From NCBI GenBank assembly GCA_014653355.1, contig JACWEO010000006.1:1-59821 (forward strand): 59,821 nt of DNA, written 5' to 3'. This document shows positions 1-59,821 of this stretch, piece by piece (within the stretch, counting starts at the first letter, position 1; each line of letters opens with the position of its first letter). Both the position numbers and the translations under genes were made by a program. This DNA comes from Pelagibacterales bacterium SAG-MED47. Lineage in GTDB: Bacteria > Pseudomonadota > Alphaproteobacteria > Pelagibacterales > Pelagibacteraceae. A model generated the notes under the pieces. That model ran no database searches, had not been told where the DNA came from, and was given only the letters and a program-made list of their open reading frames with translations.

Positions 1-48
1 GCTGTTGCTTCAGTTGGATTCGATTATATCGGATTCTTTCATATGCCT
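1..48 (+). repeat. 48-bp inverted exact copy of an internal part of dctP
   Basis: Bases 1-48 are the exact reverse complement of 10946-10993. Read on the plus strand they encode AVASVGFDYIGFFHMP, which is an internal stretch of the TRAP substrate-binding protein at 10292-11449. The match stops abruptly at base 49, where trmD sequence begins. An inverted fragment from about 10 kb away joined at the very end of a contig is the pattern expected from a whole-genome-amplification chimera or an assembly error. A natural duplication would normally carry more sequence. Confidence 0.9.
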
Positions 49-679
49 CTGATTGAGATAAACGCCAGTCTTTAATTTTAGCATGATCCCCAGATAATAA
101 TACTTCTGGGACTGACTTTTCTTCCCAAATTTGAGGTTTTGTATATTGAGGGTATTCTAAAAGACCATTTTCAAAGGTTTCATCAATAGAGGATTTTACA
201 TTTCCCAAAACCCCAGGCAAAAGTCTTAAAATACTATCAAGTACTACCAGTGCAGCAGTTTCACCTCCAGATAAAACATAATCTCCTATACTTATTTCTT
301 CAATATTCCTTGTGGTCAAAACTCTTTCATCTACTCCTTCGAAGTTACCACAAATTAAAGATATTGATTTCTCTAGTGATAAATCTTTTGCAAGTTTTTG
401 ATCAAATTTTTTACCTTTTGGCGAAAGATAAAAAACCCTTTCTCCTTTTTTAACTTTTTGATCAAGAGAGTTTGCTAGAATATCAGCTTTGAGTAACATT
501 CCTGTCCCTCCACCATAAGGAGTATCATCGACTGTTTTATGTTTATCAGTTGCTGCATCTCTAATATTTATTACACTTAAGTTCCATAATTTATTAGACA
601 AAGCTTTTCCATAAAGACCTTTAGCTAAAGGTCCAGGAAAAACTTCAGGATAAAGAGTAAATACTTGAGCTTGAAACAT
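1..679 (-). CDS. trmD: tRNA (guanine-37-N1)-methyltransferase TrmD, C-terminus missing
   Basis: TrmD methylates N1 of G37 in tRNAs reading CNN and some other codons, using S-adenosylmethionine, and prevents frameshifting. The reading frame starts at the ATG whose first base is 679 and begins MFQAQVFTLYPEVFPG. It shows the family motifs DDTPYGGGTGM, YLSPKG, CGNFEGVDERV and SIGDYVLSGGE (knotted SAM-binding fold) and the LSGDHAKIKDWR region near the usual C-terminus. Genuine trmD sequence stops at position 49, about 210 residues in, so roughly the last 20 residues are absent. Bases 1-48 keep the frame open but come from another gene (see repeat entry). It lies 14 nt downstream of rpsP, the usual rpsP-trmD order. 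Identity is seen from motifs; the truncation looks like a contig-edge artefact rather than biology. Confidence 0.9.
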   Translation of the reverse strand, partial: MFQAQVFTLYPEVFPGPLAKGLYGKALSNKLWNLSVINIRDAATDKHKTVDDTPYGGGTGMLLKADILANSLDQKVKKGERVFYLSPKGKKFDQKLAKDLSLEKSISLICGNFEGVDERVLTTRNIEEISIGDYVLSGGETAALVVLDSILRLLPGVLGNVKSSIDETFENGLLEYPQYTKPQIWEEKSVPEVLLSGDHAKIKDWRLSQSEAYERIRYNRIQLKQQ

Positions 680-693
680 AAATAAAATTTAGA

Positions 694-1149
694 TTATTTT
701 TTTTCCTCTTTAGGAGCTTCTTCCTTTTTAGCTTCTGCTGCTGGTGCTGCATCTGCTTTAGGAGCTTCTTCCTTTTTAGCTTCTGCTGCTGGTGCTGCAT
801 CTGGTTTAGGAGCTTCTTCCTTTTTAGCTTCTTCAGATCCTTCTTTTTTTCTATCTTTTTTTGGAACTGCTTTTTGAGGATTATTTCCATGAGCAGGCAT
901 AGGTATTAATTCATTTTCACCTAAAATTCTTGCTACTCTTGTTGTTGGTTGCGCCCCTTGACCTAACCAATATTTTATTCTTTCAGCCTCAAGTCCAATT
1001 CTTTCCTTTTTTTCTTTGGGAAGTAATGGATTAAAAAAACCTACTTTTTCAATAAACCTTCCATCTCTTGCAAAACGACTATCTGCTACAACTACTTTGT
1101 AAACTGGTCTCTTCTTTGTTCCACCTCTTGATAACCTTAACTTTAACAT
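694..1149 (-). CDS. rpsP: 30S ribosomal protein S16 with a repetitive C-terminal tail
   Basis: S16 is a small-subunit ribosomal protein needed for 30S assembly. The first 80 or so residues are the normal S16 domain: MLKLRLSRGGTKKRPVYKVV, then DSRFARDGRFIEKVGFFNPL, and a GAQPTTRVARIL segment near residue 85. The family is usually 80-100 residues; this one has 151. The extra 50 residues are a Lys/Glu/Ala/Pro tail made of imperfect 16-residue repeats (KKEEAPKxDAAPAAEA), probably disordered. The gene is 15 nt downstream of ffh and 14 nt upstream of trmD, so one transcript is likely. The S16 identity is certain; the function of the tail is unknown. Confidence 0.95.
   Translation of the reverse strand: MLKLRLSRGGTKKRPVYKVVVADSRFARDGRFIEKVGFFNPLLPKEKKERIGLEAERIKYWLGQGAQPTTRVARILGENELIPMPAHGNNPQKAVPKKDRKKEGSEEAKKEEAPKPDAAPAAEAKKEEAPKADAAPAAEAKKEEAPKEEKK
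710..830 (-). repeat. 48-bp tandem repeat in the rpsP tail
   Basis: A 48-bp unit recurs at about 710-757 and 758-805, with a third partial copy up to about 830. Copies differ at only one or two bases (ctgct versus ctggt at the unit end). Each unit encodes 16 residues of the Lys/Glu/Ala/Pro-rich tail of S16. The stretch is locally richer in G+C than the surrounding DNA. Confidence 0.8.
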
Positions 1150-1164
1150 TTACTCTCCTTTTTT

Positions 1165-2523
1165 TTATTTTAATTGATTAAATAATTCTGGTGGTATTCC
1201 TTTATCAGACATACCTTTCAGATTTCCTTTAGACATCTTTTTCATCATTTCGGACATCATTTTAAATTGCTTTAGCAATTTATTGATAGTGGCTGGATCT
1301 GTACCAGAGCCATTAGCAATTCTTTTTTTTCGAGAACCATCAATTATTTTTGGATTCTCTCGTTCATTTTTTGTCATAGATAGAATTATTGCCTCATTTT
1401 TTGTAATTACACTTTCATCTATACCTGCAGCATCCATTTGAGACTTAACTTTTGAAACTCCTGGCATAAAAGACATTACTCCTTCTATTCCACCCATTTT
1501 TTTCATTTGTCGTAATTGAGTTAAATAATCTTGCATTGAAAATTGTCCTTTTTTTAAATTTTCTTCAGTCTTTTTAATATTTTCTTCACCAAGATCTTGT
1601 GCAGCTTTTTCTACAAGAGATACAATATCTCCCATTCCCAAAATTCTATTTGCAATTCTATCTGGATGAAATACTTCAAGATTTTCAATTTTTTCACCTA
1701 CACCTAAAAATTTAATTGGAACTTGAGAAATAAATTTCATACTAACGGCTGCTCCACCTCTAGCATCACCATCTGCTCTAGTTAAAATTATTCCTGACAG
1801 ATTTACGGTATTTTTAAATTCTTTTGCTACGGATGCTGCTACTTGTCCCGTAAGTGAGTCTGCAACCAAAAAAGTCTCTGCAGGATTAATTGTTTTTTCA
1901 ATTTGTTTGATTTCACTCATCATTTGTAAATCAATCTGTGTCCTTCCCGCGGTATCAAATAATATAATATCAGCTCCATTTAAATTAGCTGCGCTTATAG
2001 CTCTTTGACAAATATCAGCTGGCTGTTGGCCTTCAATTATAGGGAGAGTTAAAATATCATTTTGCTCACCTAAAGATTTTAGTTGTTCTTGAGCAGCTGG
2101 CCTATAAATGTCTAAGCTAACCATCATAACTTTTTTTTTCTTTGTATTTTCTAAGTACCTTGCAAGTTTAGCGGTTGTAGTTGTTTTACCAGATCCTTGT
2201 AATCCAACTAGCATCATTGGTACTGGAGGAACTGCATTAAGATTTACATCATTATCTTTTTCACCTAGCAAATTGACAAGCTCGTCATAAACAATCTTAA
2301 CCACCATATCTCCAGGTGATGTCGATCTTATTATTTCTTGTCCTAAAGCTTTTGGTTTAACTTTTTCAACAAATTCTTTTGCAACATCTAAAGAAACGTC
2401 AGCTTCTATTAAAGCTTGTCTAATACTTCTTAAGCCTTCATTAACTTGCTTTTCATCAAGAGAAGGTGCTTTCTTTAGAGAAGAAAAAATTTCTTCAAAT
2501 TTATTTGTCAAATTTTCAAACAT
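1165..2523 (-). CDS. ffh: Signal recognition particle protein Ffh
   Basis: Ffh binds the SRP RNA and signal sequences and delivers nascent membrane proteins to FtsY. The 452-residue protein has the N domain (from MFENLTNKFEEIFSSLKK), the G domain with P-loop GLQGSGKTTTTAKLA near residue 110 and DTAGR, and a methionine-rich M domain (MMSEMMKKMSKG) at the end. I place the start at 2523 (MFENL), which matches the family; an upstream in-frame ATG at 2550 would add nine residues inside the structured leader. It heads the ffh-rpsP-trmD transcript, and its partner ftsY lies just across the divergent promoter region. Confidence 0.95.
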   Translation of the reverse strand: MFENLTNKFEEIFSSLKKAPSLDEKQVNEGLRSIRQALIEADVSLDVAKEFVEKVKPKALGQEIIRSTSPGDMVVKIVYDELVNLLGEKDNDVNLNAVPPVPMMLVGLQGSGKTTTTAKLARYLENTKKKKVMMVSLDIYRPAAQEQLKSLGEQNDILTLPIIEGQQPADICQRAISAANLNGADIILFDTAGRTQIDLQMMSEIKQIEKTINPAETFLVADSLTGQVAASVAKEFKNTVNLSGIILTRADGDARGGAAVSMKFISQVPIKFLGVGEKIENLEVFHPDRIANRILGMGDIVSLVEKAAQDLGEENIKKTEENLKKGQFSMQDYLTQLRQMKKMGGIEGVMSFMPGVSKVKSQMDAAGIDESVITKNEAIILSMTKNERENPKIIDGSRKKRIANGSGTDPATINKLLKQFKMMSEMMKKMSKGNLKGMSDKGIPPELFNQLK

Positions 2524-2529
2524 ATTTAT

Positions 2530-2640
2530 TTCACACAGCAGTAATCTCACTAGTGGGCGAACCCTCGCTGACTAGTGTCGATCTCTTTGTTTCCAAAGAC
2601 ACCGCAAACTTAACGTTTTTGCGGAAACTGGCCCAAACTA
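2530..2640 (-). ncRNA. Structured RNA leader of ffh (ffh-motif-like cis-regulatory RNA)
   Basis: This gap is clearly richer in G+C than its surroundings and folds into three consecutive hairpins. Read on the minus strand these are: a 7-bp stem CCGCAAA/TTTGCGG (2602-2624); CTTTG-GAAA-CAAAG with a GNRA tetraloop (2585-2598); and a long hairpin with outer stem CACTAGT/ACTAGTG (2548-2577) and inner stem GCGA/TCGC. The GAAA tetraloop exists only on the minus strand, which supports reading it as the 5' leader of ffh. A structured cis-regulatory element upstream of ffh was described in Pelagibacter by comparative genomics (Meyer and colleagues, 2009, recalled from memory). I infer that this is that element; the ligand or mechanism is not known to me. 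Confidence 0.65.
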
Positions 2641-2644
2641 TAAT
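2639..2644 (+). promoter_or_regulatory. Possible -10 box for dapF-ftsY
   Basis: A perfect TATAAT lies 40 nt upstream of the dapF start codon, reading plus. A T-rich hexamer at 2616-2621 is the only -35 candidate, so support is moderate. The site abuts the ffh leader on the other strand, so the two divergent transcripts would start within a few tens of bases of each other. Confidence 0.35.
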
Positions 2645-2684
2645 AGAGGTTCAAAAAGTCAATAAATAAGTTAAATAACTATAT

Positions 2685-3509
2685 ATGGAGATTAAAGCTT
2701 TTAAAATGGATGGATTAGGTAATGATTTTGTGATCATTGATAATAGAGAAAAAATTACAAACTTATCAAAAGAACAGATTATTAAAATCTGTAACAGGAA
2801 TTTTATTGGTTGTGATCAATTGATACTAATGGAAAAAGATAACAATACTGATGCTAGTTTAAAATTTTTTAATTCTGATGGAGGAGAATCTGGAGCATGT
2901 GGAAATGGAACAAGATGTGTTGCTGATTTAATATCAAAAGAGAAAAATGATAAAAATGTGACTCTGATAACTCAGTCTGGAATTTTAAAATCAGAAATAT
3001 TGGATAATAATCTTGTAACAACTGAAATTGGAAAAGCAAAAATAAATTGGAATGAAATTCCTCTTTCAAAAGAATTTGATACGAAAAATTTAAATATTAA
3101 AATTAATGATTTAGATAATAAAGAATATTTAGGTGGTACCGCTATAAATGTTGGGAACCCTCACGTTGTTTTTTTTGTAGAAAAAATTGAAAACTTTGAT
3201 ATTGGAAAAATTGGTCCAAAAATTGAGAGTCATGACTTATTTCCAGAAAGATGTAACGTTACAATTGCTAAAGTAATAAATGAAAATCTAATAAAAGTTA
3301 AAGTTTGGGAAAGAGGTGTGGGTTTAACAAAGGCATGTGGAACAGCAGCTTGTGCAACAGCTTTTGCTGGTAAATTAAATAATCTTACCAAAAATAATAC
3401 AGATATAGAATTTGTTAACGGGAAATTATCAATTTTTATAGATGAAAAAAATTCTATTCATATGAAAGGCCCTGTCTCAGATATTAAGGAAATTTCAATA
3501 AAATTATAA
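2685..3509 (+). CDS. dapF: Diaminopimelate epimerase
   Basis: DapF interconverts LL- and meso-diaminopimelate, the last-but-one step to lysine and the source of the peptidoglycan cross-link residue. The two catalytic cysteines are visible: Cys72 in ESGACGNGTRC and Cys218 in GLTKACGTAAC. The N-terminus FKMDGLGNDFVIID and the GNPHVVFF motif near residue 157 are family-typical, as is the length of 274. Its stop codon shares one base with the ftsY start (TAATG), so translation is probably coupled. Confidence 0.97.
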   Translation: MEIKAFKMDGLGNDFVIIDNREKITNLSKEQIIKICNRNFIGCDQLILMEKDNNTDASLKFFNSDGGESGACGNGTRCVADLISKEKNDKNVTLITQSGILKSEILDNNLVTTEIGKAKINWNEIPLSKEFDTKNLNIKINDLDNKEYLGGTAINVGNPHVVFFVEKIENFDIGKIGPKIESHDLFPERCNVTIAKVINENLIKVKVWERGVGLTKACGTAACATAFAGKLNNLTKNNTDIEFVNGKLSIFIDEKNSIHMKGPVSDIKEISIKL

Positions 3510-4426
3510 TGGGAATTTTTGATAAATTTAAAAAAGGTTTTCAAAAAAGTGCTTCTGCACTTTCATCTGGCATTAAGGAAATAATTATAAGAAAAAAAAT
3601 AGATGATGAAAATTTAAATAAAATTGAGGAATTTTTAATTAAATCTGATGTAGGTATAGAAGCTGCCTCTGAGATAAAACAAATAATTTCAACTAAAAAA
3701 ATTGATCCTTCAAAAGATTTATCTTTAGAAATAAATCTTATTTTAAAAAATTATGTAATTTCTTTAATGAAGCCTCTAGAGAACAAGTCTTTTTTTAACA
3801 AAAAAGATAAATTAAACGCAACTTTAATTTCTGGTGTAAATGGTGTTGGTAAAACAACCACTATTGGTAAAATTGGTAAAATTTTAAAATCAAATGGTAA
3901 TAAAGTTATGTTTGCGGCCTCTGATACTTTTAGAGCTGCAGCTATCGAACAACTAGAAAATTGGGCTAATAAAATAGATGTTCAAGTTATTAAATCATCA
4001 CAAGGTTCAGATCCAGCATCAGTAGCATATAAAGCTATCGAAGATGCATTAAAAAATAATTTTGACCAAGTTTTAATTGATACGGCCGGAAGACTTCAAA
4101 ATAAAAAGAATTTAATGGAAGAATATAAAAAAATTGCAAATGTAACTAAAAAGATAGATGCAGAAGCACCACATGATGTTGTTTTAGTTTTAGACGCAAC
4201 CTCAGGTCAGAATATAATAAATCAAGTCGAAGAGTTTAATAAAATTATTCCAATAACAGGTATCATAATGACGAAATTAGATGGAACTGCAAAAGGAGGT
4301 ATTCTTTTAGCTTTAGCAAAGAAATATAAACTTCCTATTATTGCATTAGGGTTAGGTGAAAAAGAAGATGACTTACAAATATTTGAAGCAGAAAAATTTG
4401 CAGATGCCTTCACTCAAACTGATTAA
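3509..4426 (+). CDS. ftsY: Signal recognition particle receptor FtsY
   Basis: FtsY is the membrane-associated GTPase receptor that docks Ffh-ribosome complexes at the Sec translocon. At 305 residues it consists almost only of the NG domain, without the acidic A domain of E. coli FtsY. Seen motifs are GVNGVGKTTTIGKIG (P-loop, near residue 110), SDTFRAAAIEQL, DTAGR and TKLDGTAKGG. It overlaps dapF by 1 nt at the start and the convergent gene on the other strand by 4 nt at the end. It is confidently separated from Ffh by the lack of an M domain. Confidence 0.96.
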   Translation: MGIFDKFKKGFQKSASALSSGIKEIIIRKKIDDENLNKIEEFLIKSDVGIEAASEIKQIISTKKIDPSKDLSLEINLILKNYVISLMKPLENKSFFNKKDKLNATLISGVNGVGKTTTIGKIGKILKSNGNKVMFAASDTFRAAAIEQLENWANKIDVQVIKSSQGSDPASVAYKAIEDALKNNFDQVLIDTAGRLQNKKNLMEEYKKIANVTKKIDAEAPHDVVLVLDATSGQNIINQVEEFNKIIPITGIIMTKLDGTAKGGILLALAKKYKLPIIALGLGEKEDDLQIFEAEKFADAFTQTD

Positions 4427-4986
4427 TTTATTAAATTACTTGAAATTAAAGGCTTATAAATACTACACTTATAATTATCTTTAAATTTATAATGACCACA
4501 ATCTTTAGAAAAAGAAGAAATTATAAAATCAAATTTACCAGTTGTAGAATAAAGTTCTAATTTTCGATTAACAATATCATATTTAAAATTTGCATTTAAA
4601 CTTTTGACAGCACTTATCATCACTAAAGTTTTATTATCCTTCAAAAGATAGTAAGCAAAATCATCAGGGAAAATTGGAAAATTATACTCTTGTAAAAAAT
4701 ACTTAGCCTGAGAAGGAAACCAATCATAAGAAATTAAAGGCATAGATGATTTAGTGGAATAATTATAAATATAAAGATCTTTTGGATAATCGTTTATATA
4801 ATTACTCTCTTCACCTCTAGCTAAAATCGATTTTTCCCTACCTTTAAAATATAGTGCAAACTCTTTATTGTGTGAGTCCATATGATCAATATGAAATAAA
4901 TCATCTGGATAAAAAGAGTTTTCTTTTGAGTAAACAGAATTTGTAAAAATAAAGCTTAAAAAAAATATTAAAAAGTATCTTATCAT
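4423..4986 (-). CDS. Secreted protein of unknown function
   Basis: I do not recognise this 187-residue protein. It starts with a clear signal peptide (MIRYFLIFFLSFIFTNSVYS, then KENS), so it is probably periplasmic. The mature part is rich in aromatic and charged residues. It has two cysteines near the C-terminus (KDCGHYKFKDNYKCSIY) that could form a disulfide. It overlaps the convergent ftsY by 4 nt and lies 49 nt downstream of the alpha/beta hydrolase gene, from which it may be co-transcribed. Confidence 0.75.
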   Translation of the reverse strand: MIRYFLIFFLSFIFTNSVYSKENSFYPDDLFHIDHMDSHNKEFALYFKGREKSILARGEESNYINDYPKDLYIYNYSTKSSMPLISYDWFPSQAKYFLQEYNFPIFPDDFAYYLLKDNKTLVMISAVKSLNANFKYDIVNRKLELYSTTGKFDFIISSFSKDCGHYKFKDNYKCSIYKPLISSNLIN

Positions 4987-5035
4987 TCATTTAAATAAGT
5001 TTAAAATGTTGAAATATATTTGTTTAAATTGTGGC

Positions 5036-5854
5036 TTAATTTAAACTATCTAAAAATGACTTTAATGCTTTAAGTAGATTTTCATCATATTCCATCATAT
5101 GATTGTCATATTTTGTAAAATAAGAATATTTAGGATCATTTGCAATTTCAAATATTTTTCTTCCCATTGAAAATGGAACAATTTGATCAGCCTCACCATG
5201 CATCACTAAAATAGGAGAATTAATATTTTTAATTTTTTTTATATTTTCAAATTTATCTTTTAACAATAGGCTGACGGGTATATATGGATAAAATTTCTTG
5301 GCAGCATCAATCATTGAAGTAAAAGGTGTTTCTAAAATTACTCCTGCAAAATTTTTATTTTGTGCAAGATGAGTTGCCACTCCTGTGCCCAGTGACTCTC
5401 CATATAAAATAATATCTTTTTCTCTCACACCTTTTTTGGCTAACCAGTCAATTGCACTTTTGCCATCATCATAAAGACCTTGTTCGGTTGGTTTGCCTTT
5501 ATTTCCACTAAAACCACGCCAAGCTATTATTAAAAAATTTATATCCATATCTCTTAAATGATTGATTTTATGAATTCTATTTTCTAGAGATCCTGCATTA
5601 CCATGAAAAAAAATTAGCGTTTTAAAATTTTTTAGATTTTTTTTATGATACCAGCCTAATATTTGAAGATTATCTGAAGATGATATTTTCACCTTTTCAA
5701 TGCCTGCGGAGATCTCATCTCCAGAATAATTATTTTCATTCGGATGATATAATAAGCTTCTTTGATAAAAGAACAAAAACACTAAAATTAAAGAATAAAG
5801 AAAAAATATAATTAAAATTAATTGCATTATATTGTTCCTAATTTTTTTGAACAT
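5036..5854 (-). CDS. Membrane-anchored alpha/beta hydrolase (Bem46/YfhR type)
   Basis: This 272-residue serine hydrolase has one N-terminal membrane anchor (about residues 10-29). The fold motifs are all present: oxyanion loop IFFHGNAGS, nucleophile elbow YGESLGTG, acid in MHGEADQIVPF, and a likely catalytic His in YDNHMMEYDE near the C-terminus. This family (Bem46, YfhR, ABHD13/17) contains esterases or thioesterases of mostly unknown substrate. The start overlaps the upstream EamA gene by 17 nt. The fold is certain; the substrate cannot be read from sequence. Confidence 0.88.
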   Translation of the reverse strand: MFKKIRNNIMQLILIIFFLYSLILVFLFFYQRSLLYHPNENNYSGDEISAGIEKVKISSSDNLQILGWYHKKNLKNFKTLIFFHGNAGSLENRIHKINHLRDMDINFLIIAWRGFSGNKGKPTEQGLYDDGKSAIDWLAKKGVREKDIILYGESLGTGVATHLAQNKNFAGVILETPFTSMIDAAKKFYPYIPVSLLLKDKFENIKKIKNINSPILVMHGEADQIVPFSMGRKIFEIANDPKYSYFTKYDNHMMEYDENLLKALKSFLDSLN

Positions 5855-6743
5855 TTTTTTTCTTTGTTAAGTATATTCCAAAAAAAACCAATATAGTTCC
5901 CACAAGATGATAATTTTCTAATTTTTCTTCAAATAGAAAATAGCCGTAAATTGCTCCATAAATTGTAAAAATATATAAGGTAAATCCCGTTAGAGATGCA
6001 CCAAGTTTTTTTTGTGCCATTGTATAGAGAGTAAATGCAACTATTCCTGGGGAAACTGCTGCAAAGATAACCCACATGAAAAATTCCTTACTAAATATAG
6101 TTCTTTCAAAAAAGATTTCTTCACCAATGTAAAAAGGTAACAAACTAACTGCCCCAAAAAACGCGATTAATGTAAATCTTTGAAAAATTTCAAATTTTGT
6201 TTTCCAATAAAACAAATAAATTGAATATAAAGCCCATCCGATAGCAGCAGCTAACATCCACAAATCACCAATTGTAAAATTAAGATTTATTAATAAAGAG
6301 AGGTCACCTTTTATAATAATAGCAAAAACACCAATCAAACAAGCTATAAGTCCAATAATTTTAGTTAAATTTATTTTTTCATTAAAAAAAATACTTGAAA
6401 TCAAAATAATAAATACTGGAGATGAGGTATAAATAATTCCCATATTAGTAACTGTAGTGGTTTGACCAGCTAAAAAAGGGAAAGCGCCACAGACCCCACA
6501 TCCTGTTGCCCCTAAGAAAAAAAGTTTTTTATATTCTTTTTTCATAATTTTGTAACTTTTTCTTAAAGATACGTAAGTGAATGGTAGGAGAATAAAAAAA
6601 ACTACTGTCCATCTCCAAAATGCTAAAGAGATTGGTGGAACATATTCAACACCACCTCGAGCTACGACTAAATTTGATGCCATAAATATTGGCTGAATAA
6701 ATAAAAGAGAAAATGCTAATAAGTTGTTTGTTTTTGTACTCAA
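5838..6743 (-). CDS. EamA/DMT-family transporter
   Basis: This integral membrane protein of 301 residues has ten predicted membrane segments arranged as two EamA repeats, with the second repeat starting near FTIGDLWMLAAAIGWALYSIYL. Members of the drug/metabolite transporter superfamily export or import amino acids, nucleotides or other small metabolites across the inner membrane. Charged residues are confined to the loops and the C-terminal KKKN tail. It overlaps the downstream hydrolase gene by 17 nt. The substrate is unknown. Confidence 0.9.
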   Translation of the reverse strand: MSTKTNNLLAFSLLFIQPIFMASNLVVARGGVEYVPPISLAFWRWTVVFFILLPFTYVSLRKSYKIMKKEYKKLFFLGATGCGVCGAFPFLAGQTTTVTNMGIIYTSSPVFIILISSIFFNEKINLTKIIGLIACLIGVFAIIIKGDLSLLINLNFTIGDLWMLAAAIGWALYSIYLFYWKTKFEIFQRFTLIAFFGAVSLLPFYIGEEIFFERTIFSKEFFMWVIFAAVSPGIVAFTLYTMAQKKLGASLTGFTLYIFTIYGAIYGYFLFEEKLENYHLVGTILVFFGIYLTKKKNVQKN

Positions 6744-6764
6744 TGATTTTAATTCTTAAGATAT

Positions 6765-6941
6765 CTATTTTTTATCAAAAAAGGCCTCATAGACCATCAT
6801 AAAAATTGCAATACCCATTAAAATATAAACAGGTAATACATCAAAAAAACCTATCATTGAAGATCTGGTTAATGTAAATGCTAGACCTACTAAAAAGGCT
6901 ATTGCCAGAAGAGACCCTAAAAATGTTGTAAACTTTTGCAT
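6765..6941 (-). CDS. 58-residue membrane peptide
   Basis: This short gene begins MQKFTTFLGSLLAIAFLVGL and ends MVYEAFFDKK. Two hydrophobic segments (about residues 8-25 and 33-51) are separated by a short TRSSMIGFFDV turn, making a small two-pass membrane protein. Its ATG lies one base after the amidase stop codon (TAA-A-ATG), which argues for translational coupling and a real gene. It closes the amidase/TRAP transcript. No family is recognised. An accessory role for the transporter or hydrolase next to it is only an inference from position. Confidence 0.7.
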   Translation of the reverse strand: MQKFTTFLGSLLAIAFLVGLAFTLTRSSMIGFFDVLPVYILMGIAIFMMVYEAFFDKK

Positions 6942-6942
6942 T

Positions 6943-8268
6943 TTATTTATTACATTCTTTTTCTAACCAATTAGCAACCCCTAAAAATCTATGATCATCA
7001 TAACGATCTCCAATAAGCTGTACACCTAAAGGTAAATTGTTTTCACCTTCAAGTAAAGGAAGAGATATACAGGGGGTACCTAGATAAGACCATACCTTAT
7101 TAAACTCTGCTGTACCAGTGCTCTTCAATCCTTTTGGTGCAACACCCGGACTAGATGGAGACAAAACTCCATGATAATCTTCAAAAACTTCTTGATAAGA
7201 TTCATAGCTTCTTTTTTTAAAATCAATAGCTTCAGCATATTCTTTTGCTGAATGTTTATTGCCTTTAGCTATGGCTATTTGCATATATTTTGATAATTTT
7301 GCCTTGTACTTTTTATAATACATCGCAAAATTATTAGCCAGATCTGTTTCGTGAATAATTTGATGATATTTGTGAATATCTTTAAAATAGGATGGAGTAT
7401 CAAACACCTCGATATTTTTAAATGACTTAATAAAATATTCAAAAGACTCTCTAGATTTTTTATCAATTATCTTCCAGTAATCTGATTTATAAAAAATAAA
7501 CTTAGGCTCATATGCAGGACCTTTTTTTGTTTCGTCTAAAATATTTTCTGCTGAATAATAAATAGTTGCCGGATCATGATGATCCTTTTTAATTAAAACT
7601 TTAGCTAATAAAGCTACGTCCTCAACAGTCCTACCAAATAAACCCATATGATCTAGCGTGTACGAAGTTCTTAAAACACCATTTCTTGAAATAAGACCAT
7701 AAGTTGGTTTATATCCAACAACACCACAATAAGAGGCTGGTCTAATAACAGACCCACCTGTTTGTGTTCCAATTGAAAGAGGTGCCATAAGAGAAGCAAC
7801 AGATGCTGCTGAACCACTAGAAGAACCTCCGGGTGTTCTTGTATAATCATGGGGATTAGTTGTATTTGGTGGTCCGAGATAAGCTAATTCTGATGTAGTA
7901 GTTTTACCCATCACAATAGCGCCAGCCGAATTTAATAGTTCAACTATCTCAGCATTTTGGGAATATGATTTGCCTTTTCTTATTTTTGTGCCACATTCAG
8001 TTGGCATATCAACAGTTCCTATTATATCTTTTAAAGCTATTGGAACTCCATGCAAAAGACCTACTGGTTTTCCTGATTTCCTATGCTCGTCTGCATCAGC
8101 AGCTTTTTCTAATAAAACTTTTTTATCAAAGTGAGCCCAAGCTTTAATATCTTTTTCAAATTTACTTATTCTTTCAATATATTTCTCACACACCTCAACT
8201 GAGCTTAAGTGACCCTCTTTTATTTTTGAGGCTAACTTTTCAACACTTAACGAAAATATATCAATCAT
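6943..8268 (-). CDS. Amidase-signature hydrolase
   Basis: This 441-residue amidase hydrolyses carboxylic amides or related C-N bonds. The Ser-cisSer-Lys triad is visible: Lys80 in HGVPIALKD, Ser149 in the GGSSSGSAAS motif and Ser173 in GTQTGGSVIRPAS. It is not GatA in context: no gatB or gatC is nearby and the length is short for GatA. It sits 6 nt downstream of the TRAP large subunit and 1 nt upstream of the 58-residue membrane peptide. It may therefore act on a compound that the transporter imports, releasing ammonium and an acid. Confidence 0.9.
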   Translation of the reverse strand: MIDIFSLSVEKLASKIKEGHLSSVEVCEKYIERISKFEKDIKAWAHFDKKVLLEKAADADEHRKSGKPVGLLHGVPIALKDIIGTVDMPTECGTKIRKGKSYSQNAEIVELLNSAGAIVMGKTTTSELAYLGPPNTTNPHDYTRTPGGSSSGSAASVASLMAPLSIGTQTGGSVIRPASYCGVVGYKPTYGLISRNGVLRTSYTLDHMGLFGRTVEDVALLAKVLIKKDHHDPATIYYSAENILDETKKGPAYEPKFIFYKSDYWKIIDKKSRESFEYFIKSFKNIEVFDTPSYFKDIHKYHQIIHETDLANNFAMYYKKYKAKLSKYMQIAIAKGNKHSAKEYAEAIDFKKRSYESYQEVFEDYHGVLSPSSPGVAPKGLKSTGTAEFNKVWSYLGTPCISLPLLEGENNLPLGVQLIGDRYDDHRFLGVANWLEKECNK

Positions 8269-8274
8269 TTTTTT

Positions 8275-9636
8275 TTAGTCTGCAAACAATACATCTGGTA
8301 ACCATAAAGCAATTCCAGGAAACATGTACATCAAAAACATTCCAAAAATAACTATGCCTAAAAATGGCATAATGCCCTTAAATATTTCTAACAGTTCAAC
8401 ATTAGTTTTTTGAACTCCTTTAAGATAGTAGGCGGACATGGCCATTGGTGGTGTTAAGAAGGATGTTTGTAAATTTAATGCAATTAACATTGCAAAAAAA
8501 TATGGATTTACATTAAATATCTCAAGTAATGGTAAAAATATTGGAACAAATATAATTAAAATCTCTGTCCATTCTAAAGGCCAACCAAGTAAAAAAATTA
8601 TTATTTGAGTTATTATCAAAAATTGCCATGTAGTTATATTTATCGATGTAAAGAAATGTTCAAATACTTCATGACCACCCAAGTAAGAAAAGACTGAAGA
8701 AAAAGTCCAAGATCCAATAAATAACCACATAATCATTGCGGTAGTTTTAGCTGTTAGAAAGACAGACTCTTTAAAATTTTGCCATTTAAGAGTTTTATAA
8801 AACCAAGATAAAATCAAAGCACCAAAAGCTCCTGCTGCTGCGGCTTCAGCTGGAGTAGCAATTCCGGCTAAAATTGTTCCAAGAACTAACATTATTAAAC
8901 CAAATAAAGGAACAAAAGAGACTAATACCTCTTTCAAAATTTCTGCTCTTGGTGGAATATCTTCAGAAGGTGGTCGTGGAGCTATTGAAGGATTAAGCCA
9001 TGCTCTAAATACTGCATATCCAATATACAGTCCTGCCAACATTAATCCTGGAAAAATCGCAGCTGCAAACAGCCTTAATGGTGATAATTGCGCAATCACA
9101 GAATAAACAATTAACATAATACTTGGTGGAATTAAAATTCCTAAACAACCACCACTACAAATTATTCCTGATGCAAATTTTTTATCATATCCTGCCTTGA
9201 CCATTGCTGGCCAAGCTAATAATCCCATCAAAGTTACGACTGCTCCAATAATTCCTGTTGCTGTAGAAAATAAAGTACACGTAATAAGAGCTGCTACAGC
9301 CATTGATGCTGGTAATCTATGTGCAGCCAGTCTTATTGCAAAAAATAATTTTGCTACGATTCCTGCTCTTTCAACTAAATATCCCATGAATAAGAAAAGT
9401 GGTACTGCGGTCAGTACGTTGTTATCCATAACTGTATAAGTATTTTTTACAAATAAAGAAAATATTCTGTTATCAAAAAGATGATCCATTAAAACTGGAT
9501 CATAATAAGCGTAATATCCAAAACCTATTCCCATAGCCATTAAAGTAAATGCTATAGGGAAACCAAGCAGAACTGAGAATAGGAAAACGCCCATCATTAA
9601 AATTGCTACTTCTGGATTAGTAAGACTAAATAACAT
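8275..9636 (-). CDS. dctM: TRAP transporter large permease subunit (DctM)
   Basis: DctM is the 12-segment channel subunit of tripartite ATP-independent periplasmic transporters, which couple solute uptake to the sodium gradient. The 453-residue protein shows family stretches ALLGFPIAF-like near residue 24, TAVPLFLFMGYLVERAG, CSGGCLGILIPPS near residue 170, and GIATPAEAAAAGAFGA near 260. It overlaps the DctQ gene by 11 nt, indicating coupled translation. It is followed by the amidase 6 nt later. The substrate is set by the DctP protein upstream. Confidence 0.94.
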   Translation of the reverse strand: MLFSLTNPEVAILMMGVFLFSVLLGFPIAFTLMAMGIGFGYYAYYDPVLMDHLFDNRIFSLFVKNTYTVMDNNVLTAVPLFLFMGYLVERAGIVAKLFFAIRLAAHRLPASMAVAALITCTLFSTATGIIGAVVTLMGLLAWPAMVKAGYDKKFASGIICSGGCLGILIPPSIMLIVYSVIAQLSPLRLFAAAIFPGLMLAGLYIGYAVFRAWLNPSIAPRPPSEDIPPRAEILKEVLVSFVPLFGLIMLVLGTILAGIATPAEAAAAGAFGALILSWFYKTLKWQNFKESVFLTAKTTAMIMWLFIGSWTFSSVFSYLGGHEVFEHFFTSINITTWQFLIITQIIIFLLGWPLEWTEILIIFVPIFLPLLEIFNVNPYFFAMLIALNLQTSFLTPPMAMSAYYLKGVQKTNVELLEIFKGIMPFLGIVIFGMFLMYMFPGIALWLPDVLFAD

Positions 9637-10210
9637 TATTTTTATCTTCTTCCTGAGAGGTTCTCATTAAAATTTTATCTGTTTCCTCAGCAACAACCAT
9701 TCGTGAAGGCCAAATACCTGTTTTAATACAAATTATAGATCTGAATACCTCGCTTACTCCCTGAATTATTAATATAATACCAGCAGCAGGTATCATAGAT
9801 TTAACCATATAAATTTGGATTTGAGCTGGACTACTCCAACTGGTTTCTTTAATTTTCCAAGCTTGAGCTGCGTATTCATAGCCATAAAATGCTAAAGCTA
9901 TTACACCGGGAAAAAAGAAAATGAAATAAAGAACTAAATCTATCCATGCTTGGGTTCTTTGTTTAAATAATCTATAAATTACATCACCTCTTACGTGAGC
10001 TTCTGTTGCTAAACAGTATGCACCTGACATCATTAATATTGCTCCATACATCTGCATACTAAAATCAAAATTCCATAATGTTGGTTTATTAAATGCATAA
10101 GCCATTACTACTTCATAAACTGTTCCTCCCATTAAAATAACAATACACCATGAAAAGGCTTTACCCATTGATGTGCTGAGTGTATCAGCGAATTTAATGT
10201 AAGATTCCAT
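9626..10210 (-). CDS. dctQ: TRAP transporter small permease subunit (DctQ)
   Basis: This 194-residue DctQ protein has four membrane segments. It includes the family stretch YGAILMMSGAYCLATEAHVRGDVIYRLF (given here only to show the conserved A-H-V-R-G-D core near residue 75), and PAQIQIYMVKSMIPAAG near residue 130. DctQ forms the inner membrane complex with DctM. The gene overlaps dctM by 11 nt. It is separated from dctP by a strong terminator, which suggests that the permease is made from read-through transcripts at a lower level than the binding protein. Confidence 0.92.
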   Translation of the reverse strand: MESYIKFADTLSTSMGKAFSWCIVILMGGTVYEVVMAYAFNKPTLWNFDFSMQMYGAILMMSGAYCLATEAHVRGDVIYRLFKQRTQAWIDLVLYFIFFFPGVIALAFYGYEYAAQAWKIKETSWSSPAQIQIYMVKSMIPAAGIILIIQGVSEVFRSIICIKTGIWPSRMVVAEETDKILMRTSQEEDKNNVI

Positions 10211-10240
10211 ATTAATTAATAAGTATAGTAAATTTCGGTA

Positions 10241-10269
10241 AAAAAAAAGGGGGTTTTTAAACCCCCTTT
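10241..10269 (-). terminator. Rho-independent terminator between dctP and dctQ
   Basis: On the minus strand this reads as an AAAGGGGGTTT / AAACCCCCTTT stem with a two-base loop followed by a run of eight T. It lies just after dctP and before dctQM. Partial termination here would give more binding protein than membrane subunits, a common arrangement in binding-protein-dependent transporters. Confidence 0.88.
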
Positions 10270-10291
10270 AATTTAAATCTTTTAAAGTTAA

Positions 10292-11449
10292 TTAAATTTT
10301 AACTTTTCCGATTGGACCAAACTCATTTTCATAAGCTAATTTGTAGTTCGGTTGATTCATCAACAGATACTTCATAGTTCTCTTAGCATATGCTTTCTGA
10401 GAAGCGATAATTTTCTTAAAGAAAGGATCTTTTCCAGAAAATTCACTTACTATTTTATCCCAACCTTTTAACTGTTCAGCTAAAATAGCATCAGATGTTT
10501 GGTAAACATTAACCTTATGCTTGTTCATCAACTTAGCTAAGTCTTCAGAATATCTTACTAAAGCTTTGAAGTAGTTATCTGAGTTTGCAGCATAAGCAGC
10601 ATTTTTTAAGATAGCTTGATGAGCAGGTGAAAGGCTATTGTATCTTTTCTTGTTCACCGGTATCTCAAACATTTCTTGAGACTGGTGGAAACTACCTAGG
10701 TGGTAGTGTTTAGATACATCTTGCATTCCAAACTGTGAGTCTGATGTTGGGTTGTTAAATTCAGCAGCATCAATCAAACCAGTTTTCATTGCTGGTTGAA
10801 TTTCACCACCTGGTAATTGTCTTACGACCATTCCCATAGCAGTTAAAACGTTAGTAGCTAGACCAACTGTTCTATACTTCATTCCTTTAACATCAGATAC
10901 TTTTGTTACGTTCTTTTTGAACCAACCAAAAGGTTGTGCTGGCATAGGCATATGAAAGAATCCGATATAATCGAATCCAACTGAAGCAACAGCTTCATCA
11001 TATAACTTTCTTCCTCCACCATACTCCATCCATCCCATTACTTCTTGAGATGACATTCCGTATGAAGGACCAGTTCCAAAAAGTGAAGCGGCAGGATTTT
11101 TACCATACCAATAAGCTGTCACCCAGTGACCCATATCTAGGTTACCATCACTAACAGCTGCTCCTATTTCTGAAGTTTTTACCACTGAACCAACTGGCTG
11201 AAGATCTATTTTTAAAGATCCTCCAGACATATCGCTAACCATTTTTGCATAGTCACCTGCCATTTCAAAAAAGATGTTAGCGCCTGAAGGCCAAGCAGCT
11301 TGCATCTTTAAAGTTACATGACCGTCTGATCTAGCAATGTTTGGCATTGCAACAGTAGCTGCAGCAACAGCTCCAGCTTTAGCAGCAGTTTTAAAGAACT
11401 TACGTCTTGAAGATGTTTTAATCTTCAACGATTTATTTTCTTTCGTCAT
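10292..11449 (-). CDS. dctP: TRAP transporter periplasmic substrate-binding protein (DctP/TakP-like)
   Basis: This is the solute receptor of the TRAP system. Residues 1-42 form a twin-arginine signal (SRRKFFK with Arg15-Arg16, an Ala-rich core and a cut near ARSDG), so it is exported folded through Tat. The mature part shows VRQLPGGEI near residue 212 and GLIDAAEFNNP near residue 230, resembling the TakP/lactate-type group that binds 2-oxo or 2-hydroxy monocarboxylates. A good ribosome binding site (gaggag) precedes the ATG. The next genes upstream act on hydroxyacids, which supports such a ligand, but the exact substrate is inference. An internal 48-bp piece recurs at the window edge. Confidence 0.93.
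   Translation of the reverse strand: MTKENKSLKIKTSSRRKFFKTAAKAGAVAAATVAMPNIARSDGHVTLKMQAAWPSGANIFFEMAGDYAKMVSDMSGGSLKIDLQPVGSVVKTSEIGAAVSDGNLDMGHWVTAYWYGKNPAASLFGTGPSYGMSSQEVMGWMEYGGGRKLYDEAVASVGFDYIGFFHMPMPAQPFGWFKKNVTKVSDVKGMKYRTVGLATNVLTAMGMVVRQLPGGEIQPAMKTGLIDAAEFNNPTSDSQFGMQDVSKHYHLGSFHQSQEMFEIPVNKKRYNSLSPAHQAILKNAAYAANSDNYFKALVRYSEDLAKLMNKHKVNVYQTSDAILAEQLKGWDKIVSEFSGKDPFFKKIIASQKAYAKRTMKYLLMNQPNYKLAYENEFGPIGKVKI
10946..10993 (-). repeat. Source copy of the 48-bp inverted repeat (within dctP)
   Basis: This stretch of the TRAP binding-protein gene is repeated in inverted orientation at window positions 1-48 with no mismatch. Here it sits in an intact, continuous reading frame, so this is the original copy and the one at the window edge is the displaced one. 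Confidence 0.85.
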
Positions 11450-11462
11450 TGTTTCTCCTCTA

Positions 11463-11478
11463 ATAGTTAATTAACTAT
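11463..11478. promoter_or_regulatory. 16-bp perfect palindrome upstream of dctP
   Basis: ATAGTTAATTAACTAT is a perfect palindrome 14 bases upstream of the dctP start codon. It overlaps a TATAGT that could serve as a -10 box. Its position in a 117-nt gap in front of a transporter gene makes it a candidate repressor operator. The AT-rich genome makes short palindromes common, so this is suggestive only. Confidence 0.35.
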
Positions 11479-11566
11479 AATAATTTAAACATAGAATTAG
11501 CTTAGAGTCTTTCTAAAAAAAGGGGTAGATGTCGCAGAAATTAAATTTATACAATCCAGGGTAGAA

Positions 11567-12520
11567 TTAGTTCACTTTATTTTTGCAATTCCCCGTTTGA
11601 AAATACTCATCAATATTATCAATAGCTAAATTAGCCATTGCTATTCGAGTATCTTTTGTTGCACTTCCAAGGTGAGGTAAAATAAAAGCAGATTTTATTT
11701 TTAAATAACCTGGGTTTAAATTTGGTTCATTTTTGTAAACATCTAAACCAACAGCATAAATTTTTCTTCTGTTCAAAGCATCAATCAAAGCCTCATCATC
11801 AACGATGTCACCTCTAGCAACATTAGTTATAACTGCCCCTTTAGGAAAGTATTCAACTGTCTCTTTATTGATCATATTTTCTGTTTCCTTCGTTGCTGGA
11901 CAACAAATAGATAAAACATCAGATACCGAAAAAAGACTTTTTACACTTTCATGATAGATTGCACCGTTTTCTTTTTCAGGATTTAATTTTGATCGGTTAT
12001 GATAATGAATTATCATTCCTAATGACTTAGCAATTTTAGCTATTTTCTGTCCAATTCTTCCCATTCCTAAAACACCTAATCTTGTGCCAGTTAATTGTTT
12101 TCCAATTAGGTAATCTGCAGACCATTTCCATCCACCTTCTCTTGCAGAATTTATTCCCTCACCAGCTCTTCTACATGCTCCTAATATCAAAAGGACCCCA
12201 ATTTCTGCAGTTGCATCTGACAAAACTTCAGGAGTATTTGTAACTGCAATCCCTCTCTTTTTAGCAGCCTCTAAATCAATATTTCCAAATCCAACAGCAA
12301 AATTTGAAATAATCTTAACTGTATCCGGTAATTTATCAATTGTATCTTTATCCAATTTTTCTGTCAAAGATGAAAGAATACCATCACAACCTTGGCTCAT
12401 TTCTATTACTTTTGATTGAGAATATAACTCATCGTTTGAATTGAGTTTTGCTTCAAAAATTTTAATTGCTTTATCTTCACTATCTTTAATTAATTTCCTG
12501 GTGATTAAGATTTTTTTCAT
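11567..12520 (-). CDS. D-isomer-specific 2-hydroxyacid dehydrogenase (glyoxylate/hydroxypyruvate reductase type)
   Basis: This NAD(P)-dependent enzyme interconverts a D-2-hydroxyacid and its 2-oxoacid in the cytoplasm. The nucleotide-binding motif GVLGMGRIGQKIAK spans residues 149-162. The catalytic residues are Arg236 (TNVARGD), Glu265 (YKNEP) and His283 (LPHLGSAT). At 317 residues the length is normal. It lies 117 nt upstream of dctP and 11 nt downstream of the FAD oxidase gene. Glyoxylate, hydroxypyruvate or a related acid is the likely substrate, but the sequence alone does not decide. Confidence 0.92.
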   Translation of the reverse strand: MKKILITRKLIKDSEDKAIKIFEAKLNSNDELYSQSKVIEMSQGCDGILSSLTEKLDKDTIDKLPDTVKIISNFAVGFGNIDLEAAKKRGIAVTNTPEVLSDATAEIGVLLILGACRRAGEGINSAREGGWKWSADYLIGKQLTGTRLGVLGMGRIGQKIAKIAKSLGMIIHYHNRSKLNPEKENGAIYHESVKSLFSVSDVLSICCPATKETENMINKETVEYFPKGAVITNVARGDIVDDEALIDALNRRKIYAVGLDVYKNEPNLNPGYLKIKSAFILPHLGSATKDTRIAMANLAIDNIDEYFQTGNCKNKVN

Positions 12521-12531
12521 TTTTATATTGA

Positions 12532-13905
12532 TTAATTTAAATCAAATATTTTGCCAGGATTCATTATATTATTTTGATCAATACTTTTTTTAATAGTTTT
12601 CATCAATGGGATACAGTCACCATGCTCTTGAAGAAGATAAGCTTTTTTGTGCAATCCTACTCCATGTTCCCCTGTTATAGTTCCCTTTAACTCTAGAGTT
12701 TTTTTAATTAGTAAGTCACTAAAGTCTCTTATCTTATTATACGTTCCTTCTTCTTTAGGGTCATAAGGTAAAATTACATGAAAATTTCCATCCCCTAAAT
12801 GACCAACCATTGGTGCTCTTAGACCAAGTTTTTTTGTCTCTTCCTCAGCGAAATTTACACATTCTGTAATGTTAGAAATGGGAAGACATACATCGGTTGA
12901 ATATACTCTTCCATTATTTATCAAAGCTTTAACAGAATAATAAACATCCCATCTTGCTTTCCAAAGTTTATTTCTTTCCTCTAAATCTTTCGCCCATTTA
13001 AATGAGCTTCCATTATTGTCTTTTGAAATCTCTTCTACTATTTTAATATTTTCTTGATTTGATGCTTCTGAACCATGAAATTCAAAAAATAATGTTGGTA
13101 CAGCTTCAATATCCTTTAGTTTTGAATAGTTGATACTAATTTCCATTTGTTCTTTATTAAGCATTTCAATTCTTGCTATAGGCACACCATATTGAATTAC
13201 TTGTTGAGCTGTTTGTACTGCATTTTCTAAAGTTTGAAAGTGACAAACTGCACTCATAATACTTTCTGGTATTGGGGATAATCTTAATTGAATTTCCGTA
13301 ATTATTCCTAACGTGCCCTCTGAACCAATAAAAAGATTTGTTAAATTATAACCAGCAGAAGTTTTTTTAGTTCTACTTCCAGTATTAATAATATCACCAT
13401 TTGGCAGTACAACTGTAAGCCCAGTTATAACTGTTTTCATTGTGCCATACTTAACCGCCATAGTCCCTGAAGCTGATGTGGATGCCATGCCCCCTATTGC
13501 AGCATTTGCACCAGGGTCAATTGGGAAAAAAACTCCATCTTCTCTTAAATATTCGTTTAGTTGTTCTTTAGTAACACAAGCTTGTACCCTGCAGTCAAAA
13601 TCTTCCGCATTAACACTTAAAATTTTATTCATTTTTTCAAGAGAAATAGTAATTCCTTTTTCATTTCCAACAACATTTCCTTCTAAAGAAGTGCCAGTAC
13701 CAAAAGGAACAACTGGAATTTTATGCTCATTACATAAGCTTAATATTTTTGAAACTTCTTCATTTGTTTCAGGGAAAACAACCGCTTTAGATAAAACAGG
13801 ATCATAGGTGTCTTCACCTCTAGCATAATTAGCTCTTGTTGACTCCGAGGTGGAAAATCTTCCATTAAAGATTTTTTTTAATTCTGCTTGAACTTCATTA
13901 TTCAT
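12532..13905 (-). CDS. FAD-linked 2-hydroxyacid oxidase (GlcD / D-lactate dehydrogenase type)
   Basis: This 457-residue flavoprotein has the FAD-binding PCMH domain in the N-terminal half, with VPFGTGTSLEGNVVG near residue 70 and GGMASTSASGT near 140. The C-terminal substrate cap ends with MVGHLGDGNFHV and ITGEHGVGLHKKAYL. The family oxidises glycolate, D-lactate or other D-2-hydroxyacids and passes electrons to the membrane quinone pool. No separate GlcE or GlcF genes are present, which favours a single-subunit D-lactate-dehydrogenase-like enzyme over the three-subunit glycolate oxidase. It is flanked by genes for other hydroxyacid enzymes. Confidence 0.92.
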   Translation of the reverse strand: MNNEVQAELKKIFNGRFSTSESTRANYARGEDTYDPVLSKAVVFPETNEEVSKILSLCNEHKIPVVPFGTGTSLEGNVVGNEKGITISLEKMNKILSVNAEDFDCRVQACVTKEQLNEYLREDGVFFPIDPGANAAIGGMASTSASGTMAVKYGTMKTVITGLTVVLPNGDIINTGSRTKKTSAGYNLTNLFIGSEGTLGIITEIQLRLSPIPESIMSAVCHFQTLENAVQTAQQVIQYGVPIARIEMLNKEQMEISINYSKLKDIEAVPTLFFEFHGSEASNQENIKIVEEISKDNNGSSFKWAKDLEERNKLWKARWDVYYSVKALINNGRVYSTDVCLPISNITECVNFAEEETKKLGLRAPMVGHLGDGNFHVILPYDPKEEGTYNKIRDFSDLLIKKTLELKGTITGEHGVGLHKKAYLLQEHGDCIPLMKTIKKSIDQNNIMNPGKIFDLN

Positions 13906-13944
13906 TTATTCAAATATTAATAAAGATTAAAGGAAAAATACAGC

Positions 13945-15111
13945 TTATTTAATTAGCATTTTCTTTATGTTTTCTAGAGCTTGGGAAATATTATCTCTAG
14001 AAGCAGCGAAACTAAATCTAACGTAATCTTTGCAAGTTTTTCCGAAAGCTGTTCCAGGGACTATTGCAACACCAGCTTCATGCATTGCTTTTTTACAAAA
14101 TTCACCTCCACTCATTCCTGTCCCACTAATTTTTGGAAACGCATAAAAGGCTCCTCCAGGTAGACTACATTCTACACCTGGTAAATCATTTAAACCTTGA
14201 TGAATTAAGTTTCTTCTAGCTGTAAATTTTTCCATCATTTCATGAATTGAGTCATCTGGACCATCTAAAGCAGCAATACCTGCAAATTGCGCAGCAGCAT
14301 TTACACAAGATACACTATTTATCAAAAGTTTATTTACATGTGGTATTAATTCTTTGGGCCAAAAACTCCAACCCAATCTCCATCCAGTCATTGAGTATGC
14401 TTTACTCCATCCTTCCAATACAATTAATCTCTCTCTCAATTCTGGGTAATTAAAAAAAGATGGCATTTCTTTGTTGTCGAAAATTTGTCTACTATAAATT
14501 TCATCACTTAAAATAGTTACGTGTGGATGTTTTTTTAGTCCTTCAGCTAAAACATCTATCTGTGATTTTTCTACAAAACTTCCTGTGGGATTATTTGGAT
14601 TTATTAATATTAATAATCTTGTTTTATCAGTAATAAGTGACAATATTTTTTCTGGATTAAATTTCAAATCTTTGTCTTCTGTCAAGTCATAAGGTACAGA
14701 AGTTGATCCTGTATAATTAATCATTGACTCATAAATTGGAAAAGCAGGGGTTGGGTGGATAATTTCTGCACCTGGCTCTCCAAAACATTGAATTGCATAA
14801 CTCATAGTGGGTTTACCACCTGGCATAATTAAAATTCTTTCAGCGTCTACTTCAGCATTATATCTTTTCTTAACCCATCTCGTAACTGATTGCCTACATT
14901 CTAAAATTCCATTAGATAAAACATAACCGTGATGTCCATCATCTAGAGCTTTTTTTGCAGCCTCAACAACGTGTTTAGGTGTTTTAAAATCTGGCTGGCC
15001 TAACCCCAAATGTATCATTGGATTTCCCTTTGCCTCTAATGCCTTAGCTTCAGCTAAAACAGAAAAAGCTGATTCCGTACCTAAATTATTTAAATTCTTT
15101 GCTAACTTCAT
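13945..15111 (-). CDS. Class I/II pyridoxal-phosphate aminotransferase
   Basis: This 388-residue aspartate-aminotransferase-fold protein has the cofactor lysine at Lys237 in EGWSKAYSMTGWRLGW. NPNNPTG (residues 171-177), SDEIY (202-206) and the substrate-carboxylate arginine in YVRFSFA near the end are also present. It transfers an amino group between an amino acid and a 2-oxoacid. Placed between the FAD oxidase (39 nt) and the FMN dehydrogenases (16 nt), it could convert the 2-oxoacid made by these oxidases into an amino acid, for example glyoxylate to glycine. That link is inference. Confidence 0.93.
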   Translation of the reverse strand: MKLAKNLNNLGTESAFSVLAEAKALEAKGNPMIHLGLGQPDFKTPKHVVEAAKKALDDGHHGYVLSNGILECRQSVTRWVKKRYNAEVDAERILIMPGGKPTMSYAIQCFGEPGAEIIHPTPAFPIYESMINYTGSTSVPYDLTEDKDLKFNPEKILSLITDKTRLLILINPNNPTGSFVEKSQIDVLAEGLKKHPHVTILSDEIYSRQIFDNKEMPSFFNYPELRERLIVLEGWSKAYSMTGWRLGWSFWPKELIPHVNKLLINSVSCVNAAAQFAGIAALDGPDDSIHEMMEKFTARRNLIHQGLNDLPGVECSLPGGAFYAFPKISGTGMSGGEFCKKAMHEAGVAIVPGTAFGKTCKDYVRFSFAASRDNISQALENIKKMLIK

Positions 15112-15127
15112 GATAATATTTTTAATT

Positions 15128-16285
15128 TTAAGACCTATTTCTATAAATTAATTTTGAACTATTCAACTCTTTTAAGTTTTTACACCCCATCAAAACCATA
15201 TTTCTGTTTATTTCATCGTGCATATTTTGTAGTAAATGCTCAACACCTTGTTGACCACCTGCGGCTAAAGAGAACAAAAACATTTTACCAAAACTACATG
15301 CTTTAGCTCCAGCAGCTAGTGCTTTTAATACATGGGTTCCTCTTCTAACCCCTCCATCTAAAATAATTTCCAATTTATCACCAACTGCATCTGAGATTGC
15401 TTTTACTTGATCAAAAGGGGATCGTGATCCATCCAACTGCCGACCACCGTGATTTGATATCATTATTGCAGTACATCCAATGTCAATCGCTCTCTTAGCA
15501 TCATCTACTGACATCACTCCTTTTAAAGCAAAAGGTCCATTCCATTTTTTTGCACAATATTCTGCATCTTTCCAACCCATTGCAGGATCATATTGTTCGT
15601 TAATATATTCAATTACTGACTTTGCAATATTTGTTCCTTTGTCAGTTTTTTTTTTAACATTTGATAATTCAAATCTTTTTCCTGTTAAATAATTGAGTAC
15701 CCATGCAGGTCTCATTGCAAAGCTCATCAAGCTTTGTAAAGTTAATTTTGGTGGTGTTGTAAATCCTGTTCTATGATCCTTTTCTCTATTTCCAGCTACT
15801 AAAGTATCTACAGTTAAACACATTGCATCAAAACCAGATCTTCTAGACCTGTCGATTAAATCGTCAGAAATTGATCTATCTTTATGAACATAAAGTTGAA
15901 ATAATTTTGGACCACTTGAAATATTTGATATTTCCTCAATAGAGTTATTTCCCATCGAAGACATACTATAGAAGGTGCCAAATTTTTCTGCAGCTCTTGC
16001 TGAGGCTTTGTCTCCCTCTGGATGGTAAAGTCTCTGCATTGCAGCAGGTGAGAGAAAGATTGGCATATCTATTTTTCTTCCAAACAAAGTAGTTGATAAA
16101 TCTGGCTTACCCACGCTAGCAAGAATATTGGGAACTAAATCACAGTCATTAAATGATTCTGTATTTCTTTTTAAAGTTGATTCATCGTCAGAACCACCAT
16201 CTATATAATGAAAAATTGGTGAAGGTAATTTTTTTTTTGCTAACTTTCTAAAGTCCTGAAAATTATGGCAATTTTTTAAACTCAC
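15128..16285 (-). CDS. FMN-dependent L-2-hydroxyacid dehydrogenase, copy 2
   Basis: A member of the lactate dehydrogenase/glycolate oxidase TIM-barrel family (385 residues). Conserved parts include the FHYIDGGSDDE N-terminal loop with its active-site Tyr, FQLYVHKDR, FALKGV with the FMN lysine, SNHGGRQLDGS with the catalytic His and Arg, and DGGVRRGTHVLKAL. It oxidises an L-2-hydroxyacid to the 2-oxoacid. It is a tandem paralogue of the next gene upstream, with which it shares long identical stretches, and its start overlaps that gene's stop by 1 nt. The copies differ around the active-site loops, so different substrates are plausible. Confidence 0.92.
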   Translation of the reverse strand: MSLKNCHNFQDFRKLAKKKLPSPIFHYIDGGSDDESTLKRNTESFNDCDLVPNILASVGKPDLSTTLFGRKIDMPIFLSPAAMQRLYHPEGDKASARAAEKFGTFYSMSSMGNNSIEEISNISSGPKLFQLYVHKDRSISDDLIDRSRRSGFDAMCLTVDTLVAGNREKDHRTGFTTPPKLTLQSLMSFAMRPAWVLNYLTGKRFELSNVKKKTDKGTNIAKSVIEYINEQYDPAMGWKDAEYCAKKWNGPFALKGVMSVDDAKRAIDIGCTAIMISNHGGRQLDGSRSPFDQVKAISDAVGDKLEIILDGGVRRGTHVLKALAAGAKACSFGKMFLFSLAAGGQQGVEHLLQNMHDEINRNMVLMGCKNLKELNSSKLIYRNRS

Positions 16286-17436
16286 TATCTTCTGAATCTT
16301 AAGTTGCTTCTATTTAAGTCACTAATCTTTGTGCAACCCATCAATTTCATATCTCTTACTAACTCAGCTTTATATTTCTCTATAGCTCTCTCGACACCTA
16401 TTTGCCCACCTGCAGCCAAGGCATATAAATATAGTCTACCACCTGAGCATGCTTTTGCTCCAAGCGATAATGCTTTCAGCATGTGAGTTCCTCTATGGAT
16501 TCCACCTTCGCATATCACATCAAGTTTATCTCCAACTGCATCAACAATTTCTGCAAGTTGATCAAATGGAGACCTTGAACCATCTAATTGCCTTCCACCA
16601 TGATTTGATACCATTATACCTGTACATCCGATATCAACTGCTCTTTTAGCGTCTTCAACACTCATCACACCCTTAAGAGCAAAATGACCACCCCATTGGG
16701 AACAAAGTTTTTCGGCATCTTTCCAATTCATCGATTGATCCAACATTGTAGAGAAATAATTTCCTATTGAAGAATTAGTGCTTGTTCCTTCTTTTACAAA
16801 ATCTTGAAGATGAGGTAATTCAAATTTACCTTTTGTTAAATAATTTATTCCCCACATTGGTTTAGTAGCAAAACTAAATAAACTTGATAAAGTTAGCTTC
16901 GGAGGTGAGGTAAAACCAGTTCTTAAATCTCTTTCTCTATTCCCTCCAGTAATTGTATCTACAGTTAAAGCCATTACGTCAAACTTGGCTGCTTTGGCTC
17001 TCTCTAAACAAGAGTCATTTAATCCTCTATCTTTATGAAAATAAAATTGAAACATTTTTGGAGTATCAATTAATGATGATATTTCTTCAACACTCACAGT
17101 AGCCAAAGCTGAAACACCAAACATTGTATTAAATTTTTTTGCTGCCTTTCCTACAGCTCTTTCACCATCATAATGAAAAAGTCTTTGAAGAGCAGTTGGA
17201 GAAAGATAAAAAGGTAAATCTATTTTTTTTCCAAATATTGTTGTTGAAAGATCAACATTTTCAACTCCCCTTAGGACATTTGGAACTAAGTCAACGTCAT
17301 CGAAAGCACTTGTGTTTCTGGCATAAGTAATTTCGTCATCTGCGGCACCATCAATATAATGAAAAATTGGTGACGGCAATTTTTTTTTTGCCAGTTTTCT
17401 AAAATCACTAAAATTATGACAATCTTTTAAATTCAT
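16285..17436 (-). CDS. FMN-dependent L-2-hydroxyacid dehydrogenase, copy 1
   Basis: The 383-residue paralogue of the preceding entry begins almost identically (DFRKLAKKKLPSPIFHYIDG). Its motifs are FQFYFHKDR, FALKGVMSVEDAKRA, SNHGGRQLDGSRSPF and EGGIHRGTHMLKAL, so the FMN-binding and catalytic Lys, His and Arg are retained. Relative to copy 2 the FQxY loop has Phe for Leu, and the segment around residues 100-120 differs strongly (GVSALATVSVEE versus SMSSMGNNSIEE). It lies 9 nt downstream of the lipid A deacylase-like gene. Candidate substrates are lactate, glycolate or 2-hydroxybutyrate-type acids. Confidence 0.92.
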   Translation of the reverse strand: MNLKDCHNFSDFRKLAKKKLPSPIFHYIDGAADDEITYARNTSAFDDVDLVPNVLRGVENVDLSTTIFGKKIDLPFYLSPTALQRLFHYDGERAVGKAAKKFNTMFGVSALATVSVEEISSLIDTPKMFQFYFHKDRGLNDSCLERAKAAKFDVMALTVDTITGGNRERDLRTGFTSPPKLTLSSLFSFATKPMWGINYLTKGKFELPHLQDFVKEGTSTNSSIGNYFSTMLDQSMNWKDAEKLCSQWGGHFALKGVMSVEDAKRAVDIGCTGIMVSNHGGRQLDGSRSPFDQLAEIVDAVGDKLDVICEGGIHRGTHMLKALSLGAKACSGGRLYLYALAAGGQIGVERAIEKYKAELVRDMKLMGCTKISDLNRSNLRFRR

Positions 17437-17445
17437 ATAAATATT

Positions 17446-17958
17446 TTAAAATTTTTTAAAGAAATTTAACATATAACTATTTGCCCCAGGATTTTTATCT
17501 CCTAAACTCGCATTAGATAAATGATTATATGAAAAACCAAGTTGACTTTCTTTTGGTAATTCTAAAGAAAGTTGGACCTCACTTTTAAACTCCAAAGCAT
17601 GGCCAAGGTCTTTACCATCACCCTGATTATAATAACCGGGGGCAAAACTTGGAGTTAAGTTTAATGCTCCTAATTTATAATGTGCTTGAATACCAGTGTA
17701 AAAATATGATGCATTATCCATTGTAACCATTGCTCCAGTTATTGGTGATAAATTTCCAATAAAGGTATCTCGGTTTAAATCCTCATTCTGATGTTGAACA
17801 CCAACCAGTGTTGCTCTTTTACCATCATCACTAAAATCGAAAGTCCCAGTATAAACACTAAATTCAGTATTATAATTTTCTGATTTAATTTCTTCAGCTA
17901 TTAATGAAGAACTGAATAAAAAAAATATAAAGACAGAAATAAATCTAATAATTTTCAT
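17446..17958 (-). CDS. PagL-like outer-membrane lipid A deacylase (acyloxyacyl hydrolase)
   Basis: This 170-residue protein starts with a signal peptide (MKIIRFISVFIFFLFSSSLIA) and ends in Phe (NFFKKF), as outer-membrane beta-barrels do. The PagL motif is visible near the C-terminus: FSYNHLSNASLGDKNPGANSY, where the His and the Ser two residues later are the catalytic pair. PagL removes the 3-position acyl chain of lipid A. The acidic third catalytic residue expected about 12 residues after the Ser is Asn here, so activity is uncertain. It sits between the ccm genes and the hydroxyacid block, 9 nt from the latter. Confidence 0.75.
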   Translation of the reverse strand: MKIIRFISVFIFFLFSSSLIAEEIKSENYNTEFSVYTGTFDFSDDGKRATLVGVQHQNEDLNRDTFIGNLSPITGAMVTMDNASYFYTGIQAHYKLGALNLTPSFAPGYYNQGDGKDLGHALEFKSEVQLSLELPKESQLGFSYNHLSNASLGDKNPGANSYMLNFFKKF

Positions 17959-17971
17959 ATATTAAATATAC

Positions 17972-18337
17972 TTAGTTTTTTTTTAAAATAAATATCCTAA
18001 ATATTATTGCACCCACTACGATGAACATCAATATAGGTAATAGCCACAAAAAATAGGTATTTTTATCAAAAACTGGGTCATACAATATCCAATTACCATA
18101 TTTATTTTTCAAATAATCATAAATTTGCTTTTCATTTAAACCATCATTTAGTTTTTTTTTAACCAAAATTTTTAAACTATTAGCAAACTCTGAGTCTGAG
18201 TCGTAAACTGATTGACCCTGACAAATTAAACAACGTAAATTTTTTGTAATTTTATTATTCAAATCTTTTTCCTGCGCATATGATAAACTAAAATTGAAGA
18301 TAAATAATATTATAATAAAGTATTTATGATATCTCAT
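17972..18337 (-). CDS. ccmH: Cytochrome c maturation protein CcmH (CycL)
   Basis: CcmH is the periplasmic thiol oxidoreductase that, with CcmG, keeps apocytochrome c cysteines reduced for heme attachment. After a signal peptide (ending near SLSYA) the 121-residue protein has the diagnostic LRCLICQGQSV motif with its CxxC pair, then an ordinary CcmH helical domain. A C-terminal membrane segment (YFLWLLPILMFIVVGAIIF) and the end KKN follow. This is the short form without the CcmI-like TPR region. It overlaps ccmG by 4 nt. Confidence 0.94.
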   Translation of the reverse strand: MRYHKYFIIILFIFNFSLSYAQEKDLNNKITKNLRCLICQGQSVYDSDSEFANSLKILVKKKLNDGLNEKQIYDYLKNKYGNWILYDPVFDKNTYFLWLLPILMFIVVGAIIFRIFILKKN

Positions 18338-18852
18338 TTTATAATTCTTTTTATTTCATCTAATGAATTTTTGTCCAAGGGTCCAATAATTTTTTTAATT
18401 ATCTTATTATTATAGATTAGAAAAGATTCAGGCACACCATAAGCCCCCCACTCAATTGCAATTGTCCCATCCACATCAAAAAGAATTAATTCATAAGGGC
18501 TATTAAATTCTTTTAAAAATTTTTGAGCATTATAATTATCATCTTTATAATTAAGTCCAATAATTTCTATATTTTTATAAGTGCTCAAATTTATCAAAAA
18601 GGGATGTTCATCTCTACATGGAACACACCATGAAGCCCATATGTTTAATAAATAGTATTTTTCATCTTTAAAAATTTTTTCAGAATTTATCTTATTATCT
18701 GTACCAAATATTTTTGTATTGAATGATGGAATATTTTTTTCATAATTATCTTTAGGTGTATAAATATTCGAAATCTGTAAACCTTTATAAAAAACAAAAA
18801 AGATTGCTAAAAAAATAATTAAAAAAAATAAAGGAATAAATTTGATTCTCAT
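18334..18852 (-). CDS. ccmG: Thiol:disulfide interchange protein CcmG (DsbE)
   Basis: This 172-residue thioredoxin-fold protein is anchored by one N-terminal membrane segment (residues 5-23). The redox motif is WASWCVPCRDEHP near residue 75, and the cis-proline loop is in EWGAYGVPESFLI. CcmG reduces the disulfide of apocytochrome c or CcmH in the periplasm. Four-base overlaps on both sides (ccmF upstream, ccmH downstream) show that it belongs to one ccm transcript. Confidence 0.94.
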   Translation of the reverse strand: MRIKFIPLFFLIIFLAIFFVFYKGLQISNIYTPKDNYEKNIPSFNTKIFGTDNKINSEKIFKDEKYYLLNIWASWCVPCRDEHPFLINLSTYKNIEIIGLNYKDDNYNAQKFLKEFNSPYELILFDVDGTIAIEWGAYGVPESFLIYNNKIIKKIIGPLDKNSLDEIKRIIK

Positions 18853-20717
18853 CTTTTTTTAAATAAGCTTATTAAACCAGCAAAACTTATTAACAACACA
18901 GAAATCCAAATCCAAACCATAAAAGGTTTAATTTGATATCTTATATTAAAATAATCTTGGTTTTGAACCAAATTCATAGTCATAAATTTGTCCTCTAATA
19001 AATTTGTTTTTATATCAGCTTCGCTTGTTACAATATTTGGCTGATTATATACTCTAAGTTCTGGATTTAATATTTCAATGTCACCATTTAAATTTTCAAT
19101 ATTAAATTTTCCTGTAATTGATTTATAATTTTGTTTATCTTTTTGTTCAATATTTTCAAAAACTATTTTAAATTTTTTAGACTCAAAAATTTCACCAATT
19201 CTTAAATTAGTAATAATTTCGGTTGAAAAAATATTGTTAAACAAAATACTTAATATTAGTAAACTAAAACCAAAATGAGCCAAATTTTGTGATAAATTTC
19301 TAAATTTTTTGACAAAAAAATCTCTTAAGGTAATAAAAAACAAATAAAATGCTGAAGTCACTAAAATAGTATTTAAAAGAAAATTAACTCTTAAATTTTT
19401 CAATATTAACAAAGATAATAAAAGTGAAATAATAAAAAATATCAATAACTTCAGTTTATTTTGAAATTCTGATTTTACCCATTTTAAATTTGGACCAATC
19501 GCCATTGCAAACAAAAAAGGAATCAAAAAAGGAATTATTAGTTTATTGTAAAAAGGGGGGCCTACAGAGATTTTTTGAGAGGATAAAACTTCTAAAAAGA
19601 TTGGATATACAGTTCCAATTAAAATAACTGAAAGAAAATATAACATAAACCAATTATTAACTAATATTGATGTTTCTTTACTTAACCAAAAAAAACTTTG
19701 GTAAATTCTGTTGTTATCTTTATGAAAAAACAAAAAAATAAAGATAGATAAGAATATTAGACAAAATAAAAAAATTAAAATATATAGTCCTCTCTCTGGA
19801 TCATTAGCAAAAGTATGAACAGAATTTAATATACCAGACCTAACTAAAAAAGTTCCACACATACTTAAAGTAAAAGTAGATATTGATAAGACTATAACCC
19901 AAGATGTAAGAGCTAATTTTTTTTCTAAAACTAAGATACAATGTAAAAGCATAGTTAAAGCCAACCATGGCATTAAAGATACATTTTCGACTGGATCCCA
20001 AAACCAGAATCCACCCCAACCTAATTCATAGTATGCCCAGATAGATCCTAACAAAATTCCTATAGTTAAAAAAATCCATGAAATTAAAACCCATTTCTTT
20101 ATATGAGTCGCCCAATCTTTTGAAATATAATTTAATGATGTTGCAGCGAGAGTAGATGAAAAAATTATCGAAGTTCCAACATAACCTAAGTAGAGTATAG
20201 GTGGATGAATAGCTAAAGCAGGGTCTTGAAGGATTGGATTAAGTCCTAAACCTTCATCTGGAACTGGGAAAATATAGTTGAAGGGATTTGAAGTTTTAAT
20301 TAAAAATACAAAAAAGCCAACAATGATTATTTGTTGGAACAAAAGAGTTAAAATTCTATATTTTTTTTCTTGTTCCTTTGACCTTAAAATAAATAAAAAA
20401 ATAAATAATGTTAATACAAATAACCAAAGTAATAAGCTTCCCTCATGATTGCCCCAGGTACCAGAGATTTTATAGAAGATAGGTTTAGTTGTATGCGAAT
20501 GGTTAAAAACTGTCTCATTACTAAAATCTGAATTTATAAAAGATAAAATTAAACCAAAAAAGCTTAGAACTACAAAAAAAAATTGTAAAAAAATAAAATA
20601 TAAAATTCTTTTGTCAAAAATTTTAGAATTATTAAAGTTTTTTATTGAAAAAAAAATTATGAAAATAGAAAAAAAAAGTCCAAAAATTAAAGAATAAGAT
20701 CCTATTAAACTGGCCAA
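18849..20717 (-). CDS. ccmF: Cytochrome c heme lyase subunit CcmF
   Basis: CcmF is the large multi-span membrane protein that attaches heme delivered by CcmE to the apocytochrome CxxCH sites. The 622-residue protein has about 14 membrane segments. Its WWD heme-handling motif is visible as WGGFWFWDPVENVSLMPWL near residue 250, preceded by GTWGNHEGSLLLW near 90. The length is slightly short for the family (about 640-660). It starts 3 nt after the ccmE stop and overlaps ccmG by 4 nt. Confidence 0.96.
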   Translation of the reverse strand: MASLIGSYSLIFGLFFSIFIIFFSIKNFNNSKIFDKRILYFIFLQFFFVVLSFFGLILSFINSDFSNETVFNHSHTTKPIFYKISGTWGNHEGSLLLWLFVLTLFIFLFILRSKEQEKKYRILTLLFQQIIIVGFFVFLIKTSNPFNYIFPVPDEGLGLNPILQDPALAIHPPILYLGYVGTSIIFSSTLAATSLNYISKDWATHIKKWVLISWIFLTIGILLGSIWAYYELGWGGFWFWDPVENVSLMPWLALTMLLHCILVLEKKLALTSWVIVLSISTFTLSMCGTFLVRSGILNSVHTFANDPERGLYILIFLFCLIFLSIFIFLFFHKDNNRIYQSFFWLSKETSILVNNWFMLYFLSVILIGTVYPIFLEVLSSQKISVGPPFYNKLIIPFLIPFLFAMAIGPNLKWVKSEFQNKLKLLIFFIISLLLSLLILKNLRVNFLLNTILVTSAFYLFFITLRDFFVKKFRNLSQNLAHFGFSLLILSILFNNIFSTEIITNLRIGEIFESKKFKIVFENIEQKDKQNYKSITGKFNIENLNGDIEILNPELRVYNQPNIVTSEADIKTNLLEDKFMTMNLVQNQDYFNIRYQIKPFMVWIWISVLLISFAGLISLFKKR

Positions 20718-20720
20718 GAT

Positions 20721-21140
20721 TTATTTCTCCTCTAATGCTGCCTTTACTTCAGGTGGCATATAATTTTCATCATGTTTTGCTAATATTTTAGTGGCTAAAA
20801 AGAAGTTTTTATCTTTCAAATAACCTTCTGCAACCACTCCTTTTCCTTCAGTAAAAAGATTTGGAACAACTCCTGAATAAATTACATTAATTTCATTTTT
20901 GAAATCAGTAATTACAAATTTTACTTCATTTGATATTATAGATATTGAATTATTTTTTACCATTCCTCCTACTCTAATCTTTTTTTTTTCTACTTCTGAT
21001 AATATTTTAATTTCAGTTGGAGATTGAAAATAAATCACATTTTCTTCAAGGGATCTTAGGATAAGAAAAACTGATAAAATTAAAATCAATGAAACTGATA
21101 AAATGAAAAATAATCTTAATTTAACTTTACGACCATACAT
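20721..21140 (-). CDS. ccmE: Cytochrome c-type biogenesis heme chaperone CcmE
   Basis: CcmE covalently binds heme in the periplasm and hands it to CcmF. The 139-residue protein has one N-terminal membrane anchor (residues 9-28), an OB-fold domain with [11 protein letters not shown] and [17 protein letters not shown], and the heme-binding motif at His123-Tyr127 ([12 protein letters not shown]). All features match the family. It lies 10 nt downstream of ccmD. Confidence 0.96.
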
Positions 21141-21150
21141 GTTCTAAAAG

Positions 21151-21378
21151 TTAAATTCTCGAAGTGTTAGATAATATTTGTCTATTAATACTTTGAGATT
21201 TTGCATAAGCTGCTTTTTCTGAGTTTAAAGTTCCAAACTTAGCAATAAATTTGTTTTTTTCTTTAACATATTGAATTTTTATAACCAAATAAAGTGAAAG
21301 AAAACTTAAAATAGTAAAAGCAAAAGCTGACCAAACATAAAGTCCATAACCATTCATTAAAAACATTTCATAAATCAT
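21151..21378 (-). CDS. ccmD: Heme exporter protein CcmD
   Basis: CcmD is the small membrane protein that helps release heme-loaded CcmE from the CcmABC complex. The 75-residue sequence has the family signature near its start (MNGYGLYVWSAFAFTILSFL) with a single membrane segment, followed by a charged cytoplasmic tail. The tail is longer than in most CcmD proteins. It overlaps ccmC by 4 nt, as expected in a ccmCDE order. Confidence 0.88.
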   Translation of the reverse strand: MIYEMFLMNGYGLYVWSAFAFTILSFLSLYLVIKIQYVKEKNKFIAKFGTLNSEKAAYAKSQSINRQILSNTSRI

Positions 21379-22082
21379 AATCTATCTAAACCTTTATTTT
21401 TAATCTTTATCAGTTCTGTATTATATTTCATTAAAAAAATTAATAGAGAAAATAGAGCAAATGCCGCAGTCATAATTAATAAAGGAAACAACATTGAAGT
21501 ATGGATGGTTGATTTAGATAAGATATTAATTGATGCAGGTTGATGTAAAGTATTCCACCAATCAACAGAATATTTAATTATAGGAACATTAATGATGCCT
21601 AAAATTGTAATTATAGTCGTAACTTTAAAAACTTTTTCATCTTTTTCATAAATTCTCCAAGCAACTAAATATATCAAATAAAATAAAACCAAAATTAACA
21701 TTGAAGTTATTCTTGCATCCCATGCCCACCATGTCCCCCAGGTAGGTTTGCCCCAAATCGAACCTGTAACCAATGCTATAATACTAAATACTAAGCCAGA
21801 TGGAGCTAAACTTTTTGAAATTAAAAAAAAATTCCTAATCTTAAATATATACCCAATAACAGAAAAAAATGTGATAGAAGAAAAAATTCCTAATGAAATC
21901 CAAGCTGATGGCACATGCACATACATAATTCTCACTGAATGACTTTGTTTATAATCCTCTGGTGAAAGTATTAGAGCTTCTGTTAATCCAATAGAGAGTA
22001 TAATAACAAATAGCAATAACACATACTTAGGGGCCTTGACCGTTATAGAAAAAATTTTGTTAGGTTCAAAATGTTTAAACAT
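21375..22082 (-). CDS. ccmC: Heme exporter protein CcmC
   Basis: CcmC is the six-span membrane protein that presents heme to CcmE. The 235-residue protein carries the tryptophan-rich WWD motif GKPTWGTWWAWDARITS near residue 125. The flanking heme-ligand histidines are also present (VHVPSAW near residue 55, TLHQPASI near 180). It is the first gene of the ccmC-D-E-F-G-H transcript. The usual ABC partners CcmA and CcmB are not in this window. Confidence 0.95.
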   Translation of the reverse strand: MFKHFEPNKIFSITVKAPKYVLLLFVIILSIGLTEALILSPEDYKQSHSVRIMYVHVPSAWISLGIFSSITFFSVIGYIFKIRNFFLISKSLAPSGLVFSIIALVTGSIWGKPTWGTWWAWDARITSMLILVLFYLIYLVAWRIYEKDEKVFKVTTIITILGIINVPIIKYSVDWWNTLHQPASINILSKSTIHTSMLFPLLIMTAAFALFSLLIFLMKYNTELIKIKNKGLDRL

Positions 22083-22134
22083 TGATAATTAGTATCTTAA
22101 TTTTATTTATGAACTTTTATTACGAAAAAATTAT

Positions 22135-22194
22135 CTGATCAAGAATGTAGAGGGAGATAATAACGAAGGGGTGTTAATTAACACTCTTGATCAG
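22135..22194 (-). ncRNA. Hairpin leader upstream of ccmC, unassigned
   Basis: A perfect 10-bp inverted repeat (CTGATCAAGA at 22135-22144, TCTTGATCAG at 22185-22194) encloses 40 nt. Directly inside one arm lies a second perfect palindrome, GTGTTAATTAACAC (22171-22184). On the minus strand the outer stem is followed by ATAATTTTTT, so it could also act as an intrinsic terminator. A TTGACA box lies just upstream. It may be a regulatory leader or attenuator for the ccm genes, a small RNA, or the terminator of hspQ with a large loop. I do not recognise a known riboswitch. Confidence 0.5.
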
Positions 22195-22204
22195 GTTATT
22201 CTAT

Positions 22205-22228
22205 TAAATTAATAAACCCCTGTGTCAA
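22205..22228 (-). promoter_or_regulatory. Probable promoter for the ccmC leader
   Basis: Reading minus, a perfect TTGACA (22223-22228) is followed after 16 nt by a TAATAG that could be the -10 box. A transcript from here would begin a few bases before the first arm of the ccmC leader hairpin. The -35 match is perfect and the -10 is moderate. Confidence 0.45.
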
Positions 22229-22263
22229 AGTTTTGTATTAATTGTGTTTAAAAAATGATTTTT

Positions 22264-22584
22264 TTAGTTCGAAAGCTTGAAATAGCTCGATCCCTTTTTT
22301 CCTGAAAAAATTTCCTCAATTAAAGGGTGTTTTATTGGTTCATCAGAGTCATCAACAAGTAAATTTTGTTCAGATACATAAGCTTCGTAAGTAATTTCAT
22401 CATTTTCGGCGAGAAGGTGATAAAAAGGCTGATCTTTTCTGGGTCTAACATTTTTGGGTATTGATTGATACCACTCCTCTGAGTTATTAAACTCAAAATC
22501 AACATCATAAATCACACCTCTAAATTCAAAATGCTTGTGTTTTACAATATCACCAATTGAGAATTTTGCTTTTTGAATTGCCAT
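22264..22584 (-). CDS. hspQ: Heat shock protein HspQ
   Basis: HspQ (YccV family) is a small heat-shock protein that in enterobacteria modulates Lon proteolysis and binds hemimethylated DNA in vitro. The 106-residue protein has the whole domain: KFSIGDIVKHKHFEFRGVIYDVD, PRKDQPFYHLLAEN, then YVSEQNLLVDDSDEPIKHP. No ribosome binding site is visible. A heat-shock-type promoter motif ends 8 nt before the start codon, so the mRNA may be almost leaderless. Confidence 0.92.
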   Translation of the reverse strand: MAIQKAKFSIGDIVKHKHFEFRGVIYDVDFEFNNSEEWYQSIPKNVRPRKDQPFYHLLAENDEITYEAYVSEQNLLVDDSDEPIKHPLIEEIFSGKKGSSYFKLSN

Positions 22585-22592
22585 TGATATTA

Positions 22593-22620
22593 GTATGGGT
22601 ATTTAAAAATAAAAATCAAT
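22593..22620 (-). promoter_or_regulatory. Heat-shock sigma factor-like promoter of hspQ
   Basis: Reading minus, ATTGAT (22615-22620) is followed by 16 nt and CCATAC (22593-22598), resembling the RpoH pattern CTTGAA-N-CCATNT. The spacing is identical to the motif in front of hslV. The -10-like box ends 8 nt before the hspQ ATG. Confidence 0.35.
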
Positions 22621-22671
22621 AAGAAAAATTATAATTTCTGTATAAATGTCTTTTATGTTAATATCTTTTAA

Positions 22672-23226
22672 GTGAACAAATCTTTTCTAAAATTTCTAAC
22701 TGATTTTGGGCCTTTAGTAATTTTTTTTTACTATTACTACGATAGTGAAAAGAATTTAAAAATAGCTATTCCTCCATTTATCATTGCGACAATAATAGCA
22801 TTAGTAATTGTATGGCTTTTAGAAAAAAAAATACCTAAAGTTCCTTTATTAAGTGGAGTTTTAATAACTTTTTTTGGAGGATTAACAATTTATTTTAATA
22901 ACCCAGTTTTTATTTATATAAAGCCAACAATTATAAATATATTATTTGGCGTTGCCCTGATATTTGGAAAATATTTTACAAAAGAACCAGTTTTAAAAAA
23001 ACTTATGGGAAGATCTATCTCTCTTACTAATCAAGGTTGGGAATTATTAAATAAAAGGTGGATATATTTCTTTTTTAGTCTAGCAATTTTAAATGAGCTT
23101 GTCTGGAGAACGCAGTCAGAAGAGTTTTGGGTAAATTTTAAAGTTTGGGGTTTATTGCCTATAACTTTTATCTTTACAGCTTTTCAAATAGGATTAATTA
23201 ATAAATATAAAACTAATGAACAATAA
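22672..23226 (+). CDS. yciB: Inner membrane septation protein A family (YciB/IspZ)
   Basis: This is a 184-residue protein with about five to six membrane segments. It starts with GTG and shows the family pattern FLTDFGPLVIFFYYYY, then GVLITFFGGLTIYFNNPVFIYIKPTI and WELLNKRWIYFFFSLAILNELVW. YciB-type proteins are linked to envelope integrity and division-site peptidoglycan synthesis, but their biochemical role is not settled. The 3' end overlaps the next gene by 11 nt. Confidence 0.9.
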   Translation: MNKSFLKFLTDFGPLVIFFYYYYDSEKNLKIAIPPFIIATIIALVIVWLLEKKIPKVPLLSGVLITFFGGLTIYFNNPVFIYIKPTIINILFGVALIFGKYFTKEPVLKKLMGRSISLTNQGWELLNKRWIYFFFSLAILNELVWRTQSEEFWVNFKVWGLLPITFIFTAFQIGLINKYKTNEQ

Positions 23227-23557
23227 CCTACGATTAATAATTAACAATGTTAACAACAAAAAATTAGAAGAAAACCATTTCTTTGAAAAAGAAGAGTTGA
23301 AAGTTATTTTGAACTTATACGCAAAGATGGTCTCAGAAGGTTCATGGAAAGATTATGGCCTCAGTATATCTAGTAAACAAGTAGGTTTTAGTGTTTTTAA
23401 AAATGCCACTGAAAATGCTCTATATAAAATATGCAAAAATTTTAAACCAAAAAATAAAAATCTTAAATATTTAATAACTGATACAAATGGAAAAATTTTA
23501 AAAAATTCTTATGAACTTGGTCTTTTGTTGAAAAATATTAATTGGAAAAAGATCTAA
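23216..23557 (+). CDS. DUF2794 family protein
   Basis: This 113-residue alphaproteobacterial protein of unknown function is recognised from the FFEKEELKVILNLYAKMVSEGSWKDYGLS stretch (key residues F-F, E-L, I-L-N-L-Y, G-W-x-D-Y) and the following VGFSVFKNATENALYKI. The pair septation protein-DUF2794 overlaps by 11 nt, so they are probably co-expressed. The gene ends 8 nt from the convergent Bax-inhibitor gene. No catalytic motif is visible. Confidence 0.82.
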   Translation: MNNNLRLIINNVNNKKLEENHFFEKEELKVILNLYAKMVSEGSWKDYGLSISSKQVGFSVFKNATENALYKICKNFKPKNKNLKYLITDTNGKILKNSYELGLLLKNINWKKI

Positions 23558-23565
23558 AAATAAAA

Positions 23566-24327
23566 TTATCTTCTTTGACCGAATAATCTAAGCAGCATTA
23601 TAAACAAATTTATAAAATCAAGGTATAATGTCAAAGCTCCCATTACAGCTTTTTTACCAATAATTTCACCCGTATCACTTGCTGCATACATATTTTTAAT
23701 TTTTTGAGTATCGTACGCAGTAAGTCCGACAAAAATTAAAACTCCTAAAACTGAAATTACAAAATACATCATCGATGATTTCATAAAAATGTTAACTAAT
23801 GAGGCAATAATAATTCCAATTAATCCCATCATTAAAAAGGATCCTAATTTAGTTAAATCTCTTTTAGTCGTGTAACCGTATATGCTCATTGCTCCAAAAG
23901 TAGCTGAACAAATAAAGAAAACTCTAGTCACACTCATACCAGTATAAATCAATAAAATTGAGGAAAGAGATAAACCCATTAATGCTGCAAAAACCCAAAA
24001 AGTTGTTTGAGCTTTTGATGCGCTCATTTTATTTATTCCAAAACTCATATAAAAAACAATTCCTAGAGGTGCCAACATTACAAGCCATTTAAGCCCAGAC
24101 ATATAAATTGCATTTCCCATTTGAGTTAAACCCACAATAGATCCAGCATCATTTGTAACTACTGACATTTTAAATGTTAAAAGAGCCACTATACCAGTTA
24201 ACAATATTCCTGTTGCCATATAGTTGTAAACTTTGAGCATGTAGGCTCTTAGGCCTTCATCCATCACTACTGTTGATTGTTGAGCAGCTTTAGCTCTTCC
24301 TAAAATGCCTTTTTTATTAAATTCCAT
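23566..24327 (-). CDS. Bax inhibitor-1/YccA family membrane protein
   Basis: This 253-residue, seven-span membrane protein of the BI-1 (LFG/TMBIM) family resembles E. coli YbhL and YccA. YccA inhibits FtsH degradation of SecY; others act as pH-gated calcium leaks. The family signature is the acidic C-terminal half: GLTAYDTQKIKNMY near residue 205 and MGALTLYLDFINLFIMLLRLF at the end, containing the conserved Asp residues. It is monocistronic and divergent from the aldo/keto reductase. Confidence 0.92.
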   Translation of the reverse strand: MEFNKKGILGRAKAAQQSTVVMDEGLRAYMLKVYNYMATGILLTGIVALLTFKMSVVTNDAGSIVGLTQMGNAIYMSGLKWLVMLAPLGIVFYMSFGINKMSASKAQTTFWVFAALMGLSLSSILLIYTGMSVTRVFFICSATFGAMSIYGYTTKRDLTKLGSFLMMGLIGIIIASLVNIFMKSSMMYFVISVLGVLIFVGLTAYDTQKIKNMYAASDTGEIIGKKAVMGALTLYLDFINLFIMLLRLFGQRR

Positions 24328-24409
24328 AGTGAGAGAAATATATAGTCTTTTACTAATTATTCAAGATGCCTTAAAAGATAAATAAAAAAATTAACACTAT
24401 AAAACCTCA

Positions 24410-25450
24410 ATGAATTACAAAAAATTAGGAAATACTAATATTGACGTAAGTACAATTTGTCTCGGTACAATGACTTGGGGGGAGCAAAACACTCAAGACG
24501 AGGGTTTTGAACAGATGGATTACGCTTTAGACCAAGGTGTAAATTTTTGGGATACAGCTGAAATTTATTCTATTCCGATGAGAGAGGAAACATATGGAGA
24601 AACTGAGAGAATAATTGGAAATTGGTTTCAGAAAACAAAAAAGAGAGATAAAATTATACTTGCAACTAAAGTTTGTGGAAACACTTCTAACAAGTACATT
24701 AGAGGAGGTGGATACAATTTTGGAAAAAAAAAAATCACCCAGGCTTTAGAGGAAAGTTTAAAAAGATTAAAGACTGATCACATAGATTTATACCAACTGC
24801 ATTGGCCAGAGAGAAACACAAATTTTTTTGGCATGCACGGCTATGAGCATGACGAAAAAGATAATGATTGGACGCCTTTTGAGGAAATTCTAGAAAGTTT
24901 AGATAAATTTATCAGTGAAGGTAAAATTAGATATATAGGTTTATCTAATGAAACCGCTTGGGGTTTATCTAAATTTCTGGAACTATCAAAATTAAAAAAG
25001 CTTCCAAAAATGATGTCAGTTCAAAATCCTTATAATTTACTCAATAGATCTTATGAGGTTGGATTAGCTGAAATATCTGTAAGAGAAAAAAGTGGGTTAT
25101 TAGCATACTCACCACTAGCATTTGGATACCTAACAGGAAAATATAGAAATAATAATCTTCCTGATAAATCAAGGATGAAATTATTTAAAGATTTTACGAG
25201 ATATAAAAATGAAAATGGTCAAAACGCTATAGAAGAATATTATGAAATATCAAAAAAATTTGATATTGATTTTACTCAAATGTCATTAAAATTTTGTGAA
25301 ATCCAGCCTTTTGTAACAAGTGTGATCATAGGTGCAACAACAATGGAACAGTTGAAAACAAACATAGAAAGTGTAAATGTAAGTTTAACAAACGAAATTA
25401 TTAATGAGATTAACAAAATTCAAAAAAAATATCCAAACCCATGCCCATAA
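24410..25450 (+). CDS. Aldo/keto reductase (Tas-like)
   Basis: This 346-residue NADP(H)-dependent oxidoreductase has the TIM-barrel fold. Visible active-site residues are Asp and Tyr in FWDTAEIYSIP (residues 47-57), Lys in ILATKVCG near 86 and His in LYQLHWPER near 125. The MREETYGETERIIGNWF segment and C-terminal IIGATTMEQLKTNI are typical of the Tas/YajO group. The substrate is unknown; this family reduces diverse aldehydes. Its end overlaps the IalB-like gene by 10 nt. Confidence 0.92.
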   Translation: MNYKKLGNTNIDVSTICLGTMTWGEQNTQDEGFEQMDYALDQGVNFWDTAEIYSIPMREETYGETERIIGNWFQKTKKRDKIILATKVCGNTSNKYIRGGGYNFGKKKITQALEESLKRLKTDHIDLYQLHWPERNTNFFGMHGYEHDEKDNDWTPFEEILESLDKFISEGKIRYIGLSNETAWGLSKFLELSKLKKLPKMMSVQNPYNLLNRSYEVGLAEISVREKSGLLAYSPLAFGYLTGKYRNNNLPDKSRMKLFKDFTRYKNENGQNAIEEYYEISKKFDIDFTQMSLKFCEIQPFVTSVIIGATTMEQLKTNIESVNVSLTNEIINEINKIQKKYPNPCP

Positions 25451-25953
25451 TTAAAAAAATTTTATTATTTTCTTTTATAGTTTTAATTTCCAGTATCTCA
25501 AAAACTTTTGCAGAAGATTTAAAAAAAATTGGAAAATACAAGGATTGGGAAGTAATGGTAATGACTGAAGTATCTGGTAAGGTATGTTTTGCTCAATCAA
25601 TTCCAGTTTTACAAGCACCCAAAAAAAATAAAAGAGATGCTAGATTATTTGTAACTTTTAGACCTGGAGAAAAAATTTCTAATGAAATAAGTGCAACTGC
25701 AGGGTATGAATTTAATAAGAATAATACAGTCTTAGCAACTTCAGGAAATAATAAATTTAAATTTGATATAAAGCAGCAAGGTTTTGCTTGGATGACTAGT
25801 AATAAAAAAGAAAATATTATGGTCAAAGTAATGAAAAAAGGATCAAGAATAATGGTAGCGGGATATAATGAAAAAGGATCTCAAACTATAGATCACTATT
25901 CGTTGTTAGGATTTACAAAAGCTTATAATACTGCAAAAAAAGCTTGCAGTTAA
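25441..25953 (+). CDS. IalB-like periplasmic protein
   Basis: This 170-residue protein has a signal peptide (residues 1-24, cut near KTFAED) and the invasion-associated locus B domain. Visible are YKDWEVMVMTEVSGKVCFAQS, ARLFVTFRPGEKISNEIS, the GYEF turn, and the terminal SLLGFTKAYNTAKKACS with the second conserved Cys, which probably pairs with the first. In non-pathogenic alphaproteobacteria the role of this family is unknown. It overlaps the aldo/keto reductase gene and lies 3 nt before argG. Confidence 0.82.
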   Translation: MPIIKKILLFSFIVLISSISKTFAEDLKKIGKYKDWEVMVMTEVSGKVCFAQSIPVLQAPKKNKRDARLFVTFRPGEKISNEISATAGYEFNKNNTVLATSGNNKFKFDIKQQGFAWMTSNKKENIMVKVMKKGSRIMVAGYNEKGSQTIDHYSLLGFTKAYNTAKKACS

Positions 25954-25956
25954 TAA

Positions 25957-27144
25957 ATGAAATCAAAAAAAAGAATTGTATTAGCTTATTCTGGTGGCTT
26001 AGATACATCCATAATCCTTAAATGGCTTCAAGAAAATTATAAGGCAGAGGTAATTTGTTATACTGCAGATATTGGTCAAAAAATTGATAAGAAAAAAATT
26101 ATTTCAAATGCAAAAAGATTAGGTGTAAAAAATATAATTATTAGAGATCTTAAAAATACATTCGTAAAAGATTATGTTTTTCCAATGCTCAGAGGTCACG
26201 CAATTTATGAGGGTTTTTATTTATTGGGCACTTCTATAGCAAGACCATTGATTGCAAAAGATCAAATTAGAATTGCTAAAAAATACAAAGCTTATGCAGT
26301 CTCTCATGGTTCAACTGGAAAAGGTAATGATCAAGTTAGATTTGAACTCGGTTATCATTTCTTTGGACCAAAAATAAAGATAATTGCACCGTGGAGAATT
26401 TGGAAATTAAATTCCAGAACAGACTTAATTAAATACGCAAAAAAACATAAGATAGTTATTCCTAAGGATAAAAAAGGTGCTCCTCCTTTTTCAGTCGATG
26501 ATAATCTTTTTCATACTTCAACTGAGGGCAAGGTTTTAGAAAATCCTAAAAATTCTGCACCAGAAATTATTTTTCAAAGAACAGTTTCTCCAGAAAAAGC
26601 TCCTCGTAAATCATCTTTTGTAACTATAAACTTTAAAAATGGAGACCCTTTGGGAGTAAATGGAAAAAAATTAAGTCCTGCTAAATTACTTGAGAGACTA
26701 AATCAACTTGCTGGTAAAAATGGAATTGGAAGAGTCGACTTAGTAGAAAATAGATTTTTAGGAATTAAGTCAAGAGGAGTATACGAAACTCCAGGTGGAA
26801 CATTACTAATTAAAGCCCACAGAGCAATTGAGTCTGTCACTTTAGATAAAGAGACCATGCACAAAAAAGATAATATAATGTCTAGATATGCTGAATTAAT
26901 CTATAATGGTTATTGGTATTCAAAAGAAAGATTTAAACTCCAAAAAATCGTAGATCTTAAGAAAAATAAAGTTAACGGAAGCGTTAAACTAAAACTTTAT
27001 AAAGGGAATGTAACTATAGTATCAAGAATGACGAGTGGTAAAGCGTATTCAATGAAAAAAGTTTCATTCGAAGAAAATAAATCATTTAATAAAAAAAATG
27101 TTGAGAAATTTATAAATTTTCATAAGAAAAAACTACGTTCTTAA
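25957..27144 (+). CDS. argG: Argininosuccinate synthase
   Basis: ArgG condenses citrulline and aspartate with ATP in arginine synthesis. The 395-residue protein shows the N-type ATP pyrophosphatase loop [15 protein letters not shown] (residues 10-24), [25 protein letters not shown] (about 120-134) and [11 protein letters not shown]. Length and motifs are fully normal. It starts 3 nt after the IalB-like gene; no other arg gene is nearby. Confidence 0.97.
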
Positions 27145-27201
27145 TAAATCTGAGGTCAATTTAACATTTGTTTAATTTGCTAGAAACTATATCTTAGAAT
27201 C

Positions 27202-27660
27202 ATGGAATCGTTTAAAAATTGGATGAAAGATGCTGCAAACATTTTGTTTGATGATAGTAAAAATGATTTGAGAGCACTTCCTAAAACAGTGAGATTACAA
27301 ATACTTTTAGTCTTAAGTTTTATTTGGACTACTGTTTTTAGTTTGTATGTGTTTTCATATACTACTTTTGCATTTGGTTGGGCAGGACTCTTTGTGGCAC
27401 ATATTGGATTAATATTTGCTGTGTACACAACATTTAAACATTTCCATAGAGCTGAGGAAAGTTCTGCTAGTGTATTCAAAACTAAGAATTTTGACCCATT
27501 TAAAATTATGGTTATTGTTTTTGTAATTGTATTTATTTTTGTTTTCTCAAAGGGTATTGAGGTATTAACTAGCCCTAACCCATATTCTTATTCAATTCCC
27601 TATGATGGTTCTTCAAAATCAGTGTTTGAAAAATGGTTACCATTTAGTAAAGGTAAGTAA
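27202..27660 (+). CDS. Membrane protein of unknown function
   Basis: I do not recognise this 152-residue protein. It has a charged amphipathic N-terminus (about 27 residues), two membrane helices (about 31-75) and a third (about 93-112). A polar tail rich in Pro, Tyr and Ser (TSPNPYSYSIPYDGSS) follows. The stop codon overlaps the psiE start by one base, so the two are probably made together and may interact. Confidence 0.75.
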   Translation: MESFKNWMKDAANILFDDSKNDLRALPKTVRLQILLVLSFIWTTVFSLYVFSYTTFAFGWAGLFVAHIGLIFAVYTTFKHFHRAEESSASVFKTKNFDPFKIMVIVFVIVFIFVFSKGIEVLTSPNPYSYSIPYDGSSKSVFEKWLPFSKGK

Positions 27661-28040
27661 TGGAAAAGATTGCTAAAAACTTACAGCTAGTTCTAATGGT
27701 TATTATTTTGATTAGCACTGTCATAGCTGTAGGTATTGAAATAAATAAAATGTTTGTAGCTCAATCAGTAACCTTAGCTGATTTATTATTAATGTTTCTT
27801 TACCTAGAAGTATTAGCAATGGTTAGAGTTTTTTGGGATCAACAATCTATAAGTATAACTTTACCACTTTTGATAGCAATCACTGCGCTTGCGCGATTTA
27901 TTATTCTTCAAGGAAAAGAAATGGATCCAACAGCATTAGTTTATGAAGCAGTAGCTATAGTTCTAATCGCTGGTGCGATTGTCATCTTAAGATTAAGACA
28001 TAGTGAAAAATTAGGTCTTAAAAGAAAAAAAAACAAATAA
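27660..28040 (+). CDS. psiE: PsiE-family phosphate-starvation-inducible membrane protein
   Basis: This 126-residue protein with four membrane segments matches PsiE (DUF in phosphate-starvation regulons). ADLLLMFLYLEVLAMVRVFWDQ is in the middle and PLLIAITALARFIILQGKEMDP follows, holding the conserved Glu and Arg inside membrane segments. Its biochemical function is not known. The 1-nt overlap with the upstream membrane protein suggests joint expression. No Pho box was recognised. Confidence 0.85.
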   Translation: MEKIAKNLQLVLMVIILISTVIAVGIEINKMFVAQSVTLADLLLMFLYLEVLAMVRVFWDQQSISITLPLLIAITALARFIILQGKEMDPTALVYEAVAIVLIAGAIVILRLRHSEKLGLKRKKNK

Positions 28041-28045
28041 TCTTA

Positions 28046-29190
28046 ATGAATTTTGGGACGTCAAGAGCTTCGGCTATTGAAAATCTTAATAGATTTGTAG
28101 ACCAAAATTTATTTGAATATTCTAAGTTAAGAAATTTTGATTATGGTCCAGACAATAGATCAAATATTTCATGTCTTTCACCTTATATTACTCATGGAAT
28201 TATATCAGAATTAGAAGTAATCAAAAAATCATTGAGCAAATTTTCATTCTCTAAAAATGAAAAATTCATTCAAGAAGTTTTATGGAGAATATATTGGAAG
28301 GGTTGGTTAGAATTAAGACCTAATGTTTGGACTGATTATTTAAACGAACTAAAAAAAAGTTCGTGAAGAATTTAAAGACGACCAAAACTATAAAAATGCT
28401 ATTGAGGGCAATTCAAACATCGAGTGTTTTAATGAATGGGTAAAAGAATTAAAAGAAACTAATTATTTACACAATCACGCAAGAATGTGGTTTGCAAGTA
28501 TCTGGATTTTTACTTTGGATTTACCTTGGCAACTGGGTGCAGAGTTTTTTATGAAGTATCTTTACGATGGGGATGCTGCATCCAATACTTTAGGTTGGAG
28601 ATGGGTTGCTGGAATTCAAACACAAGGAAAAAATTATCTGGCTAGTGAATGGAACATTAAAAAATTTACCAACAACAGATTTAACAATATTAAACTAAAT
28701 GAAAATGCTCCTCCAAAAACAAGTGATAAAACTTATGCTGCATCAAAATTAGAATTTATCAGTCCACAAAATCTTCAAGAAAAAAATCTTCTTATTTTTG
28801 AGAATAATTTATCTTTTGAAATAGGAGATTTTAAAGACCAAAAATTTAAAAAGATTTTTTTAGTTTCTAATAAAAATGAAAACCGAACTATAGAGCTCAG
28901 TGAAAAATTGGTAAAATTCAAGTCTCAATTAATTGAAGATCAAAAAAAAAAGATTAGAGGAAAAATCAATTGATACTGAAATTATAGATTTGAGTGAGAT
29001 ACAAAATATTAATGAAAGTTCTTATGGTTTATATCCTACAGTTGGTGAAAACCTAGATTTTATAAATACAAATAATTTAAAAATAGAATTTCTGTATAGA
29101 AAATTAGACCAATTTTCTTGGCAATATTGTAATAAAGGTTTTTTTAATTTTAAAAATTATATTCCAAAAATAATTACAACTTTTAATTAA
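28046..29190 (+). pseudogene. Photolyase/cryptochrome FAD-binding domain protein, two frameshifts
   Basis: Three overlapping frames together give one protein of about 380 residues, homologous to the FAD-binding half of photolyases and cryptochromes. The first frame (28046-28366) has SRASAIENLNRFV and SPYITHGIIS. The second has HNHARMWFASIWIFTLDLPWQLGAEFF and DGDAASNTLGWRWVAG, and the third is the C-terminal part to 29190. The usual N-terminal antenna domain is absent. Removing one A from the A8 run at 28351-28358 and one from the A10 run at 28942-28951 restores a continuous frame. It is either a sequencing error, a recent pseudogene, or a gene rescued by slippage. Confidence 0.82.
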
Positions 29191-29273
29191 AACCACCTAA
29201 ACATTCCGATAATTCCAGCCGTTGCATAAAAGAATTGTAAATAAGAGTAAAATCAAATATTTAGAAAAATTTT

Positions 29274-29402
29274 TTATTTTTTTGATGAACATTTTTTTGA
29301 ACAATACTTTACTTTTTCCCAATTCAGTCTCCATTTTTTTCTCCATTTAAATGACCTTTGACATATTGGACAAACCTTAATTGGTAAATTTTCTTTTCTC
29401 AT
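29274..29402 (-). CDS. DUF2256 small zinc-binding protein
   Basis: This 42-residue protein begins MRKENLPIKVCPICQRSFKW and continues with RKKWRLNWEKVKYCSKKC. Two CxxC-type pairs (Cys11/Cys14 and Cys34/Cys38) are set up for one zinc ion, and the CxxCxRPFxWRKKW pattern is that of DUF2256. In many bacteria this family is encoded beside photolyase or cryptochrome genes. Here its ATG shares one base with the stop codon of the photolyase-related gene, indicating translational coupling. The function is unknown. Confidence 0.85.
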   Translation of the reverse strand: MRKENLPIKVCPICQRSFKWRKKWRLNWEKVKYCSKKCSSKK

Positions 29403-30892
29403 CAAATTGTATTTTCTTTAATGAATTTATCTGCGGCTGACAAAATCAATTTTTTTCTATCCATTTTCATTTTATCAAAAATTCTTACCATCATTGATAG
29501 TCTAGGGTTAGTTAAAAAAAATTTTCTATTCCGATCTATAAATCTCCAATAAAGACCATCCATTGTATTACACCACTCTCCTTTTTTAAAATCCATCATT
29601 TTCATAAAATAAGCAGACCCACAGATATAAGGCTTGGTTGCAAATATTCCACCATCACTGAATAATCCCATGCCATAAACATTTGGTACCATCACCCAAT
29701 CAGAAGAGTCTACAAACATTTCCATAAACCATTTGTAAACTACAATTGGTTTAATCTCACAAAGGTTCATGATGTTAGATAAAATCATTAGTCTTTCAAT
29801 GTGATGGGACCAGCCGTGGTTTAATGCATTCTTGATTGCATAATCTAATGGTGGCAAACCTGTCGTTCCATCATACCAAGACTTTTTCATTTTTCTATTT
29901 TGCTTAAAAAAATTTTTTGTTTCCATTTCATCTGAATAACTTTGATAAATACCTCGCATAAACTCTCTCCAACCAACTATCTGACGGATATAACCTTCCA
30001 AGGAATTCATTCTTATTTTATTTTTTTTATGAAAATCTAAAACTTTTTGAATAATAAACTCAGGAGTTATTAAACCTAAATTAATATAGGGGCTTAAAGC
30101 ACTATGAAATAAAATGTTGTCTTTTTGATTTACTGCGTCTTCATAATCACCAAACAAATTTGATTTTTCTTTTATAAAAAAATTTAGTAATTTAACCACG
30201 TCATCAAATTCTGTTGCTAACCAAAAATTATCCGTACTACCTGGATGATCTTTAAATAATTTTTCTACGATAGGCTTTAATTTTTTTGTATGATTAGTTT
30301 CATTAATTTTAGGAAATTTTGGTATTGAAATATCTTTTGGTAATTTATTTCTATTGTCCTCATCAAAGCTCCACTTTCCGCCGATTGGATTTCCATCAGC
30401 CCCCATCAATATTCCTGATTTTTTTCGAACCTCTTTGTAAAACGTTGCCATAAAGGGTTTTTTTGATTTTCCTAAGTAATTTTTGAATTCACCTCTTGAG
30501 TTTAAAAACATAGGAGTTTGAACAACATTCCAATTAATTTTTTCTTTTTTTAAGAATTGAGAAATTTTTTTTTCAAAAAACTTATCTTCAATTTCAAAAC
30601 TAGAAATCTCTTTAATTTTTTTTGAATTAATTATCTTTTTTAATTTTTTAAGGTAATCATCTTTAAATTCTTTATCTTCAATTTTTGTATACTCTAATTT
30701 AAATTTATTCTTTTTGAGTTTGTCCGCATAAGATCGCATAGAAGACAAGAATAATAGTATTTTCTGTTTATGATGTTTTTCATAAGTACATAAACCATTG
30801 TCTTCTGCCATAAAGAATATATGGTCTTTTTTGAAGCGGTCGAGGTATTTTGATGGAAATAATTGATTACCAAGTATAAAAAATAACTTCAT
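29402..30892 (-). CDS. Photolyase-related protein (PhrB-like cryptochrome/photolyase family)
   Basis: This 496-residue protein belongs to the deoxyribodipyrimidine photolyase-related family, which includes bacterial (6-4) photolyases with FAD, a lumazine antenna and often a 4Fe-4S cluster. It begins LFFILGNQLFP, with the antenna domain to about residue 130. The FAD domain holds LEGYIRQIVGWREFMRGIY, NHGWSHHIERLMILSN and DWVMVPNVYGMGLFSDGG. At the cluster site the usual CxxC is CGSA, followed by a later Cys in KKGEWCNTMDGLYWRF, so a complete cluster is doubtful. It probably repairs UV lesions, which suits a surface-ocean bacterium. It overlaps DUF2256 by 1 nt. Confidence 0.9.
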   Translation of the reverse strand: MKLFFILGNQLFPSKYLDRFKKDHIFFMAEDNGLCTYEKHHKQKILLFLSSMRSYADKLKKNKFKLEYTKIEDKEFKDDYLKKLKKIINSKKIKEISSFEIEDKFFEKKISQFLKKEKINWNVVQTPMFLNSRGEFKNYLGKSKKPFMATFYKEVRKKSGILMGADGNPIGGKWSFDEDNRNKLPKDISIPKFPKINETNHTKKLKPIVEKLFKDHPGSTDNFWLATEFDDVVKLLNFFIKEKSNLFGDYEDAVNQKDNILFHSALSPYINLGLITPEFIIQKVLDFHKKNKIRMNSLEGYIRQIVGWREFMRGIYQSYSDEMETKNFFKQNRKMKKSWYDGTTGLPPLDYAIKNALNHGWSHHIERLMILSNIMNLCEIKPIVVYKWFMEMFVDSSDWVMVPNVYGMGLFSDGGIFATKPYICGSAYFMKMMDFKKGEWCNTMDGLYWRFIDRNRKFFLTNPRLSMMVRIFDKMKMDRKKLILSAADKFIKENTI

Positions 30893-30919
30893 AACTAAAT
30901 ATAACTAATAAAATTTTTT

Positions 30920-31630
30920 ATGTCAGAAAAATATATTGTTTTTGGTGCGACAGGTTCAATCGGATCAAGTTTAGCAGAACAGTTAGTAGGTTCAGGAAAT
31001 AGCGTTCATTTAGTTGCAAGAAATGAAGCTGAGCTTAAAAATATTTCTGACAAACTAGGATGTACATCTACTGTAGCTGATGTTTTGGAGGAAGGATTTA
31101 TCAATAAAGTTAAAAATGATATACCAGAAACAAAGGGGATTGCTTACTGTGTAGGTTCAATTGATTTAAAACCTTTAAGAATGGTTACAGAGCAAGATTT
31201 TAACAAATGTATGAAACTAAATCTTTATTCTGCAGTTGAGGCTATAAAAGGATACCAAGAAAGTTTAAAAAAAAATAAAGGATCAGTAGTTTTATTTTCT
31301 ACAGTTGCTGCTCAAAGAGGATTTACTAATCATGCTATAATCGCTTCTACAAAAGCTGCGGTTGAAGGGTTGACTGTTTCTTTAGCAGCTGAATTTGCAC
31401 CAAACATCAGAGTTAACTGTATAGCTCCTAGTCTGACAAATTCTAAAATTGCTGAACCAATGTTAAAAAATAAAGCTCTAGCCGATGGAATAGCAAAAGC
31501 TCATCCTCTTAAAAGATTGGGTGAAGGAAAAGATTCTGCTTCACTAGCAAAGTTTCTTATTACTGAAGAAAGTTCTTGGGTCACAGGGCAAATAATTGCT
31601 GTAGATGGTGGAAGATCTAAACTTTCTTAA
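30920..31630 (+). CDS. Short-chain dehydrogenase-like protein lacking the catalytic tyrosine
   Basis: This 236-residue Rossmann-fold SDR has the cofactor motif FGATGSIGSSLAEQL at residues 8-22, the VLFSTVAAQRG strand with the catalytic Ser region near 125, and RVNCIAPSLTNS near 177. The expected YxxxK reads IASTK: Lys is kept, but the Tyr position is Ile. It may bind nucleotide without normal dehydrogenase chemistry, or use another residue. It divergently faces the photolyase-related gene across 27 nt and is 1 nt upstream of the PQQ-type dehydrogenase start. Confidence 0.88.
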   Translation: MSEKYIVFGATGSIGSSLAEQLVGSGNSVHLVARNEAELKNISDKLGCTSTVADVLEEGFINKVKNDIPETKGIAYCVGSIDLKPLRMVTEQDFNKCMKLNLYSAVEAIKGYQESLKKNKGSVVLFSTVAAQRGFTNHAIIASTKAAVEGLTVSLAAEFAPNIRVNCIAPSLTNSKIAEPMLKNKALADGIAKAHPLKRLGEGKDSASLAKFLITEESSWVTGQIIAVDGGRSKLS

Positions 31631-31631
31631 A

Positions 31632-32696
31632 GTGAAAAAAGTTTTATTTTTAACACTATTAATTTTTTTTTTTACCTCAAAATCTTTTTCTCAAAATTAT
31701 AGTTTTCAAAAATTAACAAAACTTGATGGACCATGGGGCTCGTCATTCTTGAATGAAAATGAATTAATAATTACAGAGAAAAGTGGAAAAATAAAAATTG
31801 TAAATATTAAATCCAATAAAATTTCTGAAATTGATCATAATTTAAATTTTTTAGATTATGGCCAAGGAGGATTATTAGATATTCTATTTAAAGATAATTT
31901 TGTTTATATTTCCTATTCTGAAAATAGAGGTAATTGGAAGTCAAGTACTTCAATTGCAAAAGCAAAATTTGATAAAATCAAATTAAATTTTAAAAACATT
32001 TTTCAAGCTGAACCTCCGATTGACTCAGGTTATCATTTTGGTTCAAGATTAGTAATTAAAGATAATTACCTTTTTGCATCAGCTGGAGAAAGAGGACAAG
32101 GTATGATTGCACAAGACCCTACAAATCACCCAGGGAGCATTATAAGAATTCATTTAGATGGAAGTATTCCTAATGACAATCCTAAGTTTAAAGGTAATCC
32201 AAGCTGGCTTCCTGAAATTTATCAAATTGGAATTCGAAACCCCCAAGGCTTATCTTTATCACCTTTTGACGGAAAGATTTATATGAGCAACCATGGTGCA
32301 AAAGGAGGTGACTGGTTTGGAGAAGTAAAAAAAGGTGAAAACTATGGTTGGAAAATATTAGGCTGGGGAGGAAAAAATTATACTGGAACTAAAATTGGAC
32401 CTAAATGGAAACCAGGCTTTACTAAAGCAATTCAATACTGGGTACCTTCTATCGCTACTAGTGCAATTACTATTTATAAAGGTGATGAGTTTAAGGAATG
32501 GAACAGCCACGCTTTAATTACGTCTCTTAAGGATAAATCATTAAGAAAATTAATATTTGACGATAAATCAAATGTTAAGGAAGAGATAATTTTTAAAGAC
32601 AAAATTGGAAGAATAAGAGATATACAAGTTCATCCAATCAATGGAAAAATTTATTTTTTAGCAGGAGATAATTTGTGGCTAATGGAAAAAAGTTAA
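31632..32696 (+). CDS. PQQ-dependent sugar dehydrogenase-like protein (soluble GDH family)
   Basis: This secreted beta-propeller protein of 354 residues belongs to the glucose/sorbosone dehydrogenase family. I chose the GTG at 31632, one base after the SDR stop, because it begins directly with a signal peptide (KKVLFLTLLIFFFTSKSFS). An upstream ATG at 31605 would overlap the SDR. Visible parts are GGLLDILF, YHFGSRLVI, HPGSIIRIHLDGSIP, QIGIRNPQGLSLSP and EVKKGENYGWKILGWG, the family core around the catalytic His, Arg and calcium/PQQ sites. It probably oxidises aldoses in the periplasm if PQQ is available. No PQQ synthesis genes are in this window. Confidence 0.88.
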   Translation: MKKVLFLTLLIFFFTSKSFSQNYSFQKLTKLDGPWGSSFLNENELIITEKSGKIKIVNIKSNKISEIDHNLNFLDYGQGGLLDILFKDNFVYISYSENRGNWKSSTSIAKAKFDKIKLNFKNIFQAEPPIDSGYHFGSRLVIKDNYLFASAGERGQGMIAQDPTNHPGSIIRIHLDGSIPNDNPKFKGNPSWLPEIYQIGIRNPQGLSLSPFDGKIYMSNHGAKGGDWFGEVKKGENYGWKILGWGGKNYTGTKIGPKWKPGFTKAIQYWVPSIATSAITIYKGDEFKEWNSHALITSLKDKSLRKLIFDDKSNVKEEIIFKDKIGRIRDIQVHPINGKIYFLAGDNLWLMEKS

Positions 32697-33757
32697 TAAT
32701 AATTTTATGTCTTTTAATTGGGATAACTTCATATAATCATATTGGATTAACAATGGAAAAAAAACCTTATCATCACGTTCCAGATGGAACATTTAGAAAT
32801 CCAGAGGGATCTCCTGAAAGAAATACAAATTTTAAATGGTCATATAAAGTTTTTAATAAAGAAAAAAAGAAACTTGATATGACAGTTCCAGAAGGGCATG
32901 TTGTTAAAAAAGAAAAAGTACTAGCAGATTTATCAAGATTGAAGGATGACGATTACATTGCTTGGATTGGACATGCTACATTTATTATCAAATTAGGAAA
33001 TACTAGGATTATAACTGATCCAGTCTTTTCTAAAAACGCAGGACCGTTAATATTTGGTCCAAAGAGATTTACTGAACCAGCCTTAAAATTAAATGAAATT
33101 CCTAAAATTGATTTATTTTTACTTACGCACAATCATTATGACCATCAGGATATGATGACAATTCGTAGGTTTCCTTTTAAAGATGCAAAAGTAATGCTGC
33201 CATTGAAACTTGGTAAATATTTTACAAGAAACGGATATAGAGATGTAAATGAAATGGATTGGTACGACGAAATAAAGATTAATGAAAGATTAAAAATTAC
33301 ATTTCTACCTGCAGTTCATTGGTCCAAAAGAAGCTTAACGGATACTAATAAAACTTTATGGGGTAATTTTTTAATTGAATATGATGGAAAAAAGATTTTA
33401 TTTGGATGTGATACAGGTGTTGGAAATATTTATAAAGAGTTAGGAAATAAATATGGCCCAATAGATATTTCTTTTATTAATATTGGTGCTTATAACTTCT
33501 ATCCAATATCGCCCTATAAAGATAAATCTGCTTATCATACTAATCCTGAAGAAGCCTTGAGTATAGGAAGAGATTTAAAAAGTAAAAAAATTATAGGAAC
33601 ACATTGGGGTACATTTGTTTTATCTTTAGAACCGATAATGGAGCCACCAGTCAGATTTAAAGCTAATGCAGATAAGTATGGATTTAAAAAAGAAGATGCT
33701 GTAATTTTTAAAATAGGTGAAATAAATCCTTTAAAGGATTTAATTAATAAAGATTAA
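32675..33757 (+). CDS. Metallo-beta-lactamase-fold protein (NAPE-PLD/UlaG-like)
   Basis: This 360-residue zinc hydrolase has the metal motif THNHYDHQD (HxHxDH) near residue 150. The other fold features are WIGHATFIIKLGNTRIITDPVF, HWSKRSLTDTNKTLWGNF, LFGCDTGVG and IGTHWGTF. The pattern is that of N-acyl-phosphatidylethanolamine phospholipase D-like proteins. The N-terminus has a hydrophobic stretch (KLIIILCLLIGITSY) that may anchor or export it. The start overlaps the preceding gene by 22 nt. The bacterial substrate is unknown; phospholipid or acyl-lactone turnover are possibilities. Confidence 0.88.
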   Translation: MANGKKLIIILCLLIGITSYNHIGLTMEKKPYHHVPDGTFRNPEGSPERNTNFKWSYKVFNKEKKKLDMTVPEGHVVKKEKVLADLSRLKDDDYIAWIGHATFIIKLGNTRIITDPVFSKNAGPLIFGPKRFTEPALKLNEIPKIDLFLLTHNHYDHQDMMTIRRFPFKDAKVMLPLKLGKYFTRNGYRDVNEMDWYDEIKINERLKITFLPAVHWSKRSLTDTNKTLWGNFLIEYDGKKILFGCDTGVGNIYKELGNKYGPIDISFINIGAYNFYPISPYKDKSAYHTNPEEALSIGRDLKSKKIIGTHWGTFVLSLEPIMEPPVRFKANADKYGFKKEDAVIFKIGEINPLKDLINKD

Positions 33758-34020
33758 TTATCTAAAATTTTCTTTTTAGCTTTTTCAAATTCTTCTTGAG
33801 TTAAAGCACCACTTTTTAAAAGTTCATTTAATTTATCCAATTCTTCGCTTAAGCTTTCAGAATTATTTGGGATATCATCCAATTGATTATCTGTCTCAAT
33901 TTCAGAACCAGATTTATTAGAGCTTTTAGCACTAAATCCTGTCATTATAGCTCTTCCACCCAAGTAAAGTACAAAAAGAAAGATTAGAACAACTAATCCA
34001 AAAAAAATTATCTTTTCCAT
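33754..34020 (-). CDS. SHOCT-domain small membrane protein
   Basis: This 88-residue protein has one N-terminal membrane helix (residues 4-22) and a polar linker. Its C-terminal SHOCT motif is LDKLNELLKSGALTQEEFEKAKKKIL. SHOCT modules are short helical hairpins thought to mediate oligomerisation. The gene overlaps the convergent hydrolase gene by 4 nt and starts 3 nt downstream of another small membrane protein, likely on the same transcript. Confidence 0.82.
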   Translation of the reverse strand: MEKIIFFGLVVLIFLFVLYLGGRAIMTGFSAKSSNKSGSEIETDNQLDDIPNNSESLSEELDKLNELLKSGALTQEEFEKAKKKILDN

Positions 34021-34023
34021 AAA

Positions 34024-34227
34024 TTAATCTTCATCTTCCTCTCTCCAATTTTTTTCATACATTAACCATGCAGCATATATTACTGAAAATGTTCCAACAA
34101 TCATACCATAATCAAATCCTGTTTGTTGATCATATAAATACCAACCCAATTGAGTAGCTCCTATTGGTGGTACTGTTAATATAAACATTAAGATTGCTAT
34201 TCGATAGGGATATTTGGGTTTTTTCAT
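34024..34227 (-). CDS. Small membrane protein of unknown function
   Basis: This 67-residue protein has two membrane helices (about residues 8-30 and 38-57), a proline-bearing first helix and an acidic C-terminus (EKNWREEDED). No family is recognised. It lies 3 nt upstream of the SHOCT-domain gene, so the two probably form a unit. Confidence 0.65.
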   Translation of the reverse strand: MKKPKYPYRIAILMFILTVPPIGATQLGWYLYDQQTGFDYGMIVGTFSVIYAAWLMYEKNWREEDED

Positions 34228-34372
34228 TCAACTATTTTTATAATTATTTAAAAAAAAATAAATATTGTTGAAATAGTTTAAATTTAATGAGAATTCATGT
34301 TTACAACAATATTGTCGCTCTTATCTATTTTTTCACTGAGTTTACTAATAAACTTCACTTTCTGAAGTTAAT

Positions 34373-35218
34373 TTATAATAGAGATCTTTTAAAGCAATTA
34401 ATAGTATTCTTTAATAGACAAGCAATTGTCATCGGTCCTACACCACCAGGTACCGGTGTTAAAGCTTTAGCAATTTTTGAAACTTCATCAAACGCTACAT
34501 CCCCAACAATACCTTTTTCAGTCTTATTAATACCAACATCAATCACTATTGTACCTTTCTTAATCCAATCACCTTTAACAAGTTCAGGAATTCCAACTGC
34601 AGCAACAATTATATCTGCCTTTAAACATTCTGCTTTTAAATCTTTTGTTTTTGAATGGGTGATAGTTACGGTACAGTTTTCTTTTAAAAGAAGTTGCGTC
34701 ATTGGTTTGCCATTAAGGTTAGACCTCCCAATTATAACTGCCTTTTTTCCATTTAAGTTTGGTTCAATCTTCTTTATTAATAAATAACACCCTAGGGGCG
34801 TACACGGTATTGAGCTTTCATAGCCTGATGAAAGATTACCAACATTCATTGGATGAAATCCATCAACATCTTTAAAAGGATTGATGGCTTCAATAATTTT
34901 TTGTTTATCAATATGATCCGGAAGTGGTAATTGGACCAATATTCCAGAAACTGTCTCGTCTTTATTTAATTCCTCAATCTTTTCTAATATTATTTTTTCT
35001 TCAACTGTATCTGGATATTTAATTACATTAGATTTTAACCCAACTTCATTTGCTGATTTTTCCTTGTTTCGAACATAAATTTGACTTGGAGCTAAATCAC
35101 CAATCAAGATCACTGTTAAACCTGGTACTTTATTGTATTTTGCTTTCAAATCAGAAACTTCTTTTTTAAGTTCTTCTCTAAGTTCTGCAGCGGCTTTTTT
35201 TCCATCAATTAAAATCAT
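34373..35218 (-). CDS. folD: Methylenetetrahydrofolate dehydrogenase/cyclohydrolase FolD
   Basis: FolD interconverts 5,10-methylene-, methenyl- and 10-formyl-tetrahydrofolate, feeding purine and formyl-Met synthesis. I chose the start at 35218 (MILIDGKKAAAEL), giving the normal 281 residues; a longer frame would run into the yggT gene. Key residues are the catalytic Lys in IYVRNKEKSANEVG near 56, the conserved VQLPLPDHID, the NADP-binding GRSNLNGKPM, and PVPGGVGPMTIACL at the C-terminus. A 7-bp stem-loop (34351-34369) follows the stop, but lacks a clear T-run. Confidence 0.95.
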   Translation of the reverse strand: MILIDGKKAAAELREELKKEVSDLKAKYNKVPGLTVILIGDLAPSQIYVRNKEKSANEVGLKSNVIKYPDTVEEKIILEKIEELNKDETVSGILVQLPLPDHIDKQKIIEAINPFKDVDGFHPMNVGNLSSGYESSIPCTPLGCYLLIKKIEPNLNGKKAVIIGRSNLNGKPMTQLLLKENCTVTITHSKTKDLKAECLKADIIVAAVGIPELVKGDWIKKGTIVIDVGINKTEKGIVGDVAFDEVSKIAKALTPVPGGVGPMTIACLLKNTINCFKRSLL

Positions 35219-35223
35219 ATAAT

Positions 35224-35514
35224 TTAGAATATCATTGGTGCAATGTAGAGTTTCATACACATTTCTATAAACCAAATCAATAAAAGTAAAATTATTGGCG
35301 AAATATCTAAGGTGCCTAAGTTAGGTAAAAAACGTCTAATCTTATTTAATAAAGGGTCAGTGAGACGATAGCTTAATTCTAGAACAGAATAAACAAATCT
35401 ATTTTGTGTATTTAAAATATTGAAAGCTATAAGCCAACTTATAATTACATTGATAATAACTACATAAGAATAAAGTTTAAGTATTTGTAAAACTAAGTAA
35501 AAAATAGCTATCAT
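35224..35514 (-). CDS. yggT: YggT family membrane protein
   Basis: This 96-residue membrane protein contains a YggT repeat: YSYVVIINVIISWLIAF, then YRLTDPLLNKIRRFLPNLGTLDISPIILLL. The DPLLxxxRRxxP core is diagnostic. The family is linked to osmotic tolerance and, in some bacteria, to division-site organisation, with no known biochemistry. It lies 5 nt upstream of folD and overlaps the mechanosensitive channel gene by 4 nt. Confidence 0.9.
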   Translation of the reverse strand: MIAIFYLVLQILKLYSYVVIINVIISWLIAFNILNTQNRFVYSVLELSYRLTDPLLNKIRRFLPNLGTLDISPIILLLLIWFIEMCMKLYIAPMIF

Positions 35515-36596
35515 TTTTTTTCAATGTAAATTGAAGAGCTTGGAAATGCGAATGAAGCTTTATTATTTTCTACAATTTGTTTTATTGCAATTGCTAATTT
35601 TTCTTTAACAGAAAGCCAATCATTCCAGCTGCTTGAATTTGTAAAACATCGAACATACATATCAATTGAGCTATCAGAAAATTTATCAATTCTTACAGCA
35701 ATCCCTATACTTTTATTAAAGTCTTCACTTTTCTTAATATGTTCTTCAATTTGATCTCGAATTGTTTTTAGTTGATCTACAGTCGTGTCATATTGAAGAG
35801 TGATAATCCAACTTATTAACCAATTTGAAGTTTCACTAACATTTACAACTGCATTTTCAGCAAATTGAAAATTAGGAATTATTGCCAAGGATTTATCAAA
35901 TTTTCTTATTGTTGTTGATCTAAAACCAATTTTTTCAACTATGCCCTCTATTATTCCATCTACTAAAATCCAATCTCCTATTTTAAACCTTTTCTCTACA
36001 AGAACTAAAATTCCTGATATCAAATTTTTAAACAAATCTTGAGCACCTAAGGCAACTGCTACACCAAATAAACCTAGTCCAGCAATAATTGGACCTATTT
36101 TGATACCCCACAATTCTAGTACTGCAGCAAGTCCTAATATAAATATTAGTATCTTTAAGGATTTAATAATCCAGCCTATCAACTCTCTTGTTAAAAGTTT
36201 ATCAAGGCCACTTAAAATATACGATACTGGTTCAATGATTTGATGAATAACCCAAAAGATTAAAATAGTTATTAGAGTCCTATTAATTGTATCTACAGCT
36301 TCTCTACCCTCTATTGAAAAAGTCATGTAATAACTAGCAATAAAAAAACCTAACACTATTGGCAAAAATCTTGCTGGTCCAATTAATGCAGAAACAAAAG
36401 TATCGTCCAATTTATTAGTTGTTCTTTTTGAAATAATTTCCAATTTTTTGATAATGAGTTTACTGATCAGGCCTCTGAAAATAAGAAATAACAAAAAAAT
36501 TCCAATCCCAATCAGAATTTGAAAAATGTCAACACCTAAAATACCTTTATTCCAAACAGATAAAAAGATATCAGAAAAATTATTTATTATTTCCAT
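35511..36596 (-). CDS. MscS-family mechanosensitive ion channel
   Basis: This 361-residue channel opens under membrane tension to release solutes during osmotic downshock. Four to five membrane segments precede the MscS pore helix region (GLGLFGVAVALGAQDLFKNLISGILVL, with the Gly/Ala-packed pore helix near residue 190). The beta domain follows with RFKIGDWILVDGIIEGIVEKIGFRSTTIR. The C-terminal mixed domain is complete. It lies 2 nt downstream of hemD. Confidence 0.93.
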   Translation of the reverse strand: MEIINNFSDIFLSVWNKGILGVDIFQILIGIGIFLLFLIFRGLISKLIIKKLEIISKRTTNKLDDTFVSALIGPARFLPIVLGFFIASYYMTFSIEGREAVDTINRTLITILIFWVIHQIIEPVSYILSGLDKLLTRELIGWIIKSLKILIFILGLAAVLELWGIKIGPIIAGLGLFGVAVALGAQDLFKNLISGILVLVEKRFKIGDWILVDGIIEGIVEKIGFRSTTIRKFDKSLAIIPNFQFAENAVVNVSETSNWLISWIITLQYDTTVDQLKTIRDQIEEHIKKSEDFNKSIGIAVRIDKFSDSSIDMYVRCFTNSSSWNDWLSVKEKLAIAIKQIVENNKASFAFPSSSIYIEKK

Positions 36597-36598
36597 AA

Positions 36599-37297
36599 TT
36601 AAATTTTATATAACAAAAATTCCTCTTCTCCAGGGTTAAAAAGAAAAATTTTTTTCCACTTTATTTCATTCAATATTGATGAGGTTTTTTCACTAATACA
36701 CATTAAATTTGTATTCATCCAAAGAAGTTCTAACTGGTAATTTTTAATAAAACTCAGAAAGCTAGACGCACTATTTTGTGAGTAAATGTAGACTAAATCT
36801 GGTATTTGAGATTTTAATTCACTAACAAATTTTTCATTAAATTTTAGGTTATGTTTAGCACGATAATTTATAACTCTATTTATATCATAACCTTCTTTAA
36901 CTAAATAACTATTAAGATCTGCTGAAACTACTTCACCACTTACATAAATTAATTTTCCATTTTTTTTTTCAAAGTTTTGTAAAATCAACTCTTTTAGATT
37001 TTCAACATTTCCTTCAGCTGTTATTAAATTTTGGAAGCCAGCACTTCTTGCAATCTTTTCTGTAGCACCTCCAACGCAAAAACAAAGAATTTTTTTATCT
37101 ATTTCTTTTAAATTTAAAAACCTTAATGCATTAGCACTCGTAAAAATAATTCCTTTATATTTTGAAAAATCTATCTCAACATGATCAATTCTATCTACAG
37201 TCAATAAGGGAATATGTGAAACTTGATGTCCTAATGATTTAAACTTCATTATCATTTCAGAACAATCCTCCAAAGGTCTAGTTAGTAAAATGTGCAT
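36599..37297 (-). CDS. hemD: Uroporphyrinogen-III synthase
   Basis: HemD closes hydroxymethylbilane to uroporphyrinogen III with inversion of ring D. The family is poorly conserved; support comes from the N-terminal ILLTRPLEDC, KGIIFTSANALRF near residue 53, KLIYVSGEVVSADL near 115 and YIYSQNSASSFL near 168, with a normal length of 232. It follows hemC by 1 nt, the usual heme gene pair. Heme from this route also supplies the ccm system in this window. Confidence 0.9.
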   Translation of the reverse strand: MHILLTRPLEDCSEMIMKFKSLGHQVSHIPLLTVDRIDHVEIDFSKYKGIIFTSANALRFLNLKEIDKKILCFCVGGATEKIARSAGFQNLITAEGNVENLKELILQNFEKKNGKLIYVSGEVVSADLNSYLVKEGYDINRVINYRAKHNLKFNEKFVSELKSQIPDLVYIYSQNSASSFLSFIKNYQLELLWMNTNLMCISEKTSSILNEIKWKKIFLFNPGEEEFLLYKI

Positions 37298-37298
37298 A

Positions 37299-38219
37299 TC
37301 ATTTTTTATAAGAGTTTTTTGATTTAATCTTTAATATTTTACCTATTTCTTTACCAAGTTCTTTTCCGTCTTCAACTTTAGAATTTTTTTCTTCATAAAA
37401 CCTTTGACTCCCATCTATTGAAAAAAGCTCAGCTCTTAAAGTAAGCAGATTCTCATCTATAGAAGCATGAACTCCTACAGCAGTATTGCAATCTCCTTCT
37501 AATATTTTTAAAACATTTCTTTCAGCATCAGCTCTAATTGAAGTTTGTTTGTGATTAACTTTTTTTAATACTGAGTTAATCTTAGCATTTTCCTCGCAGC
37601 ACTGAAGAGCAATGATTCCTTGTCCAGCACTTGGTATTATATCTTTTATCGAGAAAATTTCTGATATTTCTTTTTTCAGTTTTAAAGATTCAATGCCAGC
37701 ATAAGATAAAATAATTGCATCATATAATCCATCATTTAGTTTTTTTATTCTAGTATCAACATTTCCTCTTATAAGTTTGCAATTTAAATCAGGTCTAATT
37801 TTTTTAATTTGAAATTCTCGTCTATAAGATGATGTTCCAATTATAGAATTAATTTTCAAATCTCTTAATTTCTTTTTATTATTTGTAATAAGAATTTCTC
37901 TAGGATCGTTTCGCTCAATAAATGTTTCTGTCTTCAGCCCACGTGTTTCTAATGCTGGCATATCTTTTAAAGCATGGACTGCAATATCAATTTTTTTTTC
38001 TAGAAGTTCTTTTTCGATATTACTAGAAAACAAACCCTTACCACCAACTTCAGATAATCTTTTATCATGAACCTGGTCTCCCTCTGTTGTAATTTCCTTA
38101 ATTATTATATCATTTTCCTTAAAATCAGTATTTTGAATAATCTTGTCTTTAGCATTTTGAGCATAAATAAGAGCTAACTTACTTCTTCTCGATCCAATTG
38201 TTATTTTTGGTTTATTCAT
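37299..38219 (-). CDS. hemC: Porphobilinogen deaminase (hydroxymethylbilane synthase)
   Basis: HemC polymerises four porphobilinogens into hydroxymethylbilane using a dipyrromethane cofactor attached to the Cys in [13 protein letters not shown] near residue 240. Other motifs are [28 protein letters not shown]-type sequence near residue 80 with the catalytic Asp, [12 protein letters not shown] and [11 protein letters not shown]. The length of 306 is normal. It is divergent from tsaD across 58 nt, an arrangement common in alphaproteobacteria. Confidence 0.96.
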
Positions 38220-38277
38220 AAAAAAAATCTTATTTCATACTTGTAATGAGATTGTACAATTAATAAAAACTATTTGT

Positions 38278-39352
38278 ATGAGTAAAAAACCCTTGATTCT
38301 TGGAATTGAGTCTAGCTGTGATGAGACAGCAGCATCTGTAATTAGCGAAAATGAACAAGGAAACCCATTAGTTTTATCTAATGTTGTCTCAAGTCAAATT
38401 GAAATTCACAAAGAATTTGGAGGAGTTGTTCCAGAATTAGCAGCTCGTTCCCATATTGAAAAAATAGATTGGATAGTTCAAAAAGCAATAATTGATAGTG
38501 GAAAAAAAATTGAAGATATTGATGCTGTGGCATCAACCGCTGGACCTGGTTTAATAGTTTGTTTGTCTGTAGGATTAAGTTTTGGTAAAGCTTTAGCTGC
38601 TACATTAAATAAACCTTTTATAGCAGTCAACCATTTGGAGGGTCATGCTCTAAGTCCTAGGTTAAATTCATCATTAGATTATCCTTATCTGCTTTTGTTA
38701 ATATCAGGAGGTCATAGCCAATTTCTAAGCGTTCAAGGCTTGGGTAAGTACAAAAGGTTAGGAACTACAATTGATGATGCTTTAGGAGAAGCTTTTGACA
38801 AAACTGCAAAACTTTTAGGAATTGATTTTCCTGGTGGCCCTCAAATTGAAATTTTGGCAAAAAAAAGGTGACCCTAATAAATATATTTTACCTAAACCTA
38901 TTTTTAATAAAGGTGGGTGTAATTTATCATTTGCTGGACTGAAAACTGCAATCTTGAAGATATCTAAAAATATAAAAACAGAAAAAGAAAAATTTGACCT
39001 TGCTGCTTCTTTTCAAAAAACTATTGAACAAATATTATATAAAAAAACCAAAATTGCTTTTAGTGAATTTAAAAATAAAAATCATTTCGATAAAAAAAAA
39101 TTTGTGGTCGCAGGAGGAGTCGCTGCTAATAAAAAAATTAGAGAAATGTTAATTGAATTGTGTAAAGAGGAAAATTATGAAAGTATATTTCCTCCTATTG
39201 AACTTTGTGGAGACAATGCAGCAATGATCGCAATGGTTGGTTTGGAAAAGTTTAAATTAAAACAATTTAACAGTTTAGACCACCCAGCAAAACCTAGATG
39301 GCCCTTAGATGAAAATGCTGTATTTTTAAAAGGTGCTGGTGTAAAGTTATAG
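38278..39352 (+). CDS. tsaD: tRNA N6-adenosine threonylcarbamoyltransferase TsaD, frameshifted as given
   Basis: TsaD transfers the threonylcarbamoyl group to A37 of ANN-decoding tRNAs and is essential in most bacteria. The first frame (to 38871) has [13 protein letters not shown], the metal-binding VNHLEGHAL histidines and LISGGHSQF. The second frame continues with [36 protein letters not shown] and [12 protein letters not shown] up to 39352. The switch is at the A8 run 38859-38866: with seven A the sequence reads [10 protein letters not shown] without interruption and gives about 357 residues, the normal length. Since the gene is expected to be essential, a sequencing error or slippage is more likely than true loss. 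Confidence 0.93.
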
Positions 39353-39461
39353 AAACAAGATTAAAAAATAAAAATTTATTATTGAAATTTGAATAACAAG
39401 CTCTATTTATTGATTTTATTTTAAATTTAAATTAACTTTATTCTTAAAGAATTATCTAAAA

Positions 39462-40459
39462 ATGCAAAATATTTATATTAAAATTTATAAGAAAACTTTT
39501 TTTCTTTTTATAAGATTATTAAGAATATTTACGAAAAAGTTTGATAAAAAAATTTCATTGCTCTTATCTAAAACCAAATGGTCTTCTGGATATTTTCCTG
39601 AAACTTTAGAGGTCACCACAACAGTTGGGTGTGCAATGATGTGTGACTATTGTCCACAAGAGGCATATAAAAAAAATGGCAAGGAATATCCAAAAGTTTT
39701 GTCATTTGATACTTTTAAAGATGCAATGAAGAATGTAGACAATAAAGTGAAGATTCACTGGACTGGTTTTAGTGAACCACTACATTGTAAAGATTTTACT
39801 TTAATGGCTGACTATTTAAATGAAAGAGGTTTTAAACAACATATCTCCACAACTATGTTTGGTAGGGACCATTGTAGAGAATACATGTGTGAAACTAAGG
39901 TATTCGAACAAATGGTTTATCATTTACCAGATAATAATAATAGAATGCACTTAAAAGTAACTGATAAATATTTAGACTATTTAGAAAAATCTATAACTTT
40001 TCAATCTCAAATTATTTCAAAAAAAAAATTTACGGTAATGGTAATAGGTAATGATTTTCAAAAACAAGTCAGAAAGTTAGTAGATAGATTATTAAATAAA
40101 AAAATTATTTTAGAAAGTCAAATTTATATAAGAAAACTTTTGGTTTCAAGAGCAGGATCAGTTCAAGTTGATAATATAGAAGGATTTGATCAACAAATCT
40201 CTTTTTCAAAAAAAAATTTAATAAAGATAATAAAAAATTATTCTATTGTGGGTATGGTAGACTAAAACAAGGAGTACTATTGACCAATGGTACTTTAGCA
40301 ATTTGTGCTAATGATTATTCAATAGATCATAACGTGGGTTCTTTGATCGATAATAAACTTGATGATCTTTACAAACATAAAAAGTTATTTTCAAACGATG
40401 AATTTATTTATGGAGAAAAGTCTCCATGTAAAAATTGTGAGTTTTATGAAAGTCTTTAA
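39462..40459 (+). pseudogene. Radical SAM/SPASM-domain protein, frameshifted as given
   Basis: The first frame (39462-40265) has a radical SAM cluster motif CAMMCDYC at Cys57, Cys61 and Cys64, preceded by LEVTTTVG. The second frame, from about 40250 to the TAA at 40457-40459, supplies the SPASM part with CGYGRLKQG, GTLAICANDYSID and SPCKNCEFYESL, including four Cys for an auxiliary Fe-S cluster. Adding one A to the A9 run (40208-40216) or the A6 run (40232-40237) fuses both into one protein of about 332 residues. SPASM enzymes modify peptides or sugars; the substrate is unknown. No precursor peptide gene was recognised nearby. Confidence 0.82.
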
Positions 40460-40496
40460 TTTGATTAATTACTCAAAATGAAAGATTTAAAAAAAG

Positions 40497-40910
40497 ATGA
40501 AATATTGGTTATTGAAATCAGAACCTGATGTTTGGTCAATTGAACAACAAGAAAAAACTGGAGCTAAGGGATCACCATGGGATGGAGTAAGAAATTATCA
40601 AGCAGCTAAAAACTTAAAAAACATGAAAAAAGGTGACCATTGTTTTTTTTACCATTCAAATATAGGTAAGGAAATTGTTGGAATAGTTGAGGTAATTAAA
40701 GAATATTACCCTGATAAAACTGACCAATCTCAGAGATTTGTAGCAGTTACAGTAAAATTTTTAAAAAAATTAGTTAAACCCATTAAGCTAGAAGAAATTA
40801 AAAAAAACAAGCAATTAAGCCATTTATCTCTCATTAAACAAAGTAGGCTGTCAGTAATGCCAATAGATTCTAAAAGCTGGAAAATCTTAAATAACATGAG
40901 TAAGATTTAA
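40497..40910 (+). CDS. EVE-domain protein
   Basis: This 137-residue protein is a stand-alone EVE domain (PUA-like fold). Visible are YWLLKSEPDVWSIEQ, WDGVRNYQAAKNLKNMKKGDHCFFYHS and GIVEVIKEYYPD. EVE domains read modified bases such as 5-methylcytosine derivatives, and related human THYN1 has this form. In proteobacteria the ligand is uncertain. It lies 37 nt after the radical SAM gene and 11 nt before acs. Confidence 0.9.
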   Translation: MKYWLLKSEPDVWSIEQQEKTGAKGSPWDGVRNYQAAKNLKNMKKGDHCFFYHSNIGKEIVGIVEVIKEYYPDKTDQSQRFVAVTVKFLKKLVKPIKLEEIKKNKQLSHLSLIKQSRLSVMPIDSKSWKILNNMSKI

Positions 40911-40921
40911 AATAATAATTT

Positions 40922-42994
40922 ATGCCAAAAAAAAGAAAAAAAAATAAAGTGAAAAAAAAAACTTCAAAAAGAAAGAAGTTAAGAAATAAAAAAAAAGAAA
41001 TAAAAAAAAAAAATTCCTCAAATAAAAAAAAAGATAAAAAAAATAAAGAGACTTCCTCTCAAGAGCTAATTTTTAAAACTAAACCTGAATGGGTTAAAAA
41101 TAGTTTAGCAAATAAAATACAATATTTAAATAGATATAACGATTCTATTAAAAATAATAATTCCTTTTGGAAAAAGGAAGGTAAAAGAATTACTTGGATA
41201 AAACCTTACAAAAAAATTAAAGATGTTAAATACAGCAAAGAAGAAGTTAGGATTAAATGGTATGAAGATGGTACTTTAAATGCTTCAGCAAATTGTATTG
41301 ATAGACATCTTAAGGATAAAAAAGATAAAACTGCAATTATTTGGGTTGGAGATGATCCAAAAGAAACCCAAAAGATATCTTACAAACAATTACATCAAAA
41401 AGTTTCAAAAGCAGCAAATGGGTTAAAAAAACTTGGAATCAAAAAGGGGGACAGAGTAACCATTTACTTAACAATGATTCCTGAATTAGCTATTTTAATG
41501 CTTGCATGTGCAAGAATAGGAGCAGTCCACTCTATAATCTTTGGAGGATTTTCAGCAGACTCTATATCAGGAAGAGTTAACGACTGTGAGTCAGAATATA
41601 TTATAACAGCAGATGAAGGAGTTAGGGGTGGTAAAACTATTCCATTAAAGGCCACCACTGACGAAGCATTAACAAATTGTCCAAACGTTAAAAAATGCAT
41701 AGTTGTAAAAAGGACAGGAAATTATGTTTTTTGGAACAACGAAAGAGATGTATGGTACCACGATTTAATAAAAGATGTCTCAAACCAATGTGAGCCAGAG
41801 GAAATGGGTGCTGAAGACCCACTATTCATTCTTTATACATCAGGCTCAACTGGTAAGCCAAAAGGTGTATTACATACTACAGGTGGATATATGGTTTATG
41901 CTTCAATGACACATCAATACATTTTCAATTATAGACCTAAAGATATTTACTGGTGTACAGCAGACATAGGTTGGGTAACAGGTCATAGTTATATTATTTA
42001 TGGACCACTTTCAAATGGAGCAACTACAATAATGTTTGAAGGTGTACCAAATTATCCAGACAGTTCTAGATGGTGGCAAATAGTAGATAAATTTAAAGTT
42101 AATACGTTTTATACTGCTCCAACAGCAATTAGAGCTTTGATGAGGGAGGGGGGTGATCCTGTTAATAAAACATCTAGAAAATCTTTAAAATTGCTAGGAA
42201 CAGTTGGAGAACCAATAAATCCTGAAGCTTGGATGTGGTATTTTAAAACAGTTGGTAATTCAAACTGTCCGATAGTTGATACTTGGTGGCAAACTGAAAC
42301 TGGAGGAATATTAATTGCACCTCAAACTGGTGCTATTCCATTAAAACCAGGTTCAGCAACTAAACCTTTCTATGGGATCAAACCAGTCATTGTTGATAAA
42401 GATGGTAAAGAAATAAAAGGAGCTGGTGAGGGACGATTGTGTATAGCTCAATCTTGGCCTGGTCAGATGAGAACTGTCTATGGTGATCATCAGAGATTTA
42501 TTGATACTTATTTTTCTCAATTTGATGGTAAATATTTTACTGGTGATGGATGCAGAAGAGATAAGGATGGTTACTATTGGATAACTGGAAGAGTTGATGA
42601 TGTAATAATTGTTTCAGGACACAATCTTGGTACTGCTGAAATTGAAAGTGCTTTTGTTGCTCATCCAAAAGTTGCTGAGGCTGCTGTAGTTGGTTATCCC
42701 CATGACATTAAAGGAAACGGTTTATATTGTTATGTAACACTCAATGCAGGGGAAACTGAAAATGGTGACCTTGAAAGAGAATTAAAATTATGGGTAAGAA
42801 AGCAAATTGGTCCATTAGCAACCCCTGATCTAATTCATTTTACTCCAGGACTTCCCAAAACAAGATCAGGAAAGATAATGAGAAGAATTTTAAGAAAAAT
42901 TGCTGCCAATGAATATAATCAATTAGGTGATACTACAACTCTCGCTGATCCTGGAGTAGTTGAAAGCCTAGTTGACAATAGAAAAAATACTTAA
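40922..42994 (+). CDS. acs: Acetyl-CoA synthetase with Lys-rich N-terminal extension
   Basis: Acs activates acetate to acetyl-CoA through acetyl-AMP. The core shows [22 protein letters not shown] (P-loop-like motif, residues around 305), [27 protein letters not shown] and the C-terminal [15 protein letters not shown] with the regulatory lysine. The protein is 690 residues against about 650 usual. The surplus is an N-terminal stretch of about 45 residues made almost entirely of Lys, Arg and Asn, encoded by long A-runs, with no other ATG before the core. The true start might be a later GTG (V10) or non-ATG codon. It is followed by acetate-type symporter genes on the same strand. Confidence 0.95.
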
Positions 42995-43614
42995 AAGTTC
43001 ATTCTTTCAGTAAATTCTTTTTTTATAATATCCCATTTTAGAATAACTGAATTCAAAACAATTTTTCGATCTAAAGTTTTTAGTTCTTCAGCAATCGGTG
43101 CCCATTGATAAAGAGATAATGCGCTTGAATTAAATGGGCGATCATTACAATAATTAAGCCAATCAATATTCTTAATTCTTTCATTAAAACTCTTTTTTGC
43201 AGACTCAATAACTTCAAGCGGCATTTTATTATTAATTTCATCATCTAAAATCTTATAAAAAATTTCTTTAGCCTTATCTGTGTCTTTATAATTAAAATTT
43301 ACTTTTAAATACGAAAATGAAAAAAAAGTTAAGTCTTGCAAAGCAACAGAATAAATGTTCCATTTTGCTAAGTTAACAGATCCCATAAATTTATCATTTT
43401 CAAAATGAAGAACATACCTAGTGCCCATTCTTGTTTTTAAATATCCATAAAGAGTCACTTGGCTAACCCACGCCGATTTAGATTGAATAAATTTTTCAAG
43501 TTCATCTAAGTCTTTTATTTTTTTTTTAGGCACAAAGGCTTTAAAGAGGGAAAAAAGATAAATTTTAAAGTCGTTCCAAGATAAGTCTTTCCATGTAAGT
43601 TTATATTTCGCCAT
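42991..43614 (-). CDS. Protein of unknown function
   Basis: I do not recognise this 207-residue protein. It has no signal peptide or membrane helix and is rich in Lys, Phe, Trp and Tyr. The N-terminal [20 protein letters not shown] is amphipathic. It lies convergent to acs with a 4-nt overlap and divergent from the symporter genes. Position beside acs suggests a link to acetate metabolism, but nothing in the sequence proves it. Confidence 0.7.
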
Positions 43615-43737
43615 AAATCGAGTATTTACTCAACTTATACCTTAAATTTCCCCTATTTTGACCAATTTTAACACTTTAAAATTCTTTCATAATGGTTATG
43701 GTTTTGGCCAGTTATAACTAAAAAGAGAGAGGTATAA

Positions 43738-43998
43738 ATGTCAAAACAAGCACAACACTGGGAAAAAACCAGAGGATTGTTAATGATGACGTTAGCAATT
43801 TGGTTTGTATTCTCAATTGGCATCTTCTTATTCGGAGCTGAAATGGAATCGGTTACAGGACCATTCGGTTATCCATTGACATATTGGTTTACTTGTCAGG
43901 GATCACTTGGAATTTTTGTAATCTTAATTTTCTGGTTTGCGAATAGACAAGAGAAAATCGATGAAGAATTCGGCTTTTCAGAGAGAGAGGATGACTAA
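43738..43998 (+). CDS. DUF4212 small subunit of a sodium/solute symporter
   Basis: This 86-residue protein with two membrane helices matches DUF4212 (SLC5-type small subunit): AQHWEKTRGLLMMTLAIWF, then PFGYPLTYWFTCQGSLGIFVILIFWFANRQEKIDEEF. The family is always encoded just before a large symporter of the VC2705 type, as here, where it overlaps the next gene by 1 nt. A purine-rich ribosome binding site (gagagagg) lies 5 nt before the ATG. Confidence 0.92.
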   Translation: MSKQAQHWEKTRGLLMMTLAIWFVFSIGIFLFGAEMESVTGPFGYPLTYWFTCQGSLGIFVILIFWFANRQEKIDEEFGFSEREDD

Positions 43999-45812
43999 TG
44001 ATTAAAGGTAATTTTATAGACAATTTGCCAAGAGTTTATGGAATCTATACAGGTGGATTTTTAGCTTTCATAATCATTATGGCAATAGGAGAGCAGATGG
44101 GTATGACTGCGAAAGCAATTGGAATTTGTTTCGTTGCATTCACAGTAGCCATCTACGCAATAATTGGTTATCTATCACGTACAGCACAAGCAGATGCATA
44201 TTATGTAGCTGGAAGGCAAGTACCAACCGTGTTCAACGGAATGGCAACTGCAGCAGACTGGATGTCTGGTGCATCGTTCGTTGCAATGGCAGGTGGTATT
44301 TACTTTAAAGGTTACGGCTATATGGCATTACTTGTTGGTTGGACTGGTGGTTATGTGTTAGTTGCAACTTTATTAGCACCTTACTTAAGAAAATTTGGCT
44401 GTTACACAGTACCAGATTTCATAGGTACAAGATATGGTGGTAATTTAACTAGGTTTCTTGCAGTGGTAGTTTTAACTGTTGCTTCATTTACCTATGTGAC
44501 TGCACAAATTAACGCCACAGGTACTATTGCGTCTGTTGCACTTGATATTCCATTTCAATACGCTGTATATGTTGGACTAGTAAGTATCTTATTATGTTCA
44601 ATGTTAGGTGGTATGAGAGGAGTAACTTGGACACAGGTTGCACAATATATTGTACTAATTGTAGCTTACTTGCTTCCAGTATTCTGGATCAGTAACAAAA
44701 TGGGTGCAGGTTTCTTCCCACACTTTATGTTAGCTGATGAAGTAGCTAGAATTGGTGAATTAGAGCAACAGTTTGGTTTTGTAAAAAACTCTGCTGCTGA
44801 TCTTGCGAATGTACCAAAAGGATTAGCTGGAATAACTAAGGCACACTCAGCAGTTAATGCTACGCCTTGGGCATTTATTTCATTAGCACTTGCAATGATG
44901 ATGGGAACAGCATCATTACCTCACGTGATGATGAGATATTTCACTACTCCAAGTGTAAAAGCAGCTAGAAAATCAGTAGGTTGGTCGTTATTCTTTATCT
45001 TCCTGCTTTATTCTTCTGCACCAATGTTAGCGACACTATCTAAATTGTCATTGATTGACCCATCATTACCAACTGGTATTATTGGAAAATCGATTGCAGA
45101 AGTTCAAGCGATAGATTGGTATCAAAACTGGAACTCAGCAAACTTGATGTTTGTAAGCGACTTTAACGGAAATGGAACTCTTGAATTAAACGAGTTTTTC
45201 ATGGGTGGTAAAGCCGTTGTGTTAGCAACTCCAGAAATAGCTGGATTACCTTATGTAATCTCAGGTCTGGTTGCTGCTGGAGGTATGGCTGCTGCCATGT
45301 CAACAGCTGATGGTTTGATTCTAGCGATTGCAAATGCAATCTCTCACGATGTTTACTATAAAATCATCGATCCAAAAGCAGAGACTGCAAAAAGACTAGT
45401 TGTTGCAAGGGTATTACTTGTAGTAATTGGTTTTGCTGGAGCAACTATTGCAGCAATGGAGATCCAAGGTATCTTAGGTTCAGTAATTTGGGCTTTTGAC
45501 TTTGCGATGTCTGGATTGTTCTTCCCACTTGTACTTGGTGTATGGTGGAAGAGAGCTAACAAAGAAGGTGCTATAGCTGGTATGGCTTTAGGTCTTGCTT
45601 CTGGTATGGGTTACCTAATATGGGTACGAAATGGTGGAAGTGGATTCTTAGGTATCACACAGTTAACGTTTGGTATCTTTGGTTCAGCAGTTAGTTTAGT
45701 ATCTATGGTTGTAGTAAGTTTGATGACTTCAGAACCAAATGCTGCTACGCAAAAAATGGTTGATGAGGTTCGAGTACCATCTGGTAAATCGATCCTTGGA
45801 AAACAACACTAA
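43998..45812 (+). CDS. Sodium/solute symporter (SLC5, ActP-like, VC2705 subfamily)
   Basis: This 604-residue transporter has about 13 membrane segments. Typical parts are YYVAGRQVPTVFNGMATAADWMSGASFV near residue 70, GGMRGVTWTQVAQYIVL and AAGGMAAAMSTADGLILAIANAISHDVY near 430, the sodium-site region of the solute/sodium symporter family. With acs immediately upstream, acetate or a related monocarboxylate is the probable substrate. Codon use is more GC-rich than in neighbouring genes, as expected for a highly expressed gene. A strong terminator follows. Confidence 0.93.
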   Translation: MIKGNFIDNLPRVYGIYTGGFLAFIIIMAIGEQMGMTAKAIGICFVAFTVAIYAIIGYLSRTAQADAYYVAGRQVPTVFNGMATAADWMSGASFVAMAGGIYFKGYGYMALLVGWTGGYVLVATLLAPYLRKFGCYTVPDFIGTRYGGNLTRFLAVVVLTVASFTYVTAQINATGTIASVALDIPFQYAVYVGLVSILLCSMLGGMRGVTWTQVAQYIVLIVAYLLPVFWISNKMGAGFFPHFMLADEVARIGELEQQFGFVKNSAADLANVPKGLAGITKAHSAVNATPWAFISLALAMMMGTASLPHVMMRYFTTPSVKAARKSVGWSLFFIFLLYSSAPMLATLSKLSLIDPSLPTGIIGKSIAEVQAIDWYQNWNSANLMFVSDFNGNGTLELNEFFMGGKAVVLATPEIAGLPYVISGLVAAGGMAAAMSTADGLILAIANAISHDVYYKIIDPKAETAKRLVVARVLLVVIGFAGATIAAMEIQGILGSVIWAFDFAMSGLFFPLVLGVWWKRANKEGAIAGMALGLASGMGYLIWVRNGGSGFLGITQLTFGIFGSAVSLVSMVVVSLMTSEPNAATQKMVDEVRVPSGKSILGKQH

Positions 45813-45821
45813 AAACTTTTT

Positions 45822-45851
45822 AAAAGGGGCGATTAATTTCGCCCCTTTTTA
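45822..45851 (+). terminator. Rho-independent terminator after the symporter gene
   Basis: AAAAGGGGCGA and TCGCCCCTTTT form an 11-bp stem with a TTAAT loop and end in a run of T. It stands 10 nt after the stop codon of the symporter gene and before an unrelated gene, so it closes the DUF4212-symporter transcript. Confidence 0.9.
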
Positions 45852-45882
45852 ATTCCTTACTTTATTTAAATATAATTTTTAA

Positions 45883-46239
45883 ATGTCAGCTAATTTTCAT
45901 CCCTTAGTTTATATAATTGACTATATTTTTGGTGTAATCATGTGGACCCTGATTGGAAGGGTTGCGATGAATATTTTTCAAAGAGAAGATTCACAATTTT
46001 TTTTTATGAGAGTATTTGTAAAATTTACTAATCCTTTAATCGCATTATTTAAACCTCTAACCCCTTCTTTCGTAATCCAGCCTCTAGTTCCATTATATGT
46101 AGCTTGGTTTTTCTTTATGATAAGATTTTACCTAATGCCATGGATTTTAGGTTATTCTGTAATGGGTATGCTCTCTTTTCCTCTTGAAAGTGAAATTTCG
46201 AGACAAATTTACCAATTTTTTAATTCAATTAAATTTTAA
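45883..46239 (+). CDS. Conserved YggT-like membrane protein
   Basis: This 118-residue protein has three hydrophobic segments and a YggT-like middle (FVKFTNPLIALFKPLTPSFVIQPLVPLYVAWFFFMIRFYLMP; key pattern N-P-L-I-x-L-F-K-P-L-T-P). Resemblance to the YggT protein at 35224-35514 is limited to this motif. It lies between a terminator and rpe, 28 nt upstream of the latter. The function is unknown. Confidence 0.75.
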   Translation: MSANFHPLVYIIDYIFGVIMWTLIGRVAMNIFQREDSQFFFMRVFVKFTNPLIALFKPLTPSFVIQPLVPLYVAWFFFMIRFYLMPWILGYSVMGMLSFPLESEISRQIYQFFNSIKF

Positions 46240-46267
46240 AAATTGATACTAGTAAATCTAGTTATCA

Positions 46268-46927
46268 ATGAAAAAAATACAAATATCACCATCAATTCTA
46301 TCAGCTGATTTTAGCCAGCTAGGCAATGAAATTAGGAGACTAGAGGATGCAGGAGCAGACATGATCCACGTTGATGTTATGGATGGTCATTTTGTTCCAA
46401 ATTTAACAATTGGCCCACCAGTAATCAGTGCTTTAAAAAAACAATCATCAATAATTTTTGATGTCCATTTAATGATTTCTCCAGTTCATAAATATATTCA
46501 AGCATATTCAGATGCCGGTGCAGACATAATTACAATCCACCCAGAAGCTACAAAAGATTTAGACTTATCAATATCAGAAATTAAAAGATTAAATAAAAAA
46601 GTGGGGATATCTCTTAATCCTGAGACTAAAGTTGATGTTATCATCAATCACCTTAATAAAATTGATTTAGTTTTGATTATGAGTGTTAATCCAGGATTTG
46701 GTGGTCAAAAATTTATGCCAGAAGTTTTGGATAAGATAAAAAGATTAAAAGAAGTACAGGAAAAACAGAGGCTAGACTTTGATATTGAGATAGACGGTGG
46801 AATTAACTTTGATAATTCAAAGAAAGCAATAGAAGCTGGAGCCAATATTTTAGTTTCAGGGACTACAATTTTTAAAAGCAATGATGGAGATATTAAAAAG
46901 AATATTGAATTATTAAGATCAAGATAA
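46268..46927 (+). CDS. rpe: Ribulose-phosphate 3-epimerase
   Basis: Rpe interconverts ribulose-5-phosphate and xylulose-5-phosphate in the pentose phosphate pathway. The 219-residue TIM barrel shows SPSILSADFSQLG at the start, HVDVMDGHFVPNLTIGP (catalytic Asp and metal His, residues 34-50), VHLMI, MSVNPGFGGQKF (about 138-149) and EIDGGIN with the second catalytic Asp. It begins the rpe-heparinase-purH run, with 4 nt to the next gene. Confidence 0.96.
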   Translation: MKKIQISPSILSADFSQLGNEIRRLEDAGADMIHVDVMDGHFVPNLTIGPPVISALKKQSSIIFDVHLMISPVHKYIQAYSDAGADIITIHPEATKDLDLSISEIKRLNKKVGISLNPETKVDVIINHLNKIDLVLIMSVNPGFGGQKFMPEVLDKIKRLKEVQEKQRLDFDIEIDGGINFDNSKKAIEAGANILVSGTTIFKSNDGDIKKNIELLRSR

Positions 46928-46931
46928 CTTC

Positions 46932-48539
46932 ATGATTTATATAAATCAGTTTTTTTCTAAAATTTTCAATCAAATTAGAAAAATTTATTTAACTTCAAAT
47001 CTTTATGATAAAAAAATTTCAAAAATAAGTAATAACGATTTTATTTATAAGCCTAGTCCTCATTTACTATCTTCTTTAATCAAATATCAAAAAAAAAAAA
47101 TTAAAATTGAGGATTTTTCATTAGATGAGATTTGGAAAAATAAAAATATAAATATTAGAGATTTTAATAATTTAAATAATTTTTATTGGTTTTTTAGTTT
47201 AGATTTGAAATCCTCAAAAGAAAATACTCAATTAGTAATCAAAAATTGGATCGATGATAATCGTAAATATAAGTCTAAAAGTTGGAATTTTGATTTAACT
47301 GCAAAAAGAATTATTGCTTGGTTATCTTGTTATAATCTCACCTACGAAAGTAGTAGTGAAGATTATAAAAATAATTTTAATATGATGATAAAAAAACAAA
47401 CTAATCATCTAATGAATGAAATTGATAAATCAAATCTAATTGATGATAAATTAATAGGTTGTGCATCAATAATATTGGTGGGTCTTTGTTATAAAGATGA
47501 AAAGAAATATTTGACTTTTGGATCAAATCTACTTAAAAAAATCTCAAAGACCAGTCTTGATAATTATGGCTTTCCAAAATCAAGAAGTATTAAACAACTA
47601 ATACTTTATTTAAAATATTTTGTTTTAATTAGAGAATGGTTTAAAGAATCACAAATTAACATACCACAACACATCGATGAAACAATTTACTACCTTGGTC
47701 AGGGTTATGCTTTTGTTTGGCAAAATACAAAAAGTGATATCTTATACAATGGTAACAATATATCAGATAATAACAATTTTGATAACTATCTAAAAAGATT
47801 GGGATATAAATTTAAAAGTGAGGAACGAGAACTTGGAGGTTATGTAGTTTTAAAAAATAAAAAAATTTGTTTAATAATGGATGCTGGTAATTCTCCAAAC
47901 CAAGCATTTTCAAAAGATTATCAATCAGGCGCTTTATCTTTAGAAATAATTTCAAATGGAAAAAAATTAATTGGTAATTGTGGATATCATAAATATAAAA
48001 ACAGTAAGCTAAATGAATTGTCTAAATCATCTGCTGCACAAAGTACATTGGTCGTTGACGATAACTCGTCCTGTAAGTTTAGTAAAAACAATAATTCATG
48101 GCTTATAAAGAGAGGTTTAAAAATTTTAAAAAAAGAAATTACATTCGAGAAAGACTACTGGAAAATAAATACTTCTCATGACGGCTATCAAAAGCAATAT
48201 AAAACAATACATGAAAGAGAGGTAGAATTTTTTCCAGAAAAATCAGTTTTCATTGGATCTGATAAGATAATTAAAAAAGATAATACTAATTATAAATTTG
48301 AAATACGTTTTCATGTAGAGCCAAATGTTAAATTAATGAAAACTCAAGATAATAAATCAATCTTGATTGAATTAGAAGATGAAGGCTGGAAATTTACATG
48401 CGATAATTATGATATTAATATTGATAATGGATTATATTTCGGTAATAAAAATTCATATGTTGATAATCAAAATATTTTTATTTCTGGTGTTACTCATAAT
48501 CAAATTGAAAATATAAATTGGAAAATAAGTAAAATATAA
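46932..48539 (+). CDS. Heparinase II/III-like protein
   Basis: This 535-residue protein resembles the alphaproteobacterial heparinase II/III family. It has an N-terminal alpha/alpha toroid (for example WNFDLTAKRIIAWLSCYNL near residue 118) and a C-terminal beta-sandwich with VLKNKKICLIMDAGNSPNQAFSKDY, GALSLEIISNGKKLIGNCG and HDGYQKQYKTIHEREVEFF. Members are polysaccharide lyases or have unknown roles in envelope glycans. The conserved position between rpe and purH in alphaproteobacteria supports the call. It overlaps purH by 1 nt. The actual substrate is unknown. Confidence 0.85.
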   Translation: MIYINQFFSKIFNQIRKIYLTSNLYDKKISKISNNDFIYKPSPHLLSSLIKYQKKKIKIEDFSLDEIWKNKNINIRDFNNLNNFYWFFSLDLKSSKENTQLVIKNWIDDNRKYKSKSWNFDLTAKRIIAWLSCYNLTYESSSEDYKNNFNMMIKKQTNHLMNEIDKSNLIDDKLIGCASIILVGLCYKDEKKYLTFGSNLLKKISKTSLDNYGFPKSRSIKQLILYLKYFVLIREWFKESQINIPQHIDETIYYLGQGYAFVWQNTKSDILYNGNNISDNNNFDNYLKRLGYKFKSEERELGGYVVLKNKKICLIMDAGNSPNQAFSKDYQSGALSLEIISNGKKLIGNCGYHKYKNSKLNELSKSSAAQSTLVVDDNSSCKFSKNNNSWLIKRGLKILKKEITFEKDYWKINTSHDGYQKQYKTIHEREVEFFPEKSVFIGSDKIIKKDNTNYKFEIRFHVEPNVKLMKTQDNKSILIELEDEGWKFTCDNYDINIDNGLYFGNKNSYVDNQNIFISGVTHNQIENINWKISKI

Positions 48540-50074
48540 TGAAAAAAATTAAGTCAGCTTTAATATCAGTATCAGATAAATCAAACTTAAAACCTCTTTT
48601 GAAAATTCTTTACAAAAATAATATTAAATTAATAAGTTCTGGGGGTACTTTTAAAACTATCAAAAAATTAAGTTTTGAATGTTTAGAAATATCAAAATTT
48701 ACAGGGTCAAGAGAAATTCTTGGCGGTAGAGTGAAAACTCTACACCCAAAAATTCATGCAGGAATTTTAAATAAAAGAAGTAATAAATTTCATTTGCGTG
48801 AAATTAAGAAAAATAATTTTGAAAATATAGACTTAGTAATTGTTAATTTTTACCCATTTGAAAAGATTATAGAAAAAACAAAAAACCATAATAAGATTAT
48901 TGAAAATATTGATATTGGAGGACCAACAATGGCAAGAGCAGCAGCAAAAAATTATAATGATGTCACTATAATTACTTCGACAGAGCAATATCCTGAACTT
49001 ATAAATCAATTAAAAGTAAATAGTGGATCAACGTCAATAAAATTTAGAAAAAAAATGTCTAAATTAGCCTTTAGTGAAACTGCATATTATGACTCTGTAA
49101 TTTCAAACTACTTTAATAAAAATTCAAATACACATTTTCCCCGTAAAAAAATTATTCATAGCAATCTAATTGAAGAGTTAAGATATGGAGAGAATCCACA
49201 CCAAAAAAGTGCCATTTACTCGCAAAATCAAAATTTAAAAATAGATAAAATCCATGGAAAAAAATTAAGTTATAATAACTATAATGATATTTTTTCTGCA
49301 CTAACAATATCTAAAAGTTTCCCCAAAAATACAGGAACTGTTATAGTGAAGCATGCTAACCCTTGTGGGGCATCTATTATTAAAAATAAAATAGAAAGCT
49401 ATAAATCAGCGCTTGCTTGTGATCCAATTAGTGCTTTTGGAGGAGTTGTTTGTTGTAATTTCAAGATCGAAAAAAATTTAGCCTTAGAGCTTAATAAAAT
49501 TTTTACTGAAGTAATCATTGCAAATGGTTTTGGGGGGAAGGCATTGAAATTACTTAAATTAAAAAAAAATTTAAGACTTATAGATTCTTCAAAATTTTCA
49601 ATAAGTGATAATTTAAAATATAATTCATCAAACAATGCTATTTTAGTACAAACTGAAGATAAGAAGATTTTTTCAAAAAAAGATTTTAAGATTGTTTCAA
49701 AAAAAAGACCAAATAAAAAAGAATTTGAAAATTTAATATTTGCTTTTAATATTTGCCGATATGTAAAATCTAATGCAATAGTGCTAGCAAAAAATAAATC
49801 AACAATAGGAATAGGTTCAGGACAACCAAGTAGGCTTGATAGTTGCCAAATTGCAATCAACAAAATGAAAAAATTTATTAAATCGAAAAATGAGATAGTT
49901 GCAGCATCAGATGCATTTTTCCCATTTGTGGATGGTATAGAAAAACTGATACAATCAGGAGTTACTGCTGTTATTCAACCATCTGGATCAATTAAAGATA
50001 AAGAAATTATAAAATTTGCAAATAAAACCCAGGCTGTCTTAATTTTTTCAAAAACAAGACATTTTAGACATTAA
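48539..50074 (+). CDS. purH: Bifunctional AICAR formyltransferase/IMP cyclohydrolase
   Basis: PurH carries out the last two steps of IMP synthesis. The N-terminal IMP cyclohydrolase domain shows ALISVSDKSNLKPL, LISSGGTFKTI and GGRVKTLHPKIHAGIL (residues 62-77). The transformylase part has LRYGENPHQKSAIY near 215, VKHANPCGASI near 268 and AFGGVVCCN. The C-terminus AVIQPSGSIKDKEII is standard, as is the length of 511. Formyl groups would come from FolD, also encoded in this window. It overlaps convergent phhB by 11 nt. Confidence 0.96.
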   Translation: MKKIKSALISVSDKSNLKPLLKILYKNNIKLISSGGTFKTIKKLSFECLEISKFTGSREILGGRVKTLHPKIHAGILNKRSNKFHLREIKKNNFENIDLVIVNFYPFEKIIEKTKNHNKIIENIDIGGPTMARAAAKNYNDVTIITSTEQYPELINQLKVNSGSTSIKFRKKMSKLAFSETAYYDSVISNYFNKNSNTHFPRKKIIHSNLIEELRYGENPHQKSAIYSQNQNLKIDKIHGKKLSYNNYNDIFSALTISKSFPKNTGTVIVKHANPCGASIIKNKIESYKSALACDPISAFGGVVCCNFKIEKNLALELNKIFTEVIIANGFGGKALKLLKLKKNLRLIDSSKFSISDNLKYNSSNNAILVQTEDKKIFSKKDFKIVSKKRPNKKEFENLIFAFNICRYVKSNAIVLAKNKSTIGIGSGQPSRLDSCQIAINKMKKFIKSKNEIVAASDAFFPFVDGIEKLIQSGVTAVIQPSGSIKDKEIIKFANKTQAVLIFSKTRHFRH

Positions 50075-50408
50075 TATTCTTATCAATTTTTGCTGCTAAA
50101 ATAAAATCATTTTCAGATAAACCTTCTATAGCATGAGTAGATATAGTTATTTTTGCATATCCCCATCCAAATGTAATATCTGGGTGATGTCCCTCATCCT
50201 CAGAAATTTTTCCAACAAGGTTCACAAAGTTTTGACTTTCTAAAAAGTTTTTAAAATTAAATTTTTTTTCTAAAAAGAAAACATTTTTTTCATTTTTAAT
50301 AATTTCCCAACCATCAACTTTTTTTTGGTATTTATGAATTTCTGAGACGTCAAAAGCTTTAACACCACCTTCACAGGGCACACATTTTTTATTCAATAAA
50401 TCAGTCAT
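50064..50408 (-). CDS. phhB: Pterin-4a-carbinolamine dehydratase
   Basis: PhhB recycles pterin cofactors by dehydrating 4a-hydroxytetrahydrobiopterin. The 114-residue protein has the family motif SEDEGHHPDITFGWGYAKITISTHAIEGLSENDF (key residues E-G-H-H-P and the later H), with the active His pair. No aromatic amino-acid hydroxylase gene lies in this window, so its partner is not identified. It lies 4 nt downstream of the tRNA-Gly gene, so a tRNA-containing precursor transcript is possible. Confidence 0.92.
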   Translation of the reverse strand: MTDLLNKKCVPCEGGVKAFDVSEIHKYQKKVDGWEIIKNEKNVFFLEKKFNFKNFLESQNFVNLVGKISEDEGHHPDITFGWGYAKITISTHAIEGLSENDFILAAKIDKNINV

Positions 50409-50412
50409 ATTT

Positions 50413-50487
50413 TGGAGCGGGCAAAGGGGGTCGAACCCTCGACCTTCTCGTTGGCAACGAGACGCTCTACCACTGAGCTATACCCGC
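50413..50487 (-). tRNA. tRNA-Gly (GCC)
   Basis: The minus strand folds as a complete cloverleaf. The acceptor is GCGGGTA/TGCCCGC, the D arm AGCTCAGTGGTAGAGC, and the anticodon arm CTCGTTGCCAACGAG with GCC in the loop. The T arm has GGTTCGACCC, the discriminator is U, and CCA is encoded in the gene. The only acceptor irregularity is one G-U pair. Confidence 0.96.
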
Positions 50488-50655
50488 ATTTATTCTAAGT
50501 ATTATAGATAGTGGGTTTACAAAATCAAGCAATAGTTAGGATATTAACAACCTAGTTCAATAAATTTTTTTTTAAACATAGAATTTAATTTTTTTTATAA
50601 ATATTTATTAAGCATTCTTTAATTTTAATGTATATTGAAAATAAAAATACTTTAA

Positions 50656-51285
50656 ATGGACTTACCCAAAAAAATACCTGTTTTCCCACTTAGTAATTTT
50701 ATTATTTTTCCTAGAACTGCAGTTCCATTAAATATTTTTGAACCTAGATACATAGATATGATTAATGACAGTATGAAGACAAATAAACTAATAGGTATGA
50801 TTCAACCAAAAAATACTGACAAAAAATTATCTGAACTCCACAATATCGGGTGTCTAGGAAAAATTACTAGCTTTAAAGAAATTGATGACAAAAGATTTTT
50901 AATTGAAATAAAAGGGTTAATAAGATTCAAAATTGAAAAAGAAATTATAAATGATAAAAAATATCGTGAATATGAAGTAAATTTTGAAAATTATTTAGAT
51001 GATTTGGATAATAAAGAGGAAAACATAAAGTTTTCTGATTTAGAATTGATTTTTAAAGATCTTAAATCTTTATTTGAAAAAAGAGGATTTGTAATTAACT
51101 GGAAAGCTTTGGAAAAACAAAGTTTAGATGAGACTATCAATGCATTGGCAATGGCATCACCATTTACTCTTGAAGAAAAACAAGTTTTATTAGAAGCAGA
51201 AAATTTAAATATAAGAAAAACAAAAATTACAGAAATCTTAGCAACATACACTTTTGATCAATTTAATAATACCACTCTTCAATAA
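50656..51285 (+). CDS. LON substrate-binding domain protein
   Basis: This 209-residue protein is a free-standing N-terminal domain of Lon protease (no ATPase or protease part). It shows IPVFPLSNFIIFPRTAVPLNIFEPRY (residues 7-32), GCLGKITSFKEIDDKRFLIEIKG and a C-terminal helical bundle ending ILATYTFDQF. Such proteins are widespread in alphaproteobacteria; their role is unknown, perhaps substrate or ligand binding. It lies 1 nt from the convergent UbiH-like gene. Confidence 0.9.
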   Translation: MDLPKKIPVFPLSNFIIFPRTAVPLNIFEPRYIDMINDSMKTNKLIGMIQPKNTDKKLSELHNIGCLGKITSFKEIDDKRFLIEIKGLIRFKIEKEIINDKKYREYEVNFENYLDDLDNKEENIKFSDLELIFKDLKSLFEKRGFVINWKALEKQSLDETINALAMASPFTLEEKQVLLEAENLNIRKTKITEILATYTFDQFNNTTLQ

Positions 51286-51286
51286 A

Positions 51287-52360
51287 TTAATTCATTAGTC
51301 CTCTATCAGCGATATTTTTAAAAATATTTTTGAAACTTTTATTTTTATCTATTAATTTAAGAGATTTACTTAAAAATTTATTATTCATTTTACTTTCAAA
51401 ATTAAAGAATTCATAAATGAAGTCGACTCCATTTGAAAAAATAAAATTTTTATGCCTAGTTTTTCTTTCAAACTCAGAACATATTGAAGAATCTAAATCC
51501 AAACCAAGATTAATTCTAAAGTGAATTATTTTGATTAACTCCCTAATATCTCTAATAGTCATATTAAACCCTTGGCCAGCTAGAGGATGTAATTTATGTA
51601 ATAAATCTCCGAAAGCAAGAATATTTTTATGATGATAAAATCTCAAATTTGATGAAATTAGTTTAAAACTAAAAACTTTATTAAATTTATTAATCTTATA
51701 CTTTTTATTATTCTTATTTATAAAATTTTTGAAATCAAAATTCTTTGATCCTCTTGATGAAAAAACTACTGAAGTTTCATTTTTTGATACAGGCAAAAAA
51801 GCAAGGGGGCCGTCTTTAGTAAAAATCTGAATTGCGACATTATTTTTTAATAACTTATCATGATTAATAATTGTTGTATGTGCATAACTATTGTAATTTT
51901 TGTCTAATTTTTTAAAAAAAAATTTTTTTGAAATGTAATTATGAGGGTCACAATTTACAATTAAATTATAATTCTTTTTAATTAAATCAGTATATTTAAT
52001 TTTTTTTTTAAAACTTACTAGTCTATTTTTTTTTAATTCTTTGATTAAAAGTGTATGTAAATTATAATTTTTTAAAACAAAAAAAAGTTCTTTTTTACTA
52101 TTTTCAAAATTTAATAATTTATCATTTTTTAAATTTTCACTGTAAATTTCTATTTTGTTTATGCCCCATGACAAAGAGTTGGTATTCAGAATATTTTGAT
52201 TAAAGAAATCTATGTTATTTTTTGAAATTCCTAATGTTCTATTTTTGCTTTGATTTTTAACATTTTTGCTTGAAAAAATATCAACATTTATACCAAGTTT
52301 GATTAATGCTTTTGCTAGAGTAAAACTTGTTAATCCATCTCCTAAAATACAAACTTTCAT
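51287..52360 (-). CDS. UbiH/Coq6-family FAD monooxygenase
   Basis: This 357-residue flavoprotein is related to the ubiquinone ring hydroxylases. The first FAD motif is KVCILGDGLTSFTLAKALIKLG (G-x-G-x-x-S/G) at the start, and the second, GDLLHKLHPLAGQGFNMTIRDI near residue 265, is the family signature. I chose MKVCIL at 52360; an upstream ATG would add 13 residues. The glycines of the first motif are degenerate (GDGLTS) and the sequence is very divergent, so the ring position is not assignable. It is divergent from ftsK, as in other alphaproteobacteria. Confidence 0.85.
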   Translation of the reverse strand: MKVCILGDGLTSFTLAKALIKLGINVDIFSSKNVKNQSKNRTLGISKNNIDFFNQNILNTNSLSWGINKIEIYSENLKNDKLLNFENSKKELFFVLKNYNLHTLLIKELKKNRLVSFKKKIKYTDLIKKNYNLIVNCDPHNYISKKFFFKKLDKNYNSYAHTTIINHDKLLKNNVAIQIFTKDGPLAFLPVSKNETSVVFSSRGSKNFDFKNFINKNNKKYKINKFNKVFSFKLISSNLRFYHHKNILAFGDLLHKLHPLAGQGFNMTIRDIRELIKIIHFRINLGLDLDSSICSEFERKTRHKNFIFSNGVDFIYEFFNFESKMNNKFLSKSLKLIDKNKSFKNIFKNIADRGLMN

Positions 52361-52390
52361 AATATTTTTAATTTTAACAATAAAAATTAG

Positions 52391-54502
52391 ATGATACAAA
52401 GTGGTAAATTTGATTCATCATATATGGATATAAAAAAAATTGCTAATTCGGTGCTAATTTTTGCTATAAAGCGATTAATAGAGATTAGTGGGGTTATTGT
52501 TTCAATAATTGGTGTGCTATTATTTATAGCTTTAATTTCTTATTCACCAACTGATCCTAATTTTATATTTCCAGAAAATACTCAAATTAACAATTTATTA
52601 GGTTTTCAAGGAAGTTATATAGCTGACCTATTCTTACAATCTGTTGGTTTGATAGCTTTTCTGATACCTGTATCTTACATTTTTTTAGGGTTAAATATTT
52701 TTAAAAATAAAAAAATATTTTTTATATTAGAAGGTACTTTTTTTATAATACTTTACTCGATAATAGGCTCTTTATTTTTTCAAATTTTTTATAATACTTC
52801 TTTGAGTCTTTATGTAAATGGAAATGGTGGTTTTCTTGGAAATTATGTTAATCATAGTTACATTAATGATTTAATTAATTCTAATAATAGTTTATCTTAT
52901 ATTTTTTTAATATTTATCATCACGATACTGTTTTTTTTAAGTATAAATTTTAGTTTTAAAAAAAACTTTTCTTCGATTAAAAGAATTGTTCAATTAATAT
53001 TTACAAAAAAAACAAAAAATTACACAAACAAAAATGAAGTAATTGATGAATATATTCCTCAAGAAGAAATAAAAAATTTAATTCAAGAAGATTTACCTTT
53101 TATAAAAACAGAAACAAATAAAACCAAATTTAAAAATCCCTCAATTGATCTTTTAGAATTACCAAATAAAAAAGGGAATGGAATTCCTGTTAAAAATGAA
53201 AATAGTGATCCTGGATTTCTTGAAAAAATTCTTCTAGATTTTGGGGTAAGTGGTAGTATAAAAAAGATTAGTCATGGACCTGTTGTTACTTTAAATGAAT
53301 TTGAACCAGCCGCAGGTGTTAAGGTCTCAAAAATCATAAATCTTTCTGACGATATTGCTAGAAATACAAGCTCAGAGTCTGCTCGTATTTCAACAATTCC
53401 TGGAAGTAATACAGTTGGTATTGAAATACCAAATTTAACTAGAGAAGACGTTTATTTAAGTCAAATCATTAATAATCAAGATTTTAAAAAGAAAGAAATT
53501 AAATTACCAATAGCGTTAGGAAAAAATATTTCTGGTACACCAATTGTGAGTGATTTAGCCTCAATGCCTCACTTATTAATTGCTGGAACAACAGGTTCAG
53601 GAAAGTCAGTTTGCATTAATACAATTATATTATCTTTACTATTTAGACATACTCCAGATAGATGTAAATTTATTTTGATCGATCCAAAAATGTTAGAACT
53701 TTCAACATATGAAGGTGTTCCGCATCTTCTATGTCCAGTCATAACTGAAGCTAAAAAGGCTGCCTCAGTTTTGGGATGGGTAGTCAAAGAAATGGAAAGT
53801 AGATATCGACTAATGACTAAAGAAGGAGTAAGAAATATTGATAGTTATAATACAAAACATAAACTTCCAATGCCCTATATAGTAGTTGTTGTTGACGAAA
53901 TGTCGGATCTAATGTTGGTTGCTGGTAAGGAAATTGAGAATTATATACAGAAGTTATCTCAAATGGCCAGAGCTGCAGGAATACACATAATAATGGCAAC
54001 TCAAAGACCTAGTGTAGACGTTATTACAGGAACTATAAAAGCAAATTTTCCTACTCGTATTTCATTTCAAGTGACCTCAAAAATAGATAGTAGAACAATT
54101 CTAGGTGAACAGGGGGCTGAACAATTATTAGGGAAAGGTGATATGTTATATATGTCTTCAGCAAATAAGATTATAAGAATTCACGCACCATTCGTTTCGG
54201 ATAATGAAATTGAGAAGATTAATAATTTTTTAAGGTCACAAGCAGAACCAGATTATGTGGATGAGATTTTAAACTTTGTAGACGAAAAAGAAATAAATGA
54301 AAATCCAAAAAATCAAGGCGAGAGAGACCAGCTTTATCAATCTGCTTTAGATATTGTAAAGTCTGAGGGAAAAGCTTCTACATCCTTTTTGCAAAGAAAG
54401 CTTCAAATAGGTTATAACCGTGCAGCAAGAATTATAGACATGATGGAGGATGAGGGAATTGTAAGTAAAGCTAATCATGTTGGGAAACGTGATGTGCTTT
54501 AA
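52391..54502 (+). CDS. ftsK: DNA translocase FtsK
   Basis: FtsK pumps DNA at the division septum and helps resolve chromosome dimers. The 703-residue protein has four N-terminal membrane segments (about residues 28-165), a short linker (about 190-265) instead of the long one in E. coli, and the RecA-like motor. The motor shows Walker A LIAGTTGSGKSVCINTI near residue 400, VVVVDEMSDLML near 500 and MARAAGIHIIMATQRPSVDVITG. The C-terminal winged-helix gamma domain starts STSFLQRKLQIGYNRAARIID and ends KRDVL. An ATG 33 nt further in is an alternative start. It overlaps lolA by 1 nt. Confidence 0.95.
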   Translation: MIQSGKFDSSYMDIKKIANSVLIFAIKRLIEISGVIVSIIGVLLFIALISYSPTDPNFIFPENTQINNLLGFQGSYIADLFLQSVGLIAFLIPVSYIFLGLNIFKNKKIFFILEGTFFIILYSIIGSLFFQIFYNTSLSLYVNGNGGFLGNYVNHSYINDLINSNNSLSYIFLIFIITILFFLSINFSFKKNFSSIKRIVQLIFTKKTKNYTNKNEVIDEYIPQEEIKNLIQEDLPFIKTETNKTKFKNPSIDLLELPNKKGNGIPVKNENSDPGFLEKILLDFGVSGSIKKISHGPVVTLNEFEPAAGVKVSKIINLSDDIARNTSSESARISTIPGSNTVGIEIPNLTREDVYLSQIINNQDFKKKEIKLPIALGKNISGTPIVSDLASMPHLLIAGTTGSGKSVCINTIILSLLFRHTPDRCKFILIDPKMLELSTYEGVPHLLCPVITEAKKAASVLGWVVKEMESRYRLMTKEGVRNIDSYNTKHKLPMPYIVVVVDEMSDLMLVAGKEIENYIQKLSQMARAAGIHIIMATQRPSVDVITGTIKANFPTRISFQVTSKIDSRTILGEQGAEQLLGKGDMLYMSSANKIIRIHAPFVSDNEIEKINNFLRSQAEPDYVDEILNFVDEKEINENPKNQGERDQLYQSALDIVKSEGKASTSFLQRKLQIGYNRAARIIDMMEDEGIVSKANHVGKRDVL

Positions 54503-55050
54503 TGAAAAAAATTTATTTAATCATATTTATAATTTTTTTTAATACAGATTGTAATGCGTCCATAAAAAATAAAATTTTAAATAATCTTTATAATATTAAT
54601 AATGTAGTTTTTAATTTTGAACAAAATATAAAAAATAAAATTGAGACTGGAAATTGTATATTGCAATATCCAAAAAAAATTTTTTGTAAATATAAACTTA
54701 AAAATAAAAAGATTTTAGTCTCAAATGGAAATTCATTAGTAATTAAAACGTTAAATAGTTATTATATTTATCCTTTAAACAAGACACCCTTAAATCTAAT
54801 TTTAGACAAAAATTATTTGATGAATAAAATTGAAAATTTAAATGAAAGAGTTATTGATGGAAAATTTATCAATTTTCAATTTTTTGAAAATGAAAATGAA
54901 ATAAATATTTTTTTCGATAAAAAAAATTACAATTTAATAGGATGGCAAATATTGGATATTTATCAAAATCTAAGTATCACTTACATTTCAAACATTATCA
55001 AGAATAGTGATATAAACGAAAATTTATTCGTCTTACCAAAACAAAATTAA
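54502..55050 (+). CDS. lolA: Outer-membrane lipoprotein carrier protein LolA
   Basis: LolA shuttles lipoproteins across the periplasm to the outer membrane. The 182-residue protein has a signal peptide (MKKIYLIIFIIFFNTDCNA) and a half-barrel fold with VFNFEQNIKNKIETGNCILQYPKKIFCKYKL (key pattern F-x-Q with a following G-x-C-x-L-x-Y-P). KILVSNGNSLVIKT and WQILDIYQNLSITYI follow. Sequence is divergent, but position directly after ftsK, a standard alphaproteobacterial order, supports it. Confidence 0.88.
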   Translation: MKKIYLIIFIIFFNTDCNASIKNKILNNLYNINNVVFNFEQNIKNKIETGNCILQYPKKIFCKYKLKNKKILVSNGNSLVIKTLNSYYIYPLNKTPLNLILDKNYLMNKIENLNERVIDGKFINFQFFENENEINIFFDKKNYNLIGWQILDIYQNLSITYISNIIKNSDINENLFVLPKQN

Positions 55051-55056
55051 ATTAAA

Positions 55057-55560
55057 TTACAGAGAGATCGTCTCTTTTTTAAAAATTTTCATTCCACGAG
55101 AAATATAATTACTAAGTGCATTTTTATGATCTAAAGAACAGGTGTGCACCCATACTCTTGTGGGTTTTGTTAAAAAAGAATTTTTGATGGCTGATGACAG
55201 TAAATATGATCCAAGTTTTTGATTTTGATATTCTTCCAATATACCCAAGTAGGCAATCTCAACTTCATTTTTGTTACTGTGAATAATAAGTTCAAAATAA
55301 CCAGCCAGATCGTTTGTTTTTTTTAAAATGTATGTTTTGACATTCTCGTTAGAGGAATATTCTATCCATTGTTTTTCTGACCATACTAAACGATCAACCC
55401 AATTATGTTTTTTGCCAACATTTTTATAAAAGAATTTATTTAATTGAAAATCTTTAGTCTCTTTAAGTTGAAAACTATATTTATCATGAATATCTTTAGA
55501 TTCACTTAAATCATTAAGAGAATTAATTTCTAAATAATTTCTTTCAATTTTTTTCTTCAC
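55057..55560 (-). CDS. GNAT-family N-acetyltransferase
   Basis: This 167-residue GCN5-related acyltransferase has AGYFELIIHSNKNEVEIAYLGILEEYQNQKLGSYLLSSAI (key acetyl-CoA loop Q-x-x-K-L-G-S-Y-L-L), followed by RVWVHTCSLDHKNALSNYISRGMKIFKKE typical of the family's C-terminus. The substrate is unknown. It overlaps the HIT gene by 4 nt and belongs to the hisE-HIT-GNAT run. Confidence 0.9.
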   Translation of the reverse strand: MKKKIERNYLEINSLNDLSESKDIHDKYSFQLKETKDFQLNKFFYKNVGKKHNWVDRLVWSEKQWIEYSSNENVKTYILKKTNDLAGYFELIIHSNKNEVEIAYLGILEEYQNQKLGSYLLSSAIKNSFLTKPTRVWVHTCSLDHKNALSNYISRGMKIFKKETISL

Positions 55561-55922
55561 AAAACCATTTTACCAATCTTCTCACCTCCAAATAAGTGAA
55601 AATGTAAATGTGGTACTTCTTGTCCACCGTGGTCACCAATATTTGATAGGGTTCTATATCCTGTTCCTGTATCAACAGAAATTCCAAGTTTTTTTGCTAC
55701 AAAACTTATACCTTTTAAAAAACCAACTATCTCACTTGGTGAAGCTTTAGTAGTAAAGTCATCTAGATCTATGTATTTACCTTTTGGAATTACCAAAGCA
55801 TGAATTTTTTTTTGTGGATTTATATCATAAAAAGATAACACATATTCATCCTCATGAATCTTTTTACAAGGAATTTCTCCTCTTAAAATCTTTGCAAAAA
55901 TATTATTTTCATCGTAACTCAT
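55557..55922 (-). CDS. HIT-family (histidine triad) nucleotide-binding protein
   Basis: This 121-residue protein has the triad HLHFHLFGGE near residue 103, preceded by DNNIFAKILRGEIPCKKIHED at the N-terminus and INPQKKIHALVIPKGKYIDLDD. It is of the HINT type, which hydrolyses nucleoside phosphoramidates such as AMP-lysine. The 4-nt overlaps on both sides show it is co-expressed with hisE and the acetyltransferase. The his-linked position of HIT genes is common in alphaproteobacteria. Confidence 0.94.
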   Translation of the reverse strand: MSYDENNIFAKILRGEIPCKKIHEDEYVLSFYDINPQKKIHALVIPKGKYIDLDDFTTKASPSEIVGFLKGISFVAKKLGISVDTGTGYRTLSNIGDHGGQEVPHLHFHLFGGEKIGKMVL

Positions 55923-56191
55923 TTTTTTCTATTGTCTAGTTCAGACATCACCTCTTCAATTTTTACGTTATTTGCTTCTAAATACATTATCAAGTGATAA
56001 AAAACATCTGCTGCTTCATGAATTTTATTATCATCTTTTTCTATAGCCTCTATTAATTCATTTATTTCTTCAACAATTTTTTCTTTAGCAAAAATTTTAT
56101 TTTCTAAAAGTTTGTTTGTATAAGAACCTTTAACAGGATCTTCTTTTCTTTTTCTTCCTAATAAAATCAAATTTTCTAATATTTCTAACAT
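55919..56191 (-). CDS. hisE: Phosphoribosyl-ATP pyrophosphatase HisE
   Basis: HisE removes pyrophosphate from phosphoribosyl-ATP, the second step of histidine synthesis. The 90-residue all-alpha protein (start chosen at MLEILENLILLG, 56191) shows KGSYTNKLLENKIFAKEKIVEEINELIEAIEKDD (key helix with E-E-x-x-E) and NKIHEAADVFYHLIMYLEANN with the magnesium-binding Glu and Asp. It is separated from hisF by the inserted dioxygenase gene on the other strand. Confidence 0.93.
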   Translation of the reverse strand: MLEILENLILLGRKRKEDPVKGSYTNKLLENKIFAKEKIVEEINELIEAIEKDDNKIHEAADVFYHLIMYLEANNVKIEEVMSELDNRKK

Positions 56192-56254
56192 AAATATAAA
56201 TTTCATTTATAACTAAATTTGTTTGATTATAAAAGTTTATTAATGTAAATTTTT

Positions 56255-56797
56255 ATGATGCGCGAACCACTTTTTGCTAATGCCCCTTTATTTGACATAG
56301 AACAAATAAAAAAGATAAATACTGTTATTAACGATAATTTGGTTAAAGCTAAAGATAAACCAGATCAAGACGCAATAAAAAGTTCTCAAGTGAAATTTGT
56401 TCATTTAAGATCGATACAAAATCTGATCTTGCCCTTTTTGGATTTCGTTTTTACAGCAAACAATAATTATTTTGGGTTTGATTTATTTCAATTAACTGGA
56501 AGTAAAATATTAAATTATAATACCTATAATCCTGGTGAGGAGTATACTTGGCATATTGATGCAAATATGAGTTCTCCCGTTAGGGATATAAAACTTACAT
56601 GTCTACTGAATTGTTCTGAGTCAAATTATGAGGGTGGAGACCTATGTTTATTTAGAGAAAGAGAAATAATAACGAAAGATTTTAAACCAGGTTCTGCGAT
56701 AGTCTTTCCATCATTTATCAATCATAAAGTAGAAAAAGTAATTTCTGGATCGAGAGCTACTTTAGCTATTTGGATGAATGGACCTAAATTCAGATAA
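56255..56797 (+). CDS. 2-oxoglutarate/Fe(II)-dependent dioxygenase (PKHD type)
   Basis: This 180-residue oxygenase has the metal triad His100-x-Asp102 (EEYTWHIDANMS) and His157 (FPSFINHKVEKV), with the 2-oxoglutarate Arg167 in GSRATLAIWMNGP. The family hydroxylates proline or other residues in proteins or small molecules; PiuC/PKHD-like members are common in marine bacteria. It is the only plus-strand gene inside the his cluster (between hisE and hisF), 2 nt from the hisF end, so it looks inserted. The substrate is unknown. Confidence 0.9.
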   Translation: MMREPLFANAPLFDIEQIKKINTVINDNLVKAKDKPDQDAIKSSQVKFVHLRSIQNLILPFLDFVFTANNNYFGFDLFQLTGSKILNYNTYNPGEEYTWHIDANMSSPVRDIKLTCLLNCSESNYEGGDLCLFREREIITKDFKPGSAIVFPSFINHKVEKVISGSRATLAIWMNGPKFR

Positions 56798-56799
56798 AA

Positions 56800-57555
56800 T
56801 TAAATTCTAACTGGTATTCCTTTTAAATCCATATATTCCTTGGCTTCTTTTACCGAATATTTCCCATAATGAAATATGGATGCTGCTAAAACTGCACTAG
56901 CTTTTCCTAGTTTAATTCCATCTACAAGGTGATTTAAGTTACCAACACCTCCTGATGCAATTACTGGAATATTCACTTTAGATGAAATTTTAAACATAAG
57001 ATCAGTATCATACCCAACTTGTGTTCCATCTCTATCCATTGAGGTTACCAATAATTCCCCTGCACCATTTTCTTCCATTTGATTTGCATACTCCAAAGCA
57101 TCGATGCCACTATTATTTCTCCCTCCATGAGTAAATACTTCCCACTTATTTCCATTTTTTTTTGCGTCAATGGCAACGACAATACATTGAGATCCAAATC
57201 TTTTTGAACTTTCAATAACAACTTTTGAATTTTCGACTGCTGCCGTATTTATTGAAACCTTATCTGCACCACAATTAAGTAATTTATTTATATCTTCTAC
57301 ACTTCTGATTCCACCACCTACAGTTAAAGGAACAAAACATTTCTTCGAAGTTTTTTCTACAACATCATAAATGATATCTCTGTTTTCATTAGAAGCAGTA
57401 ATATCAAGAAAACAAATTTCGTCTGCCCCACCATCACTATAAATTTTCGCTTGTTCCACAGGATCTCCAGCATCTTTTAAATCAATAAAATTAATACCTT
57501 TGACCACACGACCATTTTTAACATCTAAACAGGGAATTATTCTATTTTTAAGCAT
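56800..57555 (-). CDS. hisF: Imidazole glycerol phosphate synthase cyclase subunit HisF
   Basis: HisF uses ammonia supplied by HisH to convert PRFAR to imidazole glycerol phosphate and AICAR. AICAR is then used by PurH, also in this window. The 251-residue barrel has the catalytic Asp11 ([13 protein letters not shown]), [12 protein letters not shown] near residue 78, VAIDAKKNG with the second Asp near 128 and [15 protein letters not shown]. It overlaps hisA by 8 nt. Confidence 0.97.
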
Positions 57556-58264
57556 CTTCTCTCACTAGTTCTTCTAACTTAATATCACCATCATAAATAG
57601 CTTTACCAACTATTACACCTTCAATGTTTTTGAATCCCTTTGCTTTTTTTATGTCATCTATTGATGAAACTCCGCCGGATATAACCACAGGACAATTTGA
57701 TATATCCGCAACTTTTGATGTTTCGTAAAAATTTGGGCTTTGCTTCATACCATCTCGATTAATGTCTGTATAAATTAATCTACTAACACCATAATCATTA
57801 ACTTCCTTTAAATAGTCTAAAGTTAATTGATCAGATTTTTCTTTCCATCCAGATACTGATAAATACCCATCTTTAGCATCTAAACCTAGAGCAATTTTAT
57901 TTGAAAATTTTTCACACACTTTTTTTAAAAAATTTTTATCTTTAATAGCAGCACTTCCAAGGATTACTTTCTCAACACCAACATCGATATATTTTTGAAT
58001 ACTATCAGAATTTCTAATACCACCACCTACCTCTACCTTTAAATTGAATTTACCAACTATATTCTCAATTATATCTAAATTTACTGTTTCTCCAGTCAAA
58101 GCCCCATCTAAATCAACTATGTGTAAATTTTTAAATCCATGATCTTTGTATTTCCCAGCTTGTTCAACTGGAGACATTTCATACTCTGTTTTATTTTCAA
58201 AATCTCCTTTAACCAACCTCACACACTTTTTATCTTTAATATCTATAGCTGGAAATATTTTCAT
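57548..58264 (-). CDS. hisA: Phosphoribosylformimino-AICAR-P isomerase HisA
   Basis: HisA catalyses the Amadori rearrangement of ProFAR to PRFAR. The 238-residue barrel is a paralogue of HisF, with [19 protein letters not shown] at the start (catalytic Asp8), [25 protein letters not shown] near residue 77, [16 protein letters not shown] with the second Asp near 130, and [15 protein letters not shown]. It directly abuts hisH and overlaps hisF. Confidence 0.97.
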
Positions 58265-58894
58265 TTATAAATTTATAAAGTTATCTATTATTTTAAGACC
58301 TAACTTATCACTTTTTTCAGGATGAAACTGTGTTCCAAAGATATTTTCTTTTTCAACTGAACAAACAATATTAGATGAATAGTCAGTAGTTGCTGATATT
58401 ACACTTTTGTCTTTTGGAACAAATTCATAACTATGTACAAAATACATGTGAGAATTATTTTCTATATCTTTAAAAATTTTACTATCCTTGATGACAGTAA
58501 TTTGGTTCCAACCAATGTGAGGTAGTTTATATTTTCCATCCTGATTGTCTATCTTTGATACTTTTCCTGAAATCCACCCTAGACCTTTAGTTTCTGTTTC
58601 TTCATAACCAATATCAGCAAACATTTGTAAACCAACACAAATTCCAAGAAGAGGTTTTTTATTAGTCATTGTAAATTCATTAAGTGCATCAGAAAGACCA
58701 TCAATATTATTTAAAGCTTCTACACAACTCTTAAACGACCCTTGCCCAGGCAAAACTATTTTATCACTAGATTTAATCTTCTTTAAGTCTGAAGTAACTT
58801 CGATATTTACTTTATCTTTTACAACCTCATTAAATGAGTTTATTACTGAGCTAATATTGCCAGAATTATAATCAACAATTGTGACGTTCATCAA
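58265..58894 (-). CDS. hisH: Imidazole glycerol phosphate synthase glutaminase subunit HisH
   Basis: HisH releases ammonia from glutamine for HisF. The 209-residue class I glutaminase has VDYNSGNISSVINSF at the N-terminus, LPGQGSFKSC, the nucleophile in LLGICVGLQMFADIG near residue 85, and the His-Glu pair in GTQFHPEKSDKLGL near 190. It lies 2 nt downstream of hisB and directly upstream of hisA. Confidence 0.97.
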   Translation of the reverse strand: MMNVTIVDYNSGNISSVINSFNEVVKDKVNIEVTSDLKKIKSSDKIVLPGQGSFKSCVEALNNIDGLSDALNEFTMTNKKPLLGICVGLQMFADIGYEETETKGLGWISGKVSKIDNQDGKYKLPHIGWNQITVIKDSKIFKDIENNSHMYFVHSYEFVPKDKSVISATTDYSSNIVCSVEKENIFGTQFHPEKSDKLGLKIIDNFINL

Positions 58895-58896
58895 AC

Positions 58897-59487
58897 TTAT
58901 AAAGAACCTTTGGTCGAAGGAATTGATTTCTTATTCCTGGGATCTATTTCCAATGCGGCTCTTAATGATCTTGCTAATCCCTTAAAACAAGACTCAATAA
59001 TGTGGTGACTATTATCACCATAAATATTTTCAACGTGTAATGTAATTCCAGCTGCTTGTGAGAACGCCTGAAACCATTCTTTAAAAAGTTCAGTATCCAT
59101 GTCACCAAGTTTTTCTACTTTTAGATTTACTTTCCAAATTAAGTATGGTCTATTTGAAATATCAATTGCCACACGTGATAAAGTTTCATCCATAGGAATC
59201 ATTGCATGAGCATATCTTCTAATACCAATAGATTTTTTTAAAGCTTTTTTCAAAGCTTCACCAATTGCAATACCCGAGTCTTCAGTTGTGTGGTGAAGAT
59301 CAATATGAGTGTCACCCTTTGCTTTGATTGTCATGTCGATAGATGAATGTTTAGATAATTGTTCAAGCATATGGTTTAAAAAACCTATTCCTGTGTCAAT
59401 TTTGTATTTACCTTTTCCATCAATATTTAAATCAACACTAATACTTGTCTCTTTTGTCTTTCGACTAATTTTGCCTTTACGCTTCAT
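58897..59487 (-). CDS. hisB: Imidazoleglycerol-phosphate dehydratase HisB
   Basis: HisB dehydrates imidazole glycerol phosphate in histidine synthesis; this is the monofunctional form without the phosphatase domain. The 196-residue protein has [22 protein letters not shown] near residue 30, [21 protein letters not shown] near 60 with the manganese-binding histidines, and [24 protein letters not shown] near 160. It is the first gene of the hisB-H-A-F run and is divergent from hslV. Confidence 0.97.
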
Positions 59488-59543
59488 AATTTTAAACAGG
59501 TATACATATATTATTCAATTATGGCAATAATACTGAACCTAGG

Positions 59544-59571
59544 CTTGAACTATCATAATTAGTATCCATTT
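59544..59571 (+). promoter_or_regulatory. Heat-shock sigma factor-like promoter of hslV
   Basis: CTTGAA (59544-59549), a 16-nt spacer and CCATTT (59566-59571) resemble the alphaproteobacterial RpoH promoter. The -10-like box ends 7 nt before the hslV ATG and no ribosome binding site is visible, so transcription would start at or next to the start codon. hslV is a classical heat-shock gene, which supports the reading. Confidence 0.4.
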
Positions 59572-59578
59572 ATATGTT

Positions 59579-59821
59579 ATGACAACAATTGTATTAGTAA
59601 GAAAAAACAAAGAAGTAGTAGTCGCTGGGGATGGCCAAGTAAGTATGGGAAATACAGTTGTTAAAAGCACAGCCTCTAAAGTAAGAAAAATTGAAAAAGG
59701 AGATGTCGTAGCTGGTTTTGCAGGTTCAACTGCGGATGCTTTAACACTATTTGAAAGACTAGAAGCAAAAATAGAGAAGCATGCTGGCAATTTATCAAGA
59801 GCAGCTGTTGAGTTAGCAAAA
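59579..59821 (+). CDS. hslV: ATP-dependent protease subunit HslV, 3' end outside the window
   Basis: HslV is the proteasome-like peptidase of the HslVU heat-shock protease. The visible 81 residues start [20 protein letters not shown], with the catalytic Thr exposed after Met removal. They continue with [17 protein letters not shown] and [26 protein letters not shown], all typical. An ATG five bases upstream runs into a stop after one codon, so 59579 is the start. The gene is divergent from hisB, the standard alphaproteobacterial arrangement, and hslU should follow beyond the window. Confidence 0.96.

Follow-up and report, generated by a model that had tools for sequence, protein, structure and literature searches.

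A hairpin on the minus strand is located between hspQ and ccmC in the window, i.e. the whole stretch of 59,821 nt from Pelagibacterales bacterium SAG-MED47 that was analysed. Pfam confirms hspQ (YccV-like), ccmC, ccmE and ccmF in the window, and CcmD is found just below the Pfam cut-off (25.3 vs 25.6 bits). The features of the locus are collected in Table 1; labels such as g1 or f1 denote genera and families within this analysis. In the initial annotation a perfect 10-bp stem with a nested 14-nt palindrome was described at this place. The stem is there (22135-22144 with 22185-22194) and is extended to 14 bp once G-U pairs are counted, and the palindrome GTGTTAATTAACAC is also present at 22171-22184, but it is lost in the aligned relatives and was rejected as a conserved part. 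The 64-nt stem-loop is predicted to fold with -19.6 kcal/mol (z = -7.8, 0/200 shuffles as good), in a test on a stretch trimmed to the stem, which favours a good z; the full 107 nt of the initial annotation give z = -2.6 on the minus strand (5/200 shuffles as good) and z = -0.9 on the plus strand (37/200). A simple promoter/terminator scan, admitting loops of 3-8 nt only, returned no site at the hairpin. The hairpin observation as a whole is confirmed as real.

Table 1. Features of the hspQ-ccmC locus in the window
Feature	Position	Strand	Basis or remark
hspQ (YccV-like), constant upstream neighbour	22264..22584	-	PF08755, 104 bits
26-bp box AACA-N9-CAAA-N2-TNNGNCA	22223..22248	-	exact match in window
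Predicted -10 hexamer TAATTT	22206..22211	-	spacing to box
Predicted RNA start at stem foot	~22195-22200	-	spacing of box, -10 and stem
Stem 5' arm, 14 bp	22181..22194	-	pairing and covariation
Loop, 32 nt	22149..22180	-	stem search and fold
Near-invariant C-rich loop motif UUAUCUCCCUC	22150..22160	-	C run predicted unpaired
Stem 3' arm	22135..22148	-	pairing and covariation
T6 run after stem	22125..22130	-	not conserved across family
ccmC, first of ccmCDEF; downstream here, not in g6/g9	21375..22082	-	PF01578, 116 bits

Occurrence and covariation of the stem

In the first sample ccmC was found in 26 of 37 same-genus genomes, and the hspQ-ccmC spacer (intergenic region, IGR) carries the hairpin in all 26 of them. 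With the first model, R1, a match was obtained in 306 of 399 genus genomes; of the 57 that combine a completeness of at least 90% with a contamination of at most 5%, 53 had one. ccmC is present in none of ten R1-negative genus genomes (90-97% complete), which suggests that the whole locus is absent from those ten assemblies. Among close relatives, hspQ is followed in 80/80 loci by a stem of 12 bp or more that closes a C-rich loop, this set being the best 80 (76 distinct) of at least 565 hspQ matches. An independent check is provided by ten family genomes of other genera that were negative by R1 in a wide search with stricter filters: nine have ccmC, and the hairpin architecture is carried by all nine of these ccmC loci. 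The other nine hspQ loci from other genera (L156-L162, L164, L165) count less, as they were chosen by R1. It can be said that the element is present at every hspQ locus of the family that was read. Further R1 hits (L163, L166-L169, L173) do not lie at hspQ and were judged to be chance. What looked like a second copy per genome proved in 13/13 re-searched genomes to be the element itself read on the other strand (27-36 vs 64-89 bits), and four others, spread over three genomes and scoring 23-27 bits, seem to be random hits. The ccmC match in L052 (G024) is broken in two; the pieces overlap and contain stop codons, which would fit a frameshift or an assembly error.

Beyond the family, a second model, R2, gave five hits in 386 class genomes, three of them in the own genus; the other two (L331, L332) have no hspQ nearby and were judged to be chance. 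R2 missed two g12 genomes which bear the element, so its negative result beyond the family is weak. In the sister family f2 (24-genome sample), an ispZ-like gene comes next after hspQ in 4/4 of the loci read. Viral contigs gave 0 exact matches to one element pattern.

The stem was aligned at two levels. The genus alignment comprises 24 of the 26 IGRs, window included (L045 and L047, identical to L044, were left out; L044 and L049 were end-trimmed). Its stem is 98.9% paired and both-side changes occur in 8/15 pairs, with 0-1 of 500 shuffles as good. The family alignment comprises 32 of 33 hairpins, 31 of them distinct, from ten genera (g1, g5-g9, g12, g15-g17); among its rows are 13 of the 26 genus IGRs and L170-L172 from the own genus, while L182 (same hairpin as L181) and L160 (g5, with the stem of L159) were left out. 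Here 96.9% of the stem is paired, a percentage biased upward because the stems were found by seeking pairs, and both-side changes are seen in all 15 pairs. The 104 double-change cells compare with a shuffled mean of 33.4 and are reached by 0/500 shuffles, controls with the alignment slid give 5-20, and for further pair types, the weakest of the measures, 2/500 shuffles do as well. The stem varies from 12 to 19 bp among relatives (24 with mismatches in one), and the sequence of the window's stem may be wholly replaced, e.g. by GTCCAGTTTGAAG or TAGCCTAATTAAGTG. On the pattern of these changes the hairpin is kept by evolution across at least ten genera.

The strand is indicated by the same data. 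The sense-strand score in the own genome is 77.1 bits for minus vs 34.3 bits for plus, and G-U pairs occupy 62/453 cells of the family alignment on the sense strand; because many pairs are G-U, an RNA on the strand of hspQ and ccmC is indicated. A palindrome acting as DNA rather than RNA is unlikely, as those cells would be mismatched on the other strand. The structured minus-strand RNA suggested by the initial annotation is thus borne out, with the compensatory changes it had proposed to look for abundant among relatives and the strand fixed by the G-U pairs.

Promoter-like box and C-rich loop

The 26-bp box is located just behind the hspQ stop. At least 10 of its 12 specified letters are matched, with the best placement taken, in 26/26 genus IGRs, 80/80 close-relative loci and 21/21 loci of a diverse set; the three sets overlap, 4 of the 26 IGRs being equal to a locus of the 80 over 150 nt, and the diverse set includes three same-genus loci (L170-L172). 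A T stands exactly 11 nt past the box in 25/26, 79/80 and 18/21 loci respectively, and the full TAnnnT at the -10 place is found in 18/26, 52/80 and, in the most diverse set, 7/21. The stem starts 22-29 nt past the box in 126/127 rows. Since the spacing of box, -10 and stem is near-fixed, the RNA start is expected at the stem foot, where transcription is predicted to begin. The TTGACA promoter which the initial annotation placed ahead of the stem needs a different reading: the letters are there (TTTGACA on the minus strand at 22223-22229), but TTGACA is the 3' end of the conserved box, and as a usual -35 it was rejected, for the conserved -10-like hexamer lies only 11 nt away. The box is probably a promoter element bound by a regulator. 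Elsewhere, one-mismatch copies of the box clearly outnumber those of the backward control in five of the seven genomes; G438 has 14 vs 10 in the control and G430 has 6 vs 7. A one-mismatch copy of AACA-N9-CAA..TTGACA lies beside an aceF-like (lipoyl-domain) gene in L195 and L201 (~1500-1530), without TAnnnT at 11 nt and with the gene name read from DNA; it is possibly a site of a shared regulator.

While the stem drifts freely, the C-rich loop stays near-constant. UCUCCCUC is found in the loop of 26/26 genus IGRs, and UCUCCC with 0-3 extra C in 79/80 close-relative loci, the C run being 3 to 6 long among the 80. In some other genera the usual motif is replaced by ACUCCCU, and the loops of three g7 loci and of L178, L157 and L172 read ACUCCC or UUACCCUC. 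Loop length ranges from 17 to 37 nt among relatives, and the C run is unpaired in 7/7 predicted folds. A feature of base-pairing sRNAs with a C-rich seed is seen here, namely a conserved C-rich stretch on a conserved hairpin, unpaired by prediction. Two single loci deserve mention: in L172 (2537-2586, same genus) the loop reading UUACCCUC is shortened and lacks UCUCCC with the stem intact, and in L158 (g9, ~2563-2670) a tandem duplication with a 74-nt period has doubled the hairpin's 3' half, CUCCCU included.

Relation of the element to hspQ and to the ccm genes

The ccm genes can be separated from the element in genera g6 and g9. In L156, L158 and L162 (g9) and L164 (g6) the box, the -10 region and the hairpin all stand behind hspQ, and in all four loci the next same-strand genes are a pagL-like gene and then an FMN-dependent dehydrogenase-like frame (Pfam gives PF09411, PagL, for L156 and L164, and PF01070 for L164). 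In five of eight g6/g9 genomes ccmC was located, next to ccmD and ccmE, and the 300 nt before it contain such a hairpin in 0/5 (L213-L217) and no CTCCC; the best stem score there is at most 15 vs at least 28.5 for six true elements. Both arrangements were seen in two of these five genomes (G427, G466), the only two in which the hspQ locus was read. The ccm order in L213-L217 is ccmD-ccmE-ccmC, away from hspQ, and ccmF is on the opposite strand in the four g6/g9 loci where it was seen. Judged from this gene order, the hairpin is attached to hspQ rather than to ccmC.

The T-run past the stem on the minus strand, to which the initial annotation drew attention, exists in the window as T6 but is absent in most relatives beyond the close group. 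Among the genus IGRs 5/26, and among other-genus loci 1/17, have a run of at least five T within 12 nt of the stem; by a looser rule (at least five T among the next 8 nt) a T-rich tail is found in 39/80 close relatives. Termination may matter in some species, yet it is not a common function. Because g6 and g9 uncouple ccmC from the element and the T-run is rare, the element is not a leader specific to ccm, nor is it a conserved terminator. The initial annotation had read the locus as a leader or attenuator of the ccm operon controlled by heme, iron or redox state, with a small RNA among its options. Its structured minus-strand RNA stands and the ccm leader or attenuator is not supported: in g6/g9 the element stays with hspQ ahead of pagL, the T-run is unconserved and the spacer is variable. 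A ccm riboswitch or attenuator as the core function was rejected, since the element occurs without ccmC and ccmC without the element, and so was the class of intrinsic terminators and attenuators, given loops of this length, the rarity of the T-run and the negative scan. The assumption of a heme or redox switch of ccm is removed by these results.

Standing among known RNAs and proposed function

Rfam 15 recognises only tRNA and ffh in the window, both elsewhere; the latter is the ffh sRNA motif (RF01793, 2539-2592 on the minus strand, 50.4 bits), a known SAR11 motif. The best chance match at the locus itself reaches 16.6 bits vs a threshold of 60, nor did any family turn up when nine more loci were scanned, of which eight belong to other genera and one to the own genus. 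The statement of the initial annotation that no riboswitch is described here agrees with this, no Rfam 15 family reaching its gathering threshold. The SAR11 motifs reported in the text of Meyer et al. 2009 (rhtB, pntA, babIM and SAR11_0636 elements; SAM-V; rpsB, rpsL and ffh) are, like the present one, conserved structured RNAs of intergenic regions, and the rhtB element is also a single hairpin with a conserved loop. The hspQ-ccmC IGR is not in Table 1 or section 10 of that article and 'ccm' does not occur in its main text; IGRs of at least 26% G+C were kept there, whereas the hspQ-ccmC IGR of this genome has 23.9%. The element is not mentioned in section 9 of the Red Sea TSS paper (PMC5069720), and neither 'ccm' nor 'hspQ' occurs in the main text of the iron limitation study (PMC2864753). 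The RNA appears to be undescribed in the literature searched, which comprised articles without their supplements.

According to the text of PMC3861533, exposed UCCC in hairpins of staphylococcal sRNAs serves as a seed that pairs with translation start signals, and the SAR11 hairpin, like the Staphylococcus aureus Rsa family and RNAIII (PMC3861533) and Listeria LhrC (PMC4132741), shows an unpaired UCCC or C-rich motif. Those RNAs, unlike the present one, belong to another phylum and have known targets; the likeness is one of motif.

The alphaproteobacterial CcsR or 'cuckoo' RNAs have C-rich CUCCUCCC loops. They share the class Alphaproteobacteria with the SAR11 hairpin. CcsR is described in the text of PMC10253847 as co-transcribed with a DUF1127 gene and closed by a Rho-independent terminator at the operon end, whereas the SAR11 element is a single hairpin with hspQ as neighbour and no conserved terminator. 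DUF1127 was detected in 0/10 proteins scanned (hspQ, ispZ-like, ccmCDEF and Bax1-I of the window; two PagL and one FMN-dependent dehydrogenase of g6/g9), and membership in the CcsR/cuckoo group was rejected as no adjacent DUF1127 gene was found.

A stem that changes freely below a near-fixed C-rich loop resembles a regulatory RNA with a loop seed. The preferred reading, to which a probability of about one half is given, is that the element is a small regulatory RNA of SAR11 whose C-rich seed is exposed. Such a small structured RNA of Pelagibacteraceae would be made from its own predicted promoter behind hspQ with transcription starting at the stem foot, and the stem, a drifting scaffold, would present the fixed C-rich loop as a seed. 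The loop could then act in trans on a few mRNAs by pairing with G-rich stretches (GGGAG- or GGAG-like) near their start codons, and this pairing would lower their translation or stability. Transcripts may run into ccmC, so that the same promoter could serve ccmC where it is adjacent. Because most genera have no T-run and the 3' end is unconserved, an sRNA from this locus would depend on Rho or on processing for its 3' end. A generic anti-Shine-Dalgarno role is disfavoured, since just 5 of the 61 crudely called starts in the window are preceded within 20 nt by an SD-like tetramer, a lower rate than in gene interiors (48 of 305), loop-start duplex energies in the window are no better than in gene interiors, and eight genomes show no enrichment of GGGAGAT closely upstream of ATG (115 vs 106 in the backward control). 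Targets, if any, would therefore be few. In the window 11-mers like the loop complement number 29 vs 13.8 in shuffles, an excess which GA-rich coding strands may explain. The fuller picture, a family-wide single-hairpin trans-acting sRNA whose C-rich seed singles out the few SD-bearing mRNAs of organisms that mostly lack such sites while a regulator reads the fixed-geometry box, is doubtful; it would make the RNA a post-transcriptional regulator acting globally in SAR11.

The main rival, tentative as it is, is a 5'-leader hairpin acting in cis on the next gene (ccmC, or pagL in g6/g9) as a 5'-end stabiliser, a protein docking site or possibly a riboswitch or attenuator. The predicted RNA start at the stem is what such a leader would have, with same-strand ccmC 28 to 59 nt further on in 26/26 genus IGRs, same-strand pagL next in the four g6/g9 loci and, in the loci read generally, a same-strand gene within ~100 nt downstream of the RNA; T-rich sequence past the stem in part of the genus also speaks for this rival. 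As stated in the text of PMC5069961, ccmC mRNA (SAR11_0287) of 'Ca. P. ubique' HTCC1062 rose 10.35-fold in stationary phase under sulfur limitation and 2.18-fold in the stationary control, which speaks for a leader and with which a short or partial transcript from the element's promoter would also fit, if HTCC1062 carries the element; ccmD and ccmF are absent from that text and ccmE occurs only in a reference title. However, the downstream gene is swapped while the element persists, the distance to the start codon varies, the T-run is not conserved across the family and no alternative structure sequestering the start site was noticed in an unsystematic look.

The hairpin could instead form the 3' end of the hspQ mRNA, as a terminator or a stabilising 3'-UTR hairpin, for it lies close behind hspQ in the loci read, even without ccmC, and is followed by T6 in the window and T-rich sequence in many close relatives. 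This is improbable, because the loop of 17-37 nt has a conserved sequence, 21/26 genus IGRs and 16/17 other-genus loci lack a run of five T, and the conserved promoter-like box and -10 stand between hspQ and the stem; the possibility raised in the initial annotation that the element is found only as the hspQ terminator is not supported either, on the same grounds of T-run and promoter. Quite improbable, too, is a protein-binding or titrating RNA, in which the C-rich loop would be held by an RNA-binding protein and not by mRNA; a near-constant loop on a free stem and the lack of an enriched complementary target agree with it, but no candidate protein is known.

SAR11 are the most abundant bacteria of the ocean, and the element is conserved among them in its promoter-like region and its loop. 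Its coordinates are exact and probes are at hand for an experimental test.
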